The notes beneath the pieces were generated by a model. The model was not told where the DNA came from. It made no database searches and was given only the letters and a program-made list of their open reading frames with translations. Below are positions 1 to 64,000 of a stretch of DNA of 64,000 nt, piece after piece (the stretch's first letter is position 1; every line of letters starts with the position of its first letter). Made by a program: the position numbers and the translations under genes. Source of the stretch: Pseudo-nitzschia pungens (Eukaryota; Bacillariophyta; Bacillariophyceae; Bacillariales; Bacillariaceae); NCBI GenBank assembly GCA_037355855.1, contig CM074764.1:1240001-1304000 (forward strand), in the 5' to 3' direction.

Positions 1-531
1 AACATCGACGAGAGCCATTCCTAAATTTTAACGATTTGCGAGGCAGTCGCTGCCTTTAGACTCTGGATTCATCTTTGTCAACAACGCGAACCCAAGGAAT
101 CCGATTATGACATACAATGGAACAACCAATCAACAACACACTGCAGTGCATTATAATATATCAAATACATGTTTAGTATAACTTAATAGCTACGCTGTTC
201 CGCTTACCCATGCATTTTTAGAGGCATGGTTTTTCCTCGGCAGATGGAAAAATGGCATTTGCAACCGACGTTGCCATGGTTTGTCCCTAGAGAGAAACGA
301 GACTCCTCTGTATGGGACCGTACGGACTCATCAGCATTTATTCGAATAGATGTAAATACTATAATATTACGTATATTGTTTATTATATTATTATTATAAT
401 ATAATAGTGATAGTTGGTTACAGTACCGTGTAGTAAGGTAGTAAGTAAGTTAGTTGACGAACAACAGCAGTTCGGTTCGTTTCGTTTCGTTTCGTTTGGG
501 GATGGAATCATCATCGTCATCGATGCCCTCG
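1..531. other. Intergenic left end, no gene seen
   Basis: AT-rich sequence with an (ATT)n-like tract around 360-405 and a TTTCG pentamer run around 476-497. It includes the presumed 3' UTR of the uS5m gene on the minus strand. No convincing coding or RNA gene was recognised. Confidence 0.6.
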
Positions 532-1047
532 TCAGATTCCCAGGCGCTTGGCCCGCTGGAGGTTGACCAGTCTCAAACCCCGCTTGAGCGCCACCTCGTC
601 GAGCGACTCGTGGGTCATGAGCGCCTTGAAGGTGGCCCGGACCACGTTGTAGTGGTTCCGGCTGCCGTGCGCCTTGGCGACCACGTTGGTGATTCCCAGC
701 AGCTTGAGGATCTCGCAGCAGAGCGGGTTGCCCCGGAGCCCGTTGGTGGTGGTTCGGAGGACGACCTTGCAGGAGTTCTGCCGGCCCACCAGGTCCCGGG
801 TGAGGGTCTTTCCGCGGTACCGGTCCACGAAGAATATGTTGCGCTTGGCCATCCGGCAGGCGATCTCGACGGCGTCCTCCGGCTCGAAGGCCTTGCCGAC
901 GCCGAATCCGGCGCAGCCGCGGAGGTTGCCTCCGATGACGAGGGCCCGGAAGGAGACGACGCGTCCTCCCCGCCACATCTTGCTGACCCGGTCGGTGCGG
1001 ATCAGCATCTCGCCCCTGGTGGGGGTGTGCGTGTGTGCGCGTAAAGA

Positions 1048-1082
<35 letters not shown>

Positions 1083-2210
1083 TGATAGAGAGAGAGAGAG
1101 AGAAACAACAAAAATCGAGTATCAGCGTGGATTCTTTTTGTTTTCATGGGGAAAGAGTTGGGTCGAAATTCCAATCGGTCGTCGCTCGAATGGATCCGAT
1201 TCGGCATGTCTCCTGACGACGCCAAGTTGTTCGCGGCACCAACTGCTTGCTACCTCTGTTTTTGTGTGTGCGTGTGTGTGCGTGTGTCTGTTTATGTGTG
1301 CATGCATGCATATGCATGCACGCAGCACGGTATTTCTTTCGTTCCCCATTGCATTCCGACTGACTCACCATTCTCCGTGCGCCAATTGGTTGCGGGGAAT
1401 CTGGGTCTCCGCCGTGTCGTCGCCCGCCTCTTCGTTGCTGCCCCTTGCGGTCGCAAACAGGTCGTCCGTCGTGGGCAGCTCCATGTACTCGAATCGCTCC
1501 CTCTCGACCAGCTCGTCGATCCTGCGGAGCATTTCCTCCGAGGCGGCCTCCGAGTAGGTGTCGGCCGCCACGGCCCGCCGGGTCCCCACCAAGTCCTCGG
1601 TCGACCCGTCCGCGCTGGTGAAAAAGTCCATGAGTTTCAGCTCGGATTCCAGGGTGTCGATGTCGACGGTCGCATTCGCATTCGCATTCGCATTCGCGGT
1701 GGCTTCGGAAACCGCCGCCTCGTGGCGGAGGGCCCGGAGGGCGCCCCCCACCAGGGGACCGAGGGACGTCAGGTCGTCCTCCTCCTCGTCGAGGTCCAGA
1801 GCGTCCCGGACGCGGATCTGGGATCGATCGATCCTGGGGAGGGCGGTCTTGGCGTCGTTGGGTTCCCTCGGTCCGGCAGTGGCAGTGGCAGCGAGCTGCT
1901 TGCGGGCCATTCCACGGGCCCGATCCAGACGGGAGTAGTAGCCGTTCTTGGAAGGGGCGCGGCGGGGGCGAAAGGATCGGGGCTTTTTGTTGCTGCCGCT
2001 GCTGCCGCTGCTGCTACTGGATTTCCAACGGACCCGTCCGTCGCAAGCCGGTGGGGGAAGAATCGCTCCCGGGGCTGCTGTCGCGGTCCGCTGCCGGCTG
2101 CCGGCAGCGGCAGCGGTGGCCGCCCTCGAAGACCATCCCGAGAGGGAAGGGGAAGCCGACGCCGCCCTGGCCGATGCGGACAGCGCTCGCGTCCAGCACG
2201 AGGAAATCAT
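532..2210 (-). CDS. MRPS5: Mitochondrial small-subunit ribosomal protein uS5 (S5)
   Basis: Two exons on the minus strand: 2210-1369 and 1015-532, joined by a 353-nt intron with donor GTGAGT and acceptor CCCACCAG. Splicing restores WGEMLIRTDRVSK and the classical S5 N-terminal fold (WRGGRVVSFRALV, GFGVGKA) followed by the S5 C-terminal domain (GLRGNPLCCEILKLLGI, KAHGSRNHYNVVRATFKAL). The predicted protein is 441 residues. I start at the second Met because it opens an Arg/Ser/Ala-rich presequence (MISSCWTRALSASARAA) typical of mitochondrial import; a further upstream Met at 2291 is possible. The roughly 280-residue N-terminal extension, partly low-complexity (Ala-Asn repeat near 1676-1697), fits mitochondrial rather than plastid or cytosolic S5. 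Role: part of the mitoribosomal small subunit, near the mRNA entry and decoding site. The intron carries TA, GA and TG microsatellites. Confidence 0.88.
1049..1103. repeat. (TA)n-(GA)n microsatellite in uS5m intron
   Basis: A run of alternating TA followed directly by GA dinucleotides, lying inside the single intron of the uS5m gene. Confidence 0.9.
1259..1322. repeat. (TG)n / TGCA-rich tract in uS5m intron
   Basis: GTGTGTGCGTGTG-type repeat grading into repeated GCATGCAT, in the 5' part of the same intron (minus-strand sense). Confidence 0.85.
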
Positions 2211-2370
2211 TGTTGCCGGGTTCGTTCGTTCAGAATAATCGGTGGGTTTGCGGATTGGTGGTTCGAGGACGATTGGACTTTCTCGCGACAACCGGGCTTT
2301 TGTTTGTTACTGCTGCTCTCTCTCTCTCTCTCTCTTCCGAGACGAATGATCCGAACGGATGTCTGTAAAG

Positions 2371-2403
2371 GATTCGACTCGATTCGATTCGATTCGATTC
2401 GAT
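2371..2403. repeat. (GATTC)n microsatellite
   Basis: About five tandem copies of the pentamer, upstream of uS5m. Confidence 0.85.
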
Positions 2404-2929
2404 GTTATGATATGATCGGATAAACCGGGATCTACGTCGGTAGCAGGATCTCGGTCTTGTCCTTGCTCTGGATCTGGCGACTCACTCGTTGAATCTCGAA
2501 GTTGTCACTTGTCGATAGGGCATTAAACCTTACCGGTACCGTAGAGCAATGCACGCACCAAAAACTCCACCACTCGTCGTTGTTTCGGAGGGGCAAACAG
2601 AGCGAGAGAGAGTGAGTGAGTGAGTCGATCAATCGATGGATCGAACCCGAGAAGCTCTTGCGACGAAAACACTAACCTCCCATACGGTATCGTCTGTCGT
2701 GCGTCTGGTGGGATCGCAGCAAACATACGATACATACTGTATCTACCGTACCGTACGTATCTACATGACCATAGGGTCAATTCGGACTTCCTGTAGCTGT
2801 ACCAGACTACATATACCATACTACATACGAAACTTAGTTTTAGTATCATTAGAAGTAGGTTGAAGTTGGCACTCGACTTTCTTTTTCTTTTGGATTTTGA
2901 GATTTTGATTTTGAGATCGAGATTGATGC

Positions 2930-2965
2930 ATCACCCATCATCCATCATCCATCATCCATCATCAC
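2930..2965. repeat. (CATCCAT)n repeat
   Basis: Tandem seven-base units about 170 bp upstream of the pseudouridine synthase start. Confidence 0.8.
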
Positions 2966-3134
2966 TTTTTTCGTTTCCCGGTACGAGTATTGACAATGGA
3001 CGATCAGTGATTGCGATCCATCGTCTCGATCCGAGATCGATTCAAAACTGCTCTGTCGCGTCCCAACCTAGCGTTCCATTCTCGAACCTTCCGACCAACG
3101 AAAAAATTACGGCGCCAGCGGCAGCGGCAGCAGC

Positions 3135-4871
3135 ATGGTCGAACCCGCGTGTCGCGTGTGCGCGCTTCCCCCGCACATGGGAATTCGCCTGGCGGAGGAC
3201 CAGCGGCTGCCGGGCGGCAACGACAGCGATAAGGACAACGGTAACGGCAACGATGGGGACAGCGACGCAAATGCCCCGAGCCTTCCCGAGATTCTGCGCC
3301 TCGACAACGTGCGGCACGTGGCTCCGTACTTTGTCCACCGGGAACTCCCGGTGGGAAGACTCGCGAGGGGGGAAACGCTCGGAACGGCCCTCGGGGTCCT
3401 TCCCGAGGACTATGGTCGCGAGAATGAAAGCAAGAGCCAAAGTCAAACCCAGAGTCGAACTCAGAGTCAGAATCGAAGTCAAACTCGAAATCGAAAGGAG
3501 CATGGCAGCGACAAAGCCCACGCAGCGACGCGAGTCCACCCAATCCGCAACACCAGCATCGTCACCAACAAGGCACTGAGAGACTGGTGGCCCGGGGAAC
3601 TCGTTGCGGGGCGGCTGCTGCTCCTACGGAAAACGAAAACGAAAACGAAAGCAAGAGACACCAACGAATCCGGCATCGAGTCGACAATCGGAACCGCACC
3701 AATCCCTGCGACTCCCGAGACCGTCGCACAAAACGCCGGCGACGTTTTGATCGGGCGCTACCACTTTCACGAGCAGTCCATCGGCTTTCGCAACGACGAC
3801 GACGACGACGACGAAAAAGAAGAAGAAAAAGACGGCACCAAGCCCGCGATCGTGCACGAGGACGATCGCTACGTCGCGCTGAACAAGCCCGGTGGGATCG
3901 ATGTCCTGTCCAATCCCGATGCCCACCGGGTCTTTCAGAGTCTTCCCGGCCTGGCCCTCACGGGGGACCTGCGTCGCGGTCCCGATTCTCGTTCTCGTTC
4001 TGGTTCTGGTCCTCGTTCTTTTGCTCTGTTCCCGGCCCACCGGATCGACCACCCCGTCTCGGGGCTGGTGTGCTGCGGCCTCACGCCCTCCGACGCGAAG
4101 CGGCTGTCCCGCCGGATCCAGGCCCGGGAGACGGCCAAGACGTACCTGGCGCGCGTGAGTGTGGGCGGAAGCGGAAGCCGGCTGGCCGCGGAGCTGCTCG
4201 GGAGCCTCCCGAGGGACGTCACCGTCCCGCTGGGATTCGATCGGTCGACGGGCACGGCCGTGGCAGTGGACCGAGTCGGCGCAACCGCGAGTTTCGACGA
4301 CGCAAATTCGGACGCGAACGCAAATTCCAATACCAACACAAACACAAACACCGACAACTCTTCCCTCCCCCTTCGTTGCAAGGAAGCCCGGACGACCGTG
4401 CTTGAGGTGCTCGTGCCGGACCTCGGGGACGGAACGGCGGTGATTGCCGTCCGGCCACACACCGGACGAAAGCACCAGATCCGAAAGCACCTGCAGCACG
4501 CCGGGATTCCCATTGCCAACGACGAGCGGTACGGCGGAAGCCGAAGCGGAAGCGGCGGCGGAGGGAGCAGCCGTTTCACGAGCCGGCGCTCGGCGTACGG
4601 CCTGCCCGATCCATCCCCGGAGTTGGTGCGGTTCTTTGCCGATCGGACCGCTCCCGGCTGCCGCCACTGCTCGTATTTGCAATCCCTGTTTCGCAACGAC
4701 AACAACGACAACAACAATGACAACGACACGTCCCTCGGACCCCTTCTGAGCCAACCCATCTGGCTCCACTCGTGGAGGTACGAGTTTCCGTCCCTGGAAC
4801 TCTCCTTCGAGGCTCCCCCGCCAGCCTGGGCATGCCCGGAGCGATGGTCCTCGGAGCGAACCGAGCCGTGA
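3135..4871 (+). CDS. RluA-family RNA pseudouridine synthase
   Basis: Single uninterrupted reading frame of 578 residues. The catalytic core is clear: YVALNKPGGIDVL near residue 248, the HRID motif at about 302-305 whose Asp is the catalytic nucleophile of the family (HRIDHPVSGLVC here against the usual HRLDxxTSG), and the C-terminal PHTGRKHQIRKHL block near 441-453 followed by DERYGG. The enzyme isomerises uridine to pseudouridine in rRNA or tRNA. The N-terminal part (APYFVHRELPVGRLARG) resembles the region before the core in plant PUS5/PUS7-like enzymes. Long low-complexity inserts (Ser-Gln-Arg around residue 95-120; Asn-Thr and Asp-Glu runs) interrupt the domain but stay in frame. No obvious targeting peptide, so the compartment is uncertain. 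The GC-rich coding sequence creates long spurious antisense frames. Confidence 0.88.
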   Translation: MVEPACRVCALPPHMGIRLAEDQRLPGGNDSDKDNGNGNDGDSDANAPSLPEILRLDNVRHVAPYFVHRELPVGRLARGETLGTALGVLPEDYGRENESKSQSQTQSRTQSQNRSQTRNRKEHGSDKAHAATRVHPIRNTSIVTNKALRDWWPGELVAGRLLLLRKTKTKTKARDTNESGIESTIGTAPIPATPETVAQNAGDVLIGRYHFHEQSIGFRNDDDDDDEKEEEKDGTKPAIVHEDDRYVALNKPGGIDVLSNPDAHRVFQSLPGLALTGDLRRGPDSRSRSGSGPRSFALFPAHRIDHPVSGLVCCGLTPSDAKRLSRRIQARETAKTYLARVSVGGSGSRLAAELLGSLPRDVTVPLGFDRSTGTAVAVDRVGATASFDDANSDANANSNTNTNTNTDNSSLPLRCKEARTTVLEVLVPDLGDGTAVIAVRPHTGRKHQIRKHLQHAGIPIANDERYGGSRSGSGGGGSSRFTSRRSAYGLPDPSPELVRFFADRTAPGCRHCSYLQSLFRNDNNDNNNDNDTSLGPLLSQPIWLHSWRYEFPSLELSFEAPPPAWACPERWSSERTEP

Positions 4872-5555
4872 CGCGTGAAATACCGTGAAATGCCATGAAA
4901 TACCGTGCCGTATTGCACGCATGTTGAGTTAGCGATAGCGATAGCGATAGCGGAGAACTCGATGTGCTGTTCTTCGCTCTCTTGTTCCAACCATGAATGA
5001 ACTCGCGAGGATTTATGGAATGACTGAATGAATCGGTGATACTACTGCTGCACTACCCATCAATCATTGGAAGAGAAGAAACAAACCGCGATCGGAATCG
5101 GAACGCGGTCGAGCCAAAGAACGGCAGGGACATGACCGAGTCGGTACGCACGCTGCGTGGACATGGAACAAAAGCCACGAGGGACGCAGTTGCAAGCAAT
5201 GCAATGCAATTCAATGGAATACATACAGCTCTTGCAACAAGAGAGAAACAGGAGACAAGTACCGCACCGGGCTCAGGATGGAAGCATCCGGGCGGAACCA
5301 GAGGCAGCAAGCTCCATCAACATCAACATCAACATCAACGCCAAGGTCAAAACCAAAGGCTCGATCGACGCAGAATTCCGAGTCGGGTTTGGAATCAATC
5401 AATCAATCAACCAACCAACCAATCAATCACTCGTCGTCACGATTGGAAACTGCAACCTATCGCATCGCATCGCATCGCAATGTTGTTCTCGAACATCCTC
5501 TACCAATAGTACAATAATGTAATCGCATCGTATTACTACAATCATCATCACACAA
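4872..5555. other. Convergent intergenic region, no gene seen
   Basis: Separates the 3' ends of two convergent genes. It contains GCGATA repeats (4930-4950), CATCAA repeats (5315-5340) and an AATCAATCAATC/CCAACC tract (5394-5430). Frames here are short and repeat-driven. Confidence 0.6.
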
Positions 5556-7232
5556 TCATCCCCGTTCCAGATCCCGCAACTCGATGCCACGACCATCATC
5601 ATTGTCGTTGTCATTATCAACGTCGTCGTCGTCGTTGCCATTGTCGGCCTCGTGAAACACATGGACCTTACCATTGTCATCATCATCATCATCATCATCA
5701 CTATCGTCATCATAACTATTATCGTCATTGTCGTCTTCGTCGTCACTATCCTCGTTGTCGACGTGTACCACCAGCAGACTCTCCCGCTCCTGCCGGGTCA
5801 GCGGGTCGACAAACTCGCTCACGGACATGGCCATCATGTTGTTGTGGTTGTGGTTGCGGTTGCGGTTGTGGTTGTGGTTTCCGCGCGCAAACGCACGCGA
5901 TCCTCCTCCCGGTGGTTGCGGTGGTTGTGGCTCGCGAACCACCGCCGAACCGCGGGTGTCCCACGCGTAGACGATCGCGACGCCCCCCACCAGGTCGCTC
6001 AGAAAGGCCCCGTCCCTCCGGAAAAATCCCGGGACCCACCCGAAGCAGACCGCGTTGAGCGGCACCAGGAGGACCGCCTGGCAGAGCACCTTTCCGAACG
6101 AGACGCGGTTTCCCTCCCCCGACGACACCATCAGCAGTCCCAGCACCCACATGCCGACCGTCCGGCCGAAGCAGCCCACCAGAAAGATCCAGTAGCAATT
6201 GTTGAAGACCACAAAGAGGACCGGCTCGAACCACCAGGTTTCGGTCAGCTCTAGTAGTTTGGTGGGGATCCTTTCCGCGTCGTTGTTGTTGTTGGCAAAG
6301 ACCTCAACGAGGGTCCGGAAAATCGCCGCCAGGATGGCAAAACTCGCCCACACCAGGAGCGAATCGATGGACAGATAGAGGATTCGGTTGACCGCGCCGC
6401 TGGTGCGAAACTGGACGGCCCTGCCAAAGGTCCGGGGGTCCAGCTCGCGGGGATTCTTCCAAACGTCCTCCGAGTCGCGGGGACGGCCGGGCCGGGGGGG
6501 GAGGTAGTCGAAATCGAACGCGGGGAGCGGCTCGAAAGCTTCGTCGTCGGGTTCGTGTCGGTGCTCGTGCTCGTGTTCGTGTTCGTGTTCGTTTTCATCG
6601 GGATCGTGAGTTTCGTGTTCGTGTTCGTTTTCGTTTCGGTGATCGTTTTGGTGGTCGTCAATGAGATCCCGCTCCAGCCTGCGTCGTTTTCGTGTTCGCT
6701 TTCGCTTTCGTTTTCGTGAGAGTGTTTGTTTTTGCGTTCGCAATCGGAATCGCTTTGCATTGTTCTCTTTCGTTTCGTGTTGTTGTTTGGATTTGGGTTT
6801 GTATTTGGGTTTGGGTTTTCGATTCCCGTATTTGTTTTTGTTTCGATTGTTATTCATATTCTGATTTTTGTTTTGATTCTTGCTGCTTCGGCAGCAATAG
6901 CAACGACCGATCCGCTGTCCCCACTGATCGATCCAGGCCATCCGCGTCCGAAACAGATTGGCGAATCCGCTCATTACCCCCGAGGTCGACCGGGCGATGA
7001 TGTCCTCCAGATTGGATCGCCTCAAGAGCGCGTCGCAGTCGACCCGGGCCAGGTGGCGATTCAGGTCGACGCCATCGAGCAACCGGTCGGCGTCCACTTT
7101 TTCCAGCAGGGCGTCGAAATCGACCGATTGCAGGACGGCGTTCCAGTCCACCTTTTGGACGATGGCGTTCACGTCGAGGGATTCCACCACCGGAGAGGCC
7201 GCCCTGCCGACGACGGTTCCGATCCGGCGCAT
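5556..7232 (-). CDS. RDD-family membrane protein with N-terminal nonapeptide repeats
   Basis: Intronless frame of 558 residues. Residues about 19-81 form seven tandem nine-residue units of pattern V-D-x-[ND]-x-[LV]-[LV]-x-x (for example VDWNAVLQS, VDFDALLEK, VDADRLLDG), ending in IIARSTSGV. A long Lys/Arg/Asn then His/Glu low-complexity linker follows (about 110-240). The RDD domain covers about 290-460: transmembrane segments around LYLSIDSLLVWASFAILAAIF, WIFLVGCFGRTVGMWVLGLLM and the motif FGKVLCQAVLLVPL, then GFFRRDGAFLSDLVGGVAIVYAWD. RDD proteins are polytopic membrane proteins, mostly of unknown transport or stress function. From memory of the family, the nonapeptide repeat plus STSG plus RDD order is known in actinobacteria, so bacterial origin is possible. 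The C-terminal tail is Asp-rich and microsatellite-encoded. Confidence 0.75.
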   Translation of the reverse strand: MRRIGTVVGRAASPVVESLDVNAIVQKVDWNAVLQSVDFDALLEKVDADRLLDGVDLNRHLARVDCDALLRRSNLEDIIARSTSGVMSGFANLFRTRMAWIDQWGQRIGRCYCCRSSKNQNKNQNMNNNRNKNKYGNRKPKPKYKPKSKQQHETKENNAKRFRLRTQKQTLSRKRKRKRTRKRRRLERDLIDDHQNDHRNENEHEHETHDPDENEHEHEHEHEHRHEPDDEAFEPLPAFDFDYLPPRPGRPRDSEDVWKNPRELDPRTFGRAVQFRTSGAVNRILYLSIDSLLVWASFAILAAIFRTLVEVFANNNNDAERIPTKLLELTETWWFEPVLFVVFNNCYWIFLVGCFGRTVGMWVLGLLMVSSGEGNRVSFGKVLCQAVLLVPLNAVCFGWVPGFFRRDGAFLSDLVGGVAIVYAWDTRGSAVVREPQPPQPPGGGSRAFARGNHNHNRNRNHNHNNMMAMSVSEFVDPLTRQERESLLVVHVDNEDSDDEDDNDDNSYDDDSDDDDDDDDNGKVHVFHEADNGNDDDDVDNDNDNDDGRGIELRDLERG

Positions 7233-7778
7233 TTTGTGGGGAGTGGGAAGTGGGGAGTGGGGAGTGGAGAGGAATGGAGTGAAGCGAAGGTACTTTGTAC
7301 TTGTGCTGATGATTGCGATTGTGATAGTGATTGTTCTTGTTCTTGTTCTTGTGCTGGTCCCAACAAAATGATATCAATCCCAGTCAACAATCCTACCGTA
7401 TGTACGGTACCTAAGTTACTTGTAAAAACAACCGAACCAGATTTTCCCGAACCCACCGTTCCACCGCACCAATATCGCTATTGTGTTGCGTTGTACTCGT
7501 GGTAAGTTACTGTATCTATCTAAAATATGCTTCTAACTTACTCGTAACCTTACTCGTATGCAAGTGTAAAGTGCGATGTGAAAGGAATTCTTCCTACTAC
7601 AAGTAAGTTACATAGCGGTAAATTTCGTAAGCTTTCTGCTGCTCCACTATCCGACAGTGATGTTTTTTGAGGTTTTCCGTTGCGAAATTCAAAAGTGATG
7701 TCCGGCGCGCCAAAAATTGGAATCAGAAAATCCGAACAAAGATTGAGACTGATCGAGTTTGATTCCCGACAAAAATCA
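7233..7778. other. Intergenic, TAC/GTA-rich, no protein gene seen
   Basis: 5' region of the RDD gene. It has a GGGGAGTG repeat at 7236-7266, a (TTGTTC)n tract near 7330-7350 and self-complementary TAC/GTA-rich stretches at 7390-7415 and 7500-7620. Confidence 0.55.
7766..7772 (-). other. Flank of permuted tRNA able to pair with upstream flank
   Basis: TTGTCGG just after the 5' half is complementary, with one bulged base, to CCGTACAA at 7878-7871 just before the 3' half. Such pairing would bring the two outer ends together in a bulge-helix-bulge-like structure needed for splicing. A TTTTT run at 7775-7771 overlaps this arm and could instead end RNA polymerase III transcription; the two readings conflict. 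Confidence 0.35.
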
Positions 7779-7859
7779 TCTGCAATCGAACGCTCTACCT
7801 CTGAGCTACAGGTGCGAATTGATAGCACCCGACGTGAATCGAACACGTGGCCATTCGAA
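7779..7859 (-). tRNA. trnC-GCA: Candidate circularly permuted tRNA-Cys(GCA)
   Basis: On the minus strand the 3' half comes first (7858/7859 to 7824), then an 8-nt linker (7823-7816), then the 5' half (7815 to 7779/7780). Rearranged, it folds as a standard 72-nt tRNA. Acceptor stem GCACCTG (7815-7809) pairs with CGGGTGC (7831-7825) with one G-U; then TA; D stem GCTC/GAGC (7806-7803, 7795-7792) with loop AGAGGTA; anticodon stem TTCGA (7790-7786) pairs perfectly with TCGAA (7858-7854); loop TTGCAG plus A or T, anticodon GCA at 7783-7781; variable loop TGGCC; T stem ACGTG/CACGT with loop TTCGATT; discriminator T, as expected for tRNA-Cys. The break lies in the anticodon loop next to position 37/38, where permuted tRNAs of other algae are also broken. 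Both halves carry their internal A-box-like (TAGCTCAGAGG) and B-box-like (GTTCGATTC) sequences. Confidence 0.8.
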
Positions 7860-7894
7860 CTATGCTGCTGTTGTACGGCACTCCGAAAATCAAG

Positions 7895-7903
7895 TATATA
7901 AAA
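7895..7903 (-). promoter_or_regulatory. TATA-like element upstream of permuted tRNA-Cys
   Basis: TTTTATATA on the minus strand, about 36 nt upstream of the start of the 3' half, consistent with an upstream TATA box of an algal RNA polymerase III gene. Confidence 0.4.
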
Positions 7904-8336
7904 TGATTTTTTTACATTGTGATTGCTCAAACATCAACAACGACGATCTCAATACACCCTCACAAAGTATGATTACCTTACTGTATCACTGTTAGGTTAC
8001 TTCGTATTTTTTGGGTCCGATTTCGGATTTCGATTCCAAACCGCCAAACCGACAATCCGACACTGCATGCACGGAGTAAGGATACGGTTCGTACACGTTC
8101 TCGCAGTATCATTATCATCTTCTGTTACTACAGTATTACTACTTGTACCGGTGCGAACGCAATTCGGATTGTTTACGTGTTCGGTGCTTGTACGCGGTGC
8201 AGCGAATCTGGCAGCGATTTCCTTGCATTCAAGGATCATTGATTGATTCATTCATTCAGTTGATTGATTGATTGATTGATTCGATCGATCGGTCGATCGA
8301 TCGCTCTTGCCGCAACAAACAACGGCAGCAGATCAA

Positions 8337-8380
8337 ACGAACGAACGAACGAACGAGCGAACGAACGTACGAACGTACGA
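8337..8380. repeat. (CGAA)n microsatellite
   Basis: Tandem CGAA/CGAG units in the 5' region of the gene starting at 8518. Confidence 0.85.
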
Positions 8381-8453
8381 ATCAACACCGGGGAGACGAG
8401 ACGAGTCGAGACAAACCCATCGTGGAGTTCAAATCCGTCCGTCGTCTTCTGTC

Positions 8454-8506
8454 AAACAAAAACAAAAACAAAAACAAAAACAAAAACAAAAACAAAACAA
8501 AATCTA
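8454..8506. repeat. (AACAAA)n microsatellite
   Basis: About eight hexamer copies immediately 5' of the predicted start codon at 8518. Confidence 0.9.
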
Positions 8507-8517
8507 GTCGCTACAGT

Positions 8518-11500
8518 ATGCTTCCCGTTCTGGCGAATCCTCCACGAAGCCTTTGGGCACTGCGACAGCGGCTGGCGCAAACGACAGGGACAACGACAAG
8601 GACAAGGACGATGACAGCAACAACGAGGACTCGGAACGGTTCGGTCGGAGTCGCACTCACACTTGCGGGCACGGGCACAGTTGCACGCGTTGCGGGTGGA
8701 TCCGTCGGCAACCGCTACGGCGGGTCCCTTTCGGGATCCGCCGTTTTGCAATTCCGAGAGGAAGAAAGCGCGCCACTTTGGGGGAGACGGACTTTGCGGC
8801 GACGACAACGACAACGACAACGACAACAATGTCCATTTCCGACACAGAGTCAAAGTCCCATCCGAATCCGAAATCGAAATCGAATCCGTACCAAACTCGG
8901 ATCGGGATCGCAATCCCGACCGTTTGGAACCTCGCGGACGCCACAATCAGGAACCGCAATGCGAGACGAAAGACGGCAAGAAGCGAAACAGCCAGCGCCA
9001 CAGCCACCCGGAGCCCGGCCCCTGCGCTTCCAGAGATCCCCCAACAGGAACGCGAACGCGAACAGAAACAGAAACACAGACACAAACCATTTTGCGCACG
9101 CGGAAAAGCACCAACTTCCGACTCTTTTGGACCTCAAGAACACCACTCCGGGGGCGCTGCCGCTCCACCTGGCACCCTGCCTGGGAGCGGCCCTCTCGAA
9201 CTCGCCCCTGGTGGGAAACCTGTTGCGGCTCGGACAGCGGGATCCCGCGCCGTTGGAGTTGCAGTGGCAATCGCAATCGCAATCGCCGTCGGAACCAAAC
9301 GGTGGAGGCAACGACAGCGACTGTTGGCTGTCGCACTCGGGGAGACTCGCCAATCTCCTCTTTTTCCAGCTGATCCGCGAGTCCCCCGTGCACGGGGTCC
9401 GGAACAAGTCCCTGCCGGCCTCCCACCTGAATCCGGGCCTGATTGGGTTCTTTCTGGCGGCCCACGCAAATGCAAACGCAAACGCCGCGCCACCGTCACC
9501 GTCAACGACGCCGGCATCGGGGGCAAGCGGGGACCTCCGGGAGGTTCTGAAACGAGACTTTGGGATCCGGTCCAACCGCATCCGACAGACGGAGTGGACC
9601 GGAATCTCTCTGGCACGGTGGATGGACCTGGCTCCGCGGGAATGGGAGTGGCCACGGCACGACCACAAACCCAATTCGGAACACAATGGCAATAAAAATG
9701 GCAATGGCAATGGCAATGGCAATGGCAATGGCAATGGCAATGGCAATGGCAAACGCAGCACCAAAGCCGAGGATGCTGCGGTGTGCCACACCGGCCTGGT
9801 GTCGGCCCTGTGGCTGATTGCTCTCTGGGGAGTCACCCCCACCGTGGACTCCTGGGCCGATTACTACCAGGGCCCTGGAACGTGCCGGCATTTCGGTGCA
9901 ATGGAGCAGCAATGATGATGCTGGCATTGGCATTGGCACAGGAACTGGTTCCGAATCCGCCTTTTCCGAAACCGAGCTGTCTCCAAACGCCGCAAACGAG
10001 GCCCTGGATCGGTTGCTCGAGCACTACGGTCGGCTACAATCACAGCCGGAAAGGCTACAATGCCAATGCCGATGACAATGACAATGCCGATGCTTCTGTG
10101 GTCCCGGTCCCTCGAACTCGTCTGCGCGGCCATTGCGATCCAGCAGCGGCCATCCGCAATGCCACCGGTGGTTCCCAACGGATATCACTCCTTCGATGGA
10201 GGCGATGCCAAGGCCGACTGCGCCGAGGTGGCGGTCCGCGAAATCGTCGCCCTGCTGCTGTGGGACGATGGCCGGGGCAGACCCGATCTCGGGAGGCTTC
10301 CGGTGGGAGCCTCTCCGGCGCTGCGGGCGGTCCTGGAGCTCGAACGCGATGAGAATGGCAATGACAATGGTAGTCGAACGGTCGAAACGCGCGATCCGGA
10401 ATGCGAACACGAAAGCGGACACGGCAATGCCGTACCAAACGCGCTGGGCAAGGCCTGGTTCGACTTGCTGAGCGACCTCCCGGGGTGCGACTATCTGGCG
10501 GTGAGTCCCAATGGCAGACCCTACGAACTGGCACCCACGTCTGAGAGCATTTCGAGGGCCCTGTGGCACCTTCTCGTCGGAACCGACGAGGAGGGTGGTT
10601 CGCAGTCACGGCAGCACCAGGATCCCGACAACACGGAGCGGCCGTGGACATCCCTGCACGAACTGGCCGGCTTTTGGAACCACCACGAAACTAGCAACAG
10701 GAACAGCGACAGCGACAGCAACCCCGGCACGTTGGTGGTACACCAGGACCAACTCCGGCACCGGTCCGCCTCCGGAAGCATCCTAGAACACGAATTTGCA
10801 ACGCTTTGGCGCTCCGACACCCCGCGGGCAATGGAACTCCGCCTGCGCTGCGATCGGAACAGGGCTTCGGGAATGGCGGCGGTGACGCACCTTCTGCGGC
10901 CCTTAGCAACCCCCTTGCTCGATCCCGACCGGATTTCGAAATTCCGCAACCTGGGAACGGCTGCGGGGGCAGCAGCGCGCAGCGATCCGTCCTGGTGGAT
11001 GCTCTGCCTCGCCCTGCCGGAGGATGTGACTGTGGCAACGACGACGCAAACCGCGGACGATCCTCCGTCCGCCTGCCGCTCGTGGCTGGCGACTCCGTAC
11101 GGTCCGGACCGGAGGGAACTGGGGACGACCGCGGACGACCGGGCCGAGCAGCGGAGCCGAATCCTCCTGGTGGAACGGATCCTGGGGGCCTGTGCGCTCT
11201 GCGCGACGCACCCCCGGGAGGGGGCCCACCTCCTGTCCTGGATCCTCCACGAGTCGCCAACGGTGGTCGAGGCATCGGCTTCGGTAGAGGACTCGAAGAA
11301 AGAACAACGACAACGACAACAAGATGAAGAAGAGAGGATCGAGCAAGCGCTGCTCTCGTTGCCGCCGGACGTCCTGGACAACGAATCGGTTTTGGAGGCC
11401 ATTGAGTGGAACTGGGCGTGCGTCCGGCGAGGCAGGACTCTGGTACGAATGATCCAATGGAAACTGGGCAGGATATCGATGCTCCGGGTCCTGACCCAAT

Positions 11501-11595
11501 CGAATTTTTACGAGCTGCCAGATGTGGCACGCCTCTACCAAACCATTGGACCACGAGTGGACTGGCAAGTGGATCGCTGTCGCGATCGGGAGTAG
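8518..11595 (+). CDS. Uncharacterised conserved-looking protein in two open segments
   Basis: Two open segments in the same frame, 8518-9915 and from about 9919 to 11595, are separated by stops near 9913. A 150-nt intron with donor GTGCAA at 9896 and acceptor ATCACAG at 10044-10045 would join them in frame, giving about 975 residues; the donor is weak. The alternative is that frame 2 (ALERAGISVQWSS to LLEHYGRLQSQPE, about 9870-10065) is coding and two compensating frameshifts occur. Globular-looking parts include LPLHLAPCLGAALSNSPLVG, LIGFFLAAHA, DFGIRSNRIRQTEW, the Cys-containing YHSFDGGDAKADCAEVAVRE near 10180, WFDLLSDLPGCDYLAVS and a C-terminal helix-rich region ending VDWQVDRCRDRE. Low-complexity inserts include an Asn-Gly run encoded by (AATGGC)n. 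I do not recognise the function. The DCAEVAVRE segment looks like the most conserved part. Confidence 0.5.
9683..9752 (+). repeat. In-frame (AATGGC)n coding microsatellite
   Basis: About ten hexamer copies encoding alternating Asn-Gly within the reading frame of the uncharacterised protein. Confidence 0.9.
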
Positions 11596-12017
11596 AACAT
11601 GACAACATGCTGCGGGATACGTAGTGGAACCATCCAAGCAACGAACGAATTACACCTGACCTTGTTTCGGCACCGGTCGAATCGCAAAATAAAATTCTGC
11701 TCAAAAGTTGTGGTCGACAGACAGACAGACAAGCACAGACTAGATTCATTGGTTGGGGAAAAACTTGTTGACGAACATCTATATTTTACACGATTTAATA
11801 CTGCACTCTGTTGTGTGCTTGTGATGATGATATCATCTAGTACCTACAAACCCCAAGAGAACGCGACGTTGAACATTCGTCGACGTGAATTTACGTGTCG
11901 ACGTGATCGTGTCGGCGGTATCTGCTTCAAAACATCGGAGTTTGGATATCATTGAGCGCATCACGGCTCATAATTTTGATCTCAATGGAATGCAATGATG
12001 TATACGCCACACAACAC
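11596..12017. other. Convergent intergenic region, no gene seen
   Basis: Short 3' spacer between a plus- and a minus-strand gene. Base composition falls sharply from GC-rich to AT-rich here. No feature recognised. Confidence 0.55.
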
Positions 12018-12623
12018 CTAGCATTTCTTGAAGAAGAAGCATTCGAATTGGGGTGACCATTGAGGCTGTCTGTATCGGCACCATGGTCGCCCAATAGTGT
12101 CGGGGTCGGACGTGACATCGCATCCGGATCCCACGAACATGTCCGTGGTGTCGATGTTGTCTCTTGGAACCTTGTCCGACCAAACGTTCATGTCTTGATT
12201 GAAAGCCGATGCCTCGAGAAACATTTCAGACATGTCTGTCACACTCGAGACATCCCAGCATCCGATAGCGGTGTTGAATTCGTCTTGAAAGGCGAAAGCG
12301 CCAGACATATCGGTAACCTCCGAGACGTCCCAGCACTCGATATCTCCGTATATCAGTTGAGCGTCATTTTCCGTGGAGTTGCCCAAGTCAGTATAGTTTC
12401 CCGTGCTGTTGGTACTATTTCCGGTGTCGAGGTACAAGCTTACAAGGTCTGCAAAGTCGACCCCATCGACATCAACGGGATCGCCTGCGTGGTGCTGGCA
12501 CTGCATAGCGCAACCGATTTCATAGAAGCTCCTTTTGGATCTACGGCTCGCCGAGGTGTGCACAACGAAGAGCAACGCAATCAGCAGAGAGAGTACAGAT
12601 TTGGCGCTGTTAATGGCTGTCAT
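12018..12623 (-). CDS. Secreted DUF285/BspA-type repeat protein
   Basis: A 201-residue protein if started at the Met that opens the signal peptide MTAINSAKSVLSLLIALLF...HTSAS; an in-frame Met at 12674 would add 17 residues ahead of it. Two copies of the DUF285 unit are visible: ECWDVSEVTDMSGAFAFQDEF and IGCWDVSSVTDMSEMFLEAS, followed by FNQDMNVW and a partial third unit with DTTDMFVGSG. These repeats, first noted in Mycoplasma and in BspA-like surface proteins, are abundant in diatom secreted proteins; the function is unknown, with surface adhesion as one suggestion. Several N-x-S/T sequons (GNSTNSTGNYT) indicate likely N-glycosylation in the secretory pathway. The Cys-rich tail (CRYRQPQ ... 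FFFKKC) is unusual. Intronless. Confidence 0.8.
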   Translation of the reverse strand: MTAINSAKSVLSLLIALLFVVHTSASRRSKRSFYEIGCAMQCQHHAGDPVDVDGVDFADLVSLYLDTGNSTNSTGNYTDLGNSTENDAQLIYGDIECWDVSEVTDMSGAFAFQDEFNTAIGCWDVSSVTDMSEMFLEASAFNQDMNVWSDKVPRDNIDTTDMFVGSGCDVTSDPDTIGRPWCRYRQPQWSPQFECFFFKKC

Positions 12624-14930
12624 TGTTGGATTCGTCGGTGAAAGTCTGGAGTTGGATGTTCGTAGTCTCTTCAACTTGATGCTTTTCTGTGCCTAACTTT
12701 TCTAGGAAATGAGGAAATGGCCGGAAAAAGACAAAGAATATTCCAAAAACGTGAGCGAAGTTTCACTCGAAAACTGCACCGTTAACGCACACACATAATG
12801 TTGTACGCAGAACCGGTTTGAAGAGCGCGGTCAAAAAAACATGACAAAGATTCTTGTGCCATCGCTAACAGCGATGAAGCGATGAACAAGAGATATGCGA
12901 CCACGAACGGTCACAAGCGCGCCTGGCCGAAAATATGATTCCGGGTATTGAATACGAAACCGCAAAGGGGCTTATGAAAATTTTCCTCTCTCAATTGCAG
13001 TATCGAAAACAACATACCGGTAAAATATTACACGTATTGCTTCACATTCTTTTTTGATTTAGCTAAAAATTGTAACACCTTTTTCTTTTACTACTCCAAT
13101 TGGATGAACTATGTATGGGTGTGACAGAAAAAAAGAATCGCCAGTTCGGAGGAGATTTGAATGTGCTCCACCTACTATCGACAATCCCCGAGGTTTGCAC
13201 ACAAGCCATTGGCAAAAGCCAAGGGTGTGGATGGAAAATTGAGAGGAGGAATTGGTGACTTGTTACTAGTACTACTAGTAGTAGTAATTTGAATCTGAGG
13301 TCCGATGTACTAGCGGTTTGTAGGGTCCAGTTCCGGATTTTCATGTGGCCCTGTGGTGCAGAAATCTTGCAGTTAGGAGCAGTAAGACTCTTTCTTTTTT
13401 GTGGCATTGGTCCAGATGTTTGCTTAGCAAGTTTTGAACCATTCAATCGATCGCAGGGAAAATGTCACATCGTCATTGTTCCACCATCATGATCTAATCA
13501 AAACCGATTATCCGAATTAAATTTTCCCTACCGTTCACATGTGAGTTACCCATCGCATAAATATTAACAGGTCACACCACCACTTGTACTCCCTGTGAAC
13601 AATGTATAGTACTAAGAATTCCATTTGACGATGCTGTAAAATGATATTCCATTTAATTGATGACTTTACAATCATTCAAAGAAGCATTCTCCTCCTTGCT
13701 TCTTGTTGCACCGCCGGTACTATGTATCAATCTGGCGCCTTTCATCTTGAATCACGGGTGTGCATTGTGACTGCCTTTCCTTTCGTATCGGATGGCAGAT
13801 GAGAAGTCGTGCTTGGTAGTATAGTTGTGGAATTGGATGAAAGCTGAGCTCTAGTACTTCTTTTGACAAACTGAACGTAGTCCTCTTGATGTCGTTTGTT
13901 CTCTTCACGTCGTAAAAAGATCGTAAAATAAGTTGTAGTGGAAAGCTACGAAAGTCAGCAGCAGTAAAAACTATTTCCTGCTGCTGTATGAATCAAGACT
14001 GACGCAAAATGCTACCACTTCTTCCAAGAATGCGTGGTGGTGGCGGTGGTGATGCCTCCTCCTACTAGTACTACGACGACGAGCGGCGGTTCCCCCTTCT
14101 TCTTCTTCTTCTTGCATTCTGTCTAATATGCTTAGCCAGCAGCAGCAGTTCTGTACGTGTCCGAGTTCGAAATATATACACTTTCGTACATTCTAATCCG
14201 TACCCGGGGTCTAACATCGGTACAACATGCTTGTAGTACCAGGTAACTGAACCAATTCAATACTAGTAGTTTGTACAAGTACTAGTGGTAAGGTTTACTA
14301 GTAGTAGTAGATTGTTGTAGGTAATCGTAGCATTATTTTGATTAATATTACTACTACTAGTAGTGCGGTAGTCGTACGTGTACTGTAGGTCCTACTAGTA
14401 GTTCCGATACAATTACGAGTACGAGGTAAGTTACCTGTTCGTACTCGTACGTGCTTCGTAATTAATGCGGCATTTGTAGTTTGTACCGGTAGGTATGAAT
14501 ACAGTAATGGAAACATAATCTTACCGTACCGGTACATCTTACCCATACCGTAAGGTTACGTCCCATGAGGAGTTTGGAACGACGAAAAGGATCTAACGTC
14601 CGCAGGTTCCAGTCCGCAGTCCATCTCGCTTTTGAGAAAAGCGATTTCGTTACATAAGCCTAATCAAGGAAAATCACATATTCAATATCGCCAATCCTTA
14701 TATAAACTATTTTTACCCGCGCACGCCTCTTCTCACAATTTTCGATCAAAGTCTCGTCTTTTCGCTTGGGAAACGGAGCGACAAAATCAACCTGATGCCA
14801 AGAACAGAGCCAAAAAAATAACGTTATATCGTCACAACAAAGTCACTCGTAATACCGAATAACGGTCCAGACCGACACACCTTCAAGCACTACAACACCG
14901 TTTTCAAAAATTGCAAACGACGATGCAAAG
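12624..14930. other. 2.3-kb gene-poor region with TAC/TAG simple sequence
   Basis: No gene recognised. 13260-13290 and 14060-14560 contain arrays of TACTAGTAG-type and GTACCGGTA-type motifs; 14095-14115 is a (TTC)n tract. The last 300 bp should include the 5' UTR and promoter of the following large gene. Confidence 0.55.
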
Positions 14931-17900
14931 ATGACAGAGAAGGAACTCAATGTTGATATTTGTGTTACCTGTGTGTGCGAGAAGCCGCCCCAGCTTCCGC
15001 TTCGAGAAGAGTTGCCTAGTCTCGGAATTGAACTCGTTTACAATGCAAAGGGAGCTGGTGCGGAAGCCGCTGAAGAAGAAAGACAGAATGAAATAGAAAA
15101 AATCAAGAAAAAGAAACAACAACAGAATCTAAAAGAAGGAAAGAAAGCGGGAGGAGCAGCAAGATGGAAGAGGAGCACCCGCGATCCTCCTAGCAGATCT
15201 CCCTTTCCAGTGATTAATTTTAAATCTGGCAGACACAGCCACAAGGAAGATCCACCCGAAGATTTTCCAACGGCAAAAGCTCTTAGTTATGGAAAGTACC
15301 AACGGAAACTAGAGCTCCTAACCAATCCAGCGGTGGACGCATCGATATCAAGTACTTTAGAAACAACGTCAACTATGAACGAAAATTGTCCAAAAGAGAA
15401 GAAAGCGAAACGTGGAAAATTACTTGAATTGTTCAGTAGGAAAAAGAAGAATGAAGCAGACAAACCTCCAACGTCTGTAGAGATTCCAAATACGAAAAGC
15501 GCGGAAGATGCCGCCGTGCAAGAAGCTTTCAAAGCTTTCATGTCGAATGATGAAGATGATGTTCCAACAAAGGAGGCATTTGATGCACTTCCTCCGCCAA
15601 AACAAGAAGCCAAGCAAGCAGGAACTCTTTCCACAGAGAAGAAGATAGACGATTTTCCAGATTTGTTACCGGGCTCAAAAAACAATCCTGAACAAGTTGA
15701 TACAGCTTCATCTGCCGACACCAGGGACAGCGAGAGCGAGGGAGTACACGGTTTCTCGACGGAGCAGACTACAATCTCATCTCTTGGAGAAGATTCTTCG
15801 CAGTGGAAAAATGATGTTGTGAATGATGCAGAATCGTTTACGAAACGGGCAAAAGATATGTTGAAGAAGATGGCCGCTGAACGAGCGTTGACACCTTCTA
15901 GCGATGGAAATATCAAGGTCAAACTCTTGACTGAACAAGCTGACAAAAACCATATCACTGAGCTTTACGACCTGACTGAAGTTTCTGAGAATGGTAACGA
16001 TTATCTCCAGCGTAAAGGTTCCGGTATGGGAATGAGAGATGACGACTACAACCACAAAGATCAATACAATTCCTACACACATCAACAATTCGTTGCCGAA
16101 ACACAGCGTCAATTCCAAGATGTCTTCCCTGATAGTTCTGACAACGAAGTTGTTTATCTTGGTTCAGCAGCACCAAATTCCCCGTATGTATTTGATTTGG
16201 TCGACGAGGAAAGCAGTGTCCCATTGCCAGAAATTGACGATGAGCTCGGAAACCCCGTCATTGACTTAGCGGACGTGTATGAGGAAGATGGTCCAGGCTC
16301 GCCTCTAGTTCTCTCCCCCGTTCAGGTAAGGAGGACTGCTGACTCTTCCGCTTTCTCGCCTGCTTCCTTTCCAAAGTTTGAGCAAAAAGCAAAGCCAAAT
16401 CCTTTCCTTCCTTCTTTTTATCACAATGAGATGAGGAATAGTGAGATTCTCAATCAAGACAGACGGGATGATGTCATTGTTTATCGAGCCGAGAGTCAAT
16501 TGTCTCCCAATTTACGAGAAAAAAATACATCACCCCTTCGGTTGGATGTGGCTGACTCTTACCGCTCGCCATCAAATCGTGCTCGTAAACCAGGGATGAA
16601 AATGCCAACCTTTGACGAAGCAGTAAAGAAGTACTACGATTCTCGAGGTCAGAGTCATTTCCATTCCGTCTCTTCGTCGTCGCCCCATATTACTCCAGCC
16701 ATTCGGAAAAGTGTCTCTCGAGATTCACATGATAGTTCTAGAGTTCTGAAAGTCACTTTCTCGCAAGATGTGGAAGAACACTATTTCGAAAAGACTCATT
16801 TCAATGAGGAGAGAGTGCCTGGAGTGGAATCCTCACTGGCGGCTATCTTAAACGAAGAACAAGGTTTGAACGAACCACTTCCGTCGGCTCTCAGTCGAGA
16901 AGCGGACGAAGCCTTTCAATCCTTCGCAAATCAGTTGGAAGAGGAAGATGATTCACGCACGCCTCATCAGATGCTATTGGAAGCCCTTTCTTTTGGTGAT
17001 CCACTCCCATTTGATTTTGAGGAGACGATCCAACTTAATCCAAGTATAGCATCGAGAAGACTCCCAGATGCCGATACATTTGCATTGCACGCAGCCTGCT
17101 CGCGAGCGTTCCCAAAAAGATTTGGAAAGGACCAAACCTGTCGAATTAACGATTTGATCGATGATCTCGTGTTGCACAGAAAGCTCATAGAAGCTCTTGT
17201 TACCGTCGATCCTGAAACTTGTCGACGAGTTGACGAGAATGGAGATCTTCCTGTACACATTATGGCACGTCAGTTAATGGAATGGGAGGGTCGCTGGTAT
17301 CAAAAGGTTTATGACAAAGCAAGAAATAAAGATGAAGAGTCAGACAGTGTAGCTGGCATCACCAAACTATATCAATCGATGTCAGAATGCATCAATGTCC
17401 TTTTGCAACCGATCACAAAAGATGACGCTTTGTGTCTACAATCTGGAAGTGTGGGGCGGATATTGCCTTTACATATTGCTGCCATTTTCACAGTCCCGTA
17501 CAATACCCTTCGCTCGCTCTTGGAGACATTTCCAAATGCTGCCTCCACTAAGTGTGATTTGAGTAACATAAAAACTTTCGTTCCGAATTATTCAACCCCT
17601 CTTGAGCTCCATGACAGGCTTTCAACGGACTTTCCGAAATGGGAGATTCAAAAAGTGGATTTTCGACCAGATGAAGAAATGACGCAAACCATGCTCGATA
17701 TGGTTTATGGGACAACGAACGGAATCCGCAGATCCGATTTATTGTTTGCCTTCTTTCCGAAGTTGCTTCCTTATCGTAAGGAGTCATTCAGAATTCGTCG
17801 AATGGAACAAATGATTCAGAACGAGATGAAGTACAAAGATACAAGGGGTAACCATGTGTTGACACGCCCTGCCGAGGCATTTTGGATATGGTTATGTGAA

Positions 17901-19833
17901 TTTCAAGACAAGGAGGATGTCTCGGATCACTACGCCGAGAATGTTTTCAGGATTGTAAATCGCCTCCCATATCAAGCAGTACGGTTTTTAGCGTCGATAA
18001 ACGAAGGAGGGACTGCTGTACTCGATAGAGCAATACCTCCGTGCTCTGATGTCATCATGGAGAAATTGTACACGATTTCGACAACTGATATTCCCGTTCG
18101 TTTACCCTTGTCTTCAAGAGGAAGAATTGATGGTGCAGAGAAATCTCTTCTGCAACAATTTGACGAAGAAAACTCTAGGAGATTTCAACTACACGGGCAG
18201 GGCTTCGTTGGGTCGCTTTGTAGGACAATTTTCCATGTGCAAGAAACTACGTACCCGAGCAGTTTCGTCCTCCTCCCTTACAAACTTGTGAAGGATAACA
18301 AAGGTGGATTGGGTCTCGAATCTNNNNNNNNNNNNNNNNNNNNNNNNNNNNNNNNNNNNNNNNNNNNNNNNNNNNNNNNNNNNNNNNNNNNNNNNNNNNN
18401 NNNNNNNNNNNNNNNNNNNNNNNNNNNNNNNNNNNNNNNNNNNNNNNNNNNNNNNNNNNNNNNNNNNNNNNNNNNNNNNNNNNNNNNNNNNNNNNNNNNN
18501 NNNNNNNNNNNNNNNNNNNNNNNNNNNNNNNNNNNNNNNNNNNNNNNNNNNNNNNNNNNNNNNNNNNNNNNNNNNNNNNNNNNNNNNNNNNNNNNNNNNN
18601 NNNNNNNNNNNNNNNNNNNNNNNNNNNNNNNNNNNNNNNNNNNNNNNNNNNNNNNNNNNNNNNNNNNNNNNNNNNNNNNNNNNNNNNNNNNNNNNNNNNN
18701 NNNNNNNNNNNNNNNNNNNNNNNNNNNNNNNNNNNNNNNNNNNNNNNNNNNNNNNNNNNNNNNNNNNNNNNNNNNNNNNNNNNNNNNNNNNNNNNNNNNN
18801 NNNNNNNNNNNNNNNNNNNNNNNCTGATTTGAGACCTGAACTTCAGTCACAAATAGATTTCATTCCGCCCAAGGTGCTCAAAGCATTGTTGAATACAAAC
18901 GAAAGTACAAATGGAAGGAGCGATTTCTTTGATGACAAAGAATACGATAACCTGTTCGAAGACGATGATGCGAATGATGGGAGCAGCAAGATCACTGATG
19001 AAGGGGATAGTAATAGCAGCAGTGGGGAATATACCGAATCCACTTCAGAGGACGATATGCCTGGTATGATAATTACTACATCGGATAAGAAAAACTCTCG
19101 AAGTGTAACCAGTCAGTTATCAGATCAACACGATGATCAACCACCCGATCATCGGTTATCCGATCATCTTATTCATGATCATCTTATTGCTGATCAACAG
19201 CGACCAGATCCACCACCAAGAGGAATCCTTCGCAAAAGTGATGAAAGTGACGAAAGCGCACAAGCGATATCTGTTTCTACTGCTGAAGAATCGTTTGCGC
19301 TCCGCAGCGTTTTGAAACTACGATTTCAGTTGGATGAGCAAGAATCCAAATTAAAGTCGCTGCGAAAAAAAATTGTCGAGCTAGATACTGTGGGAGATCA
19401 ATTGATTCTGCAAGAAGAGAAAATCACCGACATGATTAGCGAAATCATTAATCAGAAGGATGAAATGTTGCAAAGCTCAACAAGTGACGGATTGATGAAG
19501 GCGAAAGCTTTGATGATGCGAATATGTGAACTTGAAGACCGTGTTCTATGTCGTGAAGTAGAAGTTGGTCAGCTGAAAAATGACGTTTCATTTTTTGAAC
19601 TAGAAGCATCCGATCAATCAGAGTCTAGTGGTGTGGATGACACAAATTTTTCTCGCAGTAGCGCAGGTACTGAGGATGATCCGGAAGACAACCTTGAATC
19701 GCCCGACGAGGATATCAACTCCGATCAGGGTGAAGATAGCACTGTGGGCAATAGCACCATGTACAACAGTAGCTGGGATGGGTATCCTGCTGGAACGGAA
19801 GGGTATAGTAGTACTGGAGTGTTAAATCAGTAG
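14931..19833 (+). CDS. Very large ankyrin-like repeat protein, interrupted by assembly gap
   Basis: An open frame of 1131 codons runs from the ATG at 14931 to the 500-N gap; another frame continues from the gap to a stop at 19833. The two are out of register across the placeholder gap, so the gap length is not true or an intron lies inside; joining them is inference. The N-terminal 60 residues include VDICVTCVCEKPPQLPLREE and a Lys/Glu-rich coiled coil. A long acidic, Ser-rich disordered region follows. At about residues 713-860 there are ankyrin-like units (DTFALHAAC, ENGDLPVHIMAR, GRILPLHIAAIF) in the divergent style common in diatoms. After the gap comes an acidic Ser/Asp region and a coiled coil (LRSVLKLRFQLDEQESKLKS through the QKDEM segment, 19300-19600). 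It is probably a scaffold or signalling protein; function unknown. Confidence 0.6.
18324..18823. other. Assembly gap of exactly 500 N
   Basis: A run of 500 undetermined bases, a round number typical of a placeholder. It interrupts the ankyrin-like gene. Confidence 0.99.
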
Positions 19834-20517
19834 AACAATATATGTTTGTAATTAAAATAATGATACCATTGATGCAACTAATAGATTTAAAATTTATTGA
19901 AGATGCACCACTTGAAAGATTCATTATTAGTTTGTACCTTGCATGTAAAGTTACTAACCTTTCTCTCAAGGACCTGAGTGAGCTCACTGAAATACTGAAT
20001 ATTGTAGGGAAAAGAAAAAGAAATGGTTTTTTAAGTGTACCGGTAATTTACCGGTACGTAATCAAACGAAGTCGTATCAGGCACGAAGACACTACGTACT
20101 TCTACTACGTACACAAAGTACACTGTAGACCATGTTATTGATGAAATGGGGCCTTGTGATACGAAGTACTACTAGTATTCGTACGTAACCTTACCGTTAG
20201 TGCTGAACACAATAAATAAATTTTACCACGATACTAATTTCCAATTATTGTCTTCAATACGTGAAGGGCTGTTCAAAAAAGGTTCGCCTAAACCATTCGT
20301 CATCTGACATACGAGAGCATTTTTTGACAACTTCGCGTGTCGTCCACGAAAACGGACGAACATTGGCATGATAGCGGTTGGCAAGAATCTGAAAATGAAA
20401 CCGTCTTGACGCTTATTCTATTTGCTATCTCGCACTGACAGGCGAGGGCCGTTTCAAACAGCAGCTCCTGCCACTGTGGTTCACAACTCACCCATATTTT
20501 TGCCTTCCATTACTTAA
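19834..20517. other. Intergenic region, no gene seen
   Basis: 3' region of the ankyrin-like gene and promoter of the peroxiredoxin gene. TAC/GTA-rich island with palindromic units at about 20035-20200. Confidence 0.55.
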
Positions 20518-21538
20518 ATGATGTCATTTATTATTAGAAAGACTGTTCCTCGAGCTCTATCGAGGAGTTCCTCGTTGTCCTTGCCATCTGCATCCTCTCG
20601 TCGATGTTTTGCATCGGTGGGAGATATGTTGCCGAGTGTCGAGCTTCACCTAGGATTCCCGCCCAAAAAACATAACTTGGCTGATTTTGCCAAAGACAAA
20701 TCGATATTGTTGGTTGGCTTGCCCGGTGCCTTCACCCCGACCTGGTATGTCTTCTTTAGTGCGAAGAATGAGCATCGATGAACGTTTTAGCATGGATTAT
20801 GTAACCACAGCAATCATTTACTCACCCAAAAAAATCATTCCACCATTCTCTTTTTGGAAACAAGATCCACAAAACAGATCCCTAACTACCTCGAACATCA
20901 AAAGGCGCTTCGAAAGGAAGGGATCACCTCTGTCATTGTCTATTGTGTCGTACGTCGAACTCTTTGGTCGCAACCATATTACCGAAAGATTATTTAAATT
21001 GAATTTGATCCTTACCAAACCCAAACCAAAAATCCATTTCCTTTTATTCATTGACTGTTGCATTTTTGTTTCGTACTGGTCAGAATGACGCTGCCGTTAT
21101 GCAGGCTTGGTCCAAGGACCAGAAAACTGGCTTGTCCATGTTACAGCTGATGGCCGACCCGAAGGTACGTTATCAATCCATGTTGGTCAGAATGTCAATA
21201 TATTACAAAGTAATGCATTCTAATGCACACTAAACAAAATCAACGCATCGTGGCTACTTCGGGCCCACTTCTGTCAAAATTCTTTCTTTTTTCAATAAAT
21301 ATACCAGGGGGAATTGACCAAGGCACTTGACCTTGAACTGACCCACCCTGGACCCACCGAAGGAGCGGGGCTGTGGGGACGCTGCAAGCGTCATGCGATT
21401 TATGCCGTCAATGGAGAAATCAAGGCCATCAATATTGCCGAATCCGAGGACGATCCTGCTGGCGATAATCATCCCGAAAGCACCCTGGCGGACACCATGT
21501 TAGAAGTCATTCGGGAAGCCAAAGCAGCCGGAAACTAA
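20518..21538 (+). CDS. Prx5-type peroxiredoxin with probable selenocysteine (UGA split by intron)
   Basis: Four exons: 20518-20744, 20865-20949, 21084-21164, 21308-21538, with donors GTATGT, GTACGT, GTACGT and acceptors CAAG, GTCAG, ACCAG. They encode 207 residues if UGA is read through. Residues 1-32 form a mitochondrial-type presequence (IIRKTVPRALSRSSSLSL). The fold is atypical 2-Cys/Prx5: VGLPGAFTPT then position 76, then STKQIPNYLEHQKAL, YCVNDAAVMQAWSKDQKTG, LMADPKGELTKAL, CKRHAIYAVNGEIKAINI. In this family position 76 is the peroxidatic Cys (TPTCS). Exon 1 ends TG and exon 2 begins A, so the spliced codon is TGA, a selenocysteine codon in organisms with the Sec machinery. Its role would be reduction of H2O2 and alkyl hydroperoxides. 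No convincing SECIS was found by eye in the roughly 520-nt 3' region. Alternative explanations are a sequence error (TGC) or a non-functional allele. Confidence 0.78.
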
Positions 21539-22059
21539 AACCACACTGCCAGTCGATAGTCGGTCGATACAATGCAATCGGAACATTTGATCGAACGGAT
21601 TAGATCCTTGCCACTAAGTTATTGCGGATGGAATGGAGACGATTAATTCGATAGGAGAGTTTTTTTTAGTAGTTTTGGGACGGATGAATGACGCCTTCGG
21701 AAGACAACGATAACAACAACAGTTTTAATGTTTGACATACGCATCACGTCGATTGCTCCCAGGCTGAAAAACAGGGAATGAGAATCATCAACTATATTTA
21801 CTTGCTGCGCCTTGCAAGGAAACCCACCGTATCAAACCAACAACCTACAACAGAGCAATCGTCTCGTCGAAAATTACACACGCTCTGGCTGAGAACGCAA
21901 AAGATCTCTTCAACCATCAACTTCTCCAGTGTATTGGACGTTTACATAAAATGAAAATTTTTGAAGCAACACAAAATACTAGAGTCTTTTCAATATTCAT
22001 ACAATCCCATCTAAAAGACCATTATGTGTTTCATAGTTGTTTCGGTAGACATTTGTCAT
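21539..22059. other. Convergent 3' region; expected place of a SECIS element
   Basis: No gene seen. ATGA cores occur near 21684-21691 and 21779, but I could not pair a proper SECIS helix around them by eye. Confidence 0.5.
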
Positions 22060-23426
22060 CTAGAATTGAAACTTTTTCTTATGACTTCCACGAAGCGTCA
22101 TGCTGTGTGAAGATCTCCGGTGCTTCCCCTTTGGTGTTATGATAAAGCGCTCACTCAACGTTCCTTCGTTTGCGTTGACATCCTCTTTCTTCTTGCCAAA
22201 CGCGAACTTTGGTTCCCCATTTCCAGCTCTCTCTATATTTGTGTTACAACCAGTGTTGCCGCTCTCCTCGTTGTTCTCTTTATCATTGATAACCTTCATT
22301 TTCGTTACATGGAGTTGATTTCCAAGGTCTTGAATGGTTTTGTCTTTAGCACTCAATTCCAATTTCAATGATTCATTTTCGCACTCGAGTTTTTCGTTTT
22401 CGATTGCTAATTGTGCCTTATCCGTTTCCTCATACGCATCGAGTGATTTCTTCAAAAACACAACTTCCTTGGCCAAGGAATAACATTTTTCTTTCAAGGC
22501 AGTCACTTCCTGCTTTAACGCCAAACGTCGTTCTTCCATCTGGACCATGAGTTCGTCGCTGTCTTCCAATTCCGCAGCCTGCTTGAACGTCTCGATTTCC
22601 AACTCTCTGATTTCCGCTTGTAGCTGTCGATTTTCCGCGTGGAGAGACTCGAGCTTGATATTCTTACTCTGTGAAGCGGATACGACAGTTTCTTCAAAGG
22701 TGCTTAGAACACTATCTAGACGCCGCCGCAAAAGCTTTGTTTCCTTCGCCAGATTTGTGGCGCCTTTCAGGGCACGAGAACGACCTTTTTTGTGGTCCTG
22801 TTGGCGATTCTGTTTCTGGTTTCTGTTCCTACCGCTCATGGTACCGCTGCTATTACTTGGCGTCGAGCCACAACTGATAGTAGAGGCGGAATGCATCCGA
22901 CTAGTTGAGGGGAGATTGTCGATGCCAATTGAATGTCCACTGTTACTACTGCCCGAAAAACTGACGATGTTGCTGCAGCCTCTTGTATCCACCGGTGCCG
23001 AGGAAGGCGCAGATGAAAATTTGTTATTTTTCGTCGTGCTCTGTAGAGGCTTACATTGTTGTGGCGTCATATTGTTGTGATTAGCTTTATCGTCGTTGAT
23101 ACTGTCGTTCTTAGGTTTTGTGTTGAACACCGGCATCAACATGTTTTGAGTCAAAGTCTGAATGGAAGAGAACGCCGCGACGATTGCCAACGGATTAGAA
23201 ACGGTGTTTAAAGAATCAGATCTGAGTCGATGCACCTGTCATTTCTTCCATTGGTAGTCTAGTTATTGTACTTCTATCGTTTGCAACTCACCCCGACAAA
23301 ATCCAACAAATATGTATCGTTCATCGTTGTTGATGTGTTGTGATGATGATGATTCGGATTATGCACCCCATGACTCCTCGTCTTCACCAGAGCCTCCAAT
23401 TCGTTCCGAACCCGTTTGCTTCTCAT
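22060..23426 (-). CDS. Coiled-coil protein of unknown function
   Basis: Two exons can be supported: 23426-23292 and 23235-22060, with donor GTGAGT and acceptor ATGACAG, joined in phase 0 (DFVG to VHRLRSD). This gives about 436 residues from the first ATG. The frame remains open upstream to 23489, so a further 5' exon around 23490-23780 is possible. Features: a His run (NHHHHN), a Ser/Asn-rich middle, a basic patch (RNRNQKQNRQQDHKKGRSRA), then about 170 residues of heptad-rich coiled coil from LAKETKLLRRRL through LQAEIRELEIETFKQAAELE to KDKTIQDLGNQLHV. The C-terminus is basic (KGKHRRSSHSMTLRGSHKKK). The basic patch plus coiled coil recalls a bZIP layout, but the bZIP signature N-x7-R is not clear, so I do not assign it. 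Possibly a cytoskeletal or scaffold protein; no function claimed. Confidence 0.55.
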
Positions 23427-23489
23427 TAGTGTCCAAAGTATCAGGATTTCCGTTGCAATTGGTGCCTGGTTTGCCCTTTCTGTTGGCAA

Positions 23490-24309
23490 CCTAATGGCAA
23501 TTGTTATCAGACGACATGAATATTATTATTTATTTTCGTACCGGTATGCGGAGGATTGTCGACGGGTTTTTTCCCGGATCAGTTGAGTCTTGAAACGACG
23601 ATCCGGATTATTTTCGTGTTTTGCTCAACAACGGCCTGACTTCGTATTCCACCGTAGTTGGTTGGGATGATCACCAGCCGAGCACAGCAGGGTTGTTTCA
23701 GATCAAAGCCCTTCCGGGATTTTCGCGAGCCTAAGCAAAGGATTTTCATTCTTTGATGGGATAATCGTCTCATTTTTTAGTTTTCGTCTGTTGTATGTAA
23801 GGTTACGACCCAAAATACAATGATAATCATGTCGACGTCCAATTTGTATCTACGAAAAATAGACGTACTGGTACCTTACGTTCGAAAGTAAGCTTTTAAG
23901 CCTTAGTCTCAAAAATCCAGTTTCTGCTCACGACGGACTGAAGGTTCGCGTAAAATGCATCGTCGAAAAATCAACTCAGTAGAAATCTCATCTCAAGGAT
24001 TGGATCAATTTAAGAAGCGCACCACATGGTCAAATCGTACCGACATGATCTGCAGGCTCCTTTCGAGCATGTCATATTCATTCTTTCGCATAAGTTTGCT
24101 GAGTACTTCACCTCAACCTTGCATTTGTTGCACCACTCATAAATCTCAAGAAATGTCTACGCTATGACAATCAACAAAAGACAGAATTCATTCAACAAAA
24201 ATTTTCTTTTATTTTTAAATTGGTAACTTAATTTGGTTTGACAAGGTCTGTGGTGGTGTTTTGGCTGATGTGCGGTGCATAGCACAGTGCAGTCTTAGTA
24301 TTGTTCAGA
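23490..24309. other. Intergenic region, possible upstream exon of coiled-coil gene
   Basis: A short minus-strand frame (23579-23773) could be a 5' exon of the neighbouring coiled-coil gene but has no clear donor or homology. The rest appears non-coding; GTACTGGTACC palindromic sequence near 23860. Confidence 0.4.
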
Positions 24310-25575
24310 TTATGCCTCGATAATGGAAGGAGCCTCCATTGCGACGGGAAGGACTTCACCAGACGCCAAATCGAGTGGGAAGTTGTGCGCGTTACGCTCA
24401 TGCATGACCTCCATTCCAAGGTCGGCACGGTTGATGATATCCGCCCAGGTGTTGATGACACGTCCCTCGGAGTCGATTACGGCTTGATTGAAATTGAACC
24501 CGTTCAAGTTGAATGCCATGGTAGAAACTCCCATAGCGGTCAACCAGATACCCAAGACAGGCCAAAGAGCCAAGAAGAAGTGGAGGGCACGGGAGTTGTT
24601 GAAGGAAGCGTATTGGAAAATGAGACGTCCGAAGTACCCGTGGGCGGCGACAATGTTGTAAGTTTCCTCTTCCTGGCCAAACTTGTACCCAGCGTTGGTA
24701 GATTCGTTTTCGGTGGTTTCACGAATCAAGGAAGAAGTTACGAGAGAACCGTGCATGGCAGAAAAGAGTGAACCACCAAATACACCGGCGACTCCGGCCA
24801 TGTGGAGTGGATGCATCAAGATGTTGTGCTCGGCTTGGAATACCAACATAAAGTTGAAGGTTCCACTGATACCAAGGGGCATGCCATCGGAGAAGCTTCC
24901 TTGACCGATGGGGTATGTGAGGAAGACAGCGGTAGCAGCAGCTACAGGAGCAGAAAAGGCAACGAAAATCCAAGGGCGCATTCCGAGGCGGTATGAGAGC
25001 TCCCATTCGCGTCCCATGTATGAGGCCACGCCGAGTAGGAAGTGCATCACGATCAACTGGTAAGGACCTCCGTTGTACAACCACTCATCCATCGACGCGG
25101 CTTCCCATACGGGGTAAAAATGCATTCCGATCGCGTTTGAAGAAGGAATGACAGACCCAGTGATAATGTTGTTTCCGTAAAGCAGAGATCCGGCGACAGG
25201 TTCGCGAATTCCATCAATATCAACCGGGGGCGCAGCGATGAAGGCCGTGATGAAGCAGGAAGCGGCGGCAAGGAGAGTTGGGAACATGATGGTACCGAAC
25301 CAACCGATGTAGAGACGATTGTCGGTGCTTGTGATCCAGTTCGAAAACTTTTCCCAAGTGGCCATCTCTCCCTTCTTCTCCACGTCGAGAGGAGTGAGAG
25401 TGGCAGCGTTCAACTGAGTCTCGAAAGAGTTTGATGCAATGTCATCTTGGATCACCGAAGGAGTGAAGACCTTGGAACCAGCAGTGCGACCGTGTGTGGA
25501 AGCCGACTTCGGTACGGTGAAAGCATCCGTGGTTGAGAGAAGAAGGGTTGCAACAAGAGAGAAGGAGCACTTCAT
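24310..25575 (-). CDS. psbA: Nuclear, plastid-targeted photosystem II D1 protein (psbA)
   Basis: Intronless, 421 residues from the Met that opens a signal peptide ([18 protein letters not shown], then FTVPKSAS), followed by a Ser/Thr/basic transit-like stretch to about residue 70; a Met 33 codons upstream lacks this logic. From [10 protein letters not shown] on it is a full-length D1; subtracting 60 gives standard D1 numbering. Conserved: TyrZ Y221 (Y161), D230 (D170), E249 (E189), H250 (H190), P680 ligand H258 (H198), iron ligands H275 and H332 (H215, H272), bicarbonate-site E304 and Y306 (E244, Y246), QB-pocket S324-F325 (S264-F265), and Mn ligands H392, E393, H397, D402, A404 (H332, E333, H337, D342, A344). 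D1 position 130 is Glu. A 17-residue C-terminal extension follows A404, as needed for CtpA processing. D1 carries the water-oxidising photochemistry of PSII in the thylakoid. psbA is normally plastid-encoded. Confidence 0.93.
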
Positions 25576-27927
25576 TGTGGAAGAAGGAGTTGACTTTGTT
25601 TTTCTTTGTTTTTCTTCGATTTTGGTCTCTATCGGTTTTAGATTGTGAGAAGAGAACAGCGCTGTCGCAATCAAACAAAAACGGGAAGATATCGCATGAA
25701 AGATTTTGACACCGTTCGAACGAGGCGATAGGACGCGTTGGATCTTTCCCTCTGCGCTGTCATGAAATCTTGCGCTTAGTTGCTAGTAGTAATCGAGTTG
25801 ATTCTCCTTAGACGTGTTGCGTTGATGGGTCAGGGTTTTCTGACTGACCAAAATTCGAGTTTTCGAGAGAAATCAACTGTGTCAGCAGTCAGAGAAAGAT
25901 TCATTTATTCATCATCCATACACATTATGCTCAAAATCCGATCGAAGTTTCTGTGGAGGCATCTGCTGCTGCAGAAAGCATCATCACTCGATTTCATCGA
26001 AATGGGGATGAACAGCTGTTTCTACGTCACGCAGGAATCGAATCCCCCAATCAACTGTCGCAATGTAATCGTATCGAAGGAATCAGGCATCGTCTCATAC
26101 TGGTGCGATGATTCATTATACGATCTTCTGTGATGCCGATAGGATTTTGTGGATTTCTAAAAATAAAACTCGGCAGTTACTGAAACGTGACGCGCCCATT
26201 GTTGATTTCTCAAAATCGAAAAAAGTTGAGACACACTTCGTGTGAAGTGACTCGATAATCTGAGCTGTCCCAGTTTGAATAAATAATCAAAAATCTTGAT
26301 TTAGAGAACTATTTTTGGGAGGCGAATAAACTCATGAACATCTTTCGACCATTATTTTTTACATACCGATACATACCTTAACTTACCGGTATGGTACTAA
26401 TTTTAGTACTAATTTTAATACACTATTACTTCGTACAAAGTACGAAGTGCAACGCATCATTTTTACTACGTAGTCCTACTATTACTACCACTTGACAGTA
26501 CAGGTCCTCGTGCCCTTACTCGTAACTTACTCGTGCGGGTAACCTTACTAGACGCCTTGGTGAATAATCATACCGAAGTAATTGCTCGTATTTCTTTTTT
26601 TTACAAGTAATTACGGTAACCTTACGTGTAGCGTTCTATTAGTAATAGTACGACTGTGATACTGTACGGTACGTACTTCGAGTCCTTTGGCTCAAAACAG
26701 TAAGAACTTTCATAATCGTAATTTAGTGATACTCGTAATTACCGTACAAAAAATAATGCTTCAATGTTGCAACTTCCTTGTCTCTGGGATAAATTGAGTT
26801 TCAGCAGCACAAAGTTATTGTTGGACATTCTTGCTGTCACATTCCAACAATTTGACGTTTTTCCTGTTCTTGTTGTGTCATAGACAGCTACTAGTACTAC
26901 TACTACTACTTGTAGTAGTATATTACAAGAACTAGTAGTACTAGTACTAGTACTACTACTAGTAGTTCCGATAGTAGTACTAGTAGTACCACTCTAGTAG
27001 TAGTACTAGTAATAGTGGTACTAGTACAAGTAAGGTTACAAGAAGGACGAGGACAAGAAGAATAACAAGACGGCAGCTGAATATCAAAATTTTAAGCTGG
27101 CTTCGGCCTTCAAAGTCTGAATGAAATGAACTGCCACATGGTGAGCACTCTGAAACAAAGAATAACAAATTCAACTCAGGCAGGCGTACGAAGTTTCATA
27201 AGATATGGTGCTGTGCGAAGGCCTCCTCGTTCAGGTGGACTGCTACTACTACTACTACTAGTAGTAGTAGTAGCCCTGAAATATTGACAGCATGATTATG
27301 ATTATTTCAGATATGTCAGGAGGAGATTATGCCATCTGGAAAACAAAATTGTTTTGCCCTTGTCAGGTTCGATGACTTGCCTGTGCTGTAAGTACCCCGG
27401 AGATTTTTGGATGAATCATTCGCAATTAATCAAACGATATCTGCGTGGAAGGCATGGACGGGGGAATCATCCAATGAGACCCCTTTCGAGTGCGGAGCGT
27501 CCATTGTAATAATGGCGAACAAAGCGTTTGGTACGAACCACAAAAGGTGAATCAATTTTTTTACTACGCCTTCCCAATGCAAAGATCACGTCGTTTGCAC
27601 CGAGCCTTTAGGGGTTTCTCGAAGCAGTATCGAAAATAGCATCCATCTACTTCTACTACAATCGCTTTTTTTGACAGCAACGTTTGAATTTGAGAACATA
27701 AGTGTAGTAGTGCAGTAATCGATTCGGAAAAGTACCAATGAAATCAAGATAATTTGTATCTTGACACGCTGTTTCTCAACCTCTATTTGCACGTAATATT
27801 CATTGCCTTGTTTGGAATAGCGTTTTGTGTTTATTACACGAATTCTGTTGTGAGCAGTCCGATTAGTTGAATTCCCTTTTACCTTTCTGCTGCTCAAGCC
27901 GTTAGTTCGCCAACGATCACATAGACA
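25576..27927. other. 2.3-kb gene-poor region with TAC/TAG arrays
   Basis: Upstream side of psbA (its 5' UTR and promoter should lie in the first few hundred bases) followed by apparently non-coding DNA. Dense TAC/GTA and TACTAGTAG arrays at 26360-26480, 26520-26750, 26885-27040 and 27243-27275. A 117-codon plus-strand frame at 25780-26133 has no recognisable domain and I do not call it. Confidence 0.5.
26885..27040. repeat. TACTAGTAG / ACTAGTACT triplet array
   Basis: Irregular tandem TAG/CTA/TAC/GTA triplets, largely self-complementary and capable of forming hairpins. Confidence 0.8.
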
Positions 27928-28560
27928 TTACATTTGGCGATTTCCACAGCAGGTTGCGATCTTGTGATAGTTGTAGTCCGTCATGACTCCCTCTTTCATG
28001 AGCTTGAGCATATAGATGTGCGGGTACAAAAACAAACCGTTCATGATAATTTCCAAGAAATTCATGCTGATCAAACCAAAAAAGAAGGATAGCGCGTAGG
28101 TAGACGCGGCGGTAATGATTCCCCACTGTTTGAACTGGAGGGCACCGTAAATTCCACACACATGGAGAAGAATCGAAAGAATGAAAAAGAATTCCATAAA
28201 AGCCTCGAGGATTACAATGCCACCTTCCTTGACAAATTCATCGAGCTCCTTGCGAACTTCATCGTCTGTGATATCTACCTCGATCTCGTCCACGTTCTTG
28301 TTCAAAAACGAGGCACCGATGGCCACGATGATCATTGCCAGGAGTCGAAAGGCAACGGAGATTGCATTCACGACCAAGACAGCTCGACGGTGATCGCAAC
28401 AGATGCCACAAAACAGCAAGTGGTGGTTGCTGGTGTTGAATCCGAGATCGTCGATGCTTCCATCTTCTACTTGCAGAGATGACGGCCCGTCGGGTCTGTA
28501 CTGTGGCACCTGAAACTCTTCTTCGGTGGGGACGGGAAGGAATGCTTCTTTGCTAGCCAT
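27928..28560 (-). CDS. Small polytopic (tetraspan-like) membrane protein
   Basis: Intronless, 210 residues. The soluble N-terminus (MASKEAFLPVPTEEEF) leads to a Cys-rich motif LLFCGICCDHRRAVLVVNAI that opens the first membrane segment (about 61-86). A short acidic loop (DEIEVDITDDEVRKELDEF) is followed by a second hydrophobic segment (about 115-143), then closely spaced segments at about 148-180 (AASTYALSFFFGLISM, FLEIIMNGLFLYPH). The C-terminus DYNYHKIATCCGNRQM ends in a Cys pair. The C-G-x-C-C-D-x-R-R-A motif before the first helix may be a lipidation or metal site; I do not know its function. The general layout is that of small four-helix MARVEL/tetraspanin-like proteins, but I cannot assign a family. 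No signal peptide. Confidence 0.65.
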   Translation of the reverse strand: MASKEAFLPVPTEEEFQVPQYRPDGPSSLQVEDGSIDDLGFNTSNHHLLFCGICCDHRRAVLVVNAISVAFRLLAMIIVAIGASFLNKNVDEIEVDITDDEVRKELDEFVKEGGIVILEAFMEFFFILSILLHVCGIYGALQFKQWGIITAASTYALSFFFGLISMNFLEIIMNGLFLYPHIYMLKLMKEGVMTDYNYHKIATCCGNRQM

Positions 28561-30181
28561 TTTGAAAGTTGGATGCTGCTTCTTGTGCTGATTTTTCTTC
28601 TATGGTTTCAACTTTTATCAGGGTAATTGTGGTGTGGGTATCGTATCCCACCGATCACCGATGTCGTTTGAACCGCGATGAAGTCCACCACAAACGATAC
28701 AATACGGTATGTTAGTTAAGATTACTGTAAGTCTTGTTTCTGGATGGCGTCTTTTTCATCACAACAAAAATTAAAGCCCGAAACAAATGCTGCTCATGTA
28801 AAAAGTGTACGATAAGGACTTACCGGTACTGGTAACCTTACTCGTACGCCCAACAGAGTAAAGTTTTTGAATGCCTAAAGAGAGCTTCTTGAATTGAGTT
28901 TGTTGGATCGTTCACGATACTGAAAACAGTAATCTTTTAAGGTTACGGTAACCTTACCGTTCGGAATTCCTATCATCAGTTCACCGGTTTCCGTGGAAAT
29001 TAGTAGAAGTAAGTAATACGAAGTACTTCGTAGTTACCGTAGTTGTGGATGTAGAATCATGGGGGACAGGTGATAGGAATTTTGTAGTACGCGAATAGAA
29101 GTACAACGATTTCCGTAAGCAGCTTTCGAAAGTATTTTAGAGCAACATCGTAAGGCTTACTTTTAAAAACGATAGGGTTCTTCCCAAGAGGTTTGAGAAT
29201 CAGAATCAGAGCCATCATTTTTGGACGCAACAACATGTTCCTCGACCATGAATGGTCTCTTTGTCAACCTTTCCTCTAATTGGAGATCCACACGACCACT
29301 TCCAGCATTGTTCCATACTCGTACTAGTAGTGGTAGTAGTAGTGGTATGTGTTTGCCACAGGTTTTACTAGTACTACCGGTAGTACTCTGTTTCTTCAGG
29401 AGTCTGTCTGTTTTTTTTTCTTTGGATCTCAAATGATTTTCCTCTCCTCCAAAGTCAGATTTACTCCTTTCTTTATTGGGATTGCAAACTGTTGATTTCT
29501 CCAGTTCAGTACGTTTTGGTGAATGGTATTGGCATGTGGTTTGTTGAATGGGTCCCAGCACTAATCACTGTAAGAGAGCATGGTCATTGGAGCAACACAA
29601 TAAGGTTACTCATCAACAAGCGTTCGAGGTGCAACCAAGGTGAGACACAACTGTTGTTGCAAAATTTAGCTGCAAGCAAGGGGATACTTGTTGGAACCTT
29701 CGTCTCAACACCACATTAAAGCTACCAACAAGGCGATACAGGGGGAGCTATGCAATACAGCACTCCTAAAGGACAGCAATGTACTTCAACTTGAAATGCA
29801 CCCAATAGTATTAGCAATGATGGGCCACACCTGATACCAAAGAATAAACTTATCATCGATGACTAAAACTGGTGTTTTGCAAATGAAACCAAGACATTTG
29901 TAGATTGTATTGTCTACAACTTCCTACAGTACACGTGCAGTGGACTATACTATCTAACAACATGATAAAAGAGTTTTGCGAGAAAATATACACGAGGCGT
30001 TGCTGGCTATGTATTGAATACACTTGGTTCGTTGAATACGAGGCACCAATTTTAGAATCAAAACGACCACGTTTTTTGAAATGTTTCGGTCATTTGAGAA
30101 GGAAGATGAACTTGATTTTCTCAATTTTTACACCATAACCTTTGACATCAATGATTCAATAAAGTATTCATATAGTAGGAA
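28561..30181. other. Intergenic, TAC/GTA-rich; possible decayed element
   Basis: TAC/GTA islands at 28690-28720, 28805-28850 and 28935-29060; TAGTGG/TACTAG array at 29320-29395. A minus-strand frame at 29163-29561 and weak coding-like sequence at 29500-29900 might be remnants of a mobile element, but no diagnostic domain, terminal repeat or target duplication is visible. Confidence 0.4.
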
Positions 30182-33100
30182 TTATTCTTTTGAGGATAGT
30201 TCGGATGATGATCCGTCATCTTCCTGGTTGTCATCAGCGCTATTTTCGTTCTCAAAGATATCCTGTGTTTTGGTTGCTCCATTATTTTCCAACACCTTCA
30301 CAAACAAATCGCTTGCCCACTTGCAATATCTTTCATCCCCACCAAACTTACTAGAGGCCAACTGGATTGCAAGATGAGTGACTATCGTCACCGTAAGATC
30401 AAACAGCATGTCTGGGGAACGCCTATTTTGCATGTTTTCATTAGCAACCTTCACGACGTTCTTCGTTGACTCCGTCAACGGCTCGAAATTGCTCTTTCTC
30501 GAAGTCATGCTGGGGAATATTTTAACCATCAGTTGGGCAATAATTGACAATGAATTGACCCGGGACATATGCGATGATAAAGGTGGTTGCTTATTGATCA
30601 TAGTGTTGACCAACGCCGTCCATTTATTGTCTGGAATCTCTGTCAGATCGGGGACAAACATATGTCGTTGACAAGCTTCCAATCCCTTTTTCGATATTTC
30701 TTCGTTGTTGTTAGTGCAAGCGGTATAGAATGCAACTGAAACACCATGCCACAGTTCCAAATCAGGAACACATGGGAGCTCTATCTCCGGATCGTGCATT
30801 GGGTCGTTCTTTTTGTCGATCAGCATAACCTGGACTACGTGGTTGTAAAGTTTCTCTACACATACCATGGCCGGGACAGTAATCGAGAAGTCTTCTTGAA
30901 AATCTCCAACAATATACGTGGACAAGACCCGCTGAAGAGTTGCACATGCTGGTATCGAAAATGAATCTTTTTCTTTGACCTTTTCTTCGTATTCTAAAAT
31001 GTTGGAAATTGAAGAATCAGGAAGTGCGAACTCAATTGTGGATGCAACCCCATCGAAAATCAGGCCTCGACCAAGTTCGAAATCTGTCAGTGCACAGAAC
31101 AAATCACCAATCAGCTGCAAATCTTTCTGTGACTCGAATGAGGAGAAATATGAACGCCAAATGATGGCTAAGCCGCACGCCGTTCGATCAGCAATATGAC
31201 CCAGGAAGGGCTTTGGGAATGTTCGTATTAAAGCAAGAGATGTCAAGAGTTCTTCTCGCATCTAAAATGGACAGATGTTGCAAAAAATCATGTGAGAATC
31301 CAGTTTCTCCATGATGTGATACACCTCACTAGCGAACGCCCCAAACTTACCATCGGAATCTTGTATAAGTGAATACTCGACCTCAAAATGGTAGCGATTA
31401 CTCTTTCCATCAGAAATGGAACTTGTATCGGGCGCTTCAATTTCTGTATTTTTTGAGCGAGTGAATTGAACTTTGCCAAAAAGATTGGAAAAAGCTCCGG
31501 TGCCCGGTCGTCCGATGCCAACAGAGCTCGAGCTGCAAGTTCCAGGGCAAAAGCCTGATGCTGTTCATAAGTAGGAGAGGGTTTGGCGGTTAGGACATCA
31601 ATCGACCCAAGCAACCCATTGATACTCTGCTTCACTAACTGCAGTCGTAGGTGAGGGCCGAGAACCATAAATTTTTCAATCTCGGTCCATTCTGCAACCT
31701 GAAGCAGAATTCTAGCATTTTTCGACAACTTTGATGGTCTTAATTGATAAGATGGCTTCGCTTCATTGACGATAGATAAATCGGCTTCCTTCGCTCTTCC
31801 TCTACCGAAGAAGCCACGAAACCACCCTTGCTTTGCAGTTACCTTTCTACCCGACTTAATAAGGTAAACCTCGTCAAGTCTTTTCTGTGATTTTCGTGCA
31901 AAAGGAGACAAAGGAAGCACGTTGCCCTCGCTATCGGCGAAATCATCGAGATCGGAAAGACCAGCTGGCAAGGCGCGGGCGTCACGGAGACAACCAAAAA
32001 CTTCAATCAACTCAGGCCACGCACTTTTCATCCGAGGGAAAAGCGTTCTCACAATTCGCAGTCCCATGTTTAGTGCGATCAGACCGCGGTATGCAGCGGC
32101 ACCACTGATGTCAATATTCTTTTGATCAATGCCTGATATCTCTCTCACGCGAAGCAACGCCTGAGGGATCGGAGAGTCGGGATCGACAATGCTCATCGAT
32201 GCCATTGTACTCTCGTCGTCTGCGTGGTCTAAACTTATCGGGGCTCCGCTTTCGATCCCAGAGTACTCGAGCGCGACACAGCCCATAATGTAATCCCGGC
32301 CTTGTGCCAACAAAAATGATAAGATCTCATTCAACAGATCATCGAGGTTGAAAAATGTGCTTATCATAGCCATTTGTTCCAGTCCTTTCAAAGCGGAGAC
32401 TATATTTCCATCATCCCAAGAGCGAACGAAAGCACTGGAAATTGCACGTAACGCAGGCTTGGCAATCGCTAAAAACATATCTTTTTCGTGAACACCCGCT
32501 TCAAACATGCTTCTGCGAGCTTCGTCTGCAGTAGTGAAGACAGCCACGGCAACGTTCCTACGAAGCATATCACCCCACGCTCCCCGGAACTGCTCCGCGT
32601 CTAAGGCATCGGAATGGCTGATGAATTCTCCGATCTCGCGCTGAACTTGCAGTTCGTTTTCTCTGATATCTGTGTACAACCAAGCAAGCATGGCTTCCGG
32701 AAGATCTCCTCCTGCGTTGATGCCTCGATTGTTGCGAATAAATTGCTGCCGAGTCATTCTTTTCTTGTTCTTGATGTTTGGGTTGTGCAAGTCTGTGTTC
32801 AGCATGATGGTTGAAAATGACAATACGAATACTGCATCAGAGTTCTTGAAGACACTTTTCTTCCCTTGTTGCTTGTAGTATTCCTTCGAGAAGGCATCCA
32901 TTATTCTATCGATTTGCTGGGCTTCACCCGGCAATCGAAACTTGTGGAGGAAAATTCGAAGAGCATTTGCAAACCTTCCACAATTAGAAAAGTTGAAACG
33001 TTTGACAAACGCCACTCGAACCTCGTCGTGAAATGGATACTTTTCGACGGGACCCTTGCTAAGGTAGGTCCCCAACTTGTTTTTGTCGAGGCCGGGTGCC

Positions 33101-35208
33101 GTGTACAACGCCGAGGCCACGCTGTCAGCAGTTTCTACCAATACGTTGGACTCTATTCCCAGATTGATCCAGTCCTTAGAGTCAGGATCCTTGTTGAAAC
33201 TGACGGCAACTTGCGAGAGGGCGGCCTTCCTTCGCTTTCTCTCCTGTAGGTCTTCTTCAGACATTTCGAGATCGTCGTCAAAATCCACAGAGGCGGAAGA
33301 TGCGTATTGAAAACGAGACGCTTTCGCGCTGGCAGTAGTCTGACCGTTTTCAGCGCTGTTGCTACCACTATTTGCACTTGCCGCGCTACTGGGCTGCTGG
33401 TTGTGGTTTCTACACCGACGAGCGATAGACTCGACTATGGTCAACAAACATTCAAGAGCCTGTACACACAAAACATTCATGGGGACTTCCGATGCGGCAA
33501 TAGCTGCCTTGTGCACTATGGATACCGCGCTGCGTTTCGTCAAGTGGTTGTTGGCACCTTGGGAACTGCTGCCATCGATCATGTCGTCTTGGGTAGTGTA
33601 GCCTAATGGAGCCGTTACGTTGGCCAGAGTCTTGCAGATATTCGCGTACAAGTTGGTACACTGAACGTCGCAATCGTAATTCAGATATAGATCCTTGATA
33701 AGAGCCGGCTCTCGACAAAACTCCAAGAGCGATTCTAGAGCCACCTCGCGCTCCTCTGGATTCCTCGAATGCTCCAAGATGCGCAAGTGGACACTAGTCA
33801 AAAAGACTTCAAGTGGAACCTTCAAGTGGTTCCTAATCGTCTGAAAGAGGTTGAAAATGACTCTCATGGTCAAGCTGAGAATGGCCAGGTCGTGAGTGGT
33901 ACTCCAGCTCAACAAGAACTTGCACAAATCTTTCTTTAGGATGCCGATCTCTACCTTCGTGAGTTTCTCCGGTGTGAGGGTTTCGAGGGCAAAGTTGACA
34001 AGCGTCAGCGAGTTCACGACGTAGGCATCAGAGTTGTGCTTGGGATTCAAAAGACTCGAAAGCTTGGCAAGGATTTCCTCTCGCTTCCGCGCTAGGTTGG
34101 GTTTAGAAAATACCTCCAAGACGATTTGCTTCATGGCATCGGAAGCCGCGCTCTTGAGTAACCAACTGGCCCGCTTGGCGCGGTGAGAGACATGCAAGCA
34201 AATGTCGAGCAACCCTACCACAACATCCGGTTTCAGCTCCATCGAGGCACTACGAACGATCAAGGCCGACAAATCCAGTAGCCGCAGAACCACCTGTTCA
34301 TCGTCTTCGCGTCCTTTATTGTTCGAGTCGTGGAGTCCATTACTGCCGGAGCGTGCTCCGGATCCTCTCCGCTCCGCCAGGGAATCGCCCTGCTTTCCGC
34401 CGTTCACACCATCTTGGCTGGTCGAAAACGGCGTGGACTCTTCAAAGGTGCACATCAAGAGCGTGTTGGCAATGGTCGTAAACGCATTGGGACCTTCGTT
34501 CGCCAGAAATCCATAGAGCAAGAACTTTTGTAGGGACTGCAACGCAGCTCCCGTCACCTTTGCGGAAATGTCACGCGATTGAATTGCCACGCAAAAGGGA
34601 GGAAGATAGAGCCGAGCTTCGGGTTGTTTTTGGGTGCCATCACCGCCGTGGCGAAGTTCCCATTCTGTCATTGACTGGTGCAATTCGCTGAAACGCAACA
34701 CGAGCGGGTGCTGGTCATCGGAGAGGACTTCCTCAACGAACCGCAGCGGACTAGCACAGTGTGGATCGGTGCGCATAATGTTGAGAACATTGTGAATCTC
34801 ACCCTTGATAACCTTGCACACGTTGCTGCACCTCATGGCTAAGACGCCCGTGCTGTCTATGCTCGCGGAATCCATTCTCCCGGAAAGCTTCGGGGTGGGT
34901 TTTCTACCGTTACTGTTACCGTTCATCGCCAGGGGATTAGAGCGTTGGTCATTGTCGGCTTGATAACCGTCTGCAGTGCTGTTGTCGGCATCACAGCTGT
35001 CCGTTGATATTACTTGTATTGGGGCACTACAATCATCCCCGTCCTCCGATGAGGTAGTGGAAGTGTTTCCTGCTGCGTCGGCCTCCGTTTCCTTTGAAAG
35101 TTCGTTTTTGCCCACGGTGGATACCACAGCCGGTATCGAATCTACGGGAGCAGCAATGGCATCACCGTTTCCGTTTGTATCAGAGAGCGAGGAAGGCTGT
35201 TTTTCCAT
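30182..35208 (-). CDS. GBF1: Sec7-domain ARF guanine nucleotide exchange factor (GBF1/GNOM type)
   Basis: Two exons: 35208-31351 and 31261-30182, separated by an 89-nt intron (donor GTAAGT, acceptor CCATTTTAG), joined in phase 0 between YKIPM and MREELLTSLALIRTF. The protein is 1645 residues, in the normal size range of large ARF-GEFs. The N-terminal DCB/HUS-like region contains VCKVIKGEIHNVLNIMRTD and LRILEHSRNPEEREVALESL. The Sec7 domain spans about residues 690-870, with the diagnostic FRLPGEAQQIDRIMDAF carrying the catalytic glutamate finger (about E762) and FVLSFSTIMLNTDLHNPN. HDS-like helical repeats follow. It catalyses GDP-GTP exchange on ARF GTPases at ER-Golgi/endosomal membranes and is the usual brefeldin-A-sensitive step; FSFSTIMLNTDLHN covers the brefeldin loop. 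An acidic, Ser/Asn-rich disordered N-terminus of about 125 residues precedes the DCB region. Confidence 0.92.
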
Positions 35209-36394
35209 TTCGACGCGTTTGCTGCCACGAATTGCGATCGATTTGGTTGCGCTTCAGAGATTGATCTACGTTTGGAAAGTTGCGGTGTGAAGCTGCTATT
35301 GAGAGGAGTATTCGATACAGCCTTTGTTTTGAAGTGCGTGCCGTCGTTCTTGGTTTACACCTAGCTAGACTTGGCTCTTCGTGTTAGCTTCAATCAAATA
35401 CAAACAACAGATATGTTGTCATGATCTTCGCGGTAAGCCTTAGGGCATGTCTTTCGTGTTGTGTATGTTTTCATACGAAGAAAAAATGCATTAGAAAAAG
35501 CCGCAAGATACAGAATGGTCATACGTTCTGTTTCTATGGTGGTTCGGTCGTTGCTCGTTTGGCCTTCTGGGTGAGAACCTCAGCACTAGGTACAGCACCG
35601 TACACGTAACTTCCAAGCTGATCAGTTGTGCCACCGTGCGGTAGGTACGGTTCCCGAAGGTTACGAGTACGAGTACGCTTATGGCAATACAATTGTGATC
35701 TTTAGTGCTGAAAACTAGAGAGGTCATGTAGAGGATACAACGCACAAACTTATCGTTTATTTATCAGGGACATAGGAATTGAGACTTTTTGAATGACCAA
35801 TACCTTTCGCGAATGCCTGGATGCCGTTGCCAAACACTATCAGCATGAAACCCATAAGGTTAAGTTACTACTACTAGGACGGATGAAGGTTAAAAACTCC
35901 TTTTGAGAGAATAGGTAGGAAGGTTAATGCCTTACCGTAAGTTACGAGATCAGTCGCATTTGTACCTGTAAACCTTACGTAAGGCTTACTCGTACTTTAT
36001 GCTGGCTTGCTTCTGGTGGAATTGTGACCTACCGTAGAACAATAACGTTGTCGACATGACGGTGATGATAATTCTGTTTTGACATTAATTTTGAGCATCC
36101 ATTCGATCTCAGTCTTCCTCAGTCTTAGGGTAAACTACCAATGCATGAGAAAGTCTGCTGGTACGTGTACCGTAGGTACGAATAGTAAGAAGAATGTACT
36201 TAGTTAGTCGTGCGTACCGGGTACGTACCGTAATTACCTCGTACGGCAAGTCTCCCGACGTGAGAGTCACAAAAACAAACACATCCGATCTAACGGTACC
36301 GTAAACAGCAAACAGTCGAGGTATTTTGACACAGTTCGAAAATACAACACCTGGTCCTTTGGCATCAGAAGATGATAAACACACTGCCACAGCC
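35209..36394. other. Divergent intergenic region, no gene seen
   Basis: Shared 5' region of the ARF-GEF (minus) and the NEDD8 protease-like gene (plus). TAC/GTA islands at about 35600-35690, 35860-36005 and 36160-36305. Confidence 0.6.
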
Positions 36395-37420
36395 ATGACA
36401 TCACCGTTGCCCAGGTTCCAACCCGACGAACTCATTGTTAACTACCACGATGCCGTCGTCTACGGGTCGGATCTGAATTGTTTCGAGACACGAACCGAAT
36501 GGCTGACCGATTCTTGCATTCATTTTGGATTTTCCCTCCTACAGGAAGAGCATCGTCGGCGGCAACCCGCGTCCTCGTCGTCGTTTTCGTTGCCCCACTT
36601 CCTGTTTATGGATCCATCCGTCGTTTCCTTCTGGATGCACCAGTGTGTGGACCAGGACGAGATCGAAGACTTTGTCGGGAACACAAAATTTCCGAGCAGT
36701 GGTTTTGGTGACAACAGCAATAGCAACAACAACAATGCGGATGGACTGATCTTTGTTGCTGTCAACGACACCATGGATACAGACGGCTCGTCGTCGTATT
36801 CTTGGCAAACACTCGACAATGGGAGTCACTGGTCGTTGCTCGTGATCGAAGTAGTACGCGTACCGGTACTCGCAGCAAAAGAAACAACAACAACAATCAG
36901 CCTCTCGTTTTGGCATTTCGACTCGGTTCCCAACAGCGGCAACCTGCGAGCGGCAAACGCAATCGCCCGCAAGATGCGAATGCACGTCTACCCAAACGCC
37001 GAAATCATCACCACGGAAACCAAAAAGGAGAACGAAACCGGCACCGGTGGGACAAAAACAAAACCTGCGTCGCTGGTCCGTTCCGCCCGAACCCCCAAGC
37101 AGCACAACGGGTACGACTGCGGAGTGCACGTCCTGGGATCGGCGAGGATTCTTTCGAGCCACTATTCTTCGGGAAAGCACCGGTATCGCGAACAGGAGCC
37201 CGACAGTGCTCCATCGCGGAACACGAACTCCGTCACGACGAATGCGAATGCAAACGATACAGCGAACGCAAATGCGGCCCATCGCCTCGAGCAACTGGAA
37301 GACTGCCTGCGTACGAAAATCGGGGAACGCACGGACGAATTTTGCGCCGACCTCCGGATCGAGCTTTCTACCGAGATCCGCAGGCTCCACGGCGGCGAGA
37401 ATCCGGGAAAGCACAGATGA
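36395..37420 (+). CDS. Ulp1/C48 cysteine protease, NEDD8-specific (SENP8/DEN1-like)
   Basis: Intronless, 341 residues from the second in-frame Met; the frame opens 69 bases earlier with another Met. Catalytic set of the C48 family is complete: GSHWSLLVI (His145), FWHFDSV (Asp176), and Gln236 with Cys242 in QHNGYDCGVHVLG. The N-terminal VNYHDAVVYGSDLNCFETRTEWLTDSCIHFGFSLL matches the start of SENP8/DEN1, where W-L-(N/T)-D contacts the modifier; the small size without a long N-terminal extension also favours the NEDD8 protease over SUMO proteases. Expected role: maturation of NEDD8 and removal of NEDD8 from cullins and other substrates in cytosol and nucleus. Low-complexity inserts (Ser run near 60, Asn run, Ala-Asn run near 290-310) are outside the core. 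Confidence 0.83.
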   Translation: MTSPLPRFQPDELIVNYHDAVVYGSDLNCFETRTEWLTDSCIHFGFSLLQEEHRRRQPASSSSFSLPHFLFMDPSVVSFWMHQCVDQDEIEDFVGNTKFPSSGFGDNSNSNNNNADGLIFVAVNDTMDTDGSSSYSWQTLDNGSHWSLLVIEVVRVPVLAAKETTTTISLSFWHFDSVPNSGNLRAANAIARKMRMHVYPNAEIITTETKKENETGTGGTKTKPASLVRSARTPKQHNGYDCGVHVLGSARILSSHYSSGKHRYREQEPDSAPSRNTNSVTTNANANDTANANAAHRLEQLEDCLRTKIGERTDEFCADLRIELSTEIRRLHGGENPGKHR

Positions 37421-38461
37421 ATTTGAAATAGACGATACTGTAGCCCAACAAGTACTGTGCTACGAATGCAATGCAATGCGTGTACGTTCGCAATTACGTT
37501 GGGAATACTGTAGGAACTGTATTCGCGCACTCGATAGGTCGAACGAACGAATGAAGGACCAACAAACAAACCAGCAACGAACAAACATCTGTGCATGTCA
37601 TGCATCAAGCCTGGCCGTCTTTTGTCTTGAGCACATTCGCGCCCAAGAAACGAATTGTCCAAACGAGTGTTGTTGCGCACCTGGTGAGAAACGTATCGAG
37701 CAATGGTGCAGTACCATCCTTTGAGTTGTGGTATCTCTCTCTCTCTCTCTCGTTGGATGTGAGAGATAGTGTGTGTGTGTGTGTGTTTGTGTGTTTTGCC
37801 ATCCAAGTCCTTCCGAGGCGGCTAGTCCGCTGCACCGTGCTGCGCGTACCGTTGCTCCGTCTCGATGGATTGAGATTCAAACCCAAAGGAAACCGCCTTT
37901 CCACAAAACAAGATTTCCGGCGCTGTCACAGGCGTCGTTTCGTTCGCGGTGCGACGAGCTCTTCACCGGGCACCGCACGTGCTTGCGTGCCAGCCACACC
38001 TGGGGAGCTTCAACCTTCAACACGAGAGCAGTATAATATCCCGTATCTACAACCTTGTTGGCAACACTGTAAAGTAGATTCATCTAGTACTTACTTTTTA
38101 ACTACGAACGTGCGACAGAGAGCAGTTCGGAATTGCGTCGGTATGAAAAGATCGATGGTAACGGATGAGGAGAGGGATGTCGCGTCGGTTCCTCCCCGTG
38201 GACTCGATTGGATTGTGGGAACCACCGTCCATGACTTTCGTAGCTAACAATCGAATGATTCGTCAGGGTATGTCTGTGCGTGAGAGCGTTTGTAGTAGTG
38301 CGTACGTGCGTGTAGAAAAGGCTCTCGTGTTGTAAAAAAAGAATGTAGAGATAACTATAGCTAGACAAAAGCAACTACTACCTATCCAGTGTGTGTGTCC
38401 GTTCGTTCGTTGGTGATCTTAATCGTTGATTCGTTCGTTCGATCGATCCAGAGTCGTTTGC
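37421..38461. other. Convergent intergenic region with TC/GT repeats
   Basis: No gene seen. A (TC)n tract at about 37735-37753 and a (GT)n tract at about 37770-37790; TTCG repeats near 38400-38445. Confidence 0.55.
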
Positions 38462-39343
38462 TTACTCTTCGTCATCTCCGGCGGCCGCTCGGGAGGCGGC
38501 ACGCTTCTTGGCGACACGTCCCGGTGGTCCCTGTCCGTAAGGCGAGTTGACGGCGAAGTCAATGTGTTTCTCGGAGGCGGTTCGGACGTTGAAGGAGGGA
38601 ACGGTGACCAGTTGGGAACCGACGCGGATGTGGCGCTGTCGGATCAAGACACGGGCGTGGTGGATGGACTTGGCGAGTCCCTGCTTGTAGACCTTGGTCT
38701 GGAGCCGGCGTTCCAACAACTTTTGCGTCGTCAACTGAAGGACGGCGTCGAGTTCCATCTCGTCGTCGGCCAACAATCCGTAGCGGTTCATCCGGCGGAG
38801 GAGGGCGGCTCCCTCGAAAATACGCTTGGGATCCTTGGGGTCCAGGGTCAACAGGGTACGAGCGGACTTTCTCAATTTGGCGAGTGCGTACTGGACGCGC
38901 CAGATCTCGCGCTTACAGCGGAGACCGTACTCTCCTACCAATCTCAACTCGGCGTCCAGGGTCTCCTTCTCGAAGGGTCGACGGGGAGTAGTGAAGGTTT
39001 TGCGGTCTGTGTTGTGTTGCGTGTGTCAAAAGGGACGAGATGGGGGGAGCGGACAAAAGCAAAACAGAACGGACCGCTGGTGAGTCAAGATCCTCCATCA
39101 AACAGCCGCAAAATTACTTTCACAAACAATAGCAACCAAACTCTTCTGTGCTGTGTCCAGCACCTGTTGCTCCAATGACAGTTCCGGGACAGATCCTGGT
39201 CGAGGCTCTCTAGACACTCCTCTTCCGACCAGGGTCCTCCAGAATCTTCAAAATTCCGATCGACCGATCCGTATCGATCCACCGAGTTTTCCACAACCAT
39301 TCTTCACATACTTACAGTTTCGGTGAATGGCGTTGGTAGGCAT
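38462..39343 (-). CDS. RPS9: Cytosolic 40S ribosomal protein uS4 (S9)
   Basis: Two exons: a 28-nt first exon at 39343-39316 (MPTNAIHRN plus one base) and 39006-38462, separated by a 309-nt intron with donor GTAAGT and acceptor CAACACAG. The joined product has 190 residues and starts [19 protein letters not shown], followed by [38 protein letters not shown] and the S4 RNA-binding domain ([30 protein letters not shown]). Length and sequence are those of eukaryotic S9. It is one of the primary 18S rRNA-binding proteins and is needed for decoding accuracy. A very short first coding exon directly after the start is a common arrangement in ribosomal protein genes. The C-terminus is basic then acidic (AGDDEE). 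Confidence 0.95.
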
Positions 39344-42300
39344 GGTGCTTCAATTCTATTGCGAGTCAATTCTTCTGTTAAAATCGAGTGTGTTGTTGCG
39401 TTGAGTAAGCTGGACGACTAGATGTCTGTCTTGGTCAAGGGTGCCTGTTCTGCGATGGGGGAAACGTGCGCTGCGAGAGTTTGCTGCGGTAGGTGTAGAG
39501 CAAAGAGAAATGCGTTGTCGCTGCGTCTGCTGGGTATCGTTGTTAAGGGTGCAAGCTCGAGTGCGAGTGCGAGTGCGGAGCCCTATCGACACACGCAAGA
39601 TTCATTCGCGCAGTCACTGGCAAATTCTGAGTAGTACTGAGAGACGTAAAATTCAACGGACTTTAGTAAACGAGGATGAGGTATGTTGACGGAATTTTAG
39701 CGTATGCTACCGGCTTACTATTTTTTGATTTTTTGGGTCTTTCCGTTTCGAATCAATCATTCGACTCAAACGACTAATAGAACGGCAAGAACTACGGTCC
39801 CGAATTTGGGTGTCACGATTGGAACTTCGAAAGCCTTCGCCGAAGGAATTATCATGATTCGATTCATTCCTTCATTCATTGCAGCTGTGTACGAGTATCT
39901 CGTACATACCTAGTACAAAACTGCGATCGAGTCGACGACACTACGTCCCGGTAATTCGAATCTCAATCCATCATCAATCAACAACAATCCATCACCACAA
40001 AATCCAACCAAAGTGTTCGAAATCCGTTGGGCTGATGGCTGCGGTACCGTAAAAACCGTAACGTACGGTACGTTTGGGAGCATCACTGAACATCACCGAT
40101 GTTCTTCTGATCGCCAATGACAAGAATTCATCGTCAATCGTCTCAATAAATAAGATTCAGTCGCAAGAATCTTATCCCAGTTTCTTCTCTTGAACCCCAC
40201 TTGTCTGACAGAAATCTTCGCCCTCGGGAATCCAATTTCTCGAAGTTTCGATACACGATGATGCCATGCAATCATTCATTTTGATTGATCGGTTGACACG
40301 ATCGACACGATTGAAACGATCGAAACGATCGAACATGGAACATGGAACATCGAATCCAATGCGGCATGCATCCATCCATCGCGATCGATGAACCGATGCT
40401 CTGGCTCTAACGACTAGCCAGGAATCAATCAATTGGCCCACACCATGGGCGAACCCATCGGCGGTGAGGAATTCACTTCGATTCAATTCAATTCAATTCC
40501 ATTGCATTCACGTCAATTCAATTCACGTCGAGTCCATTCCATTCAATCAAGACCATTGGAAATCAGATATTCATTCGAACCGAATGAATCCACGCTCCGT
40601 GTAGGCGGCCGGAAAGCGTCGAGCGACAGAAATAGAGAGAGAGCGTAAAAGAGATTGGTCCACACCCAACCCGACGCGACACGGAATCCGCGCCGATCCG
40701 TTTCGAGCCACGATGGAGTGAGTCTGGCCGGGGACGAACGAACGAACGAACGAACGAACGAAGCGGACCGATTTGTTTGGGTTGCTGAGAGAACGAATGC
40801 CGCGAGCGCTGTGGATGCTGCCTGGGGAGACGCAGCGCAGCGGTTTCGGAACGGATCGGTCCATTCTGCTTCTATTTGTTTGGTTCCCTTCCGTGGCGTT
40901 GAGCTAGCAAGGCGTCCCCTAGCACTTGCCAGCATGCAAAATACCACGGGTGAGAACGAGATTATTGCAAGCATGCGTGCATGCATGCGTGCGTCCTTGT
41001 GATCGATCGTGGCACGTGCATACCGGTTCCCTGCCTGTCTCTGCACTGCACTGCACTGCACTACAGAACACGGAGGGATCGCATGCCCGTTCCAGAGAGA
41101 GAGAGAGCGCGCAATCGCTTTTGGAAGGACGTTGCACCGCATGGCATCGCTTGACGCGCACACACACACACACACCCAACACCGAAGATGGATGGCCACT
41201 GGAACAACAAATGGAAGAGGAAGTGCTCGTTATCTATTTCTTTGTTTCGCATTGAGATGACCGATGCAAAATCAGAGCGGCATGTCCAAAGAGCTCTGTG
41301 TCTCAGGTTGAAAAATTCATGCATTCATCCAGTGCCGAGAATCATTCCATCCGTCCTTGTCGTCGAGGCATATCGAAAATCAATCAGTTATCATCAACGT
41401 GCCTCTAAACTACTACTACCCTAGTGACTCGGAACACAATCCGTGTACGATTGTGCTTTGTATGCACTACTATCATTACTTCGATCTATCATTCACAAAC
41501 TCCGTGGGAGATACACAGAGAAGCATTCAAAAAACTCTATGCACCAATAATCAATACCGTCACAACCATTTACTAATATTATTTATTCGTAATAAATAGG
41601 AGAAATGATCATCGTTTCCATTTCATTGGACGTTCCGAAAATCTCTGCAGCGCACACCCTTGTTCGGAATGCAATCCAACCGAAATAGCAGTATTCCATA
41701 GTATGTCAATGGAGGTCTCGAGTACGTGACGCACAGTGCGTAGTTAGTACCAAACCATGTGGTTGACAGACATTCTTCGTCGAGACTCGGACTGCCCAGC
41801 TCATTCAACAAAAAGCCATTTTAATTTTTCCTCGAAAACTGTGGACAAGGCTGGAAATTGACTACGTAGAGTGGAAGATCTTCTCGTCTTTTGCATACAA
41901 GCAATTTCAATCCACTTATCCCGAGATAGTTTGCATGTTCTATGTCCTGTGTTCAAAAAAGTGGTTACAATTTCCACCATCATGACTGGCAAAAGCAAAA
42001 CGTGCGAGAATTCCAAAAGAGCACTTTCGAGATGATCACTCTCAACCTAACTCATCCAAAAGCGAAAACAAAGAAACAATTCAATCTGTTATGACTTAGA
42101 GTTCTACCAGAGACCAAATTGAGACACTAAAGTTTGGTCAATACCAGTCAATATCTTTTTTTGTATTTACAAATAAATAATACTGCAATGCACAAGAATG
42201 AGTTACGAGGTGATTCCAAATTTTGCCTGTTGTCAAATAATGTGAACAAGACAATACCAAGACAAGCAAAAACAAAACAAATTACTGTTTCGGTAATTTC

Positions 42301-43867
42301 CTTGTTGATAAATAATAGTCATAGTAGTGACAAGCCACTAAACTGCTGAAGTGCATGAATTTTTTTTCGGAAGATAACACATTATGTATCCTCACCCAAA
42401 AGTTGTCCTAGCATGTTTAGACTTTGTAACAGAAGAACAGTTTTCCTCACTCCAAGTTCACAAAACTATCTGCTCAGTTTTGTTGTTTGTGCAATCCCCT
42501 GCATTATTTGATACTTTTTTAGTTGGCTAAGATTGACAAATCCAGCACAATATATTCATTCACCTCCTGATTGTTTGACATTCGATGATCAATTGTAAAG
42601 AGGCAACAACCTTGCATGCATCTGAGATATTATGGAGAATCCAAATATTGAATTTGTAGGGCCTAGTCTAGATGGACCAGGGAAGATCTTTTTAAAAAAA
42701 TCACCGATCAATCAGTCCTAAGAGTATACATGTTGACCATGACAAATTCAAGGTTTAGTAGGTTCTTACAGATTGTGAACTTCTGCTGGAGTTGGTAGAT
42801 TTGGATTTATCTGCATTGATGAATCTATTGATATAACATGTAGAATGCAAAACATTGTGGCAAACCTTGAATGACATTGGAGGAGACAAGAAGAAATTTT
42901 CATGCAAGACATCCAACAAGACGCGGTGCTGCCAAATTTTTCTCCATCCACCAGTACTATTGTTGCCCAGCATTCTTTATTCACTGAGGAATTTTTCATT
43001 GTCTTGACAAGAAGTAGTAGAGTCAAACAGAATATTTTATTTCTTTCTGGGCAGTGACCATCATTGTTGCTCCAGAGTGTGATGTGGCCACTTGATTGAG
43101 ATATCACCAACTTCACACTCCAGATCCGCCTGCATTGACGAATGATCGGAATATGGAATATACGTACATACGGTACGTACCGTACAGTATTAACCTTCAT
43201 TAATTGATCCAATGAATCAATCCACTTTGTATCACGAATTTTCCTATGATACGTATATACCGTACCGTACATATCTTGGTACAGGTTTCGGAGTTCGCGT
43301 GTTTCGGTTCAGTCCCAAGAAAAAATCACGATTTGAATTCTAACACGTGGAAATTGCGTTTCCCAACTGCAACTACGCACATCAGGTGAGTAGTACGAGT
43401 ACCAGTACAGGTAGTAGTAGTAACTTACTCGTACTCGTACTCGTAATTACTCGTAGTTTCCCTTCAATCATCGGGGCAAGCGTTCGCAACGCATCATCAT
43501 CACCATCATCCGTGTCCTTGTCCCGTCTAGAATGTTTCTGGGCCTACGATTCTTGCTCGTCCTACGCCTACAAGTATGTACGAGTACGAGTAAGAGAACC
43601 GTACGGTCACTCCCACTCATTCATCGTCCGAGTTCGATTGCCGCTGTTGCTGGTACTTGTAGTCTTTGAGTCGAACTTGCGTTTGGGTTTTTTCAACGAC
43701 AACGACGATCAACACCAATACCGTACAGCACATATAATCAACAACAAGCAACCGGTTTGTTGGAGCTGTGGTCAGTGAGTTGGAACAATAATATACAAGT
43801 GTAGATAGATATCGAAAGTGATTTTCCTTTGTGGTGTAAGGGAAACGAATAGCGGAAGAAGGGCATC
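39344..43867. other. 4.5-kb gene-poor region
   Basis: No gene recognised on either strand. It holds GATCGA/GAAACGAT repeats at 40288-40332, AATTC repeats at 40475-40550, (CGAA)n at 40737-40762, GCATGC repeats at 40970-40992, a (CA)n tract at 41158-41177, AT-rich sequence at 42100-42700, and TAC/GTA islands at 43160-43275, 43385-43455 and 43570-43610. Short frames are scattered and share no domain. Confidence 0.5.
40737..40762. repeat. (CGAA)n microsatellite
   Basis: About six tandem tetramers in the gene-poor region. Confidence 0.85.
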
Positions 43868-46136
43868 ATGTTGCAGTACGATAATTCGGCGTTCTATTTT
43901 TTTGCCCTGAGTTTCATTACCATTTATTTGGTGCCATGTAAGTGAAGTGCTTCGTTTCCGTTTCGTGGCGATTGACCGCGGCGCTCCGATCGGAACGCCA
44001 ACGAGGAATTCGTTCCGTGGTCATTGGACTTGTGTGGTGTGTGAATCCACCAACTTATCGTTGCTTCTCGAAACTCATGAGCGCATTCCCATATCCTATC
44101 GGTTTCTTTTTGCTTGCTTCTTGGTTCTTGGTCGTGTACCTCTCTCTTTGCCACGTTTGTTTCTTTCGCCTCGTTCCTTTCGTTCTGTTCCGTTCCGATC
44201 CGTTGCGTTGCGTTCTGATCTGTTTTGGTTTGTTTTGTTTTGGTTTGTTTTGTTTTGTTTTGTTTTGTTTTGTTCAGCATGGATGTACATATTTAAGAGT
44301 TTCAAAAAGGTCCTGTTTGCCGACGATGCCGCTATTGGAGCCGTGTCGCGGACGAGCGCCGAAAAGTCCAAGGCGGACGCCCTGAAAAAGGAGTCGGGGG
44401 TATCGACCTTGTTCAAGTCCCAGAAATTTAAGGTCAACCTTCTCGTCACTATTGCCTGCACCATTCTGTTTTTTTGGTTGTTGCAGAGTGTGAACAACGA
44501 CGGAGAGGTCAACTCCTTCGATCCCTTCAAAATTCTGGAGATCGATTCGGGTGCGGACGCCAAAGTTATCAAGAAGGCCTACCGTGCCCTCTCGCTCAAG
44601 TTCCACCCCGATAAGAATCCCGGAAACCGTGTCGCGGAGGCCAAGTTTATGATGGTCGCAAAGGCCTACGAAGCTCTGACGAACGAGGAGTCCCGAGAGA
44701 ACTATGAGAAATACGGAAACCCCGACGGAAAGCAATCCCTCGAGGTGAGCATCGGATTGCCCAACTTTTTGCTCCAAACGGAATACCGCAACCTGGTGTT
44801 GGTCGTCTACCTTATTTTTATGGTCGGAATCATCCCCTTTTGCGTCTGGACCTACTACTCGGATTCCTCCAAATTCGGAGAGAAGGACATTATGTACGAC
44901 ACCTACTCCTGGTTCCACAACACCCTCAACGAGCACACCCTCATGAAGTGGTTGCCAGAGGTCATGGCCGCTTCCGCCGAATTCCGACACCACAACGTTC
45001 CCAAAACGGCAGAGGACAAGGCCGCCGTCAGCCAGGTCATGGGATTGGTCAAGGCCAACATGCAGAAACCAAAGCACTCGCTTCCCGCAATCGTCAAGAG
45101 CAACGTTTTGTTGCACGCCCATTTGATGCGCCAAACCGACAAGATCCAATCCGAACAGCTCCAGGACGATCTCAAGCGCATGCTGCGGTTGTCCACCTCG
45201 CTCAACGACGCCATGATTGCGGTCTGCAAGCACCAGGACCACATGCAAACCGCCATGAACTGCATCGAATTCGGTCAGTACCTGACCCAGGCCATGTGGG
45301 TGAAGGATTCGTCCCTCTTGCAGTTGCCCCACTTCACGGAAGAGGAGGTCGGTCACGCCGAAAAGGGAAAGGGGAAGGCCTCCAACATTGTCGAATACCG
45401 GGAACAGGACGACGACCAAAAGAAGGGCATGGCCACATTCACGGAACAACAAAAGCAGGACGTTCTCAACTACCTCAAAATCATTCCCGACATTGAGCTA
45501 GACACTAAGGTTTACGTCGACGACGACGAGGACAGCAACGTTTACGAAGGAGATCTCTGTACCGTACGGGTCACCCTCACCCGAAACAATCTCGCAAAGG
45601 GAGAAAAGGCCGGCCTGATCCACGCCCCACACTTCCCCTTCCCCAAGCAGGAAGCCTGGTGGATCATTCTCGGAACCAAGGAGGGCAAGATTATCCACAT
45701 CGAAAAGGTCGTCGACCCCTCCCGGGTCGTCGAACACGACATCAAGTTCCTGGCACCCCGCGTCGGAGACTACGAGTTTGATCTCTTTGTCAAGTCCAAC
45801 GCCTACGTCGGACTCGACCAGAGCGCCAAGATTCAGCTGACAACCCTGGACAACTCGGTGTTGCCCGAATTCAAGGTCCATCCCGATGACGCCGAGCTGG
45901 ACGACGAGCCAACCCTGTTCGAGGAGATGCTCAACGCCAACGTCGAGGACGATTCGGACGACGATTCGGACGAGGACAGCGACGACGAATCCGACGACGA
46001 CGACGACAAGCCGGCCGAGGGCATCGCGCCAAAATCCGAGGCCGACCTCAAGAAGGATCGGTTGAAGAACGCCCGCAACCAGGACGACGATTCCGACTCG
46101 GACGACGACGACGTGGACGAGGTCTACGCCGAGTAA
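43868..46136 (+). CDS. SEC63: Sec63-like ER translocon J-domain protein
   Basis: Two exons: 43868-43937 and 44278-46136, intron of 340 nt (donor GTAAGT, acceptor TTGTTCAG), giving 642 residues. The N-terminus MLQYDNSAFYFFALSFITIYLVP is the first membrane segment; a second lies around LVTIACTILFFWLLQSV. The lumenal J domain (FDPFKILEIDSGADAKVIKK) carries the HPD motif at residues 133-135, which stimulates BiP. A third segment (NLVLVVYLIFMVGIIPFCVW) and the Brl/Sec63 domain follow, with the C2-like WWIILGTKEGKIIHIEKV part. The tail is highly acidic (Asp/Glu with Ser). This order matches Sec63 of the post-translational Sec61/62/63 translocon. It works at the ER membrane in protein import, which in diatoms also includes the first step of plastid import. 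The intron contains a (TTTTG)n microsatellite just before the acceptor. Confidence 0.92.
44218..44275 (+). repeat. (TTTTG)n repeat in Sec63 intron, at the polypyrimidine position
   Basis: T/G-rich pentamer repeat running up to the 3' splice site of the Sec63 intron, where it may take the place of the polypyrimidine tract. Confidence 0.85.
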
Positions 46137-46858
46137 GCAAGCAAGCAAGGCAAAGGCCAACACGACGGCAGCTGCCAGGGGTCCGGTACAACCACACGAC
46201 AAAGAAACATTATAAATGAAACAAAATCAAAAGCAAACCAAAACAAAGTAAGCTTCCGCGCCATCCTGGAAGCTACACCGTCACGATTTTGTGTGACGGG
46301 AGGCACAACTCGCATACTTCGATGCAACGCAAACCGTAGTAGATGTATATTCTTCGCAGTACAGTATCTATGTCTTACACCGTACGGTAGTAGGGTTGTT
46401 CTTCTAGAGTAGTTTTGTGTGTCCAATGACATCACGATGGTCGTGCCCCGCACCCACGATGGACGTTTTGAAGAGCCTGTTACTATTCAATTGTTTACCG
46501 AATCAATCGTGACTGTTTTGGGCGTTTGGTTGAGCATGGAATGCACCGAAAAACGCTCTTGCAAAAACTCACATTGGAACTGCGTTTTGGAAATCATTTC
46601 GCACAGCACATACCATAGTCTCAAACTTGGGTACTGGCTCTGTAGCATCGTTTTCATATTCGTTCAAGAAAGAGGCACTGGATATACCAAATACAGGAGC
46701 CGCGTTGGGAATTCATGCTGTTTCAAGTGTAACCCAATAATCAGTTTTGTATGCTTCTAATATTATACATCATAATTATTTTAAAATATAGCGAGTGTCA
46801 CTCTTTGACCATGCATGCTCAATGCGTTCTACGGTACCCTAAAAAAAATCCAATGAAT
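46137..46858. other. Convergent intergenic region, no gene seen
   Basis: Spacer between Sec63 and the SulP transporter. A 113-codon plus-strand frame at 46419-46760 shows no recognisable domain. Confidence 0.5.
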
Positions 46859-49841
46859 CTAAACATCGTGGCACGTGCAATTGGCCAAATCCAGGGTACT
46901 GGCACGCAAGAGCACCTGCTGCATCAACGCATAGAGCTCCGGATCCTGCGTCGAGAGAGTGTCCATTCCGGTACGAGTGAATATAGCTAGCTTCGTTCCG
47001 TCCATGGTTGCGACTGTCTGGAAGGACCTTTTCTTGTCGAGCAAAAAGTCGTTGAACCCGAAAACCCCACCCACCTGCCACAGTGTAGCGATGTCGGCAC
47101 TCGCGAGGCGTTGTAGCTGGTGGTCTACCTTCCCGGCTCCGGACACCACGGATTGTTGCTTTCTGGCGACCTGAAACGTGCTGGAAGTGCTGTTGGCAAC
47201 GCAGCCATTGAGGACGATGTAGAAGGCATCGGAGTTGCTCCGCTTTGGGAATACGACTTGTCCGGCATTGTACGTCACCTCGTTGTGATAGCGAAGGTCC
47301 TGGAGCTTTTGCAAGACCTCCGTCTGGTGTGGGGTCGTTCCGAGAAAATTCGACAGGATGGTGGAGATGGTATGCGCTCTGGATTTCGCCTCGAGCAGGC
47401 TGTAATTCTGCATACCACGAGGCGATGCGAAGGCGCTGCCGTTGGTCTGGCGAAGGAACAGCGTTTCGCAAAATTCCAGTGCTTCGGCAGCTGTGGTGAA
47501 GACGAGAAGTCGCTCGAGTTGTCCCGATAACATACAGTTTTTCATGAGCTCTGCCCGTTCGATGTCCTCCTCTTCTTCTGTCTCGAACGCAACCTCGTGG
47601 CTGCGAAACATCCATTCGATCCTGGGGCTTAATCCCGAAGCACAGATGACGACTCGCTTCTTAGCGGCCATCTTGACCAACTGGAGAAAACAACCCCTCG
47701 TAGCCGATGCATCTAGGTGTGTGACTCCCATGAGGTTGAGGACTACAAACTTTGGGCATGTGGGCGGGAACCGTATGGACGCTCCGCCATTGGTGGCGGC
47801 TTCTGCATCGGAAGTGGGATGCTCGTCTCTCGCAAGTCCGAGTTCTTTGTAGATTTGATTCAACATGCTCAAGGATGAACCAAAGAAGAGATTTCCAATG
47901 ATTTCCAACGAGACAATTTTTGGCGCGTAGCTGCAGTAGCCTTTTTCGTGGAGAAGTTTTGCGTCTCCTTTTGTGTAAACCGCCCGAGAACGCTTCTCTA
48001 TGCGATTGACACCAGTAGATTGTGCGGTGGTTAGGATTTGATCGCAGATCGCAATGAGAACGCCGATCAAAATGCCAAAGTTGATGCCAACGACGTGGAT
48101 CGAAAGGAATGTAAACCAAACGATAAAGTACTCCGAAAGAAACACTTGGTGGCGAACTTCCCACAGCCATTCAAACATCAGATCATAGCCGATGAAAATT
48201 AGGGTTGACCCCAAGAAAAATAGGGGTGCAACTTCTAGTATGTTCACCGGAGAGACAACGATGTACATATATGCTATCATGATCATAATACCGATGCATT
48301 TGTCGTGAACACCGGTGCGATACATGAAAATGGTTTGAGAAAAAATGTAACTTCCGGTGAACCCCAACGTGATACCAGACATGAAATTGCAAATCCCAAC
48401 GGTGGCAAGCTCTCTAATGTGTAGGCATAGAATTTTTTTGGTGAAAAAAGTGTGAAATGGTTAGAGAAATGTCCTGACTGATGGGCCGAGAAGATCATTT
48501 AAATAGCACTTACTTGTTGGTATCCAGTGGCTGTCCCATATCAATGGCAATGGCCGCAACATCTAGGCACGAGGCAAAGGAGACCACAAATACCATTCCG
48601 AACCACGTGGGAATGATTTCGACAACCAAATCCCAACGCACTTTTGATAAGTCAACAATGTGAACCAAATCGGAAAGTGGGACCGGGGGAGATGATCGAC
48701 CCACCCATCCGGAATCTCGCGCTTGTTCCATAGAAATCCCGAGCAGCCCGAACAGCGCGTAAAAAAGAGCCGGGATCGCAACCATGACCAATGGAAGAGT
48801 CCCGGGGTTTGTCGCAAGCCGACTGACCAATGTCAGGACCAATCCAGCGACGAGGCCTGGAATAGCGAGCTTCAGATTCGTCGCATCGAAGAGGAGCGCC
48901 CAATCGCTGGGATTGATCATTGGTCGCGAAATACAGAGCGACGTTCCCGCTAACACGCAAAAGTAGCCGATGTACGCCAGGTAACCACCGACAACAGGCA
49001 TGGGAAGAAAGCTGACAGCATCGGCTAGTTTGAATTTCCCCATGAGAACGAGAACGAGGCCCAACAACGCTGTCCCAGAACACAGCAATGCCAACGTAGT
49101 AGATAAGATTTCAATGTCGGTGTTGCCATCATCTATCATTCTGTTTGCAATCGTATTTGCCATGTTCGACAAGAAAATCAATCCGGCATCCTGAACAGTG
49201 CCAATCGCAAACGAAAGACCAGAGAACATAAAAAATCCCAACTGATGAACCAATGATGAAGAGATGAGCACTGAACCGAAAGGCACATGGATTGAGTTAG
49301 ATTGCATCGATTCGCCTGTCGAACTCAATCCTGCAAACGGTCTTCTGGTCCTTGTCTTCCAAACAAAAACATCTAACTCACGTTTCGAAAGCCCATTCAT
49401 ATGGTTGCTGAAGATGGGATGGTTAAAGATCACAGCTGCATAACCGAAAAGGCCAGGAACAGCGATCACGACGTTTACAATCGCATAAATCAGACAGAAG
49501 AGATAGTGTCTTCCTCCTTTGGAATCGTCGGTATCTATGGTTTTCGGATTTCCGACCGTAGAATCCTCGACCTGCCGAACTGATGCATGCCGATAATGGG
49601 ATGCAATCGGAGAAGTTGCGGTTGCGGTTGCAGCCGTCGCAACCTGACGGCGCGATTGACTGAAAGACCACCCCCTTTCTTTCAGCGGCACAAAATCACG
49701 ATCGTCGTCGCTTTCTTCTCCGTCTCCTCCGTTCGTCACAAATCTCTTCCCCAGCAATGCATCCCTCTCGTCGGTAAAATTCGGCGTCATTCTTGGTGTC
49801 TTTGATTCTGCGGTTCCACACTCGAGATTTGTTCTTTGCAT
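46859..49841 (-). CDS. SulP/SLC26-type anion transporter with STAS and cyclic-nucleotide-binding domains
   Basis: Three exons: 49841-49382, 49270-48514 and 48413-46859 (introns 111 and 100 nt; donors GTGAGT and GTAAGT), 923 residues. The membrane part has about a dozen segments, with the SulP hallmarks LVHQLGFFMFSGLSFAIGTV, VQDAGLIFLS, MPVVGGYLAYIGYFC and KELATVGICN...GFTGSYIFSQTIF. A STAS domain lies near residues 590-730 (KFVVLNLMGVTHLDASATRG). Residues about 784-905 form a cyclic-nucleotide-binding-like domain (VTYNAGQVVFPKR, AFYIVLNGCV, GGVFGFNDFLLDKKRSFQTV, MDGTKLAIF). SulP proteins carry sulfate, bicarbonate or other anions; the STAS-CNB tail suggests regulation by a nucleotide or a related ligand. 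The first intron is a multiple of three and stop-free, so retention would insert 37 residues just before the VLISSSLVHQLGF membrane segment. Substrate cannot be told from sequence. Confidence 0.88.
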
Positions 49842-51794
49842 TCAGCGGATGGATGACACAGAGAGGATAATTCAAAAACGAGAGCCTGCAATGCAGTCGA
49901 TGCCAATTGTAGCGATCCACCGGTACGAAAAAACAGAAGCCATATACTTCCGAAGTCATGCACCGTATTTCACTGCGATCCAAAAGCGAATGAAATCAAT
50001 CAATCTCAATCAATCAAAATCAGTGATCAGTGATGAGTTCATAAATTCCTTGATGCCCGTACGTATCGACCTACCCTGTCAACACAATTAGTGAGACACC
50101 CAAAACTCAAAGAAGAGACGACGAAGAAAATGATGCTGTTCCGCGCGACATAGTTTTTTACGATGATTGCTTTGGGGCTCTTCAACCGGCACTTCCGATG
50201 CACGAGTGCGTAATTAGGGTATGCCCTATGCACGAGTAAGTTACGAGTGCGTAATTAGGGAATTGCTATGCAACAGTAAGGTTACAGTTACACTTACAAG
50301 TACATCTGCATGTACGTAAGATTACGTATCCTTCACCTATCATCTCTCATTATTTTTTTCTACATTGCTTCTGGGCCCTTTATTTATGGGGCGAAGGATT
50401 TCCGGTACACGTAAGACGTTGTACGAAAAAGTCCGGAAGCAACGTAACTTAAAACGTACGAAGTAAGATAGATATCATTCTTTTCAGGTGATCCCACTTG
50501 AGTTTCAAATATTGTGCAGTCGGAAACTTGGGCCATTCGTTTTGTATTTGATTTTTCTTCAACGCCTAAACCTTACAAAGCACCTCCTCATGGGGCGTGT
50601 TGAAATCTCTCTAATACTAACTCTACATCAACCATTTGTTGAAAATTACATTTCGACTCCTACTGAGGAACCAATCTTGACTTCTTGATAACACTACTAG
50701 ATAAATCAATTCTGGGCACAAGGGTTGGATGGTCATTGATGTCATGAATACAAGTCTATTGCAACTGCTCCCACTTCAATCACCATGCTAGTCATGAGGG
50801 TTTGCATTCCAGTATTTTGTACAAGAATTTGTTGTGTAGGAAATTAGTAACGGTAGTACCAGAGTCTATCTATCTACTAGTAAATAATGAGGGACGGTAG
50901 AAAAATCTACCACAAAGCGAATGCCCTCAAGTACCCGTCGACTGAACAACATTAAACTCACACGGGGGTCAGGTGATATGAATTACGAAGTAAGGTAAAC
51001 CTTACTACGTACATAGTATGCTGCTTCTAATAACTAGGGTGTGAAACGGTGTACGTAAGACTTACTGCGAACTGCTAGTACTTCCAGTCTGCAGTTTGTA
51101 ATACTACTAGAAAAAAAGAAATGGAAGAATTGTTACCTCTCTGAAACAGGAACCATCAAAGTTCAACTCCAGCTGGATAGATGTATGTCGTAACAAGAAT
51201 GTATGATATCGGTACTAACAATAGTGAGAGTTTTGATCCGCGGAAACTCCTCCATCTTGGTGATGGTGGTGCGGTTCGTCGCGTCCGGTGGAGGGAGATC
51301 TCGGGAACACGGAAGAGAGTTCGCACGTACTAGTACTAGTACAAGTATTACTAATACGTACGTATTCTCACTTTGCGACGCAACGGTCGTCCGCGGTTTG
51401 GTGGGAATCCAGCTACTAGTGCTATTTCAGCGCTACGAACGAACTATCCAAACGCAGTATACGGTGCGTTGCCGTTGCGATCGCCGTCTCGTGGTGTGCG
51501 CATGGCACATGCAGAAGTGCGGATAGCCTCTAGATTCCGCGATGGGAATGGCAAGATGCCACAATCAATACTAAAGTGTTTCGCAATAGTGTCTGTTTTT
51601 TTTGTGTTTTTAAAGTGCAAACTCCAAATGTTCTGTTCCATTTCGAATATACCGTAACGTGCGCACCAGTTGCCACTCGTGGTAGATTGGTCGGTCGATC
51701 GATCGGTCGAATGCTGACTGAATTGGTGTTGCTGGTGCCTATTCGATTCGATTCGTTCCTTCGATTCGATTCGATTCCTTCCTTCCGCTTTGTT
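49842..51794. other. 2-kb gene-poor region with TAC/GTA islands
   Basis: No gene recognised. Islands at 50200-50340, 50395-50470, 50985-51115 and 51325-51365. An ATTCGATTCGATTC repeat occurs at about 51740-51778, in the 3' flank of the next minus-strand gene. Confidence 0.5.
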
Positions 51795-53654
51795 CTATTC
51801 CCATCCGTGGTACGGAAATCCGCCGTCGTAGGCCGGATCCCGCGATCGGAATCCCGTCTCGAAGACGACTCCCGTGACGTCCACCCCGCAGTCCCGGAGG
51901 AGCGTCTCGGTCCAGCACGACATGCCGTACTTGTTCTTCATGAGTCCGTGGTAGTGGAACCGAAAGACGGTGTTCTCCTCGCCCTCGATGCTGAGGAGCT
52001 CCGCGCAGGACCCCAGAACCTTGAGGGCGGGCCGGATCATCTCGAGGGTCTCGGGATCGCACTCGCCCCTTCGAAGGGTCCCGACGAGGGTCTCGGCCTG
52101 CTCGTAGGGCCGGCGCTGTTCCTGGTGCCAGGCCTGGGAGATGCCGTCCGGCATCCACTCGGCGTTGTTGGCCCGGGCCAGCTCGACGGCCCGCTGGCGG
52201 GCCCGGAAGGGGGTCATCTCGTCGAAGTTCGTGAGGTCCTCCGGTTTGGTGAAGCGGTTGTTGGTGTAGTTCTTGGGCGGGAGGGACAATTTCTCCGGAT
52301 ACCCGTACCACTTGGCAACGTTTCGGGGGACCGGCATGTTTTCCGGCAGGAATTCGTCCTGGTAGGTCTCGATAATGTCCAGGGACTTGCGGTACTGAAC
52401 AATGTCTTCGTTGAAGGTCTTTTCGGGATCGTCCGGGAAGAATTCGGGAGTGAGCATTTCCTCGTTGCGGGTGTTTTCGTCGACCATGTAACTGTCGATG
52501 GTTCCGATCTTGGTGCGCTCGTCGATGGGGTTGGAGACGCCAAAGAGGGAATCGAATCCGACCTCGATGCCCTCCTCGTCCTTTTCGGTCTCGGCGAGGT
52601 ACTTGCCGGAGGGAAGAATGTCGTTCTTCATTTGCGTCTCGATGAGATTCGGATCCTCGTCGGTTTCGGGATCCCATTCCCAATCGAACTTGGTGTTGAG
52701 ATCGGTAATGTCGTAGTCACCCAGGGTCGATCCATCGATCGCGTCGGGATCGTCGTTGTCGTACTCGGCGTCCTCGTCCTCCTGCAAGAATCCGTAGTCG
52801 CTCTTGAGCCACTTGGGATAGGTCGTGCGCCCCGTTTTTTCGGCGTCGTTGATCTCCACCTCCTTCATGATCTGCTCCTTTTCTTCGAGCTGGGCCTCCG
52901 ACTCGATGATGGTTCCGGGTCGACCGCCGGTGAGATCGAACTGGAAGGCATCGGGAAGCTTGGGCTGGGGTCCGGGGTAGGGTCCGTCGCCGGCGCCGGT
53001 CTCGTCGCTGTCGCGGACCACCACCACCGGAAGGTCGGAAACGTGGACCACCTCGACTCCGTCGTCGTCTCGGTTCGCCGCGGAAGCCTTCGCCGGGGCT
53101 GCGGCAACGGCGACAGCAGCGGCGGCGGGTGCCTCGGCCTCCGGTTGCGGAACCTCCTCGGCCGCGGGTTTCGCTTTGGTTTTGGCTTTGGTCTTGGCTT
53201 TCGCCTTTGTCTTGGCCGTGGATTTTGCTTTGGTTTTGGCCTTGCGCTTGGCCTTGGCCTTTGCTTTGGTTTTCGCCTTGGCCTTGGCCTTCGTCTTGCG
53301 CTTTTTCGGTTTGGAAGTGGGGACGTCGTCGTCGTCGGAAGACGCCGCCGCGGAGAGGGGGAGTCCCCGGACCGCCTCGCTTCCGCGGAAGGGTTGGCGC
53401 CCGGGGGCGCAGCGGACGCCTCGCGTGTTGTCCCGACAGCGTTCGCGGTTGGCGACCCTCGCGTTCGCTGTCGATGACGACCACGACAGCGACAGCGACG
53501 ATCCCGCGTCGATCAGACCCGCTCGGCGATTGGGACGGAGCGGCTGAAAGGCGGAGACGAACCACCGCGCGTCCGGAGCGGCCGCGGCCGAAAGCAGCGC
53601 CAGGGCCGCGACCATCGTCAGGAACGACCGCGACGGGGGCGAGGAATGATTCAT
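51795..53654 (-). CDS. Plastid-targeted Lys/Ala-rich protein of unknown function
   Basis: Intronless, 619 residues when started at the Met that opens a signal peptide (MNHSSPPSRSFLTMVAALAL ... WFVSA), with predicted cleavage before FQP at residue 36. This SA-FQP matches the diatom plastid-import motif (ASAFAP type); the frame is open further upstream, but without such logic. Residues about 115-162 are an almost pure Lys-Ala-Thr repeat (KTKAKAKTKAKAK), like histone-H1 tails, encoded by a G/C-rich imperfect repeat. An Ala/Glu-rich stretch follows, then a globular acidic region of about 400 residues (FQFDLTGGRPGTIIESEAQL, YPKWLKSDYGFLQEDED, FDWEWDPETDEDPN, MPVPRNVAKWYGYPEKLSLP, and a C-terminal Cys-containing part with GMSCWTETLLRDCGVDVTGV). 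I know no function for it. The basic tail could bind plastid nucleic acids or act as a linker; this is inference. Confidence 0.68.
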   Translation of the reverse strand: MNHSSPPSRSFLTMVAALALLSAAAAPDARWFVSAFQPLRPNRRAGLIDAGSSLSLSWSSSTANARVANRERCRDNTRGVRCAPGRQPFRGSEAVRGLPLSAAASSDDDDVPTSKPKKRKTKAKAKAKTKAKAKAKRKAKTKAKSTAKTKAKAKTKAKTKAKPAAEEVPQPEAEAPAAAAVAVAAAPAKASAANRDDDGVEVVHVSDLPVVVVRDSDETGAGDGPYPGPQPKLPDAFQFDLTGGRPGTIIESEAQLEEKEQIMKEVEINDAEKTGRTTYPKWLKSDYGFLQEDEDAEYDNDDPDAIDGSTLGDYDITDLNTKFDWEWDPETDEDPNLIETQMKNDILPSGKYLAETEKDEEGIEVGFDSLFGVSNPIDERTKIGTIDSYMVDENTRNEEMLTPEFFPDDPEKTFNEDIVQYRKSLDIIETYQDEFLPENMPVPRNVAKWYGYPEKLSLPPKNYTNNRFTKPEDLTNFDEMTPFRARQRAVELARANNAEWMPDGISQAWHQEQRRPYEQAETLVGTLRRGECDPETLEMIRPALKVLGSCAELLSIEGEENTVFRFHYHGLMKNKYGMSCWTETLLRDCGVDVTGVVFETGFRSRDPAYDGGFPYHGWE

Positions 53655-54941
53655 GGTTTTTTGTGGTTGTGATTGTGGTTGTTGTGGTTGTTTTCGTCGG
53701 CGACGTTTGCGGGATTCGCTTGTCCCACCTGTCTCGCCTTTTCCGTGGTGAAAAAGTAGTCGTCCGGGCGGGCACGAGTAATTAATTACCTTGTTCTGCG
53801 TGGTTGATTGGTTGGTGGTCCGACTCTCTTCCGGAGAACAATACAGTAACGGAACTCCAACGGTGAATGGGCACGATAGATAACACACGGGTGGGATAAA
53901 ATAATAATGTAAATGTGTCGACGGGATGATGGATGCTTGATTCGGTATCGGTCGACTAACTACGGTAGTATCTCAACGTTCCTGCCTAACTCACAACGAA
54001 TGAAGAACATCCTTAGTAGAGTGTAACTTAGCGTTGCAAGATGGGAATTAGGTTTGATGGATTTTTGACTGGACTCGGTGGATGTACGTACGCGTTCTGG
54101 TACTGGTAACCCGTAGCACATCAAGCGATCGGTACCAGTAACCTTACCGGGTAAGATTACCGGTACGTATCGTATCGTATCGTAAATTACTGTACCGTAC
54201 GGTAAGTTAACCTTAAAATAAATTGCAAGGAAACAACAACGATGATTCTTTTGATGATCGATGATGATGTTTGTTTGCTTGTTCGTTCTCGGTTCCCTTC
54301 CCGACTGGAGGACGATGATGGATGGATGGATGGATGGATGGGTTGGGAACGGTTCGCGTTCAGTGGGAGGCGGTGTGGACCTGGGGTCTGTCGTTCTGGC
54401 CGTTTGGGAAGACCGTATGAATGAATCGAATCAATCAATCAAAATCAATCTCAGTCAATCGAATGCTGTACGAGTAACTTACCGTTAACTCGTACCGGTA
54501 ATTACGGTAAGACTTAATCGTCGGTCGGGAGCGTTTGGATTGGTTTTTTCACAATTGGACCCATTTGACCAAATCCCTTGAACAAAAAACAGTCGACTGA
54601 CTCGTTAGTTCACTAAGGTTACCGGTACTACCGGTAGTAGTACTAGTACGAGTAAGCTTCCTACCGTATGGAATGGATCCGAGGTGCTGCAAAATTCCAG
54701 TCACTGTTTGGAATTCGGAAGGATTTCCTATGTTGGCAAGAGTGGATGAAGGAATGAAGGAAAGTCAAAAAACAAAACAAAACAAACGAGTCAACACCCC
54801 CACATCAACACCCACCTTCGCAACGGTGCCCGCCCCACAGCGATCGATCGAGAGGGACGCTTGATTGCTTCCTTCGATTGCGAGACCTCACCAGCAGCAG
54901 GAGCACAGGAGCAGCAACAGCAACAGCAACAGCAACAGGCG
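53655..54941. other. Divergent intergenic region
   Basis: No gene seen. TAC/GTA island at 54080-54215 (GTACCGGTA- and GTAACCTTAC-type palindromic units), GATG repeats at 54310-54342, a further island at 54465-54515 and a TAGTACTAG array at 54610-54660. Confidence 0.55.
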
Positions 54942-56857
54942 ATGATGACGATGACGATGACGACGATGATGAGCGCTACCGGACGAATCCGACGGATGCC
55001 GCCGAGGCTGTCGGGTAGTTTCGCGCGCAGCCTCGGCACGAGCTCGAGCTCGAGCTCGGGAGCGGTGGTTCCGAACCCTTCGATCGCGTCTCTCGTTCGG
55101 CATTGCAAGCACGGCCACGAATCCCCGGGGTTCCGGTCCGGGTCGCGGTTCCGGTCGCAACGCCGAGCGTTTTCGCGGGAGGCGGTTCCGGGGGGAAGCG
55201 GAAGCGGCGGCGGAAGCGGAAGCGGAAGCAGAAGCAGTCACTCGGTTTCGACCGTGGCGTCGCTGGCGGTCGCTGGCTCCGCGGCGGCGTCCGTGATCGC
55301 GACCGCCAAGGGTTCCGAGACAACGCATCCGCATCTAAATCCGTATCCGCATCCGCATCTATATCTGCATCCACCGCTACGGTATCCCTCGCTGCCAACA
55401 TTCACACCGACAACAACCTTTTGCGAGGAGACTGATGCAGCTGCTGCTGCTGCTGATGCTGCTTCTGGGAACGATGATGCCACGAACGACCAAGGGCCGG
55501 AAATCGATCCCTACGACAATCTTCCCGAGAAGGACGAACCCACCCACTGTTCGATCTGTTTGACGTATCGTCAGGTAGGTTTCATGATCATGATCATTAT
55601 CGCTCTTGATTCGTTCAAATCCAATCCAATCCAATGCGATGCGATGCGATGCAATGCAATGCTATCCAACGAGCGGGGTGCAAGAGCAACCGATCGTGCC
55701 TCGCTGTGCGGTTGATATATACCGTAGGAGCGCGCATCTCGTTTTAGTATTATTATTATTATTATTTCATCTCGTCCCGTTCCAATAATTCTCACATCCT
55801 GTTGGTTGGGGTTCGCTGCCACGACCGGATCGATGCATCATCCGCCGTTCCGCGATGCAACAGGGACCCTGTCGACCCTACTGGAGAAAAGTCGAGGCCT
55901 GCACCAAGGACCACGAAAAGGACAACGCGAGCAAAAACAAACAAAAGACAAAGGAGGGAGGTGACGACGACAAAAACATCCGACGAACGCAACACCAAAA
56001 ACGGCGACGAAAGCGACGACGACGACGACGACGGCCCCGGCACCCGTTGTTTCAAGTACATGATGCCCTGGATCGATTGCGCCTCCGGGTTTCGAAACCT
56101 CTACACGCTCATCGAGATGGACACGAACTACACGGAGGGGATCGCGGATCTGGAGGCAACCTCGCTCCACTTTTGCTGGATGCCCGGCGGGGAACCGGAG
56201 ATCGACTGGACCAATTGGGAGCAATCGGGAAGCGACGATCGCGAAACCGAAACCGAAACCAAAGAGGACATCGAAACCGCCGCGGGCGAAGCCCCCCGCG
56301 GCGAAGCCCCCGTGGCCCTGTGGAAGACCTTCGATCCGGAGATGGGCGACCCGAAGCTCATCACCATCGAGGCGAGGGTCCCCGCGGTCATGGCGTCGCA
56401 CGACGGCTCGGAAGCGCCGGGCGTTCTCGAGTGCGCCTACGCCACCGATCAAGACAATCGCGTGATCGGTTTTGCCTACGGGACCCGGCCCAGCGACCTC
56501 CTGTCCGCCGGTGGCGAGGGAAACGGCGGCGGCGGCGACGGCGACGGCAGCGGGACAACGGCGGAGGGGGGCGCCCCAAAGAAGGACGACGACGACGGCG
56601 GCGGCGACCGGGCCGAGACGATCCCGCTGAGCATTCGCCTCGTCGCGTCGCGAACCACGGGCTTTGTCCTGGCGGCGTCCTACACCCATCGTCGCGTCGC
56701 GGCCGGGAAGAACCGGAGCGACGGTAGTGGCGCCGCGGCCGAAGCGAGCGAGACGGGGAAGGACAACGATCCTTCCTCCGTCGCGCTTCTCGAGTCGCAC
56801 CTCTACAAATCCAAGCCATTTTCTCTCGCCGACGTCCCGAGGGCGTCGTCGGCGTAA
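54942..56857 (+). CDS. Twin-CX9C (CHCH-type) mitochondrial-like protein with apparent frameshift
   Basis: Exon 1 ends at the donor GTAGGT after LTYRQ (55574); exon 2 begins after ATGCAACAG (55864) with GPCRPYWRKVEACTKDH. This carries a CX9C motif (C-RPYWRKVEA-C). A second CX9C (C-FKYMMPWID-C, near 56050) and the following helix SGFRNLYTLIEMD are in a different frame, so a one-base shift between about 55925 and 56025, in a Lys/Asp-rich repeat, must exist in this sequence. No usable GT-AG intron of the right length is seen. The start is likely one of the Mets at 54942 or after, opening a basic presequence (SATGRIRRMPPRLSGSFARS). The twin-CX9C fold is made by Mia40 oxidation in the mitochondrial intermembrane space. 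The long C-terminal region (LHFCWMPGGEPEIDWTNW, ITIEARVPAVM) is unfamiliar. The frame break may be an assembly error or a pseudogene mark. Confidence 0.55.
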
Positions 56858-58390
56858 CGCGGAACCGGAACGCGCCGCCCGATCCGAACCGAGGGAGGGA
56901 AGACAACGGACCCGCGATCCATCCAATCCATCTGGTGGCGCGCGAAAAACGCGATCCGAGCGATGGCGGTTCGGAACCGCGAACGATTGATTGATTCGTC
57001 GCCGTCTCTCGATTCCCGGCCGGCATTCCGTTCCCGCGGTAACCTTACCCGTCCCGTGCGGTGCGGTATTGCGCGAGACGTCGAACCGGCGAATCGGGGG
57101 TTCCCGGCGATTGCAATAGAACAGTATAAAACACCGACCTACGGTATTACGGTTATGCGAGATAGAACAACTCCATCGGTTGCCTTTTCGGGATAGTGTA
57201 GTGTAGTCCAATAATATAGTTAGTTGCGCAACGACACGTACGTCGTTGGTTGGCGAGACACACAACCACAACACCGGAGCAATGTGAAACGCAAGAGTGT
57301 TTTCGTTTCTTGATGCCGTTTGTCGTCTTCCTGCCTAATTCTGCGTATTTGTGGGGAAATGGACAAGTATTGGAAACGCACACGGAACAGATAGTCTCGG
57401 TAACTTCATTATTACGCAGTTGGTTGGTTATTACTAGTAGTATTTTTTGGGAAAAGAGGTTCGAACTACGAATACTACCGGTACGGTGGTTCCAATCTAA
57501 ATTGGAAACGGCGCGAAATACATGATTCCCTCAGTTTTTGGCAAGGGGAACGACATGCGGTAATGTGGTGTATGACACTAGTAGTAGTAGTACTAGTAGT
57601 ATGGCTTTTCCATGAGGCTATCCATACTCGTAACGTCTTCTACTAGGAGCCCTTTACATTGCTATTTACTTCGTATTCATTATCAATCAAGTAATACTCC
57701 TTGTATCATCCGAAAACGAGCCTGATTACTAGTAGATTCAAATATGGGGGACAGGGTGTACTAGTACTAGTACTACTACTAGTATTAGTAGTAGTAGAGC
57801 ATCAACTTTGTTGTTGGATGCACCTTGGATGAATTCACTCATTCCACTAGTAGTACTCATGTTCTTTATTGTAACTACTACTACTACTGCACTACTACTT
57901 CTATGCAAGGGACCACCAGCAGTGATTGAAGGACTACTCCCAGGCGATGGAATGAACGAATCAGGCCAGCAATACCAGGTTGCCAATGACTGGCTGGCTG
58001 ATATTAGCTAAGCAACAGTATTCTTGTTTCTTATTGTTGATTGCAACAATGATAAAAATGATCATATCAAATAATGTGACCGTGTCATGACATGGGTTTT
58101 ACTAGTACATGAGGAGGCTTGTTTGTCAATTTGCGCTTTTTTTGAATCCTGTGCATGTACTACTACTATCTTATTTCCCATCTTGTTGGATTCCTCCACA
58201 ACTACTACTAATAAACTACTTCAAGTTACAAGGCCTTTACTAGTCGGTCGAAAACGATACTGCTGTAGTACGTAGTCATTACTATGAATAGCAGAACAAG
58301 AAGCACACGCACAGTGCATGCTGGTTTTGTGTGGGAAAGTTCCATTCCAAAATGCTAGATGAGATCCGAACGGCTCAAACCCTTTTCGTA
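56858..58390. other. Convergent intergenic region with TAGTAG arrays
   Basis: No gene recognised. Triplet arrays (TACTAGTAG) at 57570-57605, 57755-57800 and 57835-57895; frames in these parts are repeat translations. Confidence 0.55.
57755..57800. repeat. TACTAGTAG triplet array
   Basis: Tandem TAC/TAG triplets with dyad symmetry. Confidence 0.8.
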
Positions 58391-60590
58391 CTACTTCCCT
58401 ATGCAAAAGTCACTGAAAAGGACATCCAGCACATCTTCCACGTCGACCGCCCCCGTGATTCTGCCGAGCTCGGAGGCCGCGAGCCTCAATTCTTCGGCCG
58501 CCATATCTACCGCCATGCTTCCCTGGGCGCTCATAACAGCAAAGCGTTCGAGCGCCGCAACCGCCGCCTCAACGTGTTGTCGGTGACGAGCGCGGGTGAT
58601 CAGGGCGCCCTCACCGGCGTCGGAGTTTCCCCTTGTTCGAGCGATTACCTCTTCGGTGAGCGCACTCAGAAATGCATCGATGCCTCGTTGGTTTTGGCAC
58701 GATATATCAAATATGCAATCTCCGAATTTCCTTCTCTGGTGTTCCTGCTCCGAATCGTCTATTTGTGCGTTTTGTTCTTCTAACAAATCGTTTTTGTTGC
58801 GCACCAGAATCATTCGCGGAGAAACGTCATCATCGCCGTCATCGTCATCGCCATCGTCATCGTCCTTGACTAGGTTGCAATCCTCCAGGACCGCTTGAAC
58901 AATTTCCATGCCGTGCGAGGCTTCCGTGACGTCTATCATTGCCACCACCAAATCTGCTTCTTGAATCACTGTTTTCGCCCGTTTCATGCCCTCTAATTCA
59001 AGAACATCGGTCGTGTCGCTCCGGACACCCGCCGTGTCTTGCAGGGTACATTTCACTCCGCCCAGATCCATTGACACCTGCAACACATCACGTGTAGTTC
59101 CGGCAATCGGCGAGACAATGGCTGCGTCGCGGCGAGCCAAAACATTGAACAGGCTCGACTTTCCGGCATTGGGTGGTCCTATTGTAAACAATAAGTTTCG
59201 ACATCGAAATGTATATGGGACAAGCGAACCGTAAGCAAGCAAGCCCCCCCCAAGAAAAGCCGGCACGCAGGCAATACCGCTCCGATTCTATGCGTCGAGC
59301 GAGAATTGGTTTGGGACGGGTTGCGTCGCGGCAGGCAAACGACGAACGACGAACGACCAACAACGCACAGCAAAATCATTTCAACTCAATCAACAACAAC
59401 TCACCAATGATGGCAACCTTGATACCTTCCCGAATGAGCTCGCCTCGTCGACCATCTTCCAGGTTGTCTTCCATGGATTGTTTGAGTTGCATCATCCTGG
59501 TGCCAACCTCCCCCCAGACGGAATCTTGCTGCTGCTGCAACGACTCGTCCGACAGTCCGTAGTCGTAGTCGTCGTAGCCGTCGTCCTCGTCGTCCCCCAT
59601 CAGCAACAGGTGCTCGTCGTCGCCAAAGTCGATGACGGCCTCGGCGTGGGCCAGTCCCGAAACCAGCTGGCTCCGCCAGTCTTCGTAGGTTTTCGAAACG
59701 TCGCCGTCGAGGTGCTTGAGCCCCTGCTCCACCTGCAGGTGGGTCTCGGCGGCCAGAATGTCGGCGAGGGCCTCGACCTGAACCAGGTCCAGCTTTCCCT
59801 CGGAAAAGGCCCGCTGCGTGAATTCTCCGGGCTCGGCCAACCGACACCCCAGGGCGGGCAGGGCTTCGTTCAGCAGGCGCTGGACAATCACCCGGCTCCC
59901 GTGGCACTGCAGCTCGACCAGGTCTTCGCCCGTGAACGAGTTGGGTCCCTTGAAGGACAGGACGAGGGCGTGATCGAGGATGCTGTGGTCGACCGGGTGG
60001 TACAATTTTCTCAGCGCGGCCTGGCGGTATTTCGGGAGGCGGGGTTTGCTGGTCGGTGAGGTCTTGAGCAGGCCCTCCAGCACGGCATTGGCCCGGGGAC
60101 CGGAAATCCGAATCACGGCAACCGCGGTGGCCTGCTCCCCCGTGAATCCGGAGGACAGAGCGAACACGGTGTCCTCCTCAAAGAACGGTTCGTCTTCTCG
60201 ATCCTCTCCGTCGCGTTCGGAATATTGTGGCGCATCCGTCGTCTCGGTCGAATGCGACGACGATAATGACAATGATGTTGTTGTTGTTGTTCTTCTTCTT
60301 GTTGTTGTTGCTGTTGCTGTTCTTGTTGACAACGCCAAAGGCGACAGCGGGGAACTGGCACGCGGCGCCAGCGCCGAAACCGGGTTTGGTATGGATGATA
60401 ACGACAATGACGATGACGATGATGATTGTGATGATTGTGTGCGGGCAGTCCGAGACACCGCGGAAGGAGAATTTGGAAACGCCTTGCCGTGTTCCTTTGA
60501 GCAACCGCCCGAAGAAAAGGCGGCAGCCAGGGGACGATGGATTGCCCCGACTCCACGTCGAAGAGCAGCGCGACGGCTCGAAAGTCCCAT
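58391..60590 (-). CDS. MnmE: MnmE/TrmE-type tRNA modification GTPase (GTPBP3-like)
   Basis: Two exons: 60590-59405 and 59178-58391, intron 226 nt (donor GTGAGT, acceptor TACAATAG), 657 residues. The chosen Met opens a basic, Ala/Ser-rich presequence (MGLSSRRAALRRGVGAIHRP) fitting mitochondrial targeting; an upstream Met at 60710 begins a hydrophobic stretch instead. The N-terminal tetrahydrofolate-binding domain has DTVFALSSGF and AVAVIRISGPRA. The central helical domain includes PGEFTQRAFSEGKLDLVQVEAL. The G domain starts exactly at the exon junction with GPPNAGKSS (P loop, residues 396-404), then AGTTRD (G2), DTAG (G3) and NKND (G4). The C-terminus ends in FCIGK, the catalytic C-x-G-K signature. 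With MnmG it forms 5-taurinomethyl- or carboxymethylaminomethyl-uridine at tRNA wobble positions. Asp-rich inserts (near DDEDDGYDDYD and the DDDDGDDDDGDDD run) are species-specific. Confidence 0.93.
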
Positions 60591-61882
60591 GACGAAACAA
60601 GGACCGTTACTCCATAACGACAATGGTCCTTGCTCCGGCAGAATGAACAAGAGAGCCCAGCAATAGAAGGAGAAACCAAAACAATAATGATAATGATATC
60701 TCATTGGCAAGGTCCCTTATAAAATGCGGTGCAATACTCGAGTAAACCAAAGTACTTTGTGCTTTGTACTACTCGTACTCTGTTTTACCGATCGAAGATG
60801 ATGATGATGACGATGATGACGAGATATGGGATGAATCAATCAATCAGACAATCAAACAATCAAACAAACAATGGATTCGATCGATTGATCCATTCGACGC
60901 GTTTTGATTTTTTCTTCGGAAACTTTTGTTTTTTGATGGAGTTGAGCGATGGACGGTTTTGATTGATTGATCGTCTTTCCTCGGCCCTCAACGGTCGGCG
61001 TAGCAGTCACGGTAAGTAAGGTTACTGTACTTAGAATATCATGAACTAATATGGTACATGAGTATTACTCATAGTAATCATAGGATACTAGAGAGGAAAG
61101 GACGTAGGTACTGGTACTATGTAGCTCCATGTACAAGGTATGAGTACGTACTTACCTCAACCGGTAGGTCCAGGGACGAGTAAGTTACGAGTAAGTCTTA
61201 TCCTCTTTTGTTTTACCGACTTGCTTCGTTCGTATTTTGTTTCGAAAAAATAATTTTGAAACCGATCAATCGATCAAAATCCAAATGGATGTTGCGTCGA
61301 TGTCCGACTCGGTTGTCGTTGTTGGCAGCAGTTAGTGCCTGTACTGGTATGAGTAACCTTATTCGTACTAGTAGCAGCATGATTGTAGAATAGCATCTTA
61401 CCGAGAAGTTTCGTAGTTTTTTGTAATCCCCCATTACGACTGTACTACTACTACTACTACAAGATTGCTTGCTGTTGTTGTACCCGGAGCTGTAGTAGTT
61501 GTCTCCTGTACTAGCTCCTCCTCGTGCTGCAATCCCAGCGGTTCTCGCAAGATTTCCCCGCCTTTCGCTTGCAACCGGTCACAAGCACCGCGGTGTGTGT
61601 CTCTTGATTCGGGGTGGCAACCGCAGTATTGCTACTACTAGCAATACTGCGAAACTACTAGATGCCTACTATTCTTTTCGTTCGTGATTCGTAAAATATT
61701 AATACTGTAATATAGAACTAATATTTTACGATATTATAGTCAGATTGCTTTTTTCGCATGCTGTAAGCAAATATAGTAGGAATAATGTAATCATAAATAA
61801 TAATAATAATAATAGTATAATCGTGTATTACTAGTAGTCTACAGTACTACAGAACAGTACAGTAGAGTGGCGACTGGCTCAC
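60591..61882. other. Intergenic region with TAC/GTA islands
   Basis: 5' side of MnmE and 3' side of the next minus-strand gene. GATGAT repeat at 60797-60820; AATCAATC repeats at 60833-60870; TAC/GTA islands at 61010-61200; triplet arrays at 61440-61460 and 61810-61862; an AT-rich palindrome (AATATTAATACTGTAATATAG) near 61695. No gene recognised. Confidence 0.5.
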
Positions 61883-63626
61883 TCACTCCTCGTACCGCGC
61901 CAGGAGCATCCGTGTCCTACCCAACCGAAAGACGCAAAGAAGAAGCAAACGGCAAACCCCAGACCGCAAATCACAAACCACGACTCGCCGGCTGTCAGAC
62001 GATCGTGCCGCGCGATGCCATCCCCAGCGTGAGGCCCTCCCATTCGGTGCTTTCTTCGTCGTCTTGTTCGTCGTCGTCTTGTTCGTCGTCGTCTTGTTCG
62101 TCGTCTTCGTATTCGTATTCGTATTCGTATTCGTTGTCCGACCGACCGTCGCTCTGCGTTTGCGTTGCGCTTCGCTCTCGTCTCGCTCTCTCTGCCCGTA
62201 CTCGTACAGCTCCCGCTCAAAGTCCGACCGCGTCCCCCAGTTGACCCGAACCGCCAGCACCGTCAGGACCCCAAAGACGACCGCCGCCACCGCCACCAGC
62301 ACGACGATCGCCAGGGGCGTCAGATCCCCGTCGCCGCCGGCCGCCAGGTCGAAGACGACCTGCCCGCCCACCCGCAGGTTCTTTCCCCTCGGGTGGCAAT
62401 TGGCCAGCAGCACCTCGTAGTGCCTGTCCCTGGGAACGCGGAACCGGGCGGCCCCGGTGCGGGCGATGCGGTCCGGCATCCGGCCCTCGAGGGGGATCAT
62501 GAGCTGCGTGTGGTGGCCGCGGAACACAGCGGGGTCCACCTTGAGGCGGCCGCCCTCGCACAGGGTCAGGTAGGACATGCTGCTTCCGAAGCGGGAGAGC
62601 GAGCCGATTCCGAACTATAGTTGCAGACGGTCGTCGCGTGGCGTTGCGTTGCGTTGAGTTGCGTTGCGTCGCATTGAATTGAATTGAATTGAATTGCGTT
62701 GTGCGTTTTGTTTGGTTTGCATTGTGTGGAGTGACGGATTGTTGTCGCGTTTTGTGTAGTGTGGCGGTGTTTTTTGTTTTGTTTTGTAAAGTGCAGTGCA
62801 GTGCAAGATTGTTGAGTGCCGGCAACGGGCACCGATAGAAGGCAGCAATCAATCAATCAATCAATCCGCATCCATTCGCAACGGCAATCATGGCAACGAA
62901 ACAGAGAGATTGCGTGTGTGTGAGAGAGAGAGAGAAGAGCAGCCAAAGCGTTGAGAACCAAGAAGAAGCACCCAAAAATAAAAGCAATGCACCGATCCGT
63001 CCCTGCCCTCCCCTCGAAAAACGCCAAGAAACGAAACGAAACGAAACGAAACGAAACGAAACGAAACGAAACGAAACGAAACGAAACACACGCACGCACA
63101 CACGCACCTTGGAGAGGTCACAGTTCTGGCTCGTGCAGTGCTCCGGTACCTCAAAGACGGCAATGTCCAGAAAGGATTCTACCGCGGAGCCAAAGTCGTC
63201 GGCAGTATCGCCGGGGTCGCTGTTGTTGTCGTTGTCGTTGTTGTTGTCGTCGTTGCTGCTGAGAGCATTGATGCTGTGACTGTTGCTGCTGGTGGGAATA
63301 TGTTTTGGATTGCTGTTCAGGACGACGTTGTTTGGATTGTTGCTTGGATCGTTGTTGTTCGCATCGCTTTCGACGATGTTGCCGCGGATCTGGTGGTCGT
63401 TGTGCGGATGCGGGTCAAAGGCGTGGAATCGCAAATGGGACAGATCGATGGATCCGTTGGATTCCATGAAGTGGACGTCCTCCTTGACCTGTCCGGGAGC
63501 GAGGTAGATGGTGGGACCGATCGGGAGGTCTCGGTCGTATGGATGGGGCTGCGGCTGCCGCTGTTGCTGTTGCTCAGACCGGTCGCTGTTTTTCAGGTCG
63601 ACGACCCGTTTCCGCAAAAAGTCCAT
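61883..63626 (-). CDS. Single-pass membrane protein of unknown function
   Basis: Two exons: 63626-63108 and 62614-61883, separated by a 493-nt intron (donor GTGCGT, acceptor ACTATAG). They join in phase 0 as CDLSK to FGIGSLSRFGSS, giving about 416 residues. The start MDFLRKRVVDLKNSD is the Met after which low-complexity Gln/Pro and Asn/Asp runs appear. The conserved-looking part is IGPTIYLAPGQVKEDVHFME, FEVPEHCTSQNCDLSK, MSYLTLCEGGRLKVD, MIPLEGRMPDRIARTG and FRVPRDRHYEVLLANCHPRG, followed by one membrane segment (LAIVVLVAVAAVVFGVLTVLAV). The arrangement, a Cys-containing domain then a helix, somewhat recalls the lumenal domain of GPR107/TMEM87-type proteins but without their seven helices; I do not assign a family. 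The terminal 90 residues are a Thr/Asn/Lys repeat and a Cys/Arg-rich tail, and the true 3' end is uncertain. The intron contains the (ACGAA)n repeat. Confidence 0.5.
63029..63088. repeat. (ACGAA)n microsatellite in intron
   Basis: About twelve tandem pentamers close to the 5' splice site (minus sense) of the last gene in the window. Confidence 0.92.
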
Positions 63627-64000
63627 GGTACCGGTGGGGTTGTGTGCGGATCGATCGATCGCTCGCTCGCTCACTCACTCAATCTCTCGGGCAATAATCA
63701 ATCAAGAATCAACCAACCAATCAATCAATCGGATGGGGCACGGTGGATTCCAAACAACAACAGCAACAATGGATGTGGATTGATGCGTTCTCGAGATGGA
63801 TGGATTTGGTGGTACGGTAATACGTATTTCGAATGCGGGTGCAGTTTCATCCAAGTTCGATTGTTGTTGTTGTTGTTGATGATGTACGAATACGAGTAAG
63901 TTACCGGTGGTACCTGGTAATTACTATACTGCGCTCCGAGTGAGACCGATCATCGATTTACTATTGTTGCTAGTAGTAGTGTTGTTTACGAGTTGCGGTA
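63627..64000. other. Right end, no gene seen
   Basis: Upstream region of the last minus-strand gene: CGATCGATCGCTCGCTCGCTCACTC repeat near 63650-63675, AATCAATC repeat near 63715-63730 and a TAC/GTA island (GTAAGTTACCGGTGGTACC) at about 63895-63920. Confidence 0.5.

What the first reader, a model, noticed from the sequence alone, without database searches (positions are those of the whole stretch)
24310..25575. Complete psbA (PSII D1) gene in the nuclear genome with a plastid-import presequence
Seen: the D1 frame is continuous with an N-terminal signal peptide and transit-like stretch ([18 protein letters not shown] then FTVPKSAS), sits between ordinary nuclear genes, and keeps every ligand of the Mn cluster, TyrZ, P680, QB site, non-haem iron and bicarbonate site, plus a 17-residue processable C-terminal extension. 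Known: psbA is one of the genes almost always kept in plastid genomes, because D1 turns over quickly and is inserted co-translationally. Inference: this is a functional endosymbiotic gene transfer of D1, or a second specialised D1 isoform imported post-translationally through four membranes. Many substitutions against a typical plastid D1 (for example Ala at D1 position 235 in STNAGYKFG) show it is not a fresh plastid insertion.
Basis: partly seen in the sequence, partly recalled or inferred. Interest (0 to 1): 0.96.

Follow-up and report, generated by a model that had tools for sequence, protein, structure and literature searches.

The report
Diatom nuclear gene for photosystem D1
A diatom keeps in its nuclear DNA a complete second gene for D1, the photosystem II core protein that chloroplasts normally encode themselves; the protein is predicted to be imported into the plastid and would likely work there as an alternative D1, and related genes from other diatoms form one family with it, which challenges the rule that D1 must be made inside the plastid.

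Summary
Confirmed and extended. Window 24310-25575 (minus strand) holds an intact, intron-free 421-codon D1 gene with a signal peptide-like start, an A|F junction and a transit-like stretch, on gap-free sequence with nuclear genes. The same assembly contains plastid contigs that still carry psbA, so this is a second D1, not a replacement. The two differ at 20 of 329 positions (D1 16-344); codon use is nuclear. It is no one-off: 44 further proteins of this kind came from public data, the named ones from Pseudo-nitzschia, Nitzschia, Epithemia, Amphora and Seminavis. In the tree the nuclear rows are one clade (100/96) within a group that holds diatom plastid D1: one transfer is the simplest reading. 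Cofactor ligands are kept. The residue before TyrZ is Thr/Asn in 40 of 40 "type 1" nuclear rows, Val/Ile in 44 of 44 plastid/cyanobacterial rows. A second nuclear type, not in this window, shares P162S, M172L, F186L, T286A and mostly G80A with cyanobacterial low-oxygen-type D1'. Import, assembly and conditions of use are inferred. My searches listed no report of a natural nuclear-encoded D1.

The parts
24310..25575 (-). nuclear psbA coding sequence, 421 codons plus stop, no intron
25522..25575 (-). signal peptide-like residues 1-18, ending ..TTDA before Phe19
   Evidence: hydropathy; Ala18-Phe19 invariant in 38 of 38 aligned relatives (of 45 rows)
25396..25521 (-). transit-like stretch, residues 19-60, start FTVPKSAS
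   Evidence: low conservation (presequence mean pairwise identity 34% in 40 type-1 rows)
24364..25395 (-). D1 region, residues 61-404 (D1 numbering 1-344); the ends of the precursor's processing are not known
   Evidence: alignment to 6jlu_A and to own plastid D1
24913..24918 (-). codons of Thr160 and TyrZ (Tyr161); 160 is Val in own plastid D1
24313..24363 (-). 17-residue C-terminal extension after Ala344, likely removed on maturation
   Evidence: extension aligned

Best explanation
This is an intact nuclear psbA gene of a diatom whose product is predicted to be imported into the plastid and would likely be built into working photosystem II as an alternative D1 beside the plastid-made one. 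Shown: the gene, its presequence, nuclear codon use, psbA kept on plastid contigs of the same assembly, one clade with related genes placed among diatom plastid D1, and kept ligands. Inferred: a signal peptide with an A|F junction leads the precursor across the ER-type outer membrane, then the transit stretch across the inner ones; the protein is inserted into the thylakoid, trimmed at Ala344 and used in PSII assembly or repair. Inferred too: it is used under particular conditions, as members of cyanobacterial psbA families are, and the polar residue 160 beside TyrZ would tune the donor side.
For: Intact 421-aa frame; 24 of 24 functional positions as in own plastid D1; A|F junction in 38 of 38 aligned rows; codon-use correlation 0.535 with nuclear and -0.031 with plastid reference, against 0.046 and 0.668 for plastid psbA; 197 third-position against 51 first- and 20 second-position differences from plastid psbA; 44 further proteins of this kind; nuclear rows one clade 100/96 within a 94/96 group that holds own plastid D1 and chains 6jlu, 6j3y, 8iwh; core identity mean 94% against 34% for the presequence in 780 pairs; six Epithemia copies with 331-333 of 333 core residues alike while presequences match at 54-69 of 69 columns; MMETSP-labelled members; engineered nuclear D1 with a transit peptide works in plants (PMC10458752, passages).
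Against: No transcript, protein or localisation of this strain was seen. The targeting call rests on hydropathy and a conserved motif, not on a predictor. Relatives' DNA was not at hand, so no dN/dS and no synteny. The plastid D1 is already enough for photosynthesis in most algae. One relative (P0031) has Glu189Gly, one (P0023) Thr179Gln, and P0090 has several changes.
Confidence: 0.8

Rival explanations
1. Dosage back-up: the nuclear copy makes an ordinary D1 with no special property, which supplements plastid synthesis when damage outruns plastid translation.
For: Ligands and the herbicide/QB positions examined are unchanged; nuclear D1 supplements work in transgenic plants (PMC10458752); Epithemia has six near-identical proteins.
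Against: Residue 160 is Thr/Asn in 40 of 40 type-1 rows and never in 44 plastid/cyanobacterial rows; a second nuclear type has 16 derived sites, which suggests specialisation.
Confidence: 0.3
2. Recent plastid DNA insertion (NUPT), pseudogene or scaffolding artefact.
For: Plastid contigs were in fact joined onto the end of this same scaffold, and plant nuclear contigs hold psbA frames that begin like plastid D1 (P0009 Musa, P0121 Vitis).
Against: Intact frame with a presequence, nuclear codon use, 20 of 329 residue differences, gap-free link to nuclear genes, relatives in independent assemblies.
Confidence: 0.02
3. Horizontal transfer from a cyanobacterium, phage or another alga, not from the diatom's own plastid line.
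For: With all columns the second nuclear type is drawn with cyanobacterial D1' (87; 100/97).
Against: The window's type 1 lies with diatom plastid D1. For type 2, leaving out 13 columns (chosen after seeing them) puts it inside type 1 (both types together 100/98), and even with all columns a tree holding both types together has a log-likelihood 8.74 higher (p-AU 0.647).
Confidence: 0.03
4. A D1 that does not evolve oxygen: a place-holder like the cyanobacterial dark ('rogue', sentinel) D1.
For: Such D1 isoforms exist in cyanobacteria (PMC4582080, passages).
Against: Rogue D1 is described by extensive changes around the water-oxidising complex and QB; here all examined ligands are kept, 1076 of 1080 cells in 45 rows, as is the C-terminal extension.
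Confidence: 0.05

Closest known systems
Plastid-encoded D1 (PsbA) of diatoms
   Same: 91% identical over D1 4-358 to the strain's own copy; same ligands and a 16-17 residue C-terminal extension
   Different: nuclear gene with a presequence, nuclear codon use, Thr160 and other changes
Nucleus-encoded plastid proteins of diatoms with bipartite presequence (ASAFAP-type, recalled)
   Same: signal peptide-like start, A|F junction, transit-like stretch
   Different: none known to me carries D1; the cargo is a five-helix reaction-centre subunit
Engineered nuclear psbA in rice, Arabidopsis and tobacco (PMC10458752, passages)
   Same: nuclear D1 with an added plastid presequence beside plastid psbA
   Different: man-made, one membrane pair to cross, no isoform change
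Cyanobacterial psbA families (PsbA1/2/3, D1'; PMC9709244 and PMC4582080, passages)
   Same: several D1 isoforms in one organism; residues near TyrZ/P680 vary
   Different: all genes in one genome; the window's gene has none of the D1' residues at 80, 158, 286
Nuclear plastid DNA (NUPT)
   Same: psbA letters in a nuclear chromosome
   Different: NUPTs keep plastid codon use and have no presequence (recalled); this gene differs in both

Membership tests
D1 / PsbA | Photo_RC domain | tested here: met
   PF00124 E 4.1e-85
D1 / PsbA | ligands of Mn cluster, TyrZ/His190, PD1, non-haem iron, QB and bicarbonate sites (roles recalled) | tested here: met
   24 of 24 positions as in own plastid D1
D1 / PsbA | processable C-terminal extension after Ala344 | tested here: met
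   17 residues; processing itself not tested
D1 / PsbA | assembles into oxygen-evolving PSII | not testable with these tools
   needs biochemistry
Nucleus-encoded plastid-targeted protein of diatoms | signal peptide with A|F junction and transit-like stretch | tested here: met
   no targeting predictor was at hand
Nucleus-encoded plastid-targeted protein of diatoms | protein reaches the plastid | not testable with these tools
   GFP fusion or proteomics needed
NUPT | plastid codon use, near-identity to plastid gene, no presequence | tested here: not met
Cyanobacterial microaerobic D1' | Ala80, Leu158, Ala286 (recalled signature; Ala286 of PsbA2 also in PMC9709244) | tested here: not met
   window gene has Gly80, Phe158, Thr286. 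The other nuclear type has Ala286 in 6 of 6 and Ala80 in 5 of 6 rows but Thr158

The most novel reading that the evidence does not exclude
Raphid diatoms moved a copy of psbA to the nucleus once, kept it as the group diversified, and re-evolved there a cyanobacterium-like set of D1 isoforms: type 1 with a polar residue beside TyrZ, and type 2 that converged on the low-oxygen D1' at sites near TyrZ and P680. Such cells run photosystem II with D1 from two genomes, a natural exception to the rule that D1 must be made in the plastid.
Probability: 0.55. Interest if true: 0.95.

Novelty: new variant of a known kind. Interest (0 to 1): 0.88.

Why it matters
psbA is a textbook case of a gene that stays in the plastid, explained by the hydrophobicity of D1, by redox control at the site of use, or by cotranslational insertion (recalled). 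A conserved nuclear D1 family whose hydropathy is almost unchanged (GRAVY 0.307 against 0.320 for plastid D1) lets these ideas be tested in a natural system. It bears on crop work with engineered nuclear D1, and on psbA as a plastid marker in environmental sequence, where such nuclear genes are labelled simply as D1. If type 2 is a low-oxygen D1, it is convergent tuning of the PSII core in a eukaryote.

Tried and rejected
Structure prediction from the 38-row alignment gave mean pLDDT 34.8 and was discarded; no fold search was run.

A further control, nuclear copies of psaA/psaB (PF00223), did not complete.

P0090 (74% identity, end branch 0.4; His252Gln, Asn298Asp, Asn338Tyr) was kept in the counts but left out of the tree and the type-1 counts. 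P0040 has a garbled N-terminus but was kept among the 45. Rows such as P0063, P0081, P0096 and P0098 have N-terminal extensions that did not look like signal peptides and were not counted; that choice was made by eye. Four short or odd plastid rows (C0075, C0076, C0112, C0113) and identical cores (5 nuclear, 1 cyanobacterial) were left out of the trees.

Recombination with a cyanobacterial D1' gene as source of type 2 was considered; the tree comparison does not require it (p-AU 0.647), but a short tract cannot be excluded without DNA of these loci.

The D1' hallmark list rests on 17 rows, 15 of them found by searching with type 2 itself, so the overlap of 8 of its 10 sites with the 16 sites derived in type 2 (hypergeometric P 1.6e-10) is biased upwards; only 5 of the 8 have the same residue. 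Less biased is: of 11 sites unique to four Thermosynechococcus rows, 3 (80, 172, 286) are shared by all 4 type-2 rows then known; of 40 type-1 rows none shares 172 or 286 and one shares 80. My note says 27 D1'-like rows; the right number is 26.

Full report
What is there. The minus strand of window 24310-25575 encodes a 421-residue D1 in one open frame, from the first ATG of that frame. Residues 1-18 are signal peptide-like, followed by Phe19 and a transit-like stretch; D1 homology runs from about residue 64 to 418. D1 position = protein position minus 60. All 24 functional positions examined equal the strain's own plastid D1 (their roles are recalled). The 17-residue C-terminal extension is kept.

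Where it is. The window is C7:1240001-1304000 of a 66.88 Mb assembly in 28 contigs. One 500-N gap lies at 18324-18823; the gene is on the gap-free side with Sec7, Sec63/DnaJ, sulfate permease and TrmE/MnmE genes. The nearest long ORFs have no Pfam hit. The closest named relative is from Pseudo-nitzschia australis, 93% identical. A published P. pungens assembly of 67.11 Mb with 12 chromosomes and 62 scaffolds (PMC11499653, passages) is near in size, though not in scaffold number; that the window is P. pungens is an inference.

The plastid still has psbA. Three copies giving an identical 360-aa D1 lie at C7:4.88-5.05 Mb. The stretch read, C7:4.86-5.06 Mb, has mostly low GC (0.27-0.47 per 2.5 kb), long repeated and palindromic blocks at about 99% identity, and seven 500-N joins. 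I read it as plastid contigs scaffolded onto the end of a nuclear pseudo-chromosome. So the nuclear gene is an addition. It differs from the plastid protein at 35 of 357 positions compared, 20 of them in D1 16-344, with 51, 20 and 197 nucleotide differences at codon positions 1, 2 and 3. Codon use correlates 0.535 with eight window ORFs and -0.031 with 20 plastid ORFs; plastid psbA gives 0.046 and 0.668.

Controls on other genes. The D1 search found psbD-like places at 33% identity on C7 5.16 and 5.19 Mb and C5 5.94 Mb, and PF00421 (psbB/psbC) found five places, on C7 (4.91, 5.15, 5.19 Mb), C5 5.94 Mb and the start of C23. The C5 and C7 5.15-5.19 Mb places have psbC next to psbD, as plastids do (recalled), and low GC where read (L005, L006 0.33). 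I read them as plastid; their wider surroundings and C23 were not read. The psaA/psaB search did not complete.

It is a family. From I picked, by eye, 45 proteins of this architecture, the window's own included. Named ones: Pseudo-nitzschia australis, Nitzschia inconspicua (3.5 Mb contig), six from Epithemia clementina (contigs of 0.18-1.18 Mb), Amphora, Seminavis robusta. NCBI taxonomy puts Pseudo-nitzschia, Seminavis, Amphora and Epithemia in Bacillariophycidae, in three orders; that these are raphid is recalled. P0021, P0035 and P0067 bear MMETSP transcript labels. Ala-Phe at the junction is invariant in the 38 rows aligned. Core identity averages 94% over 780 pairs of 40 type-1 rows, presequence 34%. 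Listings are capped at 120 rows and most rows are unnamed, so absence from other diatoms is not shown.

Origin. In a tree of 83 rows the 39 nuclear rows are one clade (100/96) in a group (94/96) with own plastid D1, chains 6jlu, 6j3y and 8iwh (diatom chains, recalled) and four unnamed plastid-type rows; order within that group is unresolved, and the chosen outgroup was not one side of a branch. A tree of 79 rows with P0090 also has the nuclear rows as one side (99/99). One transfer from the diatom plastid line is the simplest reading.

What differs. Residue 160, before TyrZ, is Thr (31) or Asn (9) in 40 of 40 type-1 rows and Ile or Val in 44 of 44 plastid and cyanobacterial rows. Thr35 is in all 44 nuclear rows and in 3 of its plastid/cyanobacterial rows. 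Of 1080 functional cells in 45 rows, four differ (P0031 Glu189Gly, P0023 Thr179Gln, P0090 two). Mature hydropathy is nearly that of plastid D1 (0.307 against 0.320).

A second type. P0067, P0068, P0071 (Amphora) and P0122 (Seminavis), and P0131, P0132 and P0150 (Amphora), share Thr158, Ser162, Met163, Leu172, Leu186, Ala286 and Leu289. P0131 and P0132 end differently after D1 329, and P0150 has an odd N-terminus. The search with four of them brought 26 further rows with Ala80 and Ala286; those that are named are cyanobacterial. In six type-2 rows the D1' residue is shared at 80 (5 of 6), 162, 172, 186 and 286 (6 of 6), a third residue stands at 158, 293 and 328, and 192 and 336 are not changed to the D1' residue. 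In Thermosynechococcus psbA2 is the microaerobic gene, and Ala286 loses an H-bond to PD1 (PMC9709244, passages). With all columns the free tree draws type 2 with D1' (100/97); without 13 columns chosen afterwards it lies inside type 1 (100/98 for both types, 98/87 with one type-1 row); and with all columns the tree that holds both nuclear types together scores 8.74 log units better (p-AU 0.647). I read this as convergence; the sampling bias is told under Tried and rejected. Amphora has both types (P0035; P0071, P0150).

How it most likely works. Shown: gene, presequence, conservation, ancestry. Inferred: import across the four membranes round a diatom plastid, insertion in the thylakoid, trimming at Ala344, use in PSII assembly or repair beside plastid D1, under conditions not known. 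Nuclear psbA with a transit peptide raised photosynthesis in rice, Arabidopsis and tobacco (PMC10458752, passages), so post-translational supply of D1 is feasible. In the non-photosynthetic diatom Nitzschia putrida psbA is listed among missing plastid proteome genes (PMC9054022, passage); the passage does not say of which genome.

Is it in print? The searches listed nothing on a natural nuclear-encoded D1 in diatoms. Beyond listings I saw only passages of eleven papers (in PMC12691652 the terms did not occur) and one section. That section, of the N. inconspicua genome paper (section 8), reports no evidence of recent organelle transfer among targeted genes and does not mention psbA in the nucleus. 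Subscription journals and preprints were not searchable, so priority is not settled.

Noticed in passing
P0067, P0068, P0071, P0122, P0131, P0132, P0150 (other diatoms, not this window): A second, more diverged nuclear D1 type that shares residues 162S, 172L, 186L, 286A and mostly 80A with cyanobacterial D1' of low-oxygen type.
   Followed up: partly
P0027, P0029, P0034, P0037, P0038, P0041 (Epithemia clementina): Six nuclear D1 proteins on three contigs, cores 331-333 of 333 alike, presequences more different: recent duplication or gene conversion.
   Followed up: partly
own genome C7:4.86-5.06 Mb (L008-L027): Redundant plastid contigs appear to be joined by 500-N gaps onto the end of a nuclear scaffold; psbC/psbD places on C5 5.94 Mb and a psbB/psbC-family place on C23 suggest the same there.
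   Followed up: partly
window 18324-18823: A 500-N scaffold join with open frames on both sides (14931-18323 and 18824-19833).
   Followed up: no
P0131, P0132: Type-2 frames end in TEGTPHSIKLIRRND after D1 Glu329, perhaps an unspliced intron, so the last Mn ligands are not seen.
   Followed up: no
P0090: A fast-evolving presequence-type D1 of unnamed source with changes at 252, 298 and 338.
   Followed up: no
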